A stretch of DNA of 32,171 nucleotides. Origin: a virus. The stretch spans positions 1 to 32,171 of the IMG/VR virus record IMGVR_UViG_3300047510_002518; one strand, written 5' to 3'. A program made the position numbers and the translations under genes. This document shows, piece by piece, positions 1-32,171 of the stretch. The notes under the pieces were generated by a model. That model searched no databases. It was not told where the DNA came from and was given only the letters and a program-made list of their open reading frames with translations. Position 1 is the stretch's first letter; every line of letters begins with the position of its first letter.

Positions 1-896
1 TCCATATGGTTTATAGTTTTTACATTTTTTATATCTAAAATGGAATTTGATTTTTTATTCGATATAAAAGCTTGAACTTCCTCAAAGCATTTCGCATTAA
101 GAGTTTCTTCGTTTTCTTCGTCGTTTTTCTCCTCTTTTTCGTCTTCAATCGAGATCATAGGAGTTTGGTCAAATGCAACAACGCCATTAACTTGCGCTGC
201 TGGATTTGTCGTGAATCCGCCACCGAGTGGATAAATATCGCCAACGATTAATCTGTGAATAGGAGTTCCGTCTTTCATCTTACCGGAGCCCCCTTTTGAT
301 TTTAAATATGGCATGTATTCATTGATCTTTTCTGGATCAGTGATAATATCAGCCTCTTTTAAGTAAGAGCTTCCGACAGCTAAAAAGTATTTGCTAAATC
401 CAATTTCCCAGCTTGCTGAAATAGAATTGTGAAAAGTGTCTTTGGGGTCAGAGTTTCTAAGCATTAGTTCTGCAAATTTTTTATCAACAGTCTTGTAAAC
501 AACGCCAGCAACAGAAAGATAAAACGGATCGAGTGTTTGGCCCGCTTCTGTTTCTGTCATAAATTCATTAGTGCCCATTTTATTAAATGAGACATTAGTG
601 ATATGACCAACAACTCGCTCTTTGTTGTGCTCTATGTTAAGATATTTGTTAAGAAAGCGCTTTGCAATCTTTGAAGCTGTGGCCCCAGAGATGCCATCCC
701 CATTAGAATTAATCATGTTGGGAACAGCCAAATTAAATGAGACGCCGAGTAAGTCGGGATTTTCCTCAAAATCGATTTTGGGAGAAAGCTTCTTAAGCTC
801 GTCTAGAGACGCTTTGGAAACTTGAAATTTTTCGTGCCCAAATGGGTAACAAGCAAAAGATGTCAAGTCTAAAGTCGTTTTGTACTTATAGGCCAT
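1..896 (-). CDS. Putative prohead (head maturation) protease, C-terminus outside window
   Basis: Open minus-strand frame from an ATG at 896 that runs off the window, so about 298 N-terminal residues are visible. It follows the portal by only a few bases, the usual place for a prohead protease. Near residues 95-102 there is VVGHITNV, near 158-167 SISASWEIGF, and near 225-234 GGGFTTNPAA. Together these resemble the His and Ser motifs and the late Asn-Pro-Ala segment of phage prohead proteases, which cleave scaffold and capsid proteins during head maturation. The visible end is very acidic (about residues 250-265), as in protease-scaffold fusions. The family call rests on motif memory and synteny; it could instead be another head-assembly protein. 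Confidence 0.6.
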   Translation of the reverse strand, partial: MAYKYKTTLDLTSFACYPFGHEKFQVSKASLDELKKLSPKIDFEENPDLLGVSFNLAVPNMINSNGDGISGATASKIAKRFLNKYLNIEHNKERVVGHITNVSFNKMGTNEFMTETEAGQTLDPFYLSVAGVVYKTVDKKFAELMLRNSDPKDTFHNSISASWEIGFSKYFLAVGSSYLKEADIITDPEKINEYMPYLKSKGGSGKMKDGTPIHRLIVGDIYPLGGGFTTNPAAQVNGVVAFDQTPMISIEDEKEEKNDEENEETLNAKCFEEVQAFISNKKSNSILDIKNVKTINHM

Positions 897-899
897 AAG

Positions 900-2813
900 T
901 TACTTTACAGCAGAATGGTAGAAAATAGCCGCAGAATATTCTTCTAGCGCATATTCTTCCGCAGTGTCCAAGATTTCTTGCATGGGCGAAAGCTTTTCAA
1001 TATGATCCATGTCATTAAAACATTTCTGCAAATTAAAGACCCAATCTTTTCTATTGCTCGATGCAACGATCTTCTTGCATAGCTGAGTTACGCTTTCGTT
1101 CTGTTGGTCATTTAGTTTTTCTACTTTGAATCTTTCTGCCGCAAAAGATACTGCGGACTTCATGAATGTATCAATTTCGTACACTGTAGACTGAATGTCT
1201 TTTCTTGAAGCTTTGGCGACCGCTGGTCTCCCAGCGGTTGAATTTGTAGGGGCGCCTGTTGGAGCACCGACAAACTCCTCGATAACTGGAATGCCGCCAA
1301 CGATTGGATTATAATGACCCTTTTTGCGCTGCTCGAAAAGAGCGTCCTGCGCAGGCGCGAGTTCGTCCGCGCTCGGAAGCTTGCCAGTTCTAATAGATTC
1401 GATGCCTTGTTCTGGAGACAGAACTCCGATTTCGATCATTCTGCTGATCGTTCTCATGTATTCTGTTTCATTCTTAAGGTCAATCTCAGTAAACTTTGCT
1501 GTTGGATATGCGCGAAAGCCAAGATCTTTAGAGATCCTTACTATCTCTGGCTGAAGAATATCATTTAAGAATGCATTGCGAGATTCTTTGAGCCTCTCCA
1601 TGAAGAAGCTGATTTTCGCATTTGCTCCGTTGTACTTTTCCTCTCCAAGCATAACATTCATCAAGCCTTCTTTGATATCTCGATCTAATACTTTATATTT
1701 TTCCTCTCCGACAACTTTCTTAAGATCAGGAATAACAAATTCTGCTCTTGTAGTATAGTCAGAAACAAGAACGCGCCCAACACTTTCATTCATGAAAAGG
1801 TTTTGCATGGCGGTCATGTTGGCGGGATTGATTCCGCCCTTGTCTGGGTCCGCGCCCATTGTAATAAGCAGAATAACATTCTCCACAGTGCGCGCAATAG
1901 CTTGATCAATTCTTTTTAATTCGATTTTGGCATTTACGTCTTCCAAAACTGGATAGCAAAACGGGATAGCAAAAGGCTCATAATCCTGTTTCTTGTAAAA
2001 AGAATAAGTTAAAAACTTTGGATCTAATTTAATCTTCAACCCGTCTCTAAAGTATTGCTTGTTCTTAATTTTTTCTCTAGTATCTGGATCAAGACCATTA
2101 AGAAGTTCAACGTCCGCATCATCTTTTGGATTCTTTAGTCTTTCTAATTCGTATTCGGAAAGAATTTTCTCGTAGACGGCATCCGCGAAAGAGCTAGAGA
2201 TGGTGGTTACGATCTCATAAGGATTAAGCAAGATATAGCGGAGAGGAACCTTGTTATTCTTGATTCCATTCTCGCTGAAACCAGAAAGAAGCTTGAAATC
2301 TTCCGCATTAAACTTGCCGTCGATTCTGTAATAAAAAATATTACCGCTTCTGTAATACTCGCGGAAGTATTGATCTTTCAGTTTCCAAAGCTTGATCTTT
2401 TCAAACCATTTGTAGAAGAACTCTCTGCTTCTTTCAGTGCCGCCTTCTAAATAAATATCAGTATTGGCAAACTCTGTTTGGATATCGATTGTATTTCTGA
2501 CAATAGCGACATTAGCGTATGCCTTCTGGCACAGCATAATGGCATCTCTTACGTCAATGCCGTCTTTTGAATAATCAAAAGGCAAGAGTCCTTGGCTAAG
2601 AACAGTGTATCTGCCAGCTAAAACATCAGTGCCATTTCTTGGAACTCTTGTGTTGGTGCCGCCACCAGAACTAGCTCTTGAGGCTTGAGAAATCTCTTTG
2701 TAAAATGGCTCGCCAATAAGTTTTGGCTCTGCGGTGGCATTGGAAAACTGAATTGGGGCTGAATCCTTCTTTCTGTTCCAATAATCAGATTTTTTATTAT
2801 ATTGGCGCGGCAT
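900..2813 (-). CDS. Portal protein
   Basis: 637 residues, usual size for a large-phage portal, placed between terminase and prohead protease. The portal is the dodecameric ring at one head vertex through which DNA is packaged and to which the neck attaches. The N-terminal 60 residues are basic and low in complexity. The body then has the mixed alpha/beta stem-and-clip look, including a stretch with many aromatic residues near 135-165 (FFYKWFEKIKLWKLKDQYF). The C-terminal 100 residues look helical and acidic. No strong Shine-Dalgarno precedes the ATG; the leader is A/T-rich. The call combines size, composition and gene order; no single diagnostic motif exists for the family. Confidence 0.8.
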   Translation of the reverse strand: MPRQYNKKSDYWNRKKDSAPIQFSNATAEPKLIGEPFYKEISQASRASSGGGTNTRVPRNGTDVLAGRYTVLSQGLLPFDYSKDGIDVRDAIMLCQKAYANVAIVRNTIDIQTEFANTDIYLEGGTERSREFFYKWFEKIKLWKLKDQYFREYYRSGNIFYYRIDGKFNAEDFKLLSGFSENGIKNNKVPLRYILLNPYEIVTTISSSFADAVYEKILSEYELERLKNPKDDADVELLNGLDPDTREKIKNKQYFRDGLKIKLDPKFLTYSFYKKQDYEPFAIPFCYPVLEDVNAKIELKRIDQAIARTVENVILLITMGADPDKGGINPANMTAMQNLFMNESVGRVLVSDYTTRAEFVIPDLKKVVGEEKYKVLDRDIKEGLMNVMLGEEKYNGANAKISFFMERLKESRNAFLNDILQPEIVRISKDLGFRAYPTAKFTEIDLKNETEYMRTISRMIEIGVLSPEQGIESIRTGKLPSADELAPAQDALFEQRKKGHYNPIVGGIPVIEEFVGAPTGAPTNSTAGRPAVAKASRKDIQSTVYEIDTFMKSAVSFAAERFKVEKLNDQQNESVTQLCKKIVASSNRKDWVFNLQKCFNDMDHIEKLSPMQEILDTAEEYALEEYSAAIFYHSAVK

Positions 2814-2832
2814 CTTTTATATTAAAGATTAC

Positions 2833-2866
2833 ACCAAAAGTATCAAAAGTAACTTAAAAGTACTTT
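2833..2866. repeat. Three TACTTTT direct repeats between terminase and portal
   Basis: On the minus strand the 54-nt gap between terminase stop and portal start holds three TACTTTT copies spaced roughly one helical turn apart. They could be a factor-binding site or simply AT-rich leader. Confidence 0.4.
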
Positions 2867-2867
2867 T

Positions 2868-4736
2868 TTACCGAGCGAAAAATGGAGTGAAAGTACTTTG
2901 AACAGATTCAACCTTGGCTTCCATCATATCAAGATATATTTTTGTCATCCAATTGCCTAAAACTAGGCAAGAGTAAGAGTCTTTTCTTGTTTTCTCTGCG
3001 CCATTTTGTTTTTTAAGCTCTACTGGCAAATCAAAGCTTTGGTGTCCATTGGCAGTCGTTGTTGGCATAATCAAAGAGCATTGCGCCTTCACAAGCTCAA
3101 TAAGATCAGCTTGATGATCTACAAAATCTACCATTTTAGCTTCTACTCCTTGCCCTTCCTCTTGATCTCTGAAAAATTTTAAATTTTTAATTGGTATGGA
3201 TTTAGATTTCTGAGCAGTAAAGTCATTATCGATAGCCTCTGCGGCGAACAGGATCTTTCTATGGTCAAAATTAGACTGAAGGAGTTCGTTAGCGTATCTT
3301 ATCCAGCCGCTTGTAGGAACTCGTAAATAACAAATTTTATTTGTGCTCCTGTTATAAGAGTTTCTAGCTTTTCGCATCTCGTCTTGATAAGTTTCCGGCG
3401 AATCAAAATCGCCTTCAAAGATTTTTACGTTAAGTTTTGCTTCTTTGAATAAATCGCTCTCATTAGCAGCGTTTATAAATTGCAGTCCACCGTTATAGTC
3501 ACCACACATTGCAACAACATTGAAGTTAGTTAAAAGATAATGCAGATATTCTATATGTTTTCTTAAATTAGTTCCTGAAACTGCATAGTTATGAACAAGA
3601 ATTCCCCTTCTGCTGCCTTTATCTAGCTTGATCAGATTCATTGCGAAGTCGTCGGAAGAATCTGTTTCTGCCCAAGATGGGTCGAAGCTTAAAATATATT
3701 CAGCGCTTTTTTCTCCAGCTAATTCGATGCACTGCCCTTCGCCAGCTTTGATTGTGCATTCGTGCATTTTGCTAAGTTTGAAGTAACCAGAAGAATCATC
3801 TACGAATTGAGAGCCAAACTCGCGCTTGAATTGCGATTCCGACATCGTTGACTTCGCTTGCGTCAACAAACTTTCGTCGTATAGTCCGTGAGGCGCGATA
3901 TCATACGAAAAATGCAGGATCGCCCTTGTTGCCCCGCCTTTGCCATCTTTTTCTGGAGTCTCTATCAAATTTTCGTACTGCTTGTAAAGCTTGTACATGT
4001 ATTCAAACTGATAGGATGCAGACGACAAAACAATAATTTTATTATTCGGCCATTTGAATCTATCTTGCTCTGTCATCTCACCTCTTTTAATTAGCTCAGT
4101 CTCCAAATCGTAAACTTGTTTTCTTTCTGTTGGGTTCTGCACAACAGACAAGAACGGAATAATAACTTCATTAAAAATTCTTTCTGGCATCAGCAAGAAT
4201 TCGTCGATCATCATTCTGTGAAAGCGAAAACCGCGAAGCTTTTCACCGTCGCCAAGAGGCAAACACGTAATTTTGCTTCTGCCTATCTCCATCGTCCATT
4301 CATCTGAGCTTTTTGTGACTTTAGTGATACACTGCTTCAAAAATACCGCTTGTGGCTTTTCCGCAATTTCTTCGATTTTTTTGAAAATCATTTTCGCCTG
4401 ACGGAACGTCTTACTTACAATACCAACGTGAACACCTTGGTTTAGTATTGCGTCAAGCGACGCAAAGACAGCGCAAGTAAAGCTCTTGGATAGCCCACGA
4501 CTCCACACCATCATAGAATAGTCTGTTTCAAACATCGTCTTAATAGCCAAATGCTGAAACGGGAAAAGCTTAACCCCACAAATCATTTCTGAAGAGAACG
4601 AAATATTGGCGCGAAGAAACTTATAGAGAAGAATTTTAGCATCTCTTTCTTCCAAGAATCCTTTTTTTGACAGGATTTCTTCGTTTACGTTACGAAACTG
4701 TGCTTTTCTTTTTTGGTTTCCTTCTGTCCAAGCCAT
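2868..4736 (-). CDS. terL: Terminase large subunit
   Basis: 622 residues from the ATG at 4736, chosen because AAGGA precedes it at suitable spacing; a longer frame exists upstream but is less likely. The packaging motor pumps DNA into the prohead and cuts concatemers. The ATPase half has a Walker A-like SRGLSKS (79-85), followed by MMIDEF (175-180) as Walker B. The nuclease half has FDPSWAETDSSDDF (351-364) with the acidic residues of the RNase H-like fold, CGDYNGG (411-417), and a late DHQADL. The classical R-G-x-G-K-S loop is R-G-L-S-K-S here. The gene overlaps the upstream ERCC4 nuclease gene by 52 nt, implying coupled translation. Confidence 0.93.
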   Translation of the reverse strand: MAWTEGNQKRKAQFRNVNEEILSKKGFLEERDAKILLYKFLRANISFSSEMICGVKLFPFQHLAIKTMFETDYSMMVWSRGLSKSFTCAVFASLDAILNQGVHVGIVSKTFRQAKMIFKKIEEIAEKPQAVFLKQCITKVTKSSDEWTMEIGRSKITCLPLGDGEKLRGFRFHRMMIDEFLLMPERIFNEVIIPFLSVVQNPTERKQVYDLETELIKRGEMTEQDRFKWPNNKIIVLSSASYQFEYMYKLYKQYENLIETPEKDGKGGATRAILHFSYDIAPHGLYDESLLTQAKSTMSESQFKREFGSQFVDDSSGYFKLSKMHECTIKAGEGQCIELAGEKSAEYILSFDPSWAETDSSDDFAMNLIKLDKGSRRGILVHNYAVSGTNLRKHIEYLHYLLTNFNVVAMCGDYNGGLQFINAANESDLFKEAKLNVKIFEGDFDSPETYQDEMRKARNSYNRSTNKICYLRVPTSGWIRYANELLQSNFDHRKILFAAEAIDNDFTAQKSKSIPIKNLKFFRDQEEGQGVEAKMVDFVDHQADLIELVKAQCSLIMPTTTANGHQSFDLPVELKKQNGAEKTRKDSYSCLVLGNWMTKIYLDMMEAKVESVQSTFTPFFAR

Positions 4737-5653
4737 GATGAATCCTTGTCTAAAAAGTATTGAATGTCCACATCCCAAAGAACGCTGCCCATTGCAACTA
4801 ATTTAGGAATTAAAATTTCGCTATTTGTTCTGTTGCCAGAAAATACAAATTGGCAATAGCCCGCAAACTCATGTTGCAGTAATCTCATATTATGATAAAT
4901 AAATTTAAGATTTGCCTTATGAGGAGTAAAGTCGTTGTTGTTTTTTATTCGCTCAAGCGAAGACTCGACGACGACATACAAATAAGACTCCATCTGTTTG
5001 CATCTTTGTATTTCGCGTCTAAATCTTTCCAAGTTTTCTCCAACAAGAGTGCCTTTAAAATCAGACTCAGACTTTCGGTCTACAAAAGTTTTTGTATAGT
5101 GTGCTCCGCTTGCCGTATAATCTCCAAAGTCTAACTTAACATTCCTTTGGTTTTTAAACTCTAAAGGCTGCTGTTCTCTTGTGTCCACAAAAATGTTAAC
5201 CTCAGAAAAATCTTCATAGAATTTTTTGGGCAAACTTCTTCTGAACATTGGATTTACTCCAATCTCATCGCAAACTTTAGAATAGGAACCAAAGTGCTTC
5301 TTGTATATATCAATCGAAGGCATGTCGCTGGTCTCAAGCTCCAAATGAAACGGAGCGTAGTTTAATTCTTTGTTCTTAACTCTGTTCGCAAGCATTTTTT
5401 TAATATACTCTTTAACAACTTCTGGCGATTCTATTTCGCACCACCTTAAAAGCTGCTCTCTATTATCAAAGTCTTTATCAAAATAAGACTCCTTGTCTTT
5501 GAAGGCCAAAAGAGTCCCAGTTAAAAGATTTTTCTTAGGGTGATGCTTTCTGTAATAGTCTCCAAGCGAGAACTTATGCTTCTTGATATGGGTGTGCAAA
5601 GCCCTTTCGCTTTGGAAGATGTTATTGCATTCTAGACACTTAGACTGCATCAT
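4685..5653 (-). CDS. ERCC4-type nuclease with N-terminal C2H2-like zinc finger
   Basis: 322 residues. The N-terminus has C6-x2-C9 followed by H20, H22 and H26, a C2H2-like finger likely to bind DNA. The C-terminal half carries the XPF/ERCC4 nuclease signature: VDTRE (156-160), GDY (177-179) and VDRKSESD (191-198), giving the metal-binding acidic residues and the D/E-R-K motif. Such nucleases cut branched DNA or flaps. The 3' end overlaps the terminase start by 52 nt and the 5' end overlaps the gene before it by 14 nt. This position suggests a role in resolving branched replicating DNA before or during packaging. The start could be either of two adjacent ATGs. Nuclease activity is inferred from motifs. 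Confidence 0.85.
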   Translation of the reverse strand: MMQSKCLECNNIFQSERALHTHIKKHKFSLGDYYRKHHPKKNLLTGTLLAFKDKESYFDKDFDNREQLLRWCEIESPEVVKEYIKKMLANRVKNKELNYAPFHLELETSDMPSIDIYKKHFGSYSKVCDEIGVNPMFRRSLPKKFYEDFSEVNIFVDTREQQPLEFKNQRNVKLDFGDYTASGAHYTKTFVDRKSESDFKGTLVGENLERFRREIQRCKQMESYLYVVVESSLERIKNNNDFTPHKANLKFIYHNMRLLQHEFAGYCQFVFSGNRTNSEILIPKLVAMGSVLWDVDIQYFLDKDSSWLGQKETKKEKHSFVT

Positions 5654-6710
5654 TTAATGATATTCCCATGATGCGAGCTTTCCATTCCACCATAGATTCC
5701 ATCTTTTGCGCCTCATCCATAACCAGCGACTTTTGCATTTCGGCAATTTTAATCATGTTGGCTCGCTCTTCCTCGTCTTGAAACAACTGAACAATAGAAA
5801 GGATTGATGCGTTTTCTTTTTGTCTTGAGGAGATTCTTTCGCGCCTGTCGCCTTGCAGCTTTTTGATTAAGCTCTCTACACGCCCTTCGCACTGGTGATA
5901 CTCGCTGCTTTTGGCTTTGATGATTTCGGCTAAACGAATACTCATTTCATTCTGTTCCTGAGTCTCCTCAAACATTTTGTTTAGCTTGTCCAAGTGTCTC
6001 GACGTAGTTTCAAGATTAATAATTTCTTTACAAACGTTCATATACAAGTTGACCTCGTCAGCGGTGAGATCTGGCTTATCCCAAGTCATTCTAATAAACT
6101 CTTGCTCAAAAATATTGCGATCTTCGTGAGAAGTGTAGCAGTTTATAATCTTTTGAAATCTAGAATTGCCCAAGTTGATGGATAGCTTATCCATGCAGAC
6201 TTTGTGATGCCTTGTAAGCCGTTCCTTGTCTAGCTTCTCGCCAGTCGCATCATTAATCTTATTGATGATACGCTCTGCTGAACGAGGGACTTGATATCTT
6301 ACAAAAGCCGCATTATCTGACTCGGAGTTGTTTTCGCAGCCAGAGATTTTAATATAGTTGCTAACCGTTCTGTGTTCAGACCCCATTGCCGCAATTGACT
6401 TTCCGGGGTAAAGAAGTTCTGCAATTTTCAGTGAAGATATTCCGTCCCTAGCTTGATCTTCTATAAACTCCTGTTGCTGCTTGGTAAGAGGCAAGTCTCC
6501 AACTTTTTCATATTTAGACGTCTTATATTCAATTTTATTTGAGCCCAAAAACGATCTAATAGCAACGCCTTGCTTTGTTCTCCCATCCAACGTTTCATCA
6601 TTAAAGAATTTGCGCGTAATAGTATTTAAATCAGGGAATTGCTGGGCAAGTTCCTTGATTCTCTGACCCTCTTCCTCAGTAAATGTTATTTGATTTTTAT
6701 TGGTAGCCAC
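5640..6710 (-). CDS. Helical DNA-binding-like protein, possible terminase small subunit
   Basis: 356 residues starting at a GTG. The start is fixed by a 14-nt overlap with the preceding sigma-like gene. The first 120 residues contain segments that look like helix-turn-helix units (around LTKQQQEFIEDQARDGISSL). Residues 220-340 are strongly charged and heptad-like, consistent with a coiled coil. Two genes downstream lies the terminase large subunit, with the ERCC4 nuclease in between, so a small-terminase or packaging-adaptor role is reasonable. The protein is longer than most small terminases and no diagnostic motif is visible, so the function is a guess from position. Confidence 0.85.
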   Translation of the reverse strand: MATNKNQITFTEEEGQRIKELAQQFPDLNTITRKFFNDETLDGRTKQGVAIRSFLGSNKIEYKTSKYEKVGDLPLTKQQQEFIEDQARDGISSLKIAELLYPGKSIAAMGSEHRTVSNYIKISGCENNSESDNAAFVRYQVPRSAERIINKINDATGEKLDKERLTRHHKVCMDKLSINLGNSRFQKIINCYTSHEDRNIFEQEFIRMTWDKPDLTADEVNLYMNVCKEIINLETTSRHLDKLNKMFEETQEQNEMSIRLAEIIKAKSSEYHQCEGRVESLIKKLQGDRRERISSRQKENASILSIVQLFQDEEERANMIKIAEMQKSLVMDEAQKMESMVEWKARIMGISLNDAV

Positions 6711-7410
6711 CTAAAATATCCTCGCTTTGTAATATCTTAATCGCTACTGAGCGAAATAGTTTTTTAAGATTTTTGATTTGTTTATATCCTGCCTTTTTAC
6801 CCTTTTCGTTTGTTTTGTAACCCATCTCTGCCGCGACTTTTTCCTCATCAGCACCATCGATGTATAATCTAGAATACACTTTATATTGCTTAGGCGCTAA
6901 ACGATGCTTCATTTCTTCGTGCAACTTTTGTGCGCTACCAAGAACATCAAAGTTCAAATCTCGCATGCCCTGAACTGTTTCGGAATGGTTTTCTGTAGAG
7001 ACGGCGAGTTTTACATCATAGGCGCTCTTCTTTGTCTTTTCCCATTTTGAATACAGTGGACATTCCGAGCACTGGAGGCCGCTAGGAGTTATCGAGCAAG
7101 CTGGTGGTTCATTACCTTGATTATACTTGCACGCCAAACAAGGGCGCACATAATTCGAATAATTATTCCGCAATAAATTCTTGATCTGATTGACCGTTAT
7201 TCTTGAGATCCAAGGCTCAAGCGGGCGGTCCTGTTTCCACATCTTCCATTTCTTGGAAATATGGAAGCGAATAATCTGAGCGACATCATCATAATCCATC
7301 CAAGCAATTGCTTTTAATTGCCAGATGTACCTGTGCTTTTCGATTATTCTATCTATTACGTCTTGCTTGTCTTCGTATCTAATCTTGCGCCTCAGTTTTC
7401 GTTTTTCCAT
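6697..7410 (-). CDS. Sigma-70-like RNA polymerase sigma factor with Cys-rich insertion
   Basis: 237 residues. Residues 15-85 resemble sigma region 2 (WMDYDDVAQIIRFHISKKW, then LEPWISRITVNQIKNLLRNNY). Residues 165-232 resemble region 4 with a helix-turn-helix (KVAAEMGYKTNEKGKKAGYK). Between them lies an insert with five cysteines at 91, 94, 105, 114 and 117, including two CxxC pairs, likely to bind zinc. It would direct host RNA polymerase to phage promoters. Because it sits in the structural operon it may be a late-gene sigma, but this is inference. It overlaps the zinc-ribbon gene before it by 32 nt and the next gene by 14 nt. Confidence 0.75.
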   Translation of the reverse strand: MEKRKLRRKIRYEDKQDVIDRIIEKHRYIWQLKAIAWMDYDDVAQIIRFHISKKWKMWKQDRPLEPWISRITVNQIKNLLRNNYSNYVRPCLACKYNQGNEPPACSITPSGLQCSECPLYSKWEKTKKSAYDVKLAVSTENHSETVQGMRDLNFDVLGSAQKLHEEMKHRLAPKQYKVYSRLYIDGADEEKVAAEMGYKTNEKGKKAGYKQIKNLKKLFRSVAIKILQSEDILGGYQ

Positions 7411-7756
7411 ATTTAGTGGGTGACAAGCTTTCTATCCCACTTACTCTTTTAGACGCAAATTTCTTGACTGAGGCATTCTGAGGGTTGCGAGTCAAGTCTT
7501 CTAGATTAAAAGCCCTAAAACTTCCTTCAATTTCTACTTCCAGATCAAGCTTGTCCAACTGAGGAACCTCCTCAACATTGGAATGCTCGTCATCTTCATC
7601 TTGTTCTGTTTCTACCGCTCTAGCTTGAGGCTGCTTTTTTGCGACGCTTTGCGAAACTTTACCCCCCATTGGGCTTCCGCATTTGGAGCAGAAGTTTGGG
7701 GCAAACCCAGCATATTCGTGTTTGCTTCCGCAATTACTACAGAACATTAAGGCCAT
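7379..7756 (-). CDS. Double zinc-ribbon small protein
   Basis: 125 residues. Two CxxC pairs near the N-terminus (CSNC at 6-9 and CSKC near 22-25) form a zinc ribbon. The rest is acidic and low in complexity (EQDEDDEHSNVEEVP) and ends in a basic tail. It overlaps the sigma-like gene by 32 nt, so the two are translated together. A zinc ribbon next to a sigma factor suggests a transcription accessory protein, but no direct evidence of function exists. The ribbon resembles the generic ones found at the start of many bacterial membrane and regulatory proteins; no transmembrane segment follows here. Confidence 0.75.
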   Translation of the reverse strand: MALMFCSNCGSKHEYAGFAPNFCSKCGSPMGGKVSQSVAKKQPQARAVETEQDEDDEHSNVEEVPQLDKLDLEVEIEGSFRAFNLEDLTRNPQNASVKKFASKRVSGIESLSPTKYGKTKTEAQD

Positions 7757-7757
7757 T

Positions 7758-8090
7758 TTATTTCTTTTTATCTAAGTCGTTGACTTTGTCGTTGAGATTT
7801 TCCAGCTTTGTTAATATTTTAGTTATATCTCTTTGTATTTCAACCATCTTATCAGTATTAACTGGGGCTCCGTCATCGTCAACGATCTTAGATAAACGCC
7901 TTGAAATGCTTTTTACCTCATTATTTACGTAAGCCATTTGCTCGGCCTGCACTTTAATTTCTCTAGCAACTGGCAAAAAGTCTTCTTTTTTTACGTAAGT
8001 AGCGTTCAGATAAAATAAAACAGAAGCGATCAAGATCCCACCAAAAACCTTTATTGCATTGGCCCAGATATTGACGCGCTCCATTTTCAT
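7758..8090 (-). CDS. Small membrane protein with coiled coil
   Basis: 110 residues. A single transmembrane segment lies near residues 12-30 (AIKVFGGILIASVLFYL), followed by a long helical, heptad-like stretch (40-108) ending in DLDKKK. The shape is N-in with a periplasmic coiled coil, or the reverse. This is also the shape of inner-membrane spanins, but its place in the structural operon between PhoH and the zinc-ribbon gene gives no support for lysis. It ends 2 nt before the zinc-ribbon start and begins 3 nt after the PhoH stop, so it belongs to the late operon. Function unknown. Confidence 0.75.
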   Translation of the reverse strand: MKMERVNIWANAIKVFGGILIASVLFYLNATYVKKEDFLPVAREIKVQAEQMAYVNNEVKSISRRLSKIVDDDGAPVNTDKMVEIQRDITKILTKLENLNDKVNDLDKKK

Positions 8091-8092
8091 CT

Positions 8093-8830
8093 TTATCTAC
8101 CTGTCTTTACACCTTTTGAGTTGATTTTCTTGATAATAAATTTCAAGATTGCGCTTCTTTTAATGTCCTCTTCTGTGAACTCAAAAGTGTAAATTCCATT
8201 CTTTTGCGAATCTTCGTCTGAAAATAGATTATAAAAGTCGAGAAATCCGTTTTGGGTTTTGATATCTGGCTGCATAAAGTCTCCGCATAGAAATATCTTT
8301 GACCCCTCGCCAATTCTGGTAATAAGGGTAGTGATCTCTTTAGCGCTGAAGTTCTGGACCTCATCTGCGATTATAATCTTGTCGCTTAACGTGCTGCCAC
8401 GCAAAAAGTTAATTGGAGTAGCAGAAATTCTGCCCTCGTCTCTTAACCTATTAGCGTCAACAGGATCAATTATTTCTTGAACTTTGTCTTCCAGAGGGAG
8501 TAGATACGGCTGGAACTTTTCTGCCACAGAGCCCGGCAGCGATCCAATAGATTTGTCAGCGCTTTCTGCGATAGTTCTAATATATACGATATCTTTTTCA
8601 TTGTGGTTGATTAGGTTTAAGGCCGCATAAACGGCCATAAAAGTTTTTGATGTTCCTGCTGGACCAGCAATAAAAACTATTTTAGTTTGCTCTTCCAGCA
8701 GTATTTTTAACAGATCTTGTTGTTTTTCGGTAAATTTAAATTTTCTTTCTTTGAATTTGATTTCCGTTTTCATCTGCGGAATAATGACTTCCGAAGATGT
8801 CTGTTTTGTTTTCTTGGGCTTTTTTGCCAT
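8093..8830 (-). CDS. phoH: PhoH-family ATPase
   Basis: 245 residues, typical of phage PhoH proteins. Walker A GPAGTSKT is at 56-63 (Ser in place of the usual second Gly), Walker B IIIADEVQNF at 152-161, and a CGDFMQPD motif at 182-189, with late RSAILKFIIKKI. PhoH proteins are P-loop NTPases, some with RNA helicase or nuclease links, common in marine and freshwater phages. Their role in infection is not settled. The gene sits in the late operon between the tail-tube-like gene and a small membrane protein, with 3-nt spacings on each side. The first 20 residues are Lys-rich and probably disordered. The A/T-rich leader has no clear Shine-Dalgarno. Confidence 0.93.
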   Translation of the reverse strand: MAKKPKKTKQTSSEVIIPQMKTEIKFKERKFKFTEKQQDLLKILLEEQTKIVFIAGPAGTSKTFMAVYAALNLINHNEKDIVYIRTIAESADKSIGSLPGSVAEKFQPYLLPLEDKVQEIIDPVDANRLRDEGRISATPINFLRGSTLSDKIIIADEVQNFSAKEITTLITRIGEGSKIFLCGDFMQPDIKTQNGFLDFYNLFSDEDSQKNGIYTFEFTEEDIKRSAILKFIIKKINSKGVKTGR

Positions 8831-8833
8831 AAA

Positions 8834-9643
8834 TTAAACCATCTCTTCTACAATCCGTAGCCCTCCTTTTGCTACTCCGTTCGCATCGATAGAAATGTTC
8901 TGTTCGCTTAACACTCCTGCTAAAGAAATTGTATTACCGTCAGCCATAGTTACCGTCAAAGTGCCGCTGGTGTTTGGCTGATAATCAGAAAGCCAATCCA
9001 TATTAGATATACCTTCCAATTGAAGCGATTTTGTTATTTTTGCTACGCTTGTTTGTGTTGGATAAGCATTTCCGATCTCAAAATTTGGGCGGCGCTCTAC
9101 TTCTACTGAAAAACTTAAACTTTCGTACTCAGAAATAGTTTGGGTAAAGTTTGTGGTTGTAAAAGCAATAGCCATTCCTCTTAATGGAGAAATAATGCCT
9201 GTCTGAGCTTCTTGAGAGGTGTAAACATTAATTCCTGAGCCTGTTGCTAGACCATAAGAATCGAACTGAAGATTTGCCGTTGCTACTTTCCAAGGCTCAA
9301 AAGAAACGGAAAAGCTTTTTAAGAAACATTTGTCAAAACGATAATCGGGAACTTGGATATAACAGCCGCTAGTTGAATTTCCAGTTAAAGCTAAAAAGCC
9401 TGTTAATTGGTTAACGCTACTTCCAGTAACAGGAATCACCGTCATTGAAACAGAAGCCGTCTTTGGTCCCGTTTGTATGTAATAATCAAGCTCTTGCCCA
9501 ATTCTTTTAACTCTTGTTAAAGCTGTACTATTTGAAGCGGCAAAATTTGTTGCATACAAAACATTATAAATGCCCGTATTCAAGCTCTGCTCATCTTGAT
9601 TAGAGAGGAATGGGCGAATATTATCGTATGTAACGTAAGCCAT
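8834..9643 (-). CDS. Phage structural protein, probably tail tube
   Basis: 269 residues, beta-rich and rich in Ser, Thr, Gly and Asn, with few charged residues, as in virion proteins. The pattern of repeated short strands (KTASVSMTVIPVTG, CFLKSFSVSFEPWKVATANLQF, YESLSFSVEVERRP) fits the beta-sandwich of tail-tube or related proteins. It is the first gene of the minus-strand late operon, divergent from the glycosyltransferase operon. About 100 nt of AT-rich sequence lies between them; an AT-rich TAAATATA box lies a few bases before the ATG, but no Shine-Dalgarno is seen. It could also be a head-decoration or neck protein; the tail assignment is from composition only. Confidence 0.7.
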   Translation of the reverse strand: MAYVTYDNIRPFLSNQDEQSLNTGIYNVLYATNFAASNSTALTRVKRIGQELDYYIQTGPKTASVSMTVIPVTGSSVNQLTGFLALTGNSTSGCYIQVPDYRFDKCFLKSFSVSFEPWKVATANLQFDSYGLATGSGINVYTSQEAQTGIISPLRGMAIAFTTTNFTQTISEYESLSFSVEVERRPNFEIGNAYPTQTSVAKITKSLQLEGISNMDWLSDYQPNTSGTLTVTMADGNTISLAGVLSEQNISIDANGVAKGGLRIVEEMV

Positions 9644-9702
9644 GTGATATATTTACACTTAAAAATTATGTTACGTTTTCATCACGCATTTTTCCAAATG
9701 TA

Positions 9703-9730
9703 TTGACATCATAACTTTTTTTTGTAAGAT
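9703..9730 (+). promoter_or_regulatory. Sigma-70-type promoter of the glycosyltransferase operon
   Basis: TTGACA, 16-nt spacer, TAAGAT. The likely start site is only about 6 nt before the ATG at 9744, giving a very short leader. Confidence 0.7.
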
Positions 9731-9743
9731 ATTTATAGTTTTT

Positions 9744-10556
9744 ATGTTAAACATCCATTATGCTCTTCAAACTTGTGATGTAAAATCATTTCAAAATCAA
9801 AAAAGATTTTGTAGCAATAATAGAACGGAGATTTCCAAAAAATGCTCCAAGTCTTTTTTTCAGTCGGTTTGGAATTTGGCGAAAGAAAGGCCAACAGAAA
9901 CCAATCACCACATTATGGCGATAGAAGATCATTGTACTGAAGAGTTGTGCGCTTTTTTGCAGCAATGTCAAAAAGAATTTGAATTACCAAATTTAAAAAT
10001 CGAAATCTCTCACTTAACAGATCAAACTGGAATTGCTGATAGCATTGAAGCTTGCTATAAATGGCTAGTTGAAAATGGAAAAGATCTTGTTTACCAAGTT
10101 CAAGATGATTACCTATTCTTTCCAGAAGCGGTTACGGAATGTGTAGATATTTTTAATAAAATTAAAACAGAAACGAATAGTGCTGCTATCATTAGTCCTT
10201 GGAATGATTGCTGGTTATGGCAAGTTTCTTACAGAAACAAAAGCACTCCAAGAGCAGTGTTTACAGGAAGAAAAGGCTATTGGATTCAATACTACGACAT
10301 GAGTTGCTCTTTTTTGACAGGTCATAAACAGTTTATAGATAATTATGACTTAATGCAAAAATTTTTGAATATAATTAGATTTGCGGATGGCAAAGTTCCA
10401 AAGGAACTAGAAAATATTTCTTTAAACCATCTATTGACAAAAAGAGGAATTCTTGGTATTGTCCCCGTTAATTGTCTGGCCCTACATATGCAATCAGAGG
10501 GAGAAAAAGATCCATACATTGACTGGAAACCTCTATGGGAAAGCATTAAAATATGA
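9744..10556 (+). CDS. Glycosyltransferase-like protein (GT-A type)
   Basis: 270 residues. QDDYLF at 120-125 looks like the DxD-type metal and nucleotide-sugar site of GT-A enzymes, preceded by an alternating strand-helix pattern. An SFLTGHKQF segment and a late LALHMQSEGEKDP resemble acceptor-side motifs of small phage glycosyltransferases. It would transfer a sugar to DNA, a virion protein or a host surface group; the target is unknown. It leads the plus-strand operon, behind a TTGACA/TAAGAT promoter. Its stop overlaps the next start by 4 nt (ATGA). A GT9-like enzyme lies at the end of the same operon. Confidence 0.75.
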   Translation: MLNIHYALQTCDVKSFQNQKRFCSNNRTEISKKCSKSFFQSVWNLAKERPTETNHHIMAIEDHCTEELCAFLQQCQKEFELPNLKIEISHLTDQTGIADSIEACYKWLVENGKDLVYQVQDDYLFFPEAVTECVDIFNKIKTETNSAAIISPWNDCWLWQVSYRNKSTPRAVFTGRKGYWIQYYDMSCSFLTGHKQFIDNYDLMQKFLNIIRFADGKVPKELENISLNHLLTKRGILGIVPVNCLALHMQSEGEKDPYIDWKPLWESIKI

Positions 10557-10705
10557 ATGGCAAAGGATCTAAACCAAGACCATTTTCAATTAAATACCAG
10601 CAATATGTTGAAAACTGGGATAACATCTTTTCCAAGAAAAAAGACAAAGAAAGCTTGACAGCCGATACCAAACAACCTAAGCTACCAATAAATTTAAAAA
10701 ACTAA
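10553..10705 (+). CDS. Short conserved phage peptide (MNGKGSKPRPFS type)
   Basis: 50 residues, starting in a 4-nt overlap with the glycosyltransferase gene. The start MNGKGSKPRPFS followed by YVENWDNIF matches, from memory, a short peptide found in very many unrelated phages with a nearly invariant N-terminus. Its function is unknown. The basic Gly-Lys-Pro-Arg head suggests binding to nucleic acid or a host protein; the Lys-rich tail here is longer than usual. The next gene starts 4 nt after its stop. Confidence 0.85.
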   Translation: MNGKGSKPRPFSIKYQQYVENWDNIFSKKKDKESLTADTKQPKLPINLKN

Positions 10706-10709
10706 TCTT

Positions 10710-11315
10710 ATGGGAATGTACGATGATATCTTCGTTAAGGACCAATTACCTCTAAGCCAAGAGATGATTGATTTCGGATTTGATTACAAAGATAGCTACT
10801 TTCAATCAAAAGACCTTGAGTGTGCAATGGCAGTCTACAAGATCGATAACGGCGAGCTTTTTATCGAAAAGTTTGCTAAGACCGAGTGGATCGAAGGCGA
10901 CAAGAAAGCCAAAGGTCTCTTAAATAGAATTGGTTATTTTAAAAGAGAAGAGCCTTACTTTGAAAAGGTCCACCATCATGGCGATGTTGGGTTTTATGAT
11001 TTTTATGATATTAAAAAAGACGAAAAAACTTATGAGGTTTGGGTTGAGTTCAATGCCCGATTTGGCAACAGTAAGGTAGAAAAGATTGACCTTGTAAAGT
11101 TTGAGGCTAGAGATGTTACGGAAAGAGTGATCGCTGAAGAAAAGCGCAATAAAGAATATAGCGCTAAAATGCAACGCCCAATTTACAAGTACTTCTTGAA
11201 TGCTCGCTGGTTTAATTTTTTCAAGAGAAAGTGGGCGTCCTTTTGGAGCTACCTTTCTTTGGGCTTTTCAAAGCTGGCTTCTCTCTGCCAAAAAATTGGC
11301 TACTCAATTTATTAA
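10710..11315 (+). CDS. Conserved phage protein (MGMYDDI family)
   Basis: 201 residues starting MGMYDDIFVKDQLPL, a beginning shared (from memory) by a widespread phage family of unknown function. The region to about residue 130 alternates strands and acidic turns (EWIEGDKKAKGLLNR, HHHGDVGFYDFYDI). The C-terminal 50 residues are aromatic and basic (FFKRKWASFWSYLSLGFSKL), perhaps membrane-associated and possibly a lineage-specific addition. The stop and the next start share one base (TAATG), so translation is coupled to the HAD gene. Confidence 0.8.
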   Translation: MGMYDDIFVKDQLPLSQEMIDFGFDYKDSYFQSKDLECAMAVYKIDNGELFIEKFAKTEWIEGDKKAKGLLNRIGYFKREEPYFEKVHHHGDVGFYDFYDIKKDEKTYEVWVEFNARFGNSKVEKIDLVKFEARDVTERVIAEEKRNKEYSAKMQRPIYKYFLNARWFNFFKRKWASFWSYLSLGFSKLASLCQKIGYSIY

Positions 11316-11809
11316 TGAAGCCTTATATTTTTGTTGATTTGGATGAAACGTTGATTCATACTTTCGAAGATTGGGAAGACCCAACGCCAGATGCTATTGA
11401 GGTTGAAGTGTCTGGAATAAAGCTGTGGACCTCACTAAGACCGGGCGCATTGGATTTACTAGCTCAGTTTCGCGCTGTTGGCAACGTTAATATGCTCACA
11501 ATTGCGTGCGCTGATTACGCAGCTAAAATGAATCAACAATTTGGGTTTGGGTTTTCGGGGCAAGAGATTTATCCTAGAGAAAAAATCCAAAATAAGATGA
11601 TCAGTCTCCCTCCAAGAGATCAGGTCACCCTTCTAGACAATTTGCCAAGGAGAGAAAATAGAAACAAAATTGAGTTTCTTCGCAAAGTCTCAACCAAAGG
11701 AAAAGTTTCTTACCTACAGTGCGCCGAGTATCGGGGCCATCCTGATCTTGGCTTTAATCAAGAAAATATCCAGTTTTTTCTAGAAAAAATAACTCACGGC
11801 AATGAATGA
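11315..11809 (+). CDS. HAD-superfamily phosphatase
   Basis: 164 residues from the ATG that overlaps the previous stop by one base; a longer frame starting further upstream lies inside the previous gene. VDLDETLIH (7-15) is the HAD nucleophile motif DxDxT. LTIACADYAAKM supplies the motif II region, and VTLLDNLPRREN the acidic motif near the C-terminal part. This arrangement resembles the FCP1/NIF branch. It would remove or transfer a phosphate from a small molecule or protein; polynucleotide 3'-phosphatase or nucleotide-sugar metabolism are options given the neighbouring glycosyltransferases. The substrate cannot be told from sequence. Confidence 0.85.
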   Translation: MKPYIFVDLDETLIHTFEDWEDPTPDAIEVEVSGIKLWTSLRPGALDLLAQFRAVGNVNMLTIACADYAAKMNQQFGFGFSGQEIYPREKIQNKMISLPPRDQVTLLDNLPRRENRNKIEFLRKVSTKGKVSYLQCAEYRGHPDLGFNQENIQFFLEKITHGNE

Positions 11810-11978
11810 CCTTGAACTATTAAAAAAGATTCCAAAAGAACATTATACAGACCATAGCGGAAAAGCTATTCTTGTGCGGGATTTGATGAAAATTTTGGGG
11901 GAGGAAGTTGATGAGATAGAGCGCAAGCAGAAAGCGGTGCTCAAAAGAAAGAAAAAGGAGGCCCGAGATGAAATTTGA
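11802..11978 (+). CDS. Small charged helical protein
   Basis: 58 residues. It starts within the last codons of the HAD gene (8-nt overlap) and overlaps the next gene by 11 nt. Composition is strongly charged: an acidic EEVDEIERKQ followed by a basic KRKKKEARDE, likely one long helix. No family recognised. The dense overlaps on both sides and lack of stops argue that it is real. Confidence 0.65.
   Translation: MNDLELLKKIPKEHYTDHSGKAILVRDLMKILGEEVDEIERKQKAVLKRKKKEARDEI
11956..11961 (+). promoter_or_regulatory. Strong Shine-Dalgarno for the 33-residue membrane peptide
   Basis: AGGAGG six bases before the ATG at 11968. It shows that this AT-rich operon uses canonical ribosome binding, unlike the GC-rich island. 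Confidence 0.85.
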
Positions 11979-12069
11979 CTCTAAATCAGAAAAGTTCCAA
12001 TTCATTCTCATGGTTTTGGCCGTTATTGCGGACATTGCCCTAATAATTAATATTATCCATCACTGGTAA
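11968..12069 (+). CDS. Single-span membrane peptide, 33 residues
   Basis: Behind a perfect AGGAGG. After a charged head (MKFDSKSEKF) there is one hydrophobic span (FILMVLAVIADIALIINII) ending in HHW. Its stop shares one base with the next start (TAATG). The function is unknown. Size and topology fit phage-encoded small membrane effectors such as superinfection-exclusion peptides or holin-like peptides, but nothing in the sequence separates these. Confidence 0.75.
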   Translation: MKFDSKSEKFQFILMVLAVIADIALIINIIHHW

Positions 12070-12794
12070 TGATTAAAAACATATTATATGGTCCCAAAAT
12101 GGGGGACTTTGTTCGAAGTCTTTATGTTTCACACCATTTGTACAAAAGAGATGGGACTAAATCTAATATTATTCTCAGTAATATTGGTGACAGTTTTGAA
12201 AATGGCCTAGTTAATACATTCAACGAGTTCAAGCCCGTTATAGAGCAGCAAGAGTTTTGCAATTCATTTGAACTCTATGATGAGCAAACTATTGACCTTA
12301 ATATCGCGGAATTCAGAGCTAGCAAATTTCTGTTTAAAACTAACTGGCGTGACTTGTTGTGCAAAACATACTTAAACTCAGAAGACCCCTTTCCCGGTGC
12401 TTGGTTAAGATTCGATGAGAAAGAAGTCTGGGACGATACTTTAATCATAAATAGAAAGCCCAAGACTCCTTTTGTCCCCCAATTAAAGGAGCCTTACCTC
12501 CAACAAATTAAAAAATATAAGAAAAGCATTTATGTTGGATATGAAGAGCATTACCAGCAGTTCCCCCTAAAAGAATATTGCTCATTCTATCAACCAAAAG
12601 ATATTTTTGATTGGTTTTCGGTAATTTCGAAAGCTGAAAAGGTAATTGCGTGCCAAAGTGGCCCTCTTGATATTGCGATTTCTTTAGATAGGCCAACATT
12701 GGCAGAGCTTTTGCCCCGATCTACTAATCCAGATTGGATTAATTTATTTGCTGAGGCGAAATACCATTCAAATTTGGAATTTACCCCTTTCTAA
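12069..12794 (+). CDS. Glycosyltransferase-like protein (GT9/heptosyltransferase type)
   Basis: 241 residues. The start YGPKMGDFVRSLYVSHHLY resembles the glycine-containing acceptor loop of GT9 enzymes. The late CQSGPLDIAISLDRPTLAELLP (about 193-215) resembles their donor-binding motif (usually a T/S-G-P-x-H-x-A...P-T). The protein is shorter than bacterial heptosyltransferases (about 340 residues), so it may be a minimal GT-B fold. It ends the plus-strand operon that began with a GT-A-like enzyme, so the two may build one modification, perhaps on lipopolysaccharide or a virion glycan. Translation is coupled by a one-base overlap. Confidence 0.7.
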   Translation: MIKNILYGPKMGDFVRSLYVSHHLYKRDGTKSNIILSNIGDSFENGLVNTFNEFKPVIEQQEFCNSFELYDEQTIDLNIAEFRASKFLFKTNWRDLLCKTYLNSEDPFPGAWLRFDEKEVWDDTLIINRKPKTPFVPQLKEPYLQQIKKYKKSIYVGYEEHYQQFPLKEYCSFYQPKDIFDWFSVISKAEKVIACQSGPLDIAISLDRPTLAELLPRSTNPDWINLFAEAKYHSNLEFTPF

Positions 12795-13065
12795 AGAGGG
12801 GCGCCCGGTTCCAGGAGACTAGAGGTGCGCTTTTTATTAATTTAAATACTGTTTTTTTAAATAGGGGGGGTGGGGGTGTTTATTAATATAGATAAATACC
12901 TATAGGATAAGGTAGAGAGATAGGGAAGTAGTATGTATAGGGTGGTGAAATTGGTAGTAGAGCGGTCTAAAACCCTCCCCCCCCCGCGAACCCGGACCGG
13001 GCCGCCGCCGTTTTTTGGAAATGGGGGAGGGTGTTTCCAATCGTCGAAAAACACGAAAAAAGATG
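12795..13065. other. Gene-free junction between AT-rich operon and GC-rich island
   Basis: No credible gene. It holds poly-G/poly-C tracts (around 12865 and 12977), an AT-rich middle, and an inverted repeat ACCCTCCCCC / GGGGGAGGGT (about 12970..13031) with a CCCGGACCGGG palindrome in its loop. The latter may be a decayed copy of the island repeat. No clear intrinsic terminator is seen behind the glycosyltransferase; GCGC-flanked sequence before a TTTTT at 12835 is weak. The frames present here are low-complexity shadows. Confidence 0.6.
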
Positions 13066-13093
13066 TTGCATTGCGCGCGGGAACGGTCATTCT
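13066..13093 (+). promoter_or_regulatory. Island promoter, start codon 7 nt after -10
   Basis: TTGCAT, 16-nt spacer, CATTCT, then 7 nt to the ATG at 13101. Same geometry as five others in the island. Confidence 0.7.
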
Positions 13094-13100
13094 CTGGGGT

Positions 13101-13292
13101 ATGAAACTAACCCTTAACAATAAGACGGTGGCTGACTTCGAAGTGGAAATCTCTGGTGACTGCGGCGACGATTCGGGCGTGCTGTGGGCCGAGTGGGAAA
13201 ACGGTGTTAAGCTGACGTACCGCGAACTCGCTGAGTTCGAAGCCCTGTACCTCGCGCGTCTGGTGTGGGGCGATCTGATGGATCGTCGCTGA
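13101..13292 (+). CDS. Small acidic island protein
   Basis: 63 residues, no family recognised. Start chosen because the promoter -10 ends 7 nt before this ATG. The body has a strand-like head (MKLTLNNKTVADFEVEI), an acidic glycine-rich turn and a C-terminal helix (YRELAEFEALYLARLVWGDL). GC-rich codon use matches the other island genes. The mRNA would begin at or next to the start codon. It is probably transcribed alone, since the next gene has its own promoter 6 nt after this stop. Confidence 0.65.
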   Translation: MKLTLNNKTVADFEVEISGDCGDDSGVLWAEWENGVKLTYRELAEFEALYLARLVWGDLMDRR

Positions 13293-13298
13293 TTTTTC

Positions 13299-13326
13299 TT
13301 GCAACTCTCCCCGAAACCCTCACACT
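13299..13326 (+). promoter_or_regulatory. Island promoter
   Basis: TTGCAA, 16 nt, CACACT, then 7 nt to the ATG at 13334. The -10 is poorer than its siblings but keeps A at position 2 and T at 6. Confidence 0.55.
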
Positions 13327-13333
13327 CTCAAAT

Positions 13334-13540
13334 ATGCAATCCCAATCCGAATTCATTGCCGAAGTGAATCGCAACGCCAACGCTCGCTTTCAAGCGACGA
13401 TGTTCAAGTACCTTCTGGACACGGCTCACCACAGCCTCCCCTTCACGGTCACCATCGAGCAGCAAGACGCTTTCAGGAAGTCGCTGGCCGAGCGAGTGGC
13501 TCGCGTGGAGGAAGCCGCCATCAAGCCGTTTGGCAAGTAA
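13334..13540 (+). CDS. Small helical island protein
   Basis: 68 residues, no family recognised. Mostly helical: MQSQSEFIAEVNRNANARFQ, then a hydrophobic segment with two histidines (LLDTAHHSLPFTV), then a charged helix (RKSLAERVARVEEAAIKPFGK). The start follows its own promoter by 7 nt and has no Shine-Dalgarno. The 41-nt gap to the previous gene is just long enough to hold that promoter. Confidence 0.65.
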   Translation: MQSQSEFIAEVNRNANARFQATMFKYLLDTAHHSLPFTVTIEQQDAFRKSLAERVARVEEAAIKPFGK

Positions 13541-13568
13541 TTGTAAAGAAATCCGACATCAACCCTCT
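13541..13568 (+). promoter_or_regulatory. Possible weak island promoter
   Basis: TTGTAA, 16 nt, CCCTCT, 6 nt to the ATG at 13575. Spacing fits but the -10 lacks the key A, so this may instead be cotranscribed. Confidence 0.35.
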
Positions 13569-13574
13569 TTCCCT

Positions 13575-13835
13575 ATGAAATGCAATGCCCAAGGCGAGCA
13601 ACTGTTTCGCGTCTGGTTCCCGCAGGATGACCGCACGTTTCGCAACCTCACGTTGGCCGAGGCAGACGACGTGATCGAAAGCGAATACCCGCAACGCTAC
13701 CGCAACGACAAGATGCACGGCTTCCGCGAGGACTACCCCGAGGGACTCTCTCCCGAGGAATGCCACCCCGAGCCCAATTGCTGGGAATTTTACACGGAGG
13801 GTTGCGTACTCTTCGCCACGGTTGACCCGATGTAA
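13575..13835 (+). CDS. Small island protein with N-terminal strand-rich fold
   Basis: 86 residues, no family recognised. MKCNAQGEQLFRVWFPQDDRTFRNLTLAEADDVIESEYPQ looks like a compact alpha/beta unit, followed by an acidic, proline-rich middle (REDYPEGLSPEECHPEP) and an aromatic end (CWEFYTEGCVLFATVDPM). Four cysteines are scattered without a CxxC pair. The start codon follows TTTCCCT, a pyrimidine tract shared with the genes at 14392 and 14679. It is the last gene before repeat copy 1 and the only candidate terminator here is a hairpin without a T-run. Confidence 0.65.
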   Translation: MKCNAQGEQLFRVWFPQDDRTFRNLTLAEADDVIESEYPQRYRNDKMHGFREDYPEGLSPEECHPEPNCWEFYTEGCVLFATVDPM

Positions 13836-13847
13836 GAGATTCCGACA

Positions 13848-13874
13848 CCCTCTGTAGGGAGACTTTACAGGGGG
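13848..13874 (+). terminator. Hairpin after 13575 gene (weak terminator)
   Basis: CCCTCTGTA pairs with TACAGGGGG around a 9-nt loop. No run of T follows. A homologous perfect hairpin lies at 14898..14924. Confidence 0.35.
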
Positions 13875-13877
13875 CCT

Positions 13878-13999
13878 TGTCAATACGTAGTTCCACGTAG
13901 AACATCATTTTTACAAATTTTTTACAACCGGGCCTGGCCCGGATGTAAATTGTAAAAAAAATGTAAAAGAGCATAGCTACGTAGTTTCACGTATTGACA
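13878..13999. repeat. Extended repeat cassette 1 (outer dyad around island repeat)
   Basis: TGTCAATACGT at 13878 and its inverted copy ending at 13999 flank the core dyad. Between them lies an imperfect palindrome GTTCCACGTAGAAC (13890..13903). A relative of the whole cassette, including the upstream hairpin, is at 14894..15056. The ends look like operator or recombination sites; no gene is present. Confidence 0.75.
13908..13968. repeat. Island repeat, copy 1 (full dyad)
   Basis: Left arm TTTTTACAAATTTTTTACAA, core CCGGGCCTGGCCCGG (13928..13942), right arm ATTGTAAAAAAAATGTAAAA. T-rich left and A-rich right arms pair with each other, so it is not an ordinary terminator. Confidence 0.9.
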
Positions 14000-14054
14000 C
14001 AGATTTCCTATGCGGTTGGCACGAAGATTGTACGCAAAATAATCAAAAAAAAAC

Positions 14055-14082
14055 TTGTGTTGCGCCAACGTTCCCCTATTCT
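14055..14082 (+). promoter_or_regulatory. Island promoter
   Basis: TTGTGT, 16 nt, TATTCT, then 9 nt to the ATG at 14092. An A-run lies just upstream, as an UP-like element. Confidence 0.7.
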
Positions 14083-14091
14083 AAGGGAGTA

Positions 14092-14349
14092 ATGAATAAC
14101 ACCACCTCCCCCCAACTCTACAAGCTCTCTATCGGAGATAATGACTTCCGCCGCCCGATGACCCTTGAAATCGTCGAAGAGCGGCTGAACCAGTATTGGC
14201 CCTTCCTGTGGTGCAAGAAGGAAGGCCGAGAGTTGCAAATGAGTGACTTTCAAGAGCTTCAAGAATACTGGGATGAAAAGTCCCAATGCTGGGAGATTCT
14301 GGACCCGCACGACGGGGTGACCGTTTGGGCCTTCTTCAAGAAGGCGTAA
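14092..14349 (+). CDS. Small island protein rich in tryptophan
   Basis: 85 residues, no family recognised. The sequence reads MTLEIVEERLNQYWPFLWCKKEGRELQ, then DFQELQEYWDEKSQCWEILDPHDGVTVWAFFKK, with five tryptophans, an unusual density for its size. An alpha/beta fold of the kind found in small phage host-takeover proteins is likely, but that is inference. A promoter precedes it by 9 nt; GGGAG lies 2 nt before the ATG, too close for normal ribosome binding. The next gene has its own promoter 8 nt after this stop. Confidence 0.65.
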   Translation: MNNTTSPQLYKLSIGDNDFRRPMTLEIVEERLNQYWPFLWCKKEGRELQMSDFQELQEYWDEKSQCWEILDPHDGVTVWAFFKKA

Positions 14350-14356
14350 AAAAACC

Positions 14357-14384
14357 TTGCAACCTTCCCTTTAACCCTCATTGT
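14357..14384 (+). promoter_or_regulatory. Island promoter
   Basis: TTGCAA, 16 nt, CATTGT, then exactly 7 nt to the ATG at 14392. Confidence 0.65.
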
Positions 14385-14391
14385 TTTCCCT

Positions 14392-14670
14392 ATGAGCAAG
14401 ACCACCACCAAGGTTATGTGCGTCACCAAGTTCATTCTGAACAAGGACTTCACTTACTATCGAACCCCCGACTTGCCCCCCGTCACTTACAAAAAAGGGC
14501 GAGTGTTGGAAACGATTCGCCACCGTAGGAATCATTACCGCCCCACGGATCATCAAATCATCCTTGGTCACGGTTGGGCCGAAACTATTCCTGCTGACCA
14601 TATCGTTGCCAAGTGGTATGAGGAAACCACCACCACGGTGGTTGAAACCAAAGAAGTGGACGGCAAGTAA
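14392..14670 (+). CDS. Small island protein, basic
   Basis: 92 residues, no family recognised. Strands dominate: KVMCVTKFILNKDFTYY, then PPVTYKKGRVLETIRHRRNHYRP (basic, could contact nucleic acid), then HGWAETIPADHIVAKWYEETTTTVVETKEV. Start at 7 nt after its promoter, preceded by TTTTCCCT. It is followed after 8 nt by the 14679 gene, which lacks a convincing promoter of its own, so these two are probably one transcript. Confidence 0.65.
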   Translation: MSKTTTKVMCVTKFILNKDFTYYRTPDLPPVTYKKGRVLETIRHRRNHYRPTDHQIILGHGWAETIPADHIVAKWYEETTTTVVETKEVDGK

Positions 14671-14678
14671 GTTTCCCT

Positions 14679-14885
14679 ATGAACAAAGAAGAAATCGAAA
14701 ACCAGAACCTGCGGAATTCGTACCTTGCTGGGTACTTGCAAAGCGTAGTCAAGCACGCCCATTTCAACCTTCCCTTGGGTGTCTCGGCTGAATTTGAAAT
14801 GCAGTTTAAGGACAGAATGCGAAAGGAATTGGAGCGCGCTTATCAGTACGCCGACAGTTTCGTAACCGAGTATCGGCAAAAGTAA
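14679..14885 (+). CDS. Small helical island protein
   Basis: 68 residues: MNKEEIENQNLRNSYLAGYLQSVVKHAHFNL, then a helix-rich end (MQFKDRMRKELERAYQYADSFVTEYRQK). Layout is two helices with a hydrophobic mid-part. No family recognised. TTTCCCT precedes the start; the gap to the previous gene is 8 nt. Hairpin 14898..14924 and repeat copy 2 follow. Confidence 0.65.
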   Translation: MNKEEIENQNLRNSYLAGYLQSVVKHAHFNLPLGVSAEFEMQFKDRMRKELERAYQYADSFVTEYRQK

Positions 14886-14897
14886 AGAGGTCCGACG

Positions 14898-14924
14898 CCC
14901 CCTGTCGGAAAGCCTGACAGGGGG
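14898..14924 (+). terminator. Perfect hairpin after 14679 gene
   Basis: CCCCCTGTC pairs with GACAGGGGG around a small GG-AAAG-CC inner hairpin. No T-run follows, so termination is uncertain; it is homologous to the hairpin at 13848. Confidence 0.45.
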
Positions 14925-14956
14925 AGGTTGTCAAGAAGATTGTTCCACGTAGAACA

Positions 14957-15016
14957 TTTTTACAAATTTTTTACAACCGGGCCAGGCCCGGCGCAATTGT
15001 AAAAAAAACGTAAAAA
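14957..15016. repeat. Island repeat, copy 2 (full dyad)
   Basis: Core CCGGGCCAGGCCCGG at 14977..14991 with both T-rich and A-rich arms. GTTCCACGTAGAAC (14942..14955) lies just upstream as in copy 1, and CTACGTA plus ATTGAC follow downstream. Confidence 0.9.
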
Positions 15017-15066
15017 ACACCTTCTACGTACTTTTACCCATTGACGCATTTTTAATCAGAAAAAAG

Positions 15067-15094
15067 TTGACCGCACGGGAAAACCCGTCATTCT
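15067..15094 (+). promoter_or_regulatory. Island promoter
   Basis: TTGACC, 16-nt spacer containing an ACGGGAAAACCCGT palindrome, CATTCT. The first ATG is 23 nt on (15118); the position 7 nt on is a GTA rather than a start codon. Confidence 0.7.
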
Positions 15095-15117
15095 CTCCTC
15101 TGTAACCCAATCAAAAG

Positions 15118-15270
15118 ATGATCCTCGACCTGTTCCCCCAATCCGCCAACGAGATCGCCACCCTCTCGCCCGCCGAGCGTGCCGAAGCCGACGCTTGGTT
15201 CGCCTTCCTCGATGAAGTCGAGGCTGAATGGGAGCGCCTCGCTGACGCCGTTGACACGGGGGCGCTGTAA
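15118..15270 (+). CDS. Small acidic island protein, 50 residues
   Basis: Reads MILDLFPQSANEIATLSPAER then AEADAWFAFLDEVEAEWERLADAVDTGAL. Very acidic with a long C-terminal helix. No family recognised. Behind a good TTGACC/CATTCT promoter. A GGGGGC/GCCCCC hairpin overlaps its stop codon and is followed by TTTCTTT, so transcription may be attenuated before the next gene. Confidence 0.6.
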   Translation: MILDLFPQSANEIATLSPAERAEADAWFAFLDEVEAEWERLADAVDTGAL

Positions 15271-15284
15271 GCCCCCTTTCTTTC
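15258..15284 (+). terminator. Attenuator-like hairpin at the 15118 gene stop
   Basis: GGGGGC pairs with GCCCCC around GCTGTAA, followed by TTTCTTT. It could terminate part of the transcripts between the 15118 and 15305 genes. Confidence 0.5.
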
Positions 15285-15304
15285 CACCCTCAATCCTTTT
15301 CACG

Positions 15305-15583
15305 ATGAGCCAAGTCACCCTCAACCTCACCCTGCACGAAGCCGCTTTCGCCTTGTCCGCCCTGCGCGGCGTCAACAAGGACGCTCTCAATCTGGACAAT
15401 TTCCACCTGTTGACCTCGGTGATCGAAAACCTCCAGTCGCGCATCGACGCCGCCGAGACCAACGTGCCCGACGATGAGCCGTTTGACGGCTTCCGCACGG
15501 ATGCGGAAGCTGACGCCGACGCGCTCGCCTCGGCGGGCTGGGGCACGGACGAGGACTACGGTTGCTTCAGCGAGGACTATTGA
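15305..15583 (+). CDS. Small acidic island protein
   Basis: 92 residues from the ATG at 15305. MSQVTLNLTLHEAAFALSAL then a mixed helix and a very acidic tail rich in Asp and Glu (DEPFDGFRTDAEADADALA). The N-terminal half resembles small oligomerising proteins, but no family is recognised. Acidic tail and GC-rich codons fit the island; a DNA-mimic or polymerase-binding role would be speculation. No clear promoter of its own; the stretch before it matches the others only in ACCCTCAAT. It ends just before a strong terminator. Confidence 0.65.
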   Translation: MSQVTLNLTLHEAAFALSALRGVNKDALNLDNFHLLTSVIENLQSRIDAAETNVPDDEPFDGFRTDAEADADALASAGWGTDEDYGCFSEDY

Positions 15584-15587
15584 AACG

Positions 15588-15610
15588 GGGGGCTGTCAAG
15601 CCCCCTTTTT
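15588..15610 (+). terminator. Intrinsic terminator after 15305 gene
   Basis: GGGGGCT pairs with AGCCCCC around GTCA, then five T. Confidence 0.85.
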
Positions 15611-15612
15611 CA

Positions 15613-15668
15613 TTTTTACATTTTTTTTACAACCGGGCCAGGCCCGGCCCCCTAGGGTGTTTACCCTA
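15613..15668. repeat. Island repeat, copy 3 (half dyad plus TAGGGT hairpin)
   Basis: Left arm and core CCGGGCCAGGCCCGG (15633..15647), but the right arm is replaced by a TAGGGT-GTTT-ACCCTA hairpin (15653..15668). Confidence 0.85.
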
Positions 15669-15674
15669 TGCCCA

Positions 15675-15696
15675 AAATAGGGAATCAACCCTATTT
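15675..15696. repeat. AAATAGGG/CCCTATTT hairpin
   Basis: Perfect 8-bp inverted repeat with loop AATCAA, a second hairpin right after repeat copy 3. Confidence 0.7.
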
Positions 15697-15708
15697 ACTA
15701 TTTGTGTA

Positions 15709-15730
15709 TTTGCTGTTTGCTGATTTGCTG
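15709..15730 (+). repeat. Three TTTGCTG direct repeats
   Basis: Three copies within 22 nt (15709, 15716, 15724), iteron-like but short. No other replication signal is visible. Confidence 0.5.
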
Positions 15731-15789
15731 ATCTGCGCGTGTCAAGCATAAATAATCAATTAAAATTCAGCTCGCCCCCAAGATTTTTC

Positions 15790-15817
15790 TTGTGATTCGG
15801 CGCTTCTCCTGTATTCT
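15790..15817 (+). promoter_or_regulatory. Island promoter
   Basis: TTGTGA, 16 nt, TATTCT, then exactly 7 nt to the ATG at 15825. Probably drives the operon through the endolysin to 17324. Confidence 0.7.
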
Positions 15818-15824
15818 CTTTCTT

Positions 15825-16049
15825 ATGAATCAATCACTCGTTGCCTCCACCCCTGACCAAATCTTTGCTTATCGCCTGCTCGCCCTGCGCGCCAGCCTCA
15901 AGCTCGAAACCCTCGGAATGACCTTGAGCCGTAAGGAAAAGGCTTCCAAGATCGTGCGCCATCTGATCTCCTCCCGTACCCGTAACCTCAAAGACCTCCT
16001 CGCTGAATATGAATCCTTCCTCCGCAGCAACGGTTTCCTGCAAGCCTAA
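15825..16049 (+). CDS. Small helical basic protein, first of the endolysin operon
   Basis: 74 residues: MNQSLVASTPDQIFAYRLLALRASLKLETLGM, then RKEKASKIVRHLISSRTRNLKDLLAEYESFL. Two or three helices with basic faces. No family recognised, though it resembles the small helical proteins encoded beside phage early genes. The start is placed by the promoter 7 nt upstream; a few earlier in-frame codons carry no start advantage. The next gene begins 7 nt after its stop, and the chain continues to the endolysin. Confidence 0.65.
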   Translation: MNQSLVASTPDQIFAYRLLALRASLKLETLGMTLSRKEKASKIVRHLISSRTRNLKDLLAEYESFLRSNGFLQA

Positions 16050-16056
16050 GTCCGGT

Positions 16057-16233
16057 ATGTTCTCCCTATTCGCCCTTATCGACAAAGAAAATCGCGTGCT
16101 GCTTTCCAACCACCGTACCCTTCGGGGTGCGGTGGGGGCGCAGTTCAAGCATCTTGCCCGCATTCGGCGCGAACACGGTCCTGACGCTTTCGCCATTTAC
16201 TCCATTATCGGCCCCGATGACAAACAATACTGA
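16057..16233 (+). CDS. Small protein of the endolysin operon
   Basis: 58 residues: MFSLFALIDKENRVLLSNHRTLRGAVGAQFKHLARIRREHGPDAFAIYSII. Strand then helix then strand, a mini alpha/beta fold. No family recognised. It starts 7 nt after the previous stop and overlaps the next frame by 17 nt. Confidence 0.6.
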   Translation: MFSLFALIDKENRVLLSNHRTLRGAVGAQFKHLARIRREHGPDAFAIYSIIGPDDKQY

Positions 16234-16414
16234 CAAAGTGGAAAAACTGGACGAGTTTCAAATCGCCAAATTAATCCTTGCTTTTGATTGGAATACTGAC
16301 AAAGTCCTTGAGTATGCAAAACAAAATTCACTCCCTCCTCCTTCGGAAACTGATCTTTTTTGGGGCAGCTTTGTTGCCGCTGGCGCTGCCCGCGCAGGAT
16401 TTTGTGTCTCATAG
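16217..16414 (+). CDS. Small protein overlapping the endolysin start
   Basis: 65 residues: MTNNTDKVEKLDEFQIAKLILAFDWNTDKVLEYAKQNS looks like a genuine helical domain. The C-terminal half (PPPSETDLFWGSFVAAG) lies within the first 100 bases of the endolysin gene in another frame. A partial overlap this long is unusual. Either both genes are real and coupled, or this frame is chance read-through from a shorter gene. It overlaps the previous gene by 17 nt. Confidence 0.45.
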   Translation: MTNNTDKVEKLDEFQIAKLILAFDWNTDKVLEYAKQNSLPPPSETDLFWGSFVAAGAARAGFCVS

Positions 16415-16763
16415 TCGCGCCGACATTATCGCCGCCACCCTTATCCTTGAGGCAGCAGGCGAGGGGCGCGTTGGGATGGAAGCTGTGCGCGAGGTAATTG
16501 CCAATCGCGCCAAGAACAAAACAGAAATTGCTGTTTGTTTAGCCCCGAAACAATTCTCTTGTTGGAATGGAATGCCGATCCACAAAGGCATTGACAAGGC
16601 GCGGAAAGATCCGCAATGGAGTCTTGCTCACAAGATTGCCAGCAGCAAGCCCACGAACCACACGAAAGGCGCGACTCACTACCACACGACCAAGGTTTCC
16701 CCTTACTGGGCCAAGAAGCTCCAGAAGATCACCACAATCAAAAATCATATCTTTTACAAATAA
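16314..16763 (+). CDS. Signal-peptide endolysin, SleB-type cell wall hydrolase
   Basis: 149 residues from the ATG at 16314. A signal peptide (MQNKIHSLLLRKLIFFGAAL, about residues 1-27) ends near PAQD. Then the Hydrolase_2/SleB fold: IIAATLILEAAGEGRVGMEAVREVIANRAKN, where E46 in LEAAGE is the expected catalytic glutamate. Later come CLAPKQFSCWNG and a Thr-Lys-Gly-Ala-Thr-His-Tyr-His region near 130. The family cleaves the glycan backbone of peptidoglycan as a lytic transglycosylase. The signal peptide means export by the host Sec system, so timing would depend on the holin or on activation at the membrane rather than on release through the holin. The holin and u-spanin lie about 6 kb away on the opposite strand. 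Confidence 0.85.
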   Translation: MQNKIHSLLLRKLIFFGAALLPLALPAQDFVSHSRADIIAATLILEAAGEGRVGMEAVREVIANRAKNKTEIAVCLAPKQFSCWNGMPIHKGIDKARKDPQWSLAHKIASSKPTNHTKGATHYHTTKVSPYWAKKLQKITTIKNHIFYK

Positions 16764-16769
16764 GGACTT

Positions 16770-17324
16770 ATGCCAAACTGGTGCGAAAATACCCTATCCG
16801 CAAACGGAACTGCTGAAGACATTTCAGCGTTCGACAAATGGCTCGATGACAAGCCGTTTTCTTTTGAAAGAATCGATCCCACTCCCGAGGAACTGAAAGA
16901 GAGTGTGCCTTTCAGCCAAGAGAGAAAGGACTCAGGCGCAGGCAAGGAACTGATCGAGAAATTCGGTTCTGATAATTGGTACGACTGGCGCGTGCGAAAC
17001 TGGGGTTGCAAGTGGGACATCGATGAGAACCAAGGAAAGCCCGCCTATTCTTCGGCAGAATCAATTAGTTTTGAGTTTCAAACTGCGTGGAGCCCGCCCG
17101 AAAGGGCAATCTACACTCTTTCGCTTAAGTTCCCCACCCTGACCTTTTTCCTAGGATACTATGAAATGGGCTGCGGTTTCGCTGGGGAAATGACAGTAAA
17201 AAACGGAGAGTCCGATTGGACTTTGTATGATGCAGAAGAGAACGTGGACAGCTTCAAACAATATGTTTCCGAACGCTGGGGAATCGAATTCGATGAAGAA
17301 GAAGAAACAGTTGACAGTAACTAA
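16770..17324 (+). CDS. YubB/Api92-like (DUF1281) ferredoxin-like-fold protein
   Basis: 184 residues starting MPNWCENTLSANG, the family's signature beginning. A WGCKWD motif near 85-90 and AWSPPERAI near 110-118 followed by EMGCGFAGEM near 139 also match. Members occur in phages and plasmids with unknown function. Sequence length and order of motifs agree with the family. It starts 6 nt after the endolysin stop and ends the plus-strand operon. Repeat copy 4 and a terminator follow, and the next gene converges on it. Confidence 0.85.
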   Translation: MPNWCENTLSANGTAEDISAFDKWLDDKPFSFERIDPTPEELKESVPFSQERKDSGAGKELIEKFGSDNWYDWRVRNWGCKWDIDENQGKPAYSSAESISFEFQTAWSPPERAIYTLSLKFPTLTFFLGYYEMGCGFAGEMTVKNGESDWTLYDAEENVDSFKQYVSERWGIEFDEEEETVDSN

Positions 17325-17343
17325 ATAGTAAGCCACGAAGTCT

Positions 17344-17398
17344 GGGGTGTTTACCCTAGGCTTCCGGGCCAGGCCGGGTTGTAAAAAATTTGTAAAAA
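17344..17398. repeat. Island repeat, copy 4 (inverted orientation, half dyad)
   Basis: On the plus strand a GGGT-GTTT-ACCC hairpin precedes the core (17364..17378) and TTGTAAAAAATTTGTAAAAA follows. Read on the minus strand it matches copy 3 in order. It lies between convergent genes. Confidence 0.85.
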
Positions 17399-17405
17399 TC
17401 AGATT

Positions 17406-17431
17406 GGGGGCAATCTGGGCTTGCCCCCTTT
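17406..17431 (+). terminator. Intrinsic terminator between convergent genes
   Basis: GGGGGCAA pairs with TTGCCCCC around TCTGGGC, followed by a T-rich run. The stem can act on either strand. Confidence 0.7.
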
Positions 17432-17519
17432 CTATTTGTATTTAACCCCTTTGCTTTTCTTGTTTAATACTACAAACACAAGCAAGAAAAACAACAGGAT
17501 GGAAAAAAAGATGTTGCTT

Positions 17520-18215
17520 TTACGCATAAACAACAAAGCCGCTTGCGTCTTGCTTTGCCTTGCCTTTTGCCTTCAGACCGATGACGCAATTGCGTGGATC
17601 GAGAAAGCGCAAATCCGTTTTGTCCCCGTTCACCACCTCAAACCCGTTCCAGAATGCAGGGAAGGAATCAGAAGAGAAAACAACAGCAACATTCCCGCCG
17701 TCGCGCAAGACTTGCAACGCTTGCGCCTCGTTTGATTCGGAACGCGAAAAAGTCAAGTGATAATTGGCAGGGAGAAGACCGTTGCAGTACGCCAGCATCC
17801 GCACGGGGTTTTTCGTGTAGTCGTACCATTGCACGGAAGGGAAATCCGAAAAGAACTTGAACCGTTCCCACGGGATGTCGGAAGTCCCGTTGAGCCTCAC
17901 GCAAGCCTTCGCGCCACGCTTCGCGCAATAGGCTTGGAAGGCGACGACATCCTCGCGCAGCAAGCGCAGAAACTCGGCGCAATTGTCAAAGAAAAGTTGC
18001 GTTTTCCGCACGCGCGCGGATTGCACGCTGTTCATTTGCCCGCGCCCCGCCGTGAAAAGGCACCCAGCGGTGCAGGCAACGGAACGGTGGGAGCACACTT
18101 CCCCGCGCCCCGCAATCTTGGCGGGGGCGAGATACAAAATCGCGGTCAAGTAGTCCGCGCCGTTGCCCTTGCGGGTCTTCGCGTCAGCATTGAACGAAAG
18201 CAATTGAAGTTTCAT
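17520..18215 (-). CDS. gp88-like conserved phage protein
   Basis: 231 residues. A cysteine cluster C41, C48, C52 ahead of AGRG, then RLNGTSDIPWE (107-117), YDYTKNPVR (131-139), LTFSRSESN and later GGNVAVVF and a VNGDKTDLRFLDP end. This order matches, from memory, a phage family named after mycobacteriophage gp88, of unknown biochemical function. The protein is on the minus strand within a mostly plus-strand island. Its start lies 8 nt after a CACTCT box that resembles the plus-strand promoters. It ends before the convergent terminator and repeat copy 4. Confidence 0.8.
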   Translation of the reverse strand: MKLQLLSFNADAKTRKGNGADYLTAILYLAPAKIAGRGEVCSHRSVACTAGCLFTAGRGQMNSVQSARVRKTQLFFDNCAEFLRLLREDVVAFQAYCAKRGAKACVRLNGTSDIPWERFKFFSDFPSVQWYDYTKNPVRMLAYCNGLLPANYHLTFSRSESNEAQALQVLRDGGNVAVVFSSDSFPAFWNGFEVVNGDKTDLRFLDPRNCVIGLKAKGKAKQDASGFVVYA

Positions 18216-18223
18216 CAGGGGAA

Positions 18224-18229
18224 AGAGTG
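18224..18229 (-). promoter_or_regulatory. Minus-strand -10-like box before gp88-like gene
   Basis: CACTCT, 8 nt before the start at 18215, in context GGGAAACGGT that matches the upstream context of the 13088 box. The -35 position is TTTATT, so it is weak or atypical. Confidence 0.4.
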
Positions 18230-18312
18230 ACCGTTTCCCCGAATAAATAAAGAAAAAAATGAGATCGGGCGCAAAAAAGTTCTTGTCAAGCTTTTTCTGG
18301 TTAATGGGCGAG

Positions 18313-18373
18313 TTTTACATTTTTTTTACAACCGGGCCAGGCCCGGCGCCAATTGTAAAAAATTCGTAAAAAA
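18313..18373. repeat. Island repeat, copy 5 (full dyad) between divergent genes
   Basis: Core CCGGGCCAGGCCCGG at 18332..18346 with both arms. It sits upstream of two divergent genes, so it cannot serve as a terminator for either. Confidence 0.9.
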
Positions 18374-18458
18374 CACCCCAAAATCAATTTCCCGTTGACA
18401 TTATCCCGCCAGCCCCTAAAAGCCGAAAATTGAGCGCAAAAAAAACCTAAAAAAAGGT

Positions 18459-18486
18459 TTGCAAGTGCGGTTTCGGGAGTCATTCT
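18459..18486 (+). promoter_or_regulatory. Island promoter
   Basis: TTGCAA, 16 nt, CATTCT, then exactly 7 nt to a GTG start at 18494. Confidence 0.7.
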
Positions 18487-18493
18487 CTCCCCT

Positions 18494-18793
18494 GTGAATA
18501 ACAACCTACGTTCCGCTATCGAGAAGATCGTTGCCAATGGCGCCGCCATTGTTTCGTTTGATTACACCAAGAAGGACGGCACCACCACGCGCCGCAACGG
18601 CGTGATCGGTTACACTCCTTTCGGGGAGCGCGCTTGGGGCCAGCACACCAGCAAGTCAATTGTCGTCTCGGCGGCTGGCAAGGAGTTCGTCACCGTCAAG
18701 ACGAACAACGAAGACAACGCCACGGGCCACGCTTACAAAAGCTTTAACCTCGCGCAGATTTCCAACTTCACCCACAAGGGCGAAACTCTCTAA
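18494..18793 (+). CDS. Small island protein, GTG start
   Basis: 99 residues. MNNNLRSAIEKIVANGAAIVSFDYTKKDGTTTRRNGVIGYTPFGERAWG, then SIVVSAAGKEFVTVKTNN and KSFNLAQISNFTHKG. Alternating strands form a beta-rich domain resembling small WYL-like or tudor-like folds, but this is a weak impression. The GTG start is supported by a conserved promoter 7 nt upstream, with no Shine-Dalgarno. The next gene has its own possible promoter. Confidence 0.7.
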   Translation: MNNNLRSAIEKIVANGAAIVSFDYTKKDGTTTRRNGVIGYTPFGERAWGQHTSKSIVVSAAGKEFVTVKTNNEDNATGHAYKSFNLAQISNFTHKGETL

Positions 18794-18802
18794 ACTTTTT
18801 GC

Positions 18803-18830
18803 TTGCTTACTGAACAAAACAAACCAACAT
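18803..18830 (+). promoter_or_regulatory. Possible island promoter
   Basis: TTGCTT, 16 nt, CAACAT, 8 nt to the ATG at 18839. The spacing fits; the -10 is poor. Confidence 0.45.
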
Positions 18831-18838
18831 CAAATCGA

Positions 18839-19615
18839 ATGAATAACAACGCCATCAACCTCCGCATCTGCGGTTCCGACAATTCCGAGATCAGCGGCGC
18901 TGACCTCCTCAAAGTTGCTACGCCCAGCAAGACGGATTCGTACCAGCCGATCCCTCACGCTGACCTCGTTAGCATCTTCCGCGATCAAATGAAGGCCGCG
19001 AGCCTCACGATCAAGCAGGAGGTCCACACCACCGCCCGCTTCGGCCAGCGTTACTTCGGCTTGTTCGAAATCGATATGGGCAAAGCTGGCTCGTCTGGCA
19101 CCGTTGTCGGCCTCCGCAATTCGCACGATAAGAGTTTCCCCGCTGGCATCTGCGCGGGTAACGCTCCGTTCGTTTGCAGCAACCTCGTTTTCCACAACGA
19201 GATTGTTTTCGGTCGCCGCCATACGACGAACCTCCTGCGCGACTTGCCGCAAATCATTTCGCGTGCGATTGGCGCGTTGGGCGATATGTGGACGAAGCAC
19301 GAGACTCGCGTGACCAAGTACGCCGAGACGCCCCTAACGGATGACGAAGCGGGCAACCTCATTCTCCGCAGCTATCGGGCGGGGGCGATTGGCAAGACGA
19401 TGATCGCGGATGTGCTCGACCAATGGGAGAAGCCCGCGCACGAAGAGTTTGCGCCGCGCAACCTGTGGAGCCTGCACAATAGCTTCACCGAGGTTTACAA
19501 GGGCAACCTCATCGCCCTGCCCAAGCGCAGCCAAGCCCTGCACAGCATCTTCGATCCGTTCGCCGGTCTGAACCTGACGGTTGACATCAAGCCCGAGGTG
19601 GAGGTGACGGCGTAA
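18839..19615 (+). CDS. DUF932-like phage/plasmid protein
   Basis: 258 residues from the ATG at 18839, chosen for its promoter spacing and the MNNN start shared with the gene before it. RYFGLFEID (71-79), GLRNSHDKSF (91-100) and CSNLVFHNE (113-121) match the core of the DUF932 family, found in phages and plasmids and of unknown biochemical role. A C-terminal helical half follows. The family is normally encoded near replication or recombination genes. The strong GGGGGGCGG terminator follows directly, ending this unit. Confidence 0.82.
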   Translation: MNNNAINLRICGSDNSEISGADLLKVATPSKTDSYQPIPHADLVSIFRDQMKAASLTIKQEVHTTARFGQRYFGLFEIDMGKAGSSGTVVGLRNSHDKSFPAGICAGNAPFVCSNLVFHNEIVFGRRHTTNLLRDLPQIISRAIGALGDMWTKHETRVTKYAETPLTDDEAGNLILRSYRAGAIGKTMIADVLDQWEKPAHEEFAPRNLWSLHNSFTEVYKGNLIALPKRSQALHSIFDPFAGLNLTVDIKPEVEVTA

Positions 19616-19621
19616 GCTATC

Positions 19622-19649
19622 GGGGGGCGGGAAACCGCCCCCCTTTTTT
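19622..19649 (+). terminator. Strong intrinsic terminator after DUF932-like gene
   Basis: GGGGGGCGG pairs with CCGCCCCCC around a GAAA tetraloop, then six T. Confidence 0.92.
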
Positions 19650-19670
19650 CCTTTGCTGTATCAAATACTT

Positions 19671-19698
19671 TTGTTTGCCCTGTTAATACTAATACTGT
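19671..19698 (+). promoter_or_regulatory. Promoter of the 19715 gene
   Basis: TTGTTT, 16 nt, TACTGT, then 16 nt to the ATG. Unlike the other island promoters it leaves a short leader. Confidence 0.5.
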
Positions 19699-19714
19699 TG
19701 CGGAAAAAATTGAA

Positions 19715-20059
19715 ATGAATACCAGAAGCGAAATCGATTGGATGTTGGATCGTTACCAGATCGAGCTTCAGAGAATGAAGAACTCGTTTGCTATTGTTTC
19801 TCAATACGCAAACAAGACGCCAGAAGAGGCGCAGGAGATGTTCGAAAAGATGCGCCCCGTTACTACTTACCGGCGGAACGGCTGGCTGAATGAAGACGAG
19901 CGTTGGGCTATTTCCTTTTATGCCCAGAAGCTCCCGCGCCGAACCTCTCGCGCTAGGTGCGGCCTGCACCTGTACGAAATTGCGGCAAAGTTTGCCTGCT
20001 CCCTTCCTACTGTTTACAAATACGCAGACTATGAGGGGGAAAGCAGCATTTACTTTTAA
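19715..20059 (+). CDS. Putative helix-turn-helix protein
   Basis: 114 residues. A helical N-terminal half (MNTRSEIDWMLDRYQIELQRMKNSFAIVSQYANKTP), then a linker (YRRNGWLNEDERWAISFYAQKL). The C-terminal LYEIAAKFACSLPTVYKYADYEG looks like a helix-turn-helix recognition unit. It is probably a DNA-binding regulator. A promoter leaves it about 10 nt of leader. Terminator 20080..20109 and repeat copy 6 follow. Confidence 0.7.
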   Translation: MNTRSEIDWMLDRYQIELQRMKNSFAIVSQYANKTPEEAQEMFEKMRPVTTYRRNGWLNEDERWAISFYAQKLPRRTSRARCGLHLYEIAAKFACSLPTVYKYADYEGESSIYF

Positions 20060-20079
20060 GGCTTAAAGCGTGCCAAGCG

Positions 20080-20109
20080 CCGCCCCCTTCGGGGGGCGGT
20101 AGCTTTTTT
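20080..20109 (+). terminator. Strong intrinsic terminator after 19715 gene
   Basis: CCGCCCCC and GGGGGCGG pair around a TTCG tetraloop, then six T. The T-run is also the left arm of repeat copy 6. Confidence 0.88.
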
Positions 20110-20164
20110 ACAAATTTTTTACAACCGGGCCTGGCCCGGCGCCAATTGTAAAAAAAATGTAAAA
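20105..20164. repeat. Island repeat, copy 6 (full dyad)
   Basis: Core CCGGGCCTGGCCCGG at 20125..20139, left arm merged with the terminator T-run, right arm AATTGTAAAAAAAATGTAAAA broken only by GCGCC. Confidence 0.9.
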
Positions 20165-20188
20165 GAAATTCCCCCCATCAAAAAAAGC

Positions 20189-20215
20189 TTTCAAGCGCAC
20201 CCATTTTGGTATCTA
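20189..20215 (+). promoter_or_regulatory. Possible island promoter
   Basis: TTTCAA, 15 nt, TATCTA, 10 nt to the ATG at 20226. Weaker fit than the others. Confidence 0.4.
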
Positions 20216-20225
20216 CTCCTGACAT

Positions 20226-20447
20226 ATGACCATAACCAACAAGTGCGTGTTCAATGGAAAAGAATACACGATGGAATTCCCCAACGTGACCGTCGAACAG
20301 TTCCAAGCCAGCTTCACCCGCTGGATCGGTGGAGAAGTGATCCAGAGTGCGTTCTCCTACCTCGATGCCGATCAGCGCGAGTTCGTGATGACTGGCACCC
20401 CGCCCCACGTATGGGACGAAATGTTTTTCCCCGCTGAAACCGAATAA
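20226..20447 (+). CDS. Small island protein, acidic
   Basis: 73 residues: MTITNKCVFNGKEYTMEFPNVTVEQFQASFTRWIGGEVIQSAFSYLDADQREFVMTGTPP. A mixed strand and helix fold, no family recognised from the sequence. It begins a three-gene plus-strand operon ending in the bL12-like gene and a small protein. No Shine-Dalgarno; the next start is 8 nt after its stop. Confidence 0.65.
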   Translation: MTITNKCVFNGKEYTMEFPNVTVEQFQASFTRWIGGEVIQSAFSYLDADQREFVMTGTPPHVWDEMFFPAETE

Positions 20448-20455
20448 TAATTACT

Positions 20456-20755
20456 ATGAAACTGGTATTGTCCCAATCCGAAATCCACGACATCGTTGCC
20501 GAACGCTACAACATTCGCGTCGATCAGGTCGAAATCCAAGGGCTGCACCCCGCCCCGAGCGTGCCGAACATCGAGAACGTCGAGGTTCGCAAGGCGTTGA
20601 TCGTCCTCGCCACCGAGGGCGGTGAGATACAGCGCTGGCGCAGCCCGAACAAGATTGCCTTGATCAAGGCGATCCGCACCCTGACCGGATGCGGTCTGAA
20701 GGAAGGAAAAGACTTCCTTGAGATTGACATCCTGTGCGAGCGCCCCAGCTTCTGA
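20456..20755 (+). CDS. Ribosomal protein bL12 C-terminal-domain-like protein
   Basis: 99 residues. Residues 67-91 (NKIALIKAIRTLTGCGLKEG, then KDFLE) closely match the conserved helices of the bL12 C-terminal domain, which contacts translation factors at the ribosome stalk. The N-terminal half (MKLVLSQSEIHDIVAERYNI) is not a standard bL12 dimerisation domain. The last family helix and strand seem cut, ending ERPSF. Viruses are known to encode bL12, but here the shape suggests a stalk mimic, decoy, or binding protein. Second gene of a three-gene operon, 8 nt after the previous stop. Confidence 0.75.
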   Translation: MKLVLSQSEIHDIVAERYNIRVDQVEIQGLHPAPSVPNIENVEVRKALIVLATEGGEIQRWRSPNKIALIKAIRTLTGCGLKEGKDFLEIDILCERPSF

Positions 20756-20758
20756 CCT

Positions 20759-20950
20759 ATGAGCCCAATACAAAAGCAAGCTTACGATGACTTGATCATC
20801 GTTGCCAAGATGGCGAAAGCCTACTTCGACAACAAGAAGGACGGACGGGGGATCGAAGATCCCCTGTGGCACTCGGCCCGAAAGGCGTTGGCCTCCGTTG
20901 CCAAGGCAGATGACGAGCAGTTTGACCTCAAGTGCCGATTGGCAGACTGA
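20759..20950 (+). CDS. Small helical protein, last gene of bL12-like operon
   Basis: 63 residues: MSPIQKQAYDDLIIVAKMAKAYFDNKKDGRGIEDPLWHSARKALASVAKADDEQFDLKC. Helical with charged faces. It begins 3 nt after the bL12-like stop, so the two are translated together. No family recognised. The strong terminator follows immediately. Confidence 0.7.
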   Translation: MSPIQKQAYDDLIIVAKMAKAYFDNKKDGRGIEDPLWHSARKALASVAKADDEQFDLKCRLAD

Positions 20951-20955
20951 AAGCA

Positions 20956-20983
20956 AGCCCCATCGAAAGGTGGGGCTTTTTTT
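20956..20983 (+). terminator. Strong intrinsic terminator at island end
   Basis: AGCCCCATC pairs with GGTGGGGCT around a GAAA tetraloop, followed by seven T. The T-run runs into repeat copy 7. Confidence 0.92.
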
Positions 20984-21038
20984 ACACTTTTTTTACAACC
21001 GGGCCAGGCCCGGAGGGCTGGGGGGTTTACCCTAGCCC
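20977..21038. repeat. Island repeat, copy 7 (half dyad plus TTTACCCTAG)
   Basis: Core CCGGGCCAGGCCCGG at 20999..21013. The right arm is replaced by GGGTTTACCCTAG, as in copies 3 and 4. It marks the end of the plus-strand island. Confidence 0.85.
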
Positions 21039-21080
21039 CATCTAGGGGACTATCCTTATTTATCCCTTATTTGTTATTAT

Positions 21081-21109
21081 TTGACTTCTCTTTCGTTATT
21101 TATTTAACT
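21081..21109 (+). promoter_or_regulatory. Possible promoter before the multi-hairpin element
   Basis: TTGACT, 17 nt, TTAACT. If used, transcription would begin about 20 nt before the 13-bp stem. Weak -10. Confidence 0.25.
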
Positions 21110-21134
21110 CAGACTCACTCTTATTAGAAAGAAA

Positions 21135-21257
21135 CCCAGTCAGGTTAAGGCTTGCCCTAGCCTTGTTATGCGTAATGGGCCATACACCATTGTTTGATTA
21201 CTAACTATTTTGTTTTGTTTGGTGGGCTCGGCAGAGTGCCGTTCTAACCTGACTGGG
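21135..21257. ncRNA. Candidate structured RNA with 13-bp closing stem and three hairpins
   Basis: CCCAGTCAGGTTA (21135..21147) is perfectly complementary to TAACCTGACTGGG (21245..21257). Inside are AAGGCT/AGCCTT (21147..21164), AATGG/CCATT (21174..21191) and CGGCA-GAG-TGCCG (21229..21241), joined by a T-rich linker. Read on the minus strand it starts 10 nt past a small-gene stop and ends in TTTCTTTCT, so it could be a 3'-UTR RNA or a terminator. Read on the plus strand it follows an AT-rich region. It could also be a miniature mobile element with 13-bp terminal inverted repeats. Strand unknown. Confidence 0.55.
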
Positions 21258-21266
21258 AAAGTTGTT

Positions 21267-21416
21267 TTATTCTGCGGCGCTCTCCTCTGCGAACTCAAAC
21301 GCAGTGGCATCGCCATAGTGGGCGCAATCAGAAAGATACTTCAGTAAGAGGTTGTACGCCTCTTCCTCAGAGGACGCTACGATGTTATCAACGAACTTGA
21401 TATTGAATGTTTTCAC
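21267..21416 (-). CDS. Small protein, GTG start, end of RuvB-like operon
   Basis: 49 residues: MKTFNIKFVDNIVASSEEEA then YNLLLKYLSDCAHYGDATAF, ending in acidic EFAEESAAE. The GTG start overlaps the stop of the previous gene as GTGA. No family recognised; the acidic end suggests a small adaptor. The multi-hairpin element lies just after its stop. Confidence 0.6.
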   Translation of the reverse strand: MKTFNIKFVDNIVASSEEEAYNLLLKYLSDCAHYGDATAFEFAEESAAE

Positions 21417-21583
21417 GCGACTTCAAACGGCAGTTCAGTTTGGTACTCAGTCCACTTGACCTCTGCACTATCCTTGTCTGCATTGTCCAAGTCAAGATCA
21501 ATGATCTCCAATTCGATGTCAACGTTAGAGCGCGCACCTTGAATGGCGCCGCCTTCAATCCATATAGCAATTTTGTTTTTCAT
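21413..21583 (-). CDS. Small protein of RuvB-like operon
   Basis: 56 residues: MKNKIAIWIEGGAIQGARSNVDIELEIIDL, then an acidic end with EVKWTEYQTELPFEV. Starts just after a perfect 13-bp palindrome and 58 nt after the RuvB-like stop. It overlaps the next gene by 3 nt. This beginning is common, from memory, in small phage proteins of unknown function. Confidence 0.65.
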   Translation of the reverse strand: MKNKIAIWIEGGAIQGARSNVDIELEIIDLDLDNADKDSAEVKWTEYQTELPFEVA

Positions 21584-21589
21584 ATTAAA

Positions 21590-21602
21590 TGGTGGGCCAC
21601 CA
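21590..21602. repeat. Palindrome TGGTGGgCCACCA before a small gene
   Basis: Perfect 13-nt palindrome with a single central G, between the RuvB-like stop and the next minus-strand start. It may be an operator or an attenuating hairpin. Confidence 0.6.
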
Positions 21603-21640
21603 CTACCGCAGGTTGCCCAGTCTCGGTATGAATAACAATA

Positions 21641-22570
21641 TCAACTCCTAACAACTTCAAGCACTTTCGAGCCTGCCGCCGTGAGCTTGCGCGACCCTTC
21701 AATCTTCATGAAACCCTTTTGGAGTAGGAAGATTTCGGAATCACGTTGGAGCGAGGAACGGCTCATGCCAGTGATAGCACTGAGCATATTGAGCGAGCAG
21801 TCGCCACGATCCTTGAGCGCACGGAGAATCTGAATTTCGGTATTGTTAAGTCCAGCGGGGTTAATGCCGATCTTGCTGCACAGGTCATCCCACTCCTTAC
21901 AACCAAAATTCTTGCTTGCTTTGGTATCGCAGTACATCTCGATCTGCTTTGCACGCTGGACAGACGAGCGGGCATTGCCACGAACAGTAGTTGCGACTCG
22001 CTCCAGAGCCTCGCCCTTGAAGGAAACGTCAGGAAGAATCTTTTGGATAATCTTGCCAACGTCACCGTGAGAATAGGTCTGGAAATCGATGTGAGTCAGG
22101 CGGTCCTTGAGCGGGCCAAAGAGCTTGTCAGCTTCAGTAGTCGCAAGCATGAACGTCTGCTTCTTGAAGTTGAACTCGTACAGCCCGTCGCGCCAGCTTA
22201 CCTGTTTAACGTCCGTCCTCTCAGTATTGAAAGCAGTGAGGAGTACAGTCATCAAGTCCTTGGGCAAGGCATGGCACTCGTCGAGCAGCACCGTGATCTC
22301 GTTGCCTTGGATGACAGGGGCGAACACCTGTTCAAAGAACACTTGAGCATTCTTGATGGTGCCGCAATTGATTTCGAGGAAAGCCTTGGGAGCGCCGTCC
22401 TCGGCCTTGATGGCGCGAGCAGTCTCCTTGGCGAACTCGGTCTTGCCCATGCCCTTGGCACCTGTCAGCAACAGGAAAGGAAAACGCTTGGTCTTCTCAT
22501 GAGCGTCGAGATAGAAGTTGAGCTTCTTCTTGACATCCTCCTGACCAATCAATTCAGCAAAACGATTCAT
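21641..22570 (-). CDS. RuvB-like AAA+ ATPase
   Basis: 309 residues. Walker A GAKGMGKT (37-44), Walker B LLDECH (95-100), an ATTEAD sensor-1 region (143-148) and a LKDRL segment (154-158) where RuvB has its arginine-finger stretch. A small helical lid follows. About residues 240-305 form a winged helix (TEIQILRALKDRGDC, then LSAITGMSRSSLQRDSEIF) as in RuvB. RuvB drives Holliday-junction branch migration, but no RuvA or RuvC partner is seen in this window, so a clamp-loader-like or helicase-loader role is also possible. It is 12 nt after the AT-hook gene and shares its promoter. Confidence 0.85.
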   Translation of the reverse strand: MNRFAELIGQEDVKKKLNFYLDAHEKTKRFPFLLLTGAKGMGKTEFAKETARAIKAEDGAPKAFLEINCGTIKNAQVFFEQVFAPVIQGNEITVLLDECHALPKDLMTVLLTAFNTERTDVKQVSWRDGLYEFNFKKQTFMLATTEADKLFGPLKDRLTHIDFQTYSHGDVGKIIQKILPDVSFKGEALERVATTVRGNARSSVQRAKQIEMYCDTKASKNFGCKEWDDLCSKIGINPAGLNNTEIQILRALKDRGDCSLNMLSAITGMSRSSLQRDSEIFLLQKGFMKIEGSRKLTAAGSKVLEVVRS

Positions 22571-22582
22571 GGTAATGTAGGA

Positions 22583-22828
22583 TTAGAGTTTGGTGATCTT
22601 GAACTCCACCTTGGGGGAGGAGTCGGAGTCGTTGACCTCGGTGATAGAACGGGAGATCGGCTGGATAGCAAGCCCCATCTTCTGGAGCCAGATGCGCGAC
22701 ACAGGGATCGCGCTCTTGGTGCCAACGAACTGATCGAGGTCAGCGAGGCTGACATTGACAAAGGAGGTGGACCCAACAGGGCGTCCCCGTCCGCGCTTAG
22801 TAACCGTAGCAGTGGTGGTCTGATTCAT
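22583..22828 (-). CDS. AT-hook-like DNA-binding small protein
   Basis: 81 residues from the ATG at 22828, chosen because a TTGACG/TACAGT promoter lies 8 nt upstream; a longer frame begins inside the promoter. The N-terminus has RGRGRPVGS, the AT-hook core that binds AT minor grooves. The rest (VSLADLDQFVGTKSAIPVSR then IWLQKMGLAI) is a compact helical domain seen, from memory, in small phage proteins. It leads the RuvB-like operon, so it may help load the ATPase onto DNA. Confidence 0.75.
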   Translation of the reverse strand: MNQTTTATVTKRGRGRPVGSTSFVNVSLADLDQFVGTKSAIPVSRIWLQKMGLAIQPISRSITEVNDSDSSPKVEFKITKL

Positions 22829-22836
22829 ACGCGAGC

Positions 22837-22864
22837 ACTGTACCACATTTTCTGCCCCCGTCAA
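22837..22864 (-). promoter_or_regulatory. Promoter of AT-hook/RuvB-like operon
   Basis: On the minus strand TTGACG, 16 nt, TACAGT, 8 nt to the ATG at 22828. Same geometry as the plus-strand island promoters. Confidence 0.75.
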
Positions 22865-22927
22865 GCCCCCTCTGCACTTTTTTTTGAAAAAAAACGAGGC
22901 CCAGAGGCGGCGATTTTTAATTAATTT

Positions 22928-23188
22928 TTATTCCTTCCAGTACTGGGTTACTTTGCCAGCGGTCGCTGCTCCTAAGATCGCAATCAAAAATGTTGACAAT
23001 CCTGCGGGGAACTCCAGCAGCGCGCCCTTCCAAACGGACAAGATTCCCCATACGGTTATAGGTAGAATCGCACAGAAAAACGTGCATAGTAGCATCTGCA
23101 ATCTAATTGAAGATAAAACGCCGTCGCTTTCTTCTAGGAACTTTAATAGAGTTTTCATGCGGGCATTATTTGGCGCACTCTCATTCAC
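22928..23188 (-). CDS. Putative holin, two membrane spans
   Basis: 86 residues. Hydrophobic spans at about 30-53 (LQMLLCTFFCAILPITVWGI) and 63-79 (LSTFLIAILGAATAG) with a charged N-terminal head (RMKTLLKFLEESDGVLSS) and tail (KVTQYWKE). Size and topology fit holins, which open the inner membrane at a set time. Direct evidence is the neighbouring spanin, whose gene overlaps it by 4 nt. The endolysin is elsewhere in the window. Confidence 0.75.
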   Translation of the reverse strand: MNESAPNNARMKTLLKFLEESDGVLSSIRLQMLLCTFFCAILPITVWGILSVWKGALLEFPAGLSTFLIAILGAATAGKVTQYWKE

Positions 23189-23712
23189 TTTTTAATGTTT
23201 TTCTTATAGAAGTAGAAAAGAGTTATGTATGCGGCTGCAAATAAAAGTACGAAGATTAAAATTGAATAAAAATTAATAGCCTCGCCCTCTTTTTTTTGCG
23301 GCTCGGAGGGGATCTCAATCAGTTGAAGCGGGATTACCGTGGGCTTATTTGGCTCAGGTTGATTCACGTTTGGTTCTTTTTCTTTTATATTTAGCCCAGA
23401 CTCATTCGTGTTTGGCCCTAAGAGCTTATTTAGAGCATCTTGATTCGTGTTTGTTGCTATTAAACGCAAATCACTTTCACTTACTATGAAATATTTTGTA
23501 TTTTTCCCTGACCCGGATAACACTTTGGGCTCATTAATTGTATTTTTCCCTAGCCCGGATAACACTTTATCGCCCTTTTCGCTCACAGTCTTGACCGCAT
23601 TATTTGGCTCAGGACGAACAAAGATGGGCGCATTCTTGTTAGTATTAACCCCTGTATTTGTACCACATCCACTCAATATTGCAAGAGAAAATGGGAGAAA
23701 AAGTTTATACAT
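23185..23712 (-). CDS. Unimolecular spanin (lipoprotein with C-terminal membrane anchor)
   Basis: 175 residues. Signal peptide with lipobox LSGC, lipidated cysteine at 16, and a C-terminal transmembrane span at about 148-167 with a KKNIKK end. This is the outer-membrane plus inner-membrane topology of u-spanins, which fuse the two membranes in the last lysis step of Gram-negative hosts. The periplasmic part is low in complexity and rich in Asn, Thr, Pro. It includes two repeats of KVLSGxGKNT, visible in the DNA as a tandem repeat near 23510..23570. It overlaps the holin gene by 4 nt and the preceding gene by 8 nt. Confidence 0.85.
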   Translation of the reverse strand: MYKLFLPFSLAILSGCGTNTGVNTNKNAPIFVRPEPNNAVKTVSEKGDKVLSGLGKNTINEPKVLSGSGKNTKYFIVSESDLRLIATNTNQDALNKLLGPNTNESGLNIKEKEPNVNQPEPNKPTVIPLQLIEIPSEPQKKEGEAINFYSILIFVLLFAAAYITLFYFYKKNIKK

Positions 23713-23932
23713 TTCGAGTATTATTTTTGATTGTTTTCTTGACTAATTTCGCTACGTATGCTGCGGAAACAACATCATTTCCAGCTTTCAAAACGCTTGA
23801 TGTGCAATGGTTTACGAAGCCAATGAACGTTATCACGCCAGTGGTAACGCCCGCGATCAGACCCACAGGAACAATCAAAAGAAAAAAGAGCAAAAGGGTT
23901 ACAGAGTAGTTAGCAATCTTATAGAGTAGCAT
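23705..23932 (-). CDS. Small membrane protein next to spanin
   Basis: 75 residues from the internal ATG at 23932. One or two hydrophobic spans (NYSVTLLLFFLLIVPVGLIA then GVTTGVITFIGFV), then a polar, basic tail ending KKTIKNNTRNV. It overlaps the spanin gene by 8 nt, so it is part of the lysis block; an antiholin or second holin is plausible but not shown. Confidence 0.65.
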   Translation of the reverse strand: MLLYKIANYSVTLLLFFLLIVPVGLIAGVTTGVITFIGFVNHCTSSVLKAGNDVVSAAYVAKLVKKTIKNNTRNV

Positions 23933-24144
23933 AGAACGTGAATAAAAAATCGAGACTGAATTTAAATTAATAAAAAATAGAATGGTGGAGATACGTACCA
24001 AATACCCCAATTCTAACTACCTCACTCTCTTCCTTATATTCTTTCTCTATATTATAATAGTATATTTGATTCATATTTTGTTCTTTATCAAGGGGGTGGT
24101 TAGAGGGGGGTAAATTGAGGTCGGAGGGGTGTTTTGTCAAGGCT

Positions 24145-24441
24145 TTACTCTCTCTTATTTTCTGGGGGTAAAACACTTTCTCTCTTTAAGGTTCCTTTAA
24201 CGTTCTTGGGGAATGGTTTACGCTTACTTGCTAACTCTTTTGGTTTATCTAACCCAGCGTACTTCTTAGACTTACGTAATTTCTCGCTCATTCTCTCGGC
24301 TTCTTCGTGAGCTAGTTCCTCTTCTCTCTTTTTCTGCATTCTATTCATCTCCGTAATGTCTTGAATTATATTGTAAACTGTATAGATTGCGACCAAAACT
24401 ATCAGCCCTCCGAATGCCCATTGTATAGTGTTGTAATTCAT
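24145..24441 (-). CDS. Single-span membrane protein with basic coiled tail
   Basis: 98 residues. One transmembrane segment at about 8-26 (WAFGGLIVLVAIYTVYNII), then a charged helical stretch (RMQKKREEELAHEEAERMSE) and a lysine-rich tail. N-out, C-in is likely. AAGGGG lies 7 nt before the ATG, an acceptable ribosome site. No family recognised; it lies upstream of the lysis block. Confidence 0.65.
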   Translation of the reverse strand: MNYNTIQWAFGGLIVLVAIYTVYNIIQDITEMNRMQKKREEELAHEEAERMSEKLRKSKKYAGLDKPKELASKRKPFPKNVKGTLKRESVLPPENKRE

Positions 24442-24541
24442 TAGAATACCCCTTGTTTTTTATGTGAAATTTTGTGTTGTTTTTAGTGGGGTTTTTTCGT
24501 CGTTTTCTTCCGCTCGACGAATTTGGCCCTAAATTTAATTA

Positions 24542-24635
24542 CATTAAAACGCCCCCGAATCTCCCATTATCTTTATAAAAGAAGAGCCCCCAAATTACCT
24601 TTTAATTGAATAACTTGGGGGCGAGGGTTTTAATG
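24542..24635. repeat. Nested inverted repeats
   Basis: Outer arms carry ATTAAAACGCCCCC (near 24543) and GGGGGCGAGGGTTTTAAT (24617..24634). Inside them CCCCCAA (near 24589) pairs with TTGGGGG. They lie after the 24648 gene on the minus strand and may act as a compound terminator or RNA processing site. Confidence 0.7.
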
Positions 24636-24647
24636 TTTAATTACCCG

Positions 24648-24965
24648 TTACTTCTTCTTCTTGTCTTGAATCTGTCCAGAAACCCCGTTTTCTTCAGTTT
24701 TCACTTCCTTTGGCAACTTACTTGCAACAAAGGCAATGTTCTGTCTGAGAACCTCATATTCTTCCAAAGACATTGCAACTCTGTTATACAATGTTATAAC
24801 ATTAGTCACAGCAATCTGTGGAGTCATCTCGGAATTTGTTTCTGATACCCCCAGTAAGCTGGAAATAACAGAGATCGATTCCTTTACGGCTTCGTGGTTG
24901 TCTGGCGTCAGTTTGGCCTGACGGTGCAGTTCCTTGAGGTTTGCGATGATTGATTCTGGGTTCAT
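24648..24965 (-). CDS. Small helical phage protein
   Basis: 105 residues: MNPESIIANLKELHRQAKLTPDNHEAVKESISVISSLLG, then IAVTNVITLYNRVAMSLEEYEVLRQNIAFVASKLP, with a charged tail KTEENG...DKKKK. Helical throughout. No family recognised. Starts in a 4-nt overlap with the beta-helix gene, so they are translated together. Confidence 0.7.
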   Translation of the reverse strand: MNPESIIANLKELHRQAKLTPDNHEAVKESISVISSLLGVSETNSEMTPQIAVTNVITLYNRVAMSLEEYEVLRQNIAFVASKLPKEVKTEENGVSGQIQDKKKK

Positions 24966-25498
24966 TTGTTACGGTTAATTTGCCAACGGCGAAACAGGAA
25001 GTAAGGATACCAAATAAACTTTGGAATCTTAGTGATCTTGACGTTCTGATTGCCTAGTACTTTTGGAACTTCACCATCCCAAACGCGAATGTCAACCTTT
25101 TCGCCAGTGATTACTGTGACATTTTCAACAATTCCATTTCTAGTAGGTGGGCGCCCCGGATACCAATAGTTATCGAATTGACCAATCTCAATTGTGTATT
25201 CGGCCCCCTTTCTTGAAAATAAAATGTTTTTTAAATGCCACCCATCAATGCTTCCTTTGATTGTAATCCCGTTTTCTAGTGGGTAGAGATTAAGATTTTC
25301 GAAAAGATAATTCGATCCTCTTACGGCATCGATACAGTCCTCTTTGCCCCCACTTACGCTAATGCTTGTTACTGTGACATTTGAGCAATCAGAAAACTTC
25401 AGAACGTCATCGTAAATGGAAGCCACACTAGGCGGCTCCCAAGTATCGATGAAAAGATTGTTTTCCTTTACGTAGGACTTGTAGTTGTAGTCGGCCAT
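24962..25498 (-). CDS. Beta-helix-like structural or fibre protein
   Basis: 178 residues. Regularly spaced short strands (VTVTSISVSG, YLFENLNLYPLENGITI, WHLKNILFSRKG, VENVTVITGEKVDIRVW) look like the rungs of a parallel beta-helix, the fold of phage tailspikes and pectate lyases. No catalytic motif is visible. A short basic end (FLFRRWQINRNK) follows. It is next to the Ig-like protein gene (gap 3 nt) and overlaps the next gene by 4 nt. Tail adhesin, or an extracellular host-surface protein, are the main options. Confidence 0.65.
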   Translation of the reverse strand: MADYNYKSYVKENNLFIDTWEPPSVASIYDDVLKFSDCSNVTVTSISVSGGKEDCIDAVRGSNYLFENLNLYPLENGITIKGSIDGWHLKNILFSRKGAEYTIEIGQFDNYWYPGRPPTRNGIVENVTVITGEKVDIRVWDGEVPKVLGNQNVKITKIPKFIWYPYFLFRRWQINRNK

Positions 25499-25501
25499 GA
25501 A

Positions 25502-25834
25502 TTAAGGGACCGAGATGCGAATAACAACGTTGGAAGGAGCGACAGGGGGAGGATTAACAGTAACAGTAATGGTGTTACTCTCTGCTGAACCCAGAGAATT
25601 GGTAACGACAAGCTTGTAAACTCCAGAGTTTGCGGTAGTTGCAGAAGTCACAACATAAGTTGCAGTCGTCGCACCAGAGATGGCGACATTATCCTTGTAC
25701 CAAGCATAAGTGAAAGGCAAAGTGCCTTCTGCTGTGCTTGTCATTGTGAACTGCTGACCTGTGTTTACTGACTGGGTAGTCTGCCCGAAAACAGAACCGG
25801 CGAGAAGAATGAATGCGAGTAATAGCTTTTTCAT
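25502..25834 (-). CDS. Secreted Ig-like domain protein
   Basis: 110 residues. Signal peptide MKKLLLAFILLAGSVFGQ, then one Ig-like domain: GQQFTMTSTAEGTLPFTYAW, a YKDNVAISGATTATYVV segment, and NSGVYKLVVTNSLGSAESN with the W and S-G-x-Y pattern of such folds. The sequence resembles the Ig-like repeats abundant in Opitutales proteins (from memory). Phage Ig domains are usually fused to virion proteins; a free, exported one is unusual. It may bind cell-surface sugars, or act outside the cell. Confidence 0.8.
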   Translation of the reverse strand: MKKLLLAFILLAGSVFGQTTQSVNTGQQFTMTSTAEGTLPFTYAWYKDNVAISGATTATYVVTSATTANSGVYKLVVTNSLGSAESNTITVTVNPPPVAPSNVVIRISVP

Positions 25835-25875
25835 TGCTTTATGATAAAAGAAATTCCAATATTTTTCTAGAATTT

Positions 25876-26091
25876 TTAGCTTTCTCCAATAAGAGAAGTA
25901 GTTTCATTAATCTCTTTCCGAATTTCACAAAGCTCTTGTTCGTAGGAACTACCTTCAGAAATTCCGTACTTGAATATATTTCGAAGGCGGTTATCTACCT
26001 CATACAGCGCGCACCAAGCTGCGCCAGCGTGAACGGCACGAAGATGCTCTGCCCGATCTTCCGGTAAATTAAATTCTAGGGTGGCTTTCAT
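25876..26091 (-). CDS. Conserved small phage protein (MKATLEFNLPED type)
   Basis: 71 residues. The start MKATLEFNLPEDRAEHLRAV and the VDNRLRNIFKYG middle match, from memory, a small family common in phages, of unknown function. A helix follows with EIRKEINETTSL. It overlaps the macro-domain-like gene by 23 nt. This is the last gene of the long minus-strand operon starting beyond the window. Confidence 0.8.
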   Translation of the reverse strand: MKATLEFNLPEDRAEHLRAVHAGAAWCALYEVDNRLRNIFKYGISEGSSYEQELCEIRKEINETTSLIGES

Positions 26092-26488
26092 GTGAATTAA
26101 TAATGTTATAAAATGACTCTGGCAGTATTACGTTTTCGGGAATGAATTTGTTTTTGAATAAGTTCGCGATCTCCTCTTCAGAATAACCAGCAAGTCCGCA
26201 GCCAATTTTCGTGACCAAGAACTCTGTATCTGGATATTCCATCGCTTCAGTAAGAAAACTATAAATGTAATATTCTATCTTGTCAAGAGGAAGCGTGCAG
26301 ATTTGTAAATCTTTAGTAGGAATCGCATAACTTTTACCCTGCAAGCCAAAGCCAACGCCATAAACTGCGCCAAATTTTTGGTGAGCTAACTTCGCGGCTC
26401 CTGCTCCATGCACTCCTGCCTCATTGGAACCAAATACAAAAACTTGATTCTTTTTGAGAGAAGAGATTTTATCGGGCGTAAATTTCAT
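26069..26488 (-). CDS. Macro-domain-like phage protein (A1S_2505 type)
   Basis: 139 residues. FVFGSNEAGVHGAGAAKLA (17-35) and IGCGLAGY (95-102) form the glycine-rich loops of macro-type ADP-ribose binding domains, with SYAIPTKD between them. It matches a phage family named after Acinetobacter A1S_2505. ADP-ribose or NAD-derived metabolite binding, perhaps to counter NAD-based defences, is a reasonable hypothesis. No catalytic asparagine or glycine can be confirmed. Overlaps the next gene by 23 nt and the previous by 4 nt. Confidence 0.85.
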   Translation of the reverse strand: MKFTPDKISSLKKNQVFVFGSNEAGVHGAGAAKLAHQKFGAVYGVGFGLQGKSYAIPTKDLQICTLPLDKIEYYIYSFLTEAMEYPDTEFLVTKIGCGLAGYSEEEIANLFKNKFIPENVILPESFYNIINSHESHPRI

Positions 26489-26733
26489 TTCAATACAATC
26501 CTGTCGATTTCAGTTTTCACCCAATCTGGCAAGCAGCTTGGCATGAATCCATGGTCAATTTCTTTTTGATGCAACAAAACTACAGTTGCGCCGAGATAAG
26601 CAAGCGAACGAACTGTTTCTGGAGCTAAGGTATAACTGCTGTCATTTGCAAAAGTGCAAAGACAGCCAACATCATCATTTAGCTCAGAGAACATCATGAG
26701 ATTATCATTGAGGTAATATTTATCGCATCCCAT
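26485..26733 (-). CDS. Small protein, alpha/beta with cysteines
   Basis: 82 residues: MGCDKYYLNDNLMMFSELNDDVGCLCTFANDSSYTLAPETVRSLAYLGATVVLLHQKEIDHGFMP. Looks like a small alpha/beta domain. No family recognised. It overlaps the macro-domain-like gene by 4 nt, so the two may act together. Confidence 0.7.
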   Translation of the reverse strand: MGCDKYYLNDNLMMFSELNDDVGCLCTFANDSSYTLAPETVRSLAYLGATVVLLHQKEIDHGFMPSCLPDWVKTEIDRIVLK

Positions 26734-26735
26734 AA

Positions 26736-26951
26736 TTAATTGAATCTTTTATAATCGGGCCAATTGAAGGACTCTTCCAGAAAAAAAGACAAGCTATTGT
26801 AAAATTTGTTTTCGTTTTCAATGTCCATACTGATATTTGAACAAGCCATCTCTTTCATAAGAGCAAGCTTCATTCGCGTCACATCTTCCATATGGACTTC
26901 TCTGTTAGTCTCTGGTTTAAAGATAGGTTGATTTGTAATTGAATGATTCAT
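26736..26951 (-). CDS. Small acidic protein following the tRNA
   Basis: 71 residues from the ATG at 26951, which lies 5 nt after the encoded CCA of tRNA-Leu. MNHSITNQPIFKPETNREVHMEDVTRMKLALMKEMACSNI, then a helical end. A second start at 26891 (MEDVTRMKL) is equally possible. A longer reading frame extends into the tRNA and is rejected. No family recognised. Confidence 0.5.
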   Translation of the reverse strand: MNHSITNQPIFKPETNREVHMEDVTRMKLALMKEMACSNISMDIENENKFYNSLSFFLEESFNWPDYKRFN

Positions 26952-26955
26952 AAAT

Positions 26956-27041
26956 TGGTAGCCGCAGCCAGACTCGAACCGGCACGCCCTTACGAGCAAC
27001 GGATTTTAAGTCCGTAGTGTCTACCGTTCCACCATGCGGCC
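26956..27041 (-). tRNA. tRNA-Leu (UAA)
   Basis: 86 nt on the minus strand with encoded CCA. Acceptor GGCCGCA pairs with TGCGGCT (one G-T at the end). Anticodon stem ACGGA/TCCGT, loop CTTAAAA, anticodon UAA (27006..27008 on the plus strand). The long variable arm TGCTCGTAAGGGCGT marks a class II leucine tRNA. T arm GCCGG-TTCGAGT-CTGGC. It supplies the UUA codon frequent in the AT-rich phage genes. It overlaps the ECF sigma gene by 21 nt. Confidence 0.95.
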
Positions 27042-27614
27042 AGCTTTATCTAAAATGTTATTCTCTATCAGAAGGTTTTTCAATCTGCTTCTAGCCCGAA
27101 AAGCTTTTACTTTTATCGTAGGTTCACTCCATCCAGTCAAGGCGGCGATCTCTTCGCTGTTTTTGTGCTCAAAATAAAACAAACGAATTACCTTTTGGTC
27201 ATTAACCTTTAATTTAGAAATAAAACTATGAATGATCTCGGAGTCTACTGAAAGACCTTTCGGAGATTCGGCCTGCTGGTCTAGAAGATTACTTTCAACA
27301 GCTTCTGCTTCAGTCTCTGACATATCTGCCCACCTGTATTCTGGCCTGCGCTTTTGATAGCGCAAAGCATCGATGCAAGTAGAGACGGCAACGCGAGAGA
27401 CCCAGTGATGAAAAGGAACTTCTTTCTTGTACTGCTTCAGCCTTACGAAAACTTTTTTGTAAACTTCTTGAATTAAGTCTTCTTCTGCTGCTCGCCAAGG
27501 GCGGCGAGCCCGCACAATTTTAGTAACCATTGGCTGAAGGTACTCAACCAATTCACGCGCAGCTTCTTGGTTGCCCTTGCGAACTTTTGAAAGACAGGCT
27601 GCAACGTTATTCAT
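27021..27614 (-). CDS. ECF-type sigma-70 factor
   Basis: 197 residues. Region 2 (EEDLIQEVYKKVFVRLKQYK, then FHHWVSRVAVSTCIDALRY) and region 4 (IHSFISKLKVNDQKVIRLFY, then NSEEIAALTGWSEPTIKVKAFRARSRLKNLL, a helix-turn-helix) are in the usual ECF order, with only a linker between. It should redirect host RNA polymerase; ECF factors in phages are rare. The sequence resembles those of Opitutales-like bacteria (from memory). The last 7 codons and the TAG stop lie inside tRNA-Leu. The gene overlaps the 27607 gene by 8 nt. Confidence 0.88.
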   Translation of the reverse strand: MNNVAACLSKVRKGNQEAARELVEYLQPMVTKIVRARRPWRAAEEDLIQEVYKKVFVRLKQYKKEVPFHHWVSRVAVSTCIDALRYQKRRPEYRWADMSETEAEAVESNLLDQQAESPKGLSVDSEIIHSFISKLKVNDQKVIRLFYFEHKNSEEIAALTGWSEPTIKVKAFRARSRLKNLLIENNILDKAGRMVER

Positions 27615-27759
27615 GTTTTTTTTCTGCGCGATCTAAAATCTCTTGTGCGATAGGAGAAATCTCTACAGTGTTTTTTAATTGACGGATAGCGTCTTCCGTA
27701 GAATTTAATTTGTTTTTAATTCGGTCTTCTAGAGTAGGCCATTTAGGAGATTCGTTCAA
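27607..27759 (-). CDS. Small charged protein before the ECF sigma, TTG start
   Basis: 50 residues: MNESPKWPTLEDRIKNKLNS, then TEDAIRQLKNTVEISPIAQE, then ILDRAEKKHE. The TTG start sits in a 4-nt overlap (TTGA) with the previous stop, with AAAGGAAA upstream. Its stop overlaps the ECF sigma start by 8 nt. It is helical and charged; coupling to the sigma gene suggests a regulatory partner, which is inference. No anti-sigma signature is visible. Confidence 0.6.
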   Translation of the reverse strand: MNESPKWPTLEDRIKNKLNSTEDAIRQLKNTVEISPIAQEILDRAEKKHE

Positions 27760-28025
27760 GGGTTTGTTTCCTTTCTCATTCGCTCGGCAATCATTGCATC
27801 AGCCTGCTCGTAAGCTACGGCGCTCAAAACTCCTTCAGCTTCTTCATTAAAATGTGACGCCATCAGGCCAGCCAACGCTTGCCCCGCAAACCAATCACGG
27901 AGCGTCATGCCCGCCGTGGGAGTAACTACCCATACAGGATCAATGGGCCATGATTGGTGGTCGTCATTCCATGTCCGTTGGGCGTTTGGAAAAGCTGGCC
28001 CACCGTCATTGATCGAAGTATTCAC
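27756..28025 (-). CDS. Conserved phage protein (DGGPAFP...GMTLRDWFAGQAL)
   Basis: 89 residues. NDGGPAFPN near the start and GMTLRDWFAGQALAGLM match, from memory, a family common in many phages, with function unknown. Its 3' end overlaps the TTG-started gene by 4 nt and its 5' end overlaps the 28022 gene by 4 nt. Confidence 0.85.
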   Translation of the reverse strand: MNTSINDGGPAFPNAQRTWNDDHQSWPIDPVWVVTPTAGMTLRDWFAGQALAGLMASHFNEEAEGVLSAVAYEQADAMIAERMRKETNP

Positions 28026-28312
28026 GGCTGCGCCTCCTTTCTCAGTTCCTCGTCTATTTCTGCCCTCACCTGCTCAGGCGTCCAGCGATACCAACCACGA
28101 CAGAACTTAACTCGGTCTTCTTCGTCTAAGTTAATAAACCAGTCGAGCCGCGCCTTGTCCGCCCGTAGCGCGGCGTTCTCACGCTCTAGCTCCAGCAAAT
28201 GATCAGCCGCGGCTACATATGCGTTATGCCGTTGCAGTTCATCAATTGGATGCCCCTTTATCCAATATTTTGGCGGCATCCGCAGAATGCCTTGTTCCAT
28301 TACTTCGCTCAT
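28022..28312 (-). CDS. Conserved phage protein with coiled segment
   Basis: 96 residues: a ADHLLELERENAALRADKARLDWFI coiled segment near 35-60, then EDRVKFCRGWYRWTPEQVRAEIDEEL. This resembles the ENAALRADKARLDW motif widespread in phage accessory genes. Function unknown. Overlaps its neighbours by 4 nt each. Confidence 0.8.
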   Translation of the reverse strand: MSEVMEQGILRMPPKYWIKGHPIDELQRHNAYVAAADHLLELERENAALRADKARLDWFINLDEEDRVKFCRGWYRWTPEQVRAEIDEELRKEAQP

Positions 28313-28563
28313 TGCTGTTCCTCCTTACACGGTGGATAATAAGTTCCAACGGGATATTTTTCTCTTACTGCCTCGTAAATCTTTTTGATACCATCAATAT
28401 TGTCATACCCCGATTTATAGAGCATTACAGATAGTGCCTCAAACACTTTTGTACGCTCAATGGCATATTCTAAACTGCCCAATGTTTTATCGTGAGCCAG
28501 TTTATAATGTTCTGAGTATTCTTTGACCGCAATATTCGGCGTAAACTCAATATAGTTATTCAT
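28309..28563 (-). CDS. Small phage protein (MNNYIEF type)
   Basis: 84 residues from ATG at 28563, 4 nt after the previous stop in TGATACTATG; an in-frame start further upstream is rejected because GGAAGA is well spaced to this one. MNNYIEFTPNIAVKEYSEHY, then LEYAIERTKVFEALSVMLYKS and a proline-rich end. Its first residues match the start of the 29504 gene (MNNYIEF). Function unknown. Confidence 0.7.
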   Translation of the reverse strand: MNNYIEFTPNIAVKEYSEHYKLAHDKTLGSLEYAIERTKVFEALSVMLYKSGYDNIDGIKKIYEAVREKYPVGTYYPPCKEEQQ

Positions 28564-28567
28564 AGTA

Positions 28568-28912
28568 TCATTCTTCCCACTTTCCAATAGTTTTTAGAAA
28601 TGCTTCTGCACGCTGTGCTGCTGTGGCGTGAATTGGCCAATGAGCAGTTTCAGCACGAACAATCGCTTCAAGGATTTCCTCGTACTTATACCATTGAGTG
28701 TTTCCTTTCAGAGATTTCTCCGCTTCGTGCATAGCATTCAGATCATTAGGATAATCTGGTAGCCCACGAAAAGGTTTTAATCTCCAGTCTTCTTCGTGGT
28801 GTTCAGGATATGAAAACAGCATTTCACCTTCTGGCGGAATGCCCATATGACCACGCACATCTTTCCATCCACAATATTCTGCGATGGCTGTTCTTTGTTT
28901 GTTAGGGTCCAT
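28568..28912 (-). CDS. ABA-sandwich-like phage protein, copy 1
   Basis: 114 residues from ATG at 28912 (GGAAGAG, 7 nt spacing). KQRTAIAEYCGWKD near the start, LNAMHEAEKSL in the middle and ATAAQRAEAFLKTIGKWEE at the end match, from memory, the Phage ABA sandwich family. Function unknown, perhaps a small DNA-binding or regulatory fold. Copy 2 is directly upstream. Its end and start junction use the repeated TAATACTATG/TGATACTATG pattern. Confidence 0.8.
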   Translation of the reverse strand: MDPNKQRTAIAEYCGWKDVRGHMGIPPEGEMLFSYPEHHEEDWRLKPFRGLPDYPNDLNAMHEAEKSLKGNTQWYKYEEILEAIVRAETAHWPIHATAAQRAEAFLKTIGKWEE

Positions 28913-28916
28913 AGTA

Positions 28917-29240
28917 TTACTCTTCCCACTTTCCAATAGTTCTCAGAAATGCTTCTGCTTTTTGTGCTGCTGTAGCGTTTATAAGTTGAAAATAAGATGC
29001 TCGGCCACTATCACCGTACCTATCTGTTGGACATAATACACTCTCTAATATGAGAGCATATCTAAGTTGGTCAGATCCACCGCCGCGTACTTTTACTTTG
29101 CTACTCAAACTCTTCTCCGCTTCGTTCATAGCGTTAAGATCGTTTAGATAATCCAAAACACGGTCTGAAAGTTCGTCGTTTATATAAAGGTCTGTGCCGC
29201 AATATTCTGCGATGGCCAATCTTTGTTTGTCAGGTTTCAT
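28917..29240 (-). CDS. ABA-sandwich-like phage protein, copy 2
   Basis: 107 residues from ATG at 29240 (GGAAGGA, 8 nt spacing). KQRLAIAEYCG near the start, LNDLNAMNEAEKSL in the middle, NATAAQKAEAFLRTIGKWEE at the end. Clear paralogue of copy 1; the middle differs most. The two arose by tandem duplication including the translation start. Function unknown. Confidence 0.8.
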   Translation of the reverse strand: MKPDKQRLAIAEYCGTDLYINDELSDRVLDYLNDLNAMNEAEKSLSSKVKVRGGGSDQLRYALILESVLCPTDRYGDSGRASYFQLINATAAQKAEAFLRTIGKWEE

Positions 29241-29244
29241 AGTA

Positions 29245-29472
29245 TCAGTCCTTCCAGCTTCCATTAAGATTTTTCAACATAACTTCAATATGAATAGCAC
29301 ATTCATCACACAAATCGTATTCCGAACTAGCATCTCCAACTGGTATATTGTGTCCGTCGAGACCATCACGCTTAAGTTTTAAATTTGCATTACAGCGAAA
29401 GTTATAATTATTCTTCTTATCCCCACAAATATCGCATATGACTTCAGTTACGGAAGGAATAACGTTTTTCAT
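29245..29472 (-). CDS. Small zinc-binding protein
   Basis: 75 residues: CDICGDKKNNYNFRC (about 13-27) and CDECAIHIE (about 54-62) form two CxxC pairs likely to bind zinc, with a middle that may hold a short beta-hairpin. The start follows TTGACA-N17-CATAGT by 6 nt, a leaderless-like promoter. 4 nt gap to the next gene. Confidence 0.75.
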   Translation of the reverse strand: MKNVIPSVTEVICDICGDKKNNYNFRCNANLKLKRDGLDGHNIPVGDASSEYDLCDECAIHIEVMLKNLNGSWKD

Positions 29473-29478
29473 AAATAT

Positions 29479-29507
29479 ACTATGATCTATAGTTTATAAA
29501 ATGTCAA
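29479..29507 (-). promoter_or_regulatory. Promoter of the 29245 gene and following genes
   Basis: On the minus strand TTGACA, 17 nt, CATAGT, then 6 nt to the ATG at 29472. The -35 box to start distance is 29 nt, as in the GC-rich island. Confidence 0.75.
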
Positions 29508-29794
29508 GAAGTTATTTTAGTGTTTTTCCCGTCAACAACTCTATATACTCTCACGCTGTCCATGCTAATATTACCATCCAAATGATCACAGTATAGAAAA
29601 TGATATGCGGGATATCTGGTTCCATTCCATTCAATATACATTACATTATTATCTTCAATGACTTGGGCAGAGTTGTTATACATTATAAACTCGCCGTCTT
29701 CATCTGTGCCACTCCATTGAAAATGGAGATTGTCCAGATGTTTGGCTTGAAACTTGGCAGAATATTTTGGCTTAAACTCAATATAGTTATTCAT
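29504..29794 (-). CDS. Small phage protein (MNNYIEF type)
   Basis: 96 residues: MNNYIEFKPKYSAKFQAKHL, then a beta-rich region (FQWSGTDEDGEFIMYNNSAQ) ending YRVVDGKNTKITS. It shares its first 7 residues with the 28309 gene, implying a common origin or a shared start-module. Function unknown. 4 nt gap from the previous stop. Confidence 0.7.
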   Translation of the reverse strand: MNNYIEFKPKYSAKFQAKHLDNLHFQWSGTDEDGEFIMYNNSAQVIEDNNVMYIEWNGTRYPAYHFLYCDHLDGNISMDSVRVYRVVDGKNTKITS

Positions 29795-29798
29795 AAAA

Positions 29799-30035
29799 TT
29801 ACTTCATAAAAATTGTACCACGATGAATATCGCCCAACAAGCAATCATATGTTTCAAATCTGGCCTTGTCAATACCTCGCTGCACATCGTCGCGAGATAA
29901 ATCATTCATCAGCGACATATTCAAATTTCGCAAATGCTTTAGCCATTTGACCATTTTTACTTGATCAATTTCGTACATTGTATCAGCAAGGTCAATTTTT
30001 TGGTCTTCCCATTTAGGTGTGTATTTGTGGATCAT
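29799..30035 (-). CDS. Small helical protein
   Basis: 78 residues: MIHKYTPKWEDQKIDLADTMYEI, then LKHLRNLNMSLMNDLSRDDVQRGIDKAR and a short end. Helical. No family recognised. Part of the coupled minus-strand operon. Confidence 0.7.
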   Translation of the reverse strand: MIHKYTPKWEDQKIDLADTMYEIDQVKMVKWLKHLRNLNMSLMNDLSRDDVQRGIDKARFETYDCLLGDIHRGTIFMK

Positions 30036-30037
30036 AT

Positions 30038-30160
30038 TTATTCTTTTGTTAACCAGTTATGAACTGCGCCAAATATATTGGAGAGTATGTACAAAAACCA
30101 AATTATTGGCCCAGATATAATCGACAATATGACTGATTTGTATCCTTTCACATCGTCCAT
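30038..30160 (-). CDS. Single-span membrane peptide, 40 residues
   Basis: Reads MDDVKGYKSVILSIISGPII, then WFLYILSNIFGAVHNW, ending LTKE. One hydrophobic span in the middle. Its 5' end overlaps the YopX-like gene by 13 nt, within the duplicated 15-bp unit. Its stop lies 2 nt before the 29799 start. Function unknown. Confidence 0.6.
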   Translation of the reverse strand: MDDVKGYKSVILSIISGPIIWFLYILSNIFGAVHNWLTKE

Positions 30161-30624
30161 AGTAGTTCTGGCCATAGTAGTTCTGGATTTTCGTGCGTAT
30201 TGCCAATAACTTCCACGCGATGTTTGAGATGAAGAATATCTTTATCAAAATCGTCGCTGCGAATATGCTCATAGCATACAGTAAGACTTCCGTCCCATAA
30301 ATGCATTACTTGTCCAATCTCCTCATTGCCTTCAATAAAATTATAATCAATTTGTCCATTTTTTACAACCGGACGAGTAAAGCATCGTTTTACTTTCACG
30401 ATATCTCCCTCGTAGATTTCTTTGCCATTCTTGTCTTTGAGACCAGTTGAAAACTCAACATCCACATCTTCTCCTTTGAAGAGCGCAACATTGTTCGTTG
30501 GTGGGCCACTATCTTCCAAACTGACCGTAACAGAAAACACATTACCGTGTTCTCCAAGCATAATGGAGTCTATCCAATTATTACATGGCTTATACCATGT
30601 TCTAAATTTTAGTTGTCGATTCAT
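30148..30624 (-). CDS. YopX-family protein
   Basis: 158 residues. RQLKFRTW near the start, FSTGLKDKNGKEIYEGDIVKV near 58-78 (the diagnostic TGLKDKNGxxIYEGDIV), and VEVIGNTHENPELL near the end match the YopX family of phages and prophages. Function unknown. The last residues (LLWPELLW) come from a tandem 15-bp duplication at 30157..30186. Confidence 0.9.
   Translation of the reverse strand: MNRQLKFRTWYKPCNNWIDSIMLGEHGNVFSVTVSLEDSGPPTNNVALFKGEDVDVEFSTGLKDKNGKEIYEGDIVKVKRCFTRPVVKNGQIDYNFIEGNEEIGQVMHLWDGSLTVCYEHIRSDDFDKDILHLKHRVEVIGNTHENPELLWPELLWTM
30157..30186. repeat. 15-bp tandem duplication at the YopX gene 3' end
   Basis: Two copies of CCATAGTAGTTCTGG in a row. The duplication adds PELLW codons to the YopX-like protein and provides an ATG for the next gene. 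Confidence 0.8.
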
Positions 30625-30641
30625 AATAGTTTTGCTTACGA

Positions 30642-30764
30642 TTACTCTTCCTTTTTAAACCCCAAGGCTTCTGCTCTATCGCACCACTTGTCAAGAGCTT
30701 TTCCCCAAGGCTGTAGAGCTTTGTGGCCAAAACGGAAAAATTGATATGACTCGTAAGTTTTCAT
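30642..30764 (-). CDS. Small basic protein, 40 residues
   Basis: MKTYESYQFFRFGHKALQPW, then GKALDKWCDRAEALGFKKEE. Helical, basic, no family recognised. A frame runs further upstream without a good start codon. Placed between the YopX-like gene and the 30802 gene, where otherwise 180 nt would be empty. Confidence 0.45.
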   Translation of the reverse strand: MKTYESYQFFRFGHKALQPWGKALDKWCDRAEALGFKKEE

Positions 30765-30801
30765 GTTGTAAATTTGGCGGGTGACATAGTAAGTAGGTTG
30801 C

Positions 30802-31296
30802 TCACGGCTGCGCCTCCCCAATAAGAGCCTTCACAATCTTCTCAGCATTTTCCTGCATTGAAGGATAGTGCAGGGTGTTGAAGGACTCGCCGTGCTTTGC
30901 AATAAAAGCATCCCAATCCTTTTTTTCTTGAATAGAAAGAGGAGTCTTGCTCGGGCGAGCCTCACCAGCCTTGCGAATAATATCCACAAGTTTATCCTCC
31001 ATTTCACGGGCAGCAGCGTGAATACTCGCCTTGTCGGGATAAATCTCTTGGCGAATAGAAGTAGACCCATCCTTGATTTGGATCAGCCACCAGCCATTGC
31101 GAAGACCATCATAAGCATAAGGGTCATTATCTGGCACGAACTTCTTACCTACCTTACGATAAAGCCGTTGATCTTCTTTGATAGAAGCTCTGCAAGCCAC
31201 TGGATCAGATTGAAACTTAAAATTAAGCTGATGATGAAGCCGCTTAACTTCATTCTTGTAATACTCGATAGTTTCTGCGTCGGTTTTTTTATTCAT
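30802..31296 (-). CDS. Conserved phage protein
   Basis: 164 residues. DGLRNGWWLIQI, then TSIRQEIYPD, AAREMEDKLVDIIRKAGEARP and LHYPSMQENAEKIVKALIGE match, from memory, a protein widely shared among phages and of unknown function. It ends about 40 nt before the next small gene. No regulatory signal is visible. Confidence 0.8.
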   Translation of the reverse strand: MNKKTDAETIEYYKNEVKRLHHQLNFKFQSDPVACRASIKEDQRLYRKVGKKFVPDNDPYAYDGLRNGWWLIQIKDGSTSIRQEIYPDKASIHAAAREMEDKLVDIIRKAGEARPSKTPLSIQEKKDWDAFIAKHGESFNTLHYPSMQENAEKIVKALIGEAQP

Positions 31297-31302
31297 AGTT
31301 GG

Positions 31303-31575
31303 TCAGGTGTCAAGTTTACCATCAATCATTCTCTTTAAAGTATTGGAATAAAGTTTTCTTTCTTCTTCTCGCCCCATCCAGTAAGCGTGAGCGACAATAT
31401 CTTGCATTGCTTGCTTTAGCGTTGGGCGAGCCTTGGGCAAGTCCCAATTCCAATCTACAACTCTGCAAATGTCAATCTCAACCTTGATATCTTTTGACGC
31501 TTTGACGGTAAGCCAATAATTATCTGAGGAGCCAACGATTTCTTTGATTAGCTTTTCGTCGAATTTGGTCGCCAT
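31303..31575 (-). CDS. Small phage protein
   Basis: 90 residues: MATKFDEKLIKEIVGSSDNY, then a strand-rich region (VKASKDIKVEIDICRVVDWN), then ARPTLKQAMQDIVAHAYWMG with a charged end. Helical end. No family recognised. 6 nt gap to the 30802 gene. Confidence 0.7.
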   Translation of the reverse strand: MATKFDEKLIKEIVGSSDNYWLTVKASKDIKVEIDICRVVDWNWDLPKARPTLKQAMQDIVAHAYWMGREEERKLYSNTLKRMIDGKLDT

Positions 31576-31580
31576 ATTTT

Positions 31581-31802
31581 TTATTCGTAATAATACTTTT
31601 GCCCACCGAAATAGTATCTAACTCTTTTAAGGGAGTCGAGATTCAAAACGTGGTACTTCAAGTCTTCCTTTTCGTATGCTTTGAGACCTTTTTTGCTTTT
31701 GAGCCGTTTGATGTCGGCTTCAATACAATCAATGGAATTGGTGATGCTGGCAACGATAATGCCATCTATCATATCTTCGTCAACTTCGATTTTAATTTTC
31801 AT
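31581..31802 (-). CDS. Small helical phage protein
   Basis: 73 residues from ATG at 31802 (MKIKIEVDEDMIDGIIVASI); a longer frame upstream overlaps the nuclease gene and is rejected. Then a helix with ADIKRLKSKKGLKAYEKEDL. This pattern resembles, from memory, a small family in phages. 4 nt gap from the nuclease stop. Confidence 0.75.
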   Translation of the reverse strand: MKIKIEVDEDMIDGIIVASITNSIDCIEADIKRLKSKKGLKAYEKEDLKYHVLNLDSLKRVRYYFGGQKYYYE

Positions 31803-31806
31803 AAAA

Positions 31807-32171
31807 TTAAGGTATCTCGCCCCTTTCTCTGAGCTTAGTGGCGTTTGCCTTGTGCAGTTGTTCAAGGTTAACCTTGCTCTTGCCATCGTAGGCGACAGCA
31901 TAGTTGCGTTCAATCATCCACTTGTTCACATCAATTCCCCCTCCTGTTTGAACGTGACCCAAGATGCGACCAAACTTATCGTCGGGATCAAGCTCTGTGC
32001 GAATGATAAGTGAACCAGAATAGTCATCAAGAACGTCAATTAAGCCTGCCAATGCTGCTTTCCCCATAGCTTTCATCTCCTTATCAGAGGTTCTAATTTC
32101 TGGGGTGTCAATACCAGCCAAGCGGATTCTTTGATTTCTGAGCCAAACACCAAAGCCCAAATCAAAATCAA
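31807..32171 (-). CDS. Thermonuclease-like (SNase) protein, N-terminus outside window
   Basis: Visible 120 C-terminal residues; the frame runs off the window. LRNQRIRLAGIDTPEIR is the signature of the staphylococcal-nuclease fold (R-L-x-G-I-D-x-P-E), followed by GKAALAGLIDVL, DKFGRILGHV and a late MIERNYAVAYDG. These secreted or phage enzymes cut DNA and RNA with calcium. The catalytic Arg and Glu of the first motif are present. Any signal peptide lies outside the window. Confidence 0.85.
   Translation of the reverse strand, partial: DFDLGFGVWLRNQRIRLAGIDTPEIRTSDKEMKAMGKAALAGLIDVLDDYSGSLIIRTELDPDDKFGRILGHVQTGGGIDVNKWMIERNYAVAYDGKSKVNLEQLHKANATKLRERGEIP

Follow-up and report, generated by a model that had tools for sequence, protein, structure and literature searches.

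Does the sigma-like gene that lies within the packaging block of this phage encode a factor for late transcription and, if so, which promoter element does it read? We addressed this question in the whole stretch of DNA available, hereafter the window, which comprises 32,171 nt (positions 1 to 32,171 of IMG/VR record IMGVR_UViG_3300047510_002518), and in its relatives. An initial annotation had placed the gene at 6697-7410 without giving a strand; these coordinates are correct and the strand is minus, on which the frame is open over 237 aa, the plus frame being interrupted by stops. The zinc-ribbon gene said to overlap it is likewise real: its product carries two CxxCG knuckles, and it shares 32 nt with the start of the sigma gene. 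In the window, the genes are transcribed in the order 269-aa protein, PhoH, 110-aa protein, zinc-ribbon protein (P0002), sigma (P0001), 356-aa protein, ERCC4 nuclease, terminase and portal (Table 1). No family was found for the 269-aa protein, and no PHROG matched it below E 0.09. The ERCC4-type nuclease has a weak N-terminal C2H2-like finger and a fixed place between the 356-aa protein and the terminase. Elsewhere on the minus strand of the window lie a Gene product 88 family protein (17520-18215, E 7.4e-45) and a RuvB-like AAA ATPase (21641-22570).

Table 1. Features of the sigma locus and its surroundings, ordered by position in the window.
Feature	Positions	Strand	Basis
Portal protein	900..2813	minus	weak: phrog_16240 E 3.9e-4; position after terminase
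GTGTAA, 15 nt before portal gene ATG	2829..2834	minus	20/24 clusters
Terminase large subunit	2868..4778	minus	phrog_2 E 7.1e-30
ERCC4-type nuclease, conserved neighbour	4685..5653	minus	phrog_3490 E 2.7e-11; synteny
356-aa conserved neighbour downstream of sigma	5640..6710	minus	weak terminase-small-subunit similarity, E 0.045; synteny
P0001, sigma-like protein, 237 aa	6697..7410	minus	open frame, Sigma70_r2, AF2 model and PDB comparison, synteny
Sigma-4-like segment, residues about 156-230; most conserved stretch GYKTNEKGKKAGYKQIKNLKK	6721..6945	minus	fold and conservation
Cys module, residues 84-134	7009..7161	minus	conservation; low-confidence AF2
Invariant C91, C94, C105, C117 codons	7138-7140, 7129-7131, 7096-7098, 7060-7062	minus	alignments
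Variable C114 codon	7069-7071	minus	alignment
Sigma-2-like segment, residues 37-83 (modelled helices from residue 12)	7162..7302	minus	Pfam and fold
P0002, zinc-ribbon protein, 125 aa, proposed partner	7379..7756	minus	present in 40/40 clusters
110-aa protein	7758-8090	minus	gene order between PhoH and zinc-ribbon
PhoH-like ATPase, conserved neighbour	8093..8830	minus	PhoH E 5.3e-46; synteny
GTGTAA, 16 nt before ATG of 7758-8090 (110-aa gene); doubtful	8107..8112	minus	1/6 clusters
269-aa protein, operon head in freshwater-type relatives	8834..9643	minus	synteny
GTGTAA, 9 nt before ATG of 8834-9643 (head of operon running into sigma)	9653..9658	minus	6/10 clusters at 269-aa gene

The region-2-like and region-4-like segments proposed for P0001 are both upheld, sigma-2 by sequence and fold and sigma-4 mainly by predicted fold. 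Residues 37-83 match Pfam Sigma70_r2 with an E value of 2.9e-4 and 21 bits against a curated cut-off of 24; the same family is matched by 42/42 family members at E<=0.01 (best 5e-6), and the protein of locus L209 exceeds the cut-off with 26.1 bits. Region 4 is weak by sequence, with Sigma70_r4_2 matching 1/42 members (E 0.0052), and mean pairwise identity reaches 0.85 over residues 197-218 (41 rows). An AF2 model of P0001 computed from 42 rows has a mean pLDDT of 72 and a pTM of 0.38, with most blocks of both domains at 81-92; well-modelled helices occupy residues 12-82 and 156-229 and flank a weak middle. The initial annotation had said that a model with no sigma-2 or sigma-4 fold would count against a sigma factor; the AF2 model shows both. 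Compared with the PDB by VIA, sigma-2 superimposes at 2.7 Å over 76 residues on the SigR N-terminal fragment (1h3l), and sigma-4 at 2.9 Å over 69 residues on sigmaE region 4 (2h27) and at 3.1 Å over 73 residues on SigL region 4 (3hug). The per-domain Z scores are 7.4-7.5, values that can be middling for helical proteins, and every one of the 50 matches listed is titled as a sigma factor; the rmsd of 10-24 Å for both domains together reflects domain placement. In a whole-chain Foldseek search of the PDB nothing reached E<=0.001, the best match being SigH (4.5e-3, probability 0.99), and a sequence search of the PDB returned chance matches alone (best E 0.14). By its sigma-2 domain and its predicted sigma-4 domain, then, P0001 is probably a sigma-70 family protein. 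In its two-domain sigma-2/sigma-4 layout it resembles the bacterial ECF sigmas SigH, SigE and SigR, which supply its best PDB matches; it differs from them in a linker of about 70 residues with a Cys module and in falling far under the cut-off of the sigma70-ECF model TIGR02937 (NCBIfam), with 18.8 bits against 42.9.

The linker contains cysteines at 91, 94, 105, 114 and 117, exactly where the initial annotation had put them. Four of these, C91, C94, C105 and C117, are invariant in 42/42 sequences, including relatives 47-90% identical to P0001, and a second alignment has the same four in 38/41 rows, the other three rows being gapped where ORFs were shortened by the ATG-start rule. C114, by contrast, is kept in 27/38 clusters, 9 of the others having D and 2 having S; L209, the most divergent member, retains all four, with D at position 114. 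The Cys-rich insertion claimed earlier therefore stands as a conserved module but not as a five-Cys site: because C114 is kept in only 27/38 clusters, a site of four cysteines is the most economical reading. Loci L125, L130, L133, L164 and L170 combine Asp at position 114 with one more Cys, located in the module's variable loop. Mean pairwise identity is 0.78 for residues 84-95 and 0.74 for 105-134, versus 0.76 for 37-83 and 0.58 for 156-230, so that, apart from the loop 96-104, which varies in length, conservation of the module equals that of sigma-2. A model of the insert on its own (pLDDT 61) predicts one helix that leaves sigma-2 and reaches as far as the first Cys, then two strands of one residue each, and another helix that begins beside C117; it had no match in the PDB by Foldseek at E<=10, and a Pfam search of the window's insert found no family.

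The spacing is C-x2-C...C-x11-C, and C91, C94, C105 and C117 supply the four conserved candidate ligands that a zinc domain calls for; judged from these alignments, the module is probably a zinc module. Spacing does not decide between metals, and four invariant cysteines would fit an Fe-S cluster as well as zinc; we nevertheless regard a cluster as improbable, since a C-x2-C pair and two further Cys, within a short conserved module next to a zinc-ribbon gene, would be more usual for zinc, and no Fe-S family rose above noise (HIPIP in 3/38 members, best E 0.28). The position of the cysteines also recalls CorE and CorE2 (ECF238), for which the available text of PMC8999054 describes a CXC in the sigma2-sigma4 linker that is needed for activity, CorE2 responding to Cd and Zn. 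A metal or redox switch of this kind, making the factor responsive to metal or redox state, seems to us equally improbable for P0001: CorE depends in addition on a Cys-rich domain at its C-terminus, whereas P0001 has no Cys after 117 and a different motif; the spacing and the 42/42 invariance look structural; and it is not evident why a late factor would need a sensor of this sort.

In sigma-70, region 3 stands directly behind sigma-2. The Cys module of P0001 adjoins sigma-2 directly, where sigma-3 would be. Among the open-licence papers listed, none describes a phage sigma whose linker contains a zinc module, and the available text of PMC7824862, which treats phage sigma factors and zinc ribbons, describes no sigma with such a linker module.

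A sigma factor with this Cys module in its linker is carried by a widespread group of uncultured water phages. Scans of IMG/VR, from each of which the best 80 relatives were kept, returned 339 stretches with P0001 as query, 312 related stretches with a divergent family member, and at least 560 related stretches of 599 with a 16-row alignment. Cultured phages gave a different picture: with P0001 as tblastn query, 50,697 phage records yielded nothing at E<=1, and a consensus fragment and the L093 homologue as queries found chance matches alone (E 2 or worse). In GTDB genome contigs P0001 alone had no match, and the 42-row alignment had three, all in MAGs and at 41-51% identity; the MAG labels of these contigs conflict (Halobacteriovorax, Flavobacteriaceae, uncultured), and the binning of phage contigs is unsafe. 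WhiB, sought as a sign of actinobacterial hosts, occurred in 0/13 records. The order PhoH, zinc-ribbon, sigma, 356-aa, ERCC4, terL, portal recurs across 175 loci as far as the fragments reach, and it is kept in the three GTDB loci (L207-L209), with extra ORFs in L208 between PhoH and zinc-ribbon and one more before terL. The initial annotation had suggested that sigma and zinc-ribbon proteins form a late transcription pair, and at the level of synteny this holds: the two genes lie side by side in 40/40 clusters formed at 90% sigma identity, which makes the zinc-ribbon protein a likely partner of the sigma. Its family has a conserved CxxCG...CxxCG and an IPxIxKLxYxIE-like stretch. Some family C-termini (e.g. 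L125, L133, L161) end in RGRPRK or similar, which we take to be AT-hook-like.

To look for a promoter motif upstream of late genes, as had been proposed at the outset, we called genes by a simple codon score in three long relatives, G001, G002 and G003 (193.8, 203.1 and 127.1 kb), and compared observed with expected k-mer counts in front of the called genes. Two classes emerged, CTTGACA and GTGTAA(T/A). Of all 6-mers in the interval 5-16 nt ahead of start codons, GTGTAA has the top rank in each of the three records, with 23 occurrences versus 0.37 expected (204 genes), 24 versus 0.46 (217) and 9 versus 0.23 (133), corresponding to Poisson tails of 3e-33, 8e-33 and 4e-12; G001 and G002 are not independent here, 17 of the 23 G001 motif genes having a homologous motif gene in G002. 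The excess persists among genes preceded by a gap of at least 25 nt (12 versus 0.18 of 98, 13 versus 0.20 of 94, and 7 versus 0.11 of 64), and tightly spaced genes carry the motif too (11/106 in G001, 11/123 in G002). Genome-wide counts of GTGTAA are not raised (58 versus 66, 72 versus 70, and 36 versus 34), and it is therefore the position of the motif that is selected. The window alone has no enrichment (10 versus 10.1 expected), and only positions are informative there. As controls, the same method recovered TATAAATA in T4 (11 versus 0.37), and at 5-16 nt T4 and phiEco32 yielded Shine-Dalgarno-like words, not GTGTAA; in 45 kb of phiEco32, the gp36 element was not recovered. No -35 element stood out upstream of GTGTAA, though sigma-4 is present, and among the open-licence papers listed none links GTGTAA to a promoter motif of phages. 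GTGTAA is thus a candidate promoter-like element, apparently a single -10-like sequence with no -35, and it stands before the portal gene and the operon head.

The genes that bear the motif point in the same direction. We took one representative per cluster and counted GTGTAA 4-22 nt before the ATG, for which shuffled means were 0.04-0.56. The initial annotation had suggested action on AT-rich operons; the feature that the motif marks is the operon head: it precedes portal in 20/24 clusters, the 269-aa gene in 6/10, prot3 in 7/24 and PhoH in 12/31, although some PhoH sites (e.g. L026 and L052, 4 nt from the ATG) overlap the last codons of the upstream gene and are doubtful. Inside the block it is nearly absent (zinc-ribbon 1/40, sigma 0/40, 356-aa 0/39, ERCC4 0/39, terL 0/36). 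The GTDB loci, with sigmas down to 41% identity, offer an out-of-sample comparison: PhoH, portal and prot3 are preceded there by GTGTAA or GTGTAT. Comparison of 19 G001 motif genes with PHROGs identified a minor tail protein, three tail or fibre proteins (two clearly, one by a weaker match), one structural protein of the virion, a Clp-like protease and PhoH; the other genes had no family, an unknown function or a weak match. A 654-aa motif gene is a portal homologue, by upstream sequence shared with the L105 portal. Since PhoH, the Clp-like protease and the RNR large subunit carry the motif (the last being a G002 homologue, which has TTGAC as well), it is not purely a structural-gene element. 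Conserved direct and inverted repeats resembling AAAGTNACTTTT occur between terL and portal just before GTGTAA, in the window at about 2829-2870 and in L136 and L155.

The second class of k-mer marks other genes. The 10 TTGAC genes scanned include rIIA, rIIB, RNR small, an endonuclease and a weak deoxyribosyltransferase, and none is structural. In T4, rIIA and rIIB are early genes. Early-type genes at L177-L197 (from G001 and G002) have TTGAC-N17-TATAAT-like promoters. TTGAC stands 35-37 nt before the ATG in 11/24 cases in G001 and 13/27 in G002, as counted by eye, with an unclear spacing in G003 (9 genes); because this distance recurs so often, the sequences suggest that early mRNAs are leaderless too.

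The commonest distance from GTGTAA to the ATG is 8 nt (11/23, 10/25 and 3/12, the last tied with 10 nt, and sites reach up to 20 nt). A spacing fixed at the place where a Shine-Dalgarno would lie is also what a translation signal would show. GTGTAA is not complementary to the 16S tail, which speaks against such a role; it is missing in front of the genes inside the block (sigma, 356-aa, ERCC4, terL), and the TTGACA genes of the same phages display the same short promoter geometry, making a translation signal very improbable. As a promoter, the element has a parallel in phiEco32 gp36, which according to the available text of PMC8948821 relies on one element alone, tAATGTAtA, and initiates transcription 6-8 bp downstream of it. 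A phiEco32-like geometry would place the start of transcription at or just before the ATG; because GTGTAA lies at exactly 8 nt from the start codon more often than at any other distance, we infer that the late mRNAs are nearly leaderless.

What reads the element? We consider P0001 to be a phage late sigma for host RNA polymerase that reads a single -10-like GTGTAA(A/T) near the start codon, with a probability of roughly 0.68. Sigma-2 would open the DNA and read GTGTAA(A/T), which is so placed that transcription would start at or a few bases from the start codon; sigma-4 would dock on the polymerase flap, with no conserved -35 element being used, and the co-encoded P0002 would be a likely co-factor. 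That P0001 itself reads GTGTAA is probable from the co-occurrence of sigma and motif. In 11/12 relatives Sigma70_r2 matches nothing but the Cys-module sigma; G001 has one more weak match, under the cut-off. A multi-subunit polymerase (PF00562) was found in 0/3 large records, which may be fragments, the positive controls being matched, and a search for a phage single-subunit polymerase (PF00940), run with no positive control, found none.

This link between sigma and motif is correlative, and the sigma gene lies within the packaging block, so GTGTAA could instead be read by an alternative sigma of the host or by some other DNA-binding protein of the phage; P0001 might then, for example, recruit polymerase or parts of the packaging apparatus at the terminase block. 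The window even has a second sigma, P0004 (27021-27614, minus), a canonical ECF-type protein with 40.6 bits to Sigma70_r2 and 42.2 bits to r4_2. We rejected P0004 as the reader, as it was absent from 12/12 other records searched: present in 1/13 records only, it is missing from relatives that nevertheless have the motif. The Cys-module sigma, by contrast, is the Sigma70_r2 protein that they share, and the motif holds to 41% sigma identity; another reader is accordingly unlikely. If P0001 is the reader, its own supply needs an explanation, for the head of the sigma operon carries GTGTAA, and a TTGAC-TAnnnT promoter lies within 300 nt upstream in only 1/30 clusters. The first sigma must then be made by read-through or from an unrecognised promoter, or be delivered with the virion.

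The proposed late sigma can be set beside two known phage systems. With phiEco32 gp36 and phage 7-11 gp47, which serve middle and late genes, it would share, on our proposal for P0001, a phage-encoded sigma acting with the host core on late genes, and a search of BFVD structures has the sigma of the phiEco32-like phage GAP52 as its top match (E 7.1e-3). The differences are that gp36 reportedly has no homology to region 4 while P0001 has a predicted sigma-4 fold, that the motifs diverge (tAATGTAtA versus GTGTAA), that no sequence relation between gp36 and P0001 was found by hhalign (E 0.72), and that gp36 DNA has no such Cys module. T4 gp55 is not known to have a sigma-4 fold, which P0001 is predicted to have. 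The T4 gp55/gp33/gp45 system is otherwise similar in combining sigma-2 homology followed by an extra element, a single -10-like promoter (TATAAATA) and a small second protein; in the available description, gp55 has a helix-loop-helix directly behind sigma-2, at the place that the Cys module takes in P0001. The gp33 family (PF16805) occurred in 0/13 records, several of them fragments (T4 control E 6.3e-28), the T4-type clamp (PF02916) in 0/3 large records (T4 control E 2.9e-35), and no bacterial clamp was found in the relatives. A fuller version of the late machine can be drawn, which we hold tentatively and at less than even odds: the zinc module at the sigma-3 position would help to read or hold GTGTAA, the zinc-ribbon protein would be a co-activator replacing gp33 and the clamp, and leaderless virion mRNAs would be made from a single element despite the presence of sigma-4.

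With P0001 as late sigma, a large uncultured group of aquatic phages gains a testable transcription programme, in which host sigma-70 promoters would serve early genes and a phage sigma with GTGTAA would serve late ones. A sigma linker with a metal module would be a novel means by which the open complex is shaped, and with the GTGTAA motif late genes could be called straight from metagenomes.

Follow-up and report, generated by a model that had tools for sequence, protein, structure and literature searches.

In the window, meaning the whole stretch of 32,171 bases analysed here, a minus-strand operon with a RuvB-like gene meets an opposing plus-strand operon, and a structured RNA element lies at their junction. 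Read along the minus strand, the order is promoter, 93-aa open frame, ATPase gene, leader hairpin, ORF1, ORF2, element, U-rich tract and AT-rich block. The main features of the locus are the following.

22837-22864, minus strand: candidate sigma-70-type promoter, TTGACG-16-TACAGT with TG, a match to the consensus only
21641-22570, minus strand: RuvB-like or phage clamp-loader-like AAA+ ATPase of 309 aa, from Pfam and PHROG matches
21592-21624, minus strand: leader hairpin motif GAGACTGGGCAACCTGCGGTAGTGGTGGCCCAC, 0.35 kb upstream of the element
21413-21583, minus strand: ORF1, 56 aa, with the leader hairpin ahead of it
21267-21416, minus strand: ORF2, 49 aa, the last gene before the element, from the listing of open reading frames
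21135-21257, minus strand: structured RNA element of about 124 nt, RNA 5' end at 21257, from covariance model R1 and covariation
21126-21134, minus strand: U-rich tract TTTCTTTCT directly after the closing helix, a possible transcript end, U-rich in four homologues
21036-21121, minus strand: AT-rich, iteron-like block in which TAAATAA boxes recur at about 21-23 bp, conserved at the junction
20955-20978, plus strand: predicted intrinsic terminator of the plus-strand operon

The ATPase matches the Pfam families RuvB_N (4.5e-10) and RuvB_C (2.6e-07) and PHROG 168, clamp loader (9.6e-16), while ORF1 and ORF2 have no family match in Pfam or PHROG. The listed TTG start of the 93-aa frame behind the promoter coincides with the promoter's -35 hexamer, and translation probably starts at a later ATG. 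A sequence-only reading of this DNA had placed the element directly behind a minus-strand stop and had given it perfect 13-bp closing arms. Both statements hold on recheck: the stop of ORF2 (21416-21267) lies at 21267, 9 nt ahead of the element, and the arms CCCAGTCAGGTTA (21135-21147) and TAACCTGACTGGG (21245-21257) form an exact 13-bp inverted repeat with smaller hairpins inside.

These arms are the sole perfect inverted repeat of at least 13 bp, at a span of up to about 230 nt, in the whole 32,171-base contig. First-order Markov simulation yields a mean of 0.185 such repeats per window and at least one in 12% of simulated windows, so the repeat by itself is only mildly unusual and constitutes weak evidence. 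Folding of both strands, as the sequence-only reading had suggested, gave -41.5 kcal/mol (z -4.67) on the minus strand and -45.1 kcal/mol (z -3.59) on the plus strand, each better than its own dinucleotide shuffles. After GC correction, equal stability was reached by 123 of the 5342 sampled 123-nt windows of the same contig (2.3%); energy alone would therefore not single out the element, and we rejected it as a criterion. From the window alone, without homologues, the case would have been moderate, and it is homology, rather than the repeat or the energy, that decides that the element is real.

Relatives were gathered via the upstream RuvB-like gene, which gave 15 contigs, and an alignment-based search added two more, one of them a short weak match. 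The element itself was searched by BLAST and then with covariance model R1. Besides the window, it occurs in three IMG/VR phage contigs, in a single copy per record: L002 (IMGVR 3300042475_003790), in which 120 of 123 aligned element positions are the same as in the window, L003 (3300047510_003064) and L004 (3300024506_000008). We take the setting of these phage contigs to be a lake. In all four contigs the site has the RuvB-like operon on one side and the opposing operon on the other, so that the location given by the sequence-only reading, at the junction of plus-strand genes and the minus-strand RuvB-like operon, is a shared one, and the covariance search that it had proposed recovered these three homologues. 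Position and single copy are thus directly supported.

Model R1 gave no convincing score on 22 further contigs, which are relatives or carriers of the leader motif, and among the 17 RuvB-like relatives only the closest three have the element (R1 scan, with L060 and L063 outside it). Degenerate patterns run on the viral collection returned only the same three contigs and two chance matches in apparent coding regions (L020, L021); on cellular genome contigs they returned six matches, none of which was accepted by the covariance model. A pattern for the downstream AT block likewise retrieved only the same three contigs, and the phage and plasmid collections searched for the element held no homologue. 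We read the element as clade-restricted.

The fold was scored on alignment A2, made up of the window, L002, L003 and L004, which represent about three lineages, with most double changes coming from L003. The scored structure has 32 pairs (13 in P1, 5 in P2, 4 in the pseudoknot, 5 in P3 and 5 in P4), placed as follows from the RNA 5' end.

21245-21257, minus strand: 5' arm of the closing helix P1, 13 bp, with double-sided changes in 6 of 13 pairs, one G-C to G.U and none broken
21229-21241, minus strand: hairpin P2, CGGCA-CUC-UGCCG, with double-sided changes in 2 of 5 pairs (L004, L003)
21224-21227, minus strand: pseudoknot strand GCCC, partner at 21154-21157, paired in 100% of cells
21170-21187, minus strand: hairpin P3, GUGUA-UGGCCCAU-UACGC, loop UGGCCC kept
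21148-21163, minus strand: hairpin P4, AGGCU-AGGGCA-AGCCU, whose loop carries GGGC, the pseudoknot partner
21135-21147, minus strand: 3' arm of P1, from covariation

Standard pairs fill 98.4% of the cells, and 9 of the 32 pairs are altered on both sides. The covariation score is 0.344 against 0.187 +/- 0.030 in shuffles, none of 500 shuffles reaching it, and when partners are slid by 1-3 columns, pairing falls to 19-40%. Helix-keeping compensatory changes, on which the sequence-only reading had staked its structured RNA, are therefore present in the homologues and mark the element as a conserved structured RNA. The closing helix is the clearest example: in L003, five P1 pairs are replaced on both sides and one G-C has become G.U, in L004 one more pair is replaced on both sides, and neither shows a mismatch. 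Between L003 and the window, 11 of the 26 P1 positions differ, with all pairs kept.

In P2, a different G-C pair has changed to A-U in L004 and in L003. The pseudoknot joins GCCC (21224-21227) to GGGC (21154-21157) in the P4 loop; L003 has GUCU with GGAC, including a change from C-G to U-A, and L002 and L004 each have a G.U. Since it is short, with 4 bp only, the pseudoknot is less certain than P1 and P2. P3 is the weakest helix, with no double change, one G.U variant and two pairs that are unalignable in L004, and in P4 four of the five pairs are invariant and the fifth is broken in L004. The sequence-only reading had described three perfect small hairpins, of which P2 and P4 hold. The third, AATGG/CCATT, pairs perfectly in the window and is unconserved in the homologues (broken in two of four, 80% of cells paired); we rejected it, and the overlapping P3 (GUGUA/UACGC) and the pseudoknot, which that reading had overlooked, take its place. 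An alternative helix, CACCA/TGGTG, is plainly absent in L003, which is without CACCA. Conservation also extends to single-stranded segments, namely an A-rich strand (CAAACAAAACAAAAUAG...) and the loop UGGCCC. The fold is directly and well supported by covariation; the function is what we infer.

The same alignment bears on whether the locus is a MITE-like mobile DNA with 13-bp terminal inverted repeats. The terminal repeats are perfect, the size is within the MITE range, and TTT on both sides is readable as a 3-bp target duplication. However, the element is single-copy per record and sits at one orthologous site in four phages, its arms vary between phages by paired changes including G.U, its inner helices covary, and the flanks beyond TTT carry no duplication. 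Neither the multiple copies nor the target-site duplication of a MITE was found; this explanation is effectively excluded, and the structured-RNA claim of the sequence-only reading, which had itself raised a MITE, survives.

The wobble pairs indicate which strand is the RNA. Nine G.U cells are all pairable only in the minus-strand reading, the complement giving A.C, and 124 of 126 cells are paired on the minus strand versus 116 of 126 on the plus strand, consistent with one transcribed strand. Furthermore, given the plus-strand terminator at 20955-20978, plus transcripts are expected to end short of the element. The G.U pairs, which fit the minus strand only, and this terminator, which precedes the element, both indicate a minus-strand RNA. 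This agrees with the sequence-only reading, which had proposed a structured RNA of this strand where the RuvB-like operon ends.

Directly behind P1 the minus strand runs into the U-rich tract, which the sequence-only reading had correctly given as TTTCTTTCT; the homologues L002, L003 and L004 have TTTCTTTCT, TTTCTTTCA and TTCCTTTTA, respectively, with just 6-7 U among the 9 positions. No classical intrinsic terminator was found on the minus strand of 20900-22960, and P1 with UUUCUUUCU is a long-range arrangement outside the definition of a local GC-rich hairpin followed immediately by a U-tract. Relatives without the element have other hairpins at the same spot, such as CCTCGCTACTT/AAGTGGCGAGG in L005 and GAACTCTATA/TATAGAGTTC in L009, and between the hairpins of L005 and L007 a G-C pair is swapped for C-G (by eye). 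Because of these hairpins, we take a structured 3' end to be the rule at this site. The relatives' hairpins are simple and without a U-tract.

A plain terminator or mRNA end stabiliser, in which the long stem and the U-rich tract halt RNA polymerase and the inner hairpins are incidental, would fit the end of the operon's last gene 9 nt upstream, the tract right behind P1 in four homologues and the opposing operon on the far side. Like a plain intrinsic terminator, the element places a GC-containing stem and, behind it, a U-rich tract at the end of an operon; unlike one, it has a branched, pseudoknotted interior that sets the P1 arms 97 nt apart, and it went undetected as a terminator. Covarying P2, the pseudoknot and the conserved single strands are not needed for termination, and the relatives' hairpins at the site do without a U-tract. 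We therefore consider this explanation unlikely, and the earlier view that the element is too complex for an ordinary terminator is supported.

The element lies 3' of a same-strand coding region without a promoter of its own, as 3'-UTR-derived small RNAs do. The sole other minus-strand promoter-like match, at 21495-21467 within ORF1, is what chance would give, with 2 matches against an expectation of 1.4. In phage phiKZ, a structured RNA of about 100 nt lies, like the element, in the 3' UTR and on the strand of a phage mRNA, PHIKZ298, and its authors assume that it is processed from that 3' UTR (PMC8545117). It differs in having two stem-loops, the second a possible terminator, with no closing helix or pseudoknot described, and in having been observed on a northern blot (PMC8545117).

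The genes upstream of the element vary between the homologues. L004 is without ORF1 and ORF2, so that the element comes immediately after the leader motif, and L003 has an extra open reading frame between ORF2 and the element, reading into it. Because the 5' edge of the element and the downstream block persist in both while upstream sequence is exchanged, the element behaves as an autonomous module. A trans-acting phage small RNA, either a sponge or protein-binding, that acts independently of the operon mRNA would account for these stable boundaries, for the conserved single strands and the loop UGGCCC, and for the presence in the L004 element of AGUGGUGGCCC, which also stands within the leader hairpin; because of this shared sequence, both might bind the same protein. 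Against it, no promoter of its own was recognised beside the element, and an antisense search in the phages' own genes gave only chance-sized matches of 12-14 nt. We regard it as a doubtful alternative.

Beyond the U-rich tract, an AT block with TAAATAA boxes occurs at the same junction in L002-L007, L011 and L013 and is co-conserved with the element. TAAATAA boxes at the convergent operon junction were also located at 6817-6890 in L003, 6381-6435 in L011 and 6512-6565 in L013. The array is a possible origin or protein array. ColE1 RNAII and T4 origin transcripts prime or regulate replication through an RNA-DNA hybrid, and a replication-control RNA would work similarly here: the transcript would fold into a sensor or control part, enter the purine-rich, iteron-like block and prime or gate replication through such a hybrid. 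The boxes lie directly downstream at 21-23 bp and are kept in relatives, and the operon encodes a clamp-loader-like ATPase. However, cumulative GC skew has no turning point and gives no origin signal at the junction, and most relatives have the AT block without the element. This explanation is very improbable; if it were true, a dsDNA tailed phage would be using an RNAII-like system.

At gathering score, Rfam 15 found only a tRNA in the window, away from the element; a permissive scan of 20900-21700 gave no match overlapping 21135-21257, and Rfam gave none at the element in L002-L004. Weak matches to STnc100 and RsmY at 20945-21123 lie outside the element, below gathering scores, and were rejected, as was a tRNA or tmRNA identity, of which there is none at the site. 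The sequence-only reading, which had recognised neither a tRNA nor a known riboswitch, was right in this respect. An integron attC site was set aside, with no proper R''/R' core boxes (RYYYAAC / GTTRRRY) on either strand by eye and no integrase noticed.

The phi29-type pRNA (Rfam Phage_pRNA) is of similar size and, like the element, has loop interactions and a long helix that joins its ends over a multi-branch junction. We rejected this identity: there is no Rfam match, and the phage has a conventional large terminase and no phi29 packaging system. The loop interaction modelled in the element is also within one molecule, unlike that of phi29-type pRNA. GOLLD and ROOL RNAs are often phage-borne. 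They are several times longer than the element, for which there is no Rfam match. They are structured noncoding RNAs (PMC12286853) that, like the element, came from environmental sequence. A search of the freely accessible literature found no description of the element. We rate it a new RNA family, of the kind 'phage structured noncoding RNA in 3' UTR'. Few structured RNA families are known from tailed phages; this one was uncatalogued, and its covariation includes a pseudoknot. It also illustrates how inspecting raw sequence for closing stems can reveal genuine RNA families that energy scans leave unranked.

Our preferred reading, which we hold at about even odds, is a new clade-restricted structured noncoding RNA of uncultivated tailed phages, a minus-strand 3' module that most likely ends and protects the ATPase operon transcript and is maybe a small RNA as well. 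The operon transcript would start near 22.84 kb, include the RuvB/clamp-loader-like ATPase and continue through ORF2 into the 3' module. There the RNA folds into a multi-branch structure that P1 closes, with hairpins P2 to P4 inside it and a pseudoknot tying the post-P2 strand to the P4 loop. Together with the U-rich tract, this compact fold most likely sets the transcript 3' end and blocks 3'-5' exonucleases. The core of about 124 nt may also accumulate separately, by analogy with 3'-UTR-derived small RNAs, and the A-rich single strand and the UGGCCC loop might bind a protein or another RNA. We infer the end of transcription, the processing, the stability and any partner. A 3'-end role is favoured because all four phages have the U-rich tract and structures recur there in relatives, and more than an end is favoured because single strands are conserved and a pseudoknot is present; termination or protection alone would not explain the latter two. 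Counting against the 3' module are the small alignment of four sequences, effectively three lineages, the negative minus-strand search for a classical terminator, the modest U content of the tract, and the fact that relatives manage with simple hairpins. Behind it we rank, in order, the plain terminator, the independent trans-acting RNA and the replication-control RNA. With a replication-protein operon on one side of the element and a conserved iteron-like block on the other, a role in ending, protecting or regulating the transcript would be directly testable given a host or a reporter.

The leader hairpin upstream of ORF1 was observed more widely. In the majority of phage contigs that were examined, the motif GAGACTGGGCAACCTGCGnnAGTGGTGGCCC is confined to a single locus and lies immediately 5' of a start codon, L004 and duplicate copies excepted; the hairpin GAGACTGGGCAACCTGCGnnAGTGGTGGCCCA is also present in L003, L004, L006, L009, L011, L023, L025-L029, L031, L032 and L035. 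Its spacing is near-constant, mostly 34-39 nt from motif start to start codon, before unrelated genes, including DNA polymerase-like genes (by eye, DIETRS start) in phages without an adjacent RuvB-like gene. Sixteen aligned copies are near-identical outside two loop positions, an invariance that stems partly from the pattern used to find most of them. The hairpin has no Rfam match. It is a candidate translational control element and may be a more general discovery than the element itself.

Several variants accompany this leader. At about 6088-6125 of L002, a leader-region piece (TTATTCATGCCGAGACTGGGCAACCTGCGGTC) is inserted in frame within ORF1. A second leader-like hairpin, GTGCGCATA...ACGCAC, lies at 6450-6505 in L006, about 5940-5975 in L013 and about 6117-6170 in L014; in L013 and L014 it precedes a start codon and takes the place that the GACTGGGCAAC leader has in other phages. 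Between two leader-motif copies in L003, an 89-nt insert (5986-6074) has a closing stem GTCAGG/CCTGAC and a possible nested pseudoknot. A 90% copy of it lies on the opposite strand at another location in L013 (7974-8055), which suggests a mobile structured element. Finally, the dyad TTTTTACAACCGGGCCWGGCCCGG has seven 15-nt cores in the window, at 13928, 14977, 15633, 17364, 18332, 20125 and 20999. These dyads occupy intergenic positions in the plus-strand operon; several have mirrored AT arms, some are followed by TTGACA-like sequences, and they are candidate operator, stoperator or replication sites.
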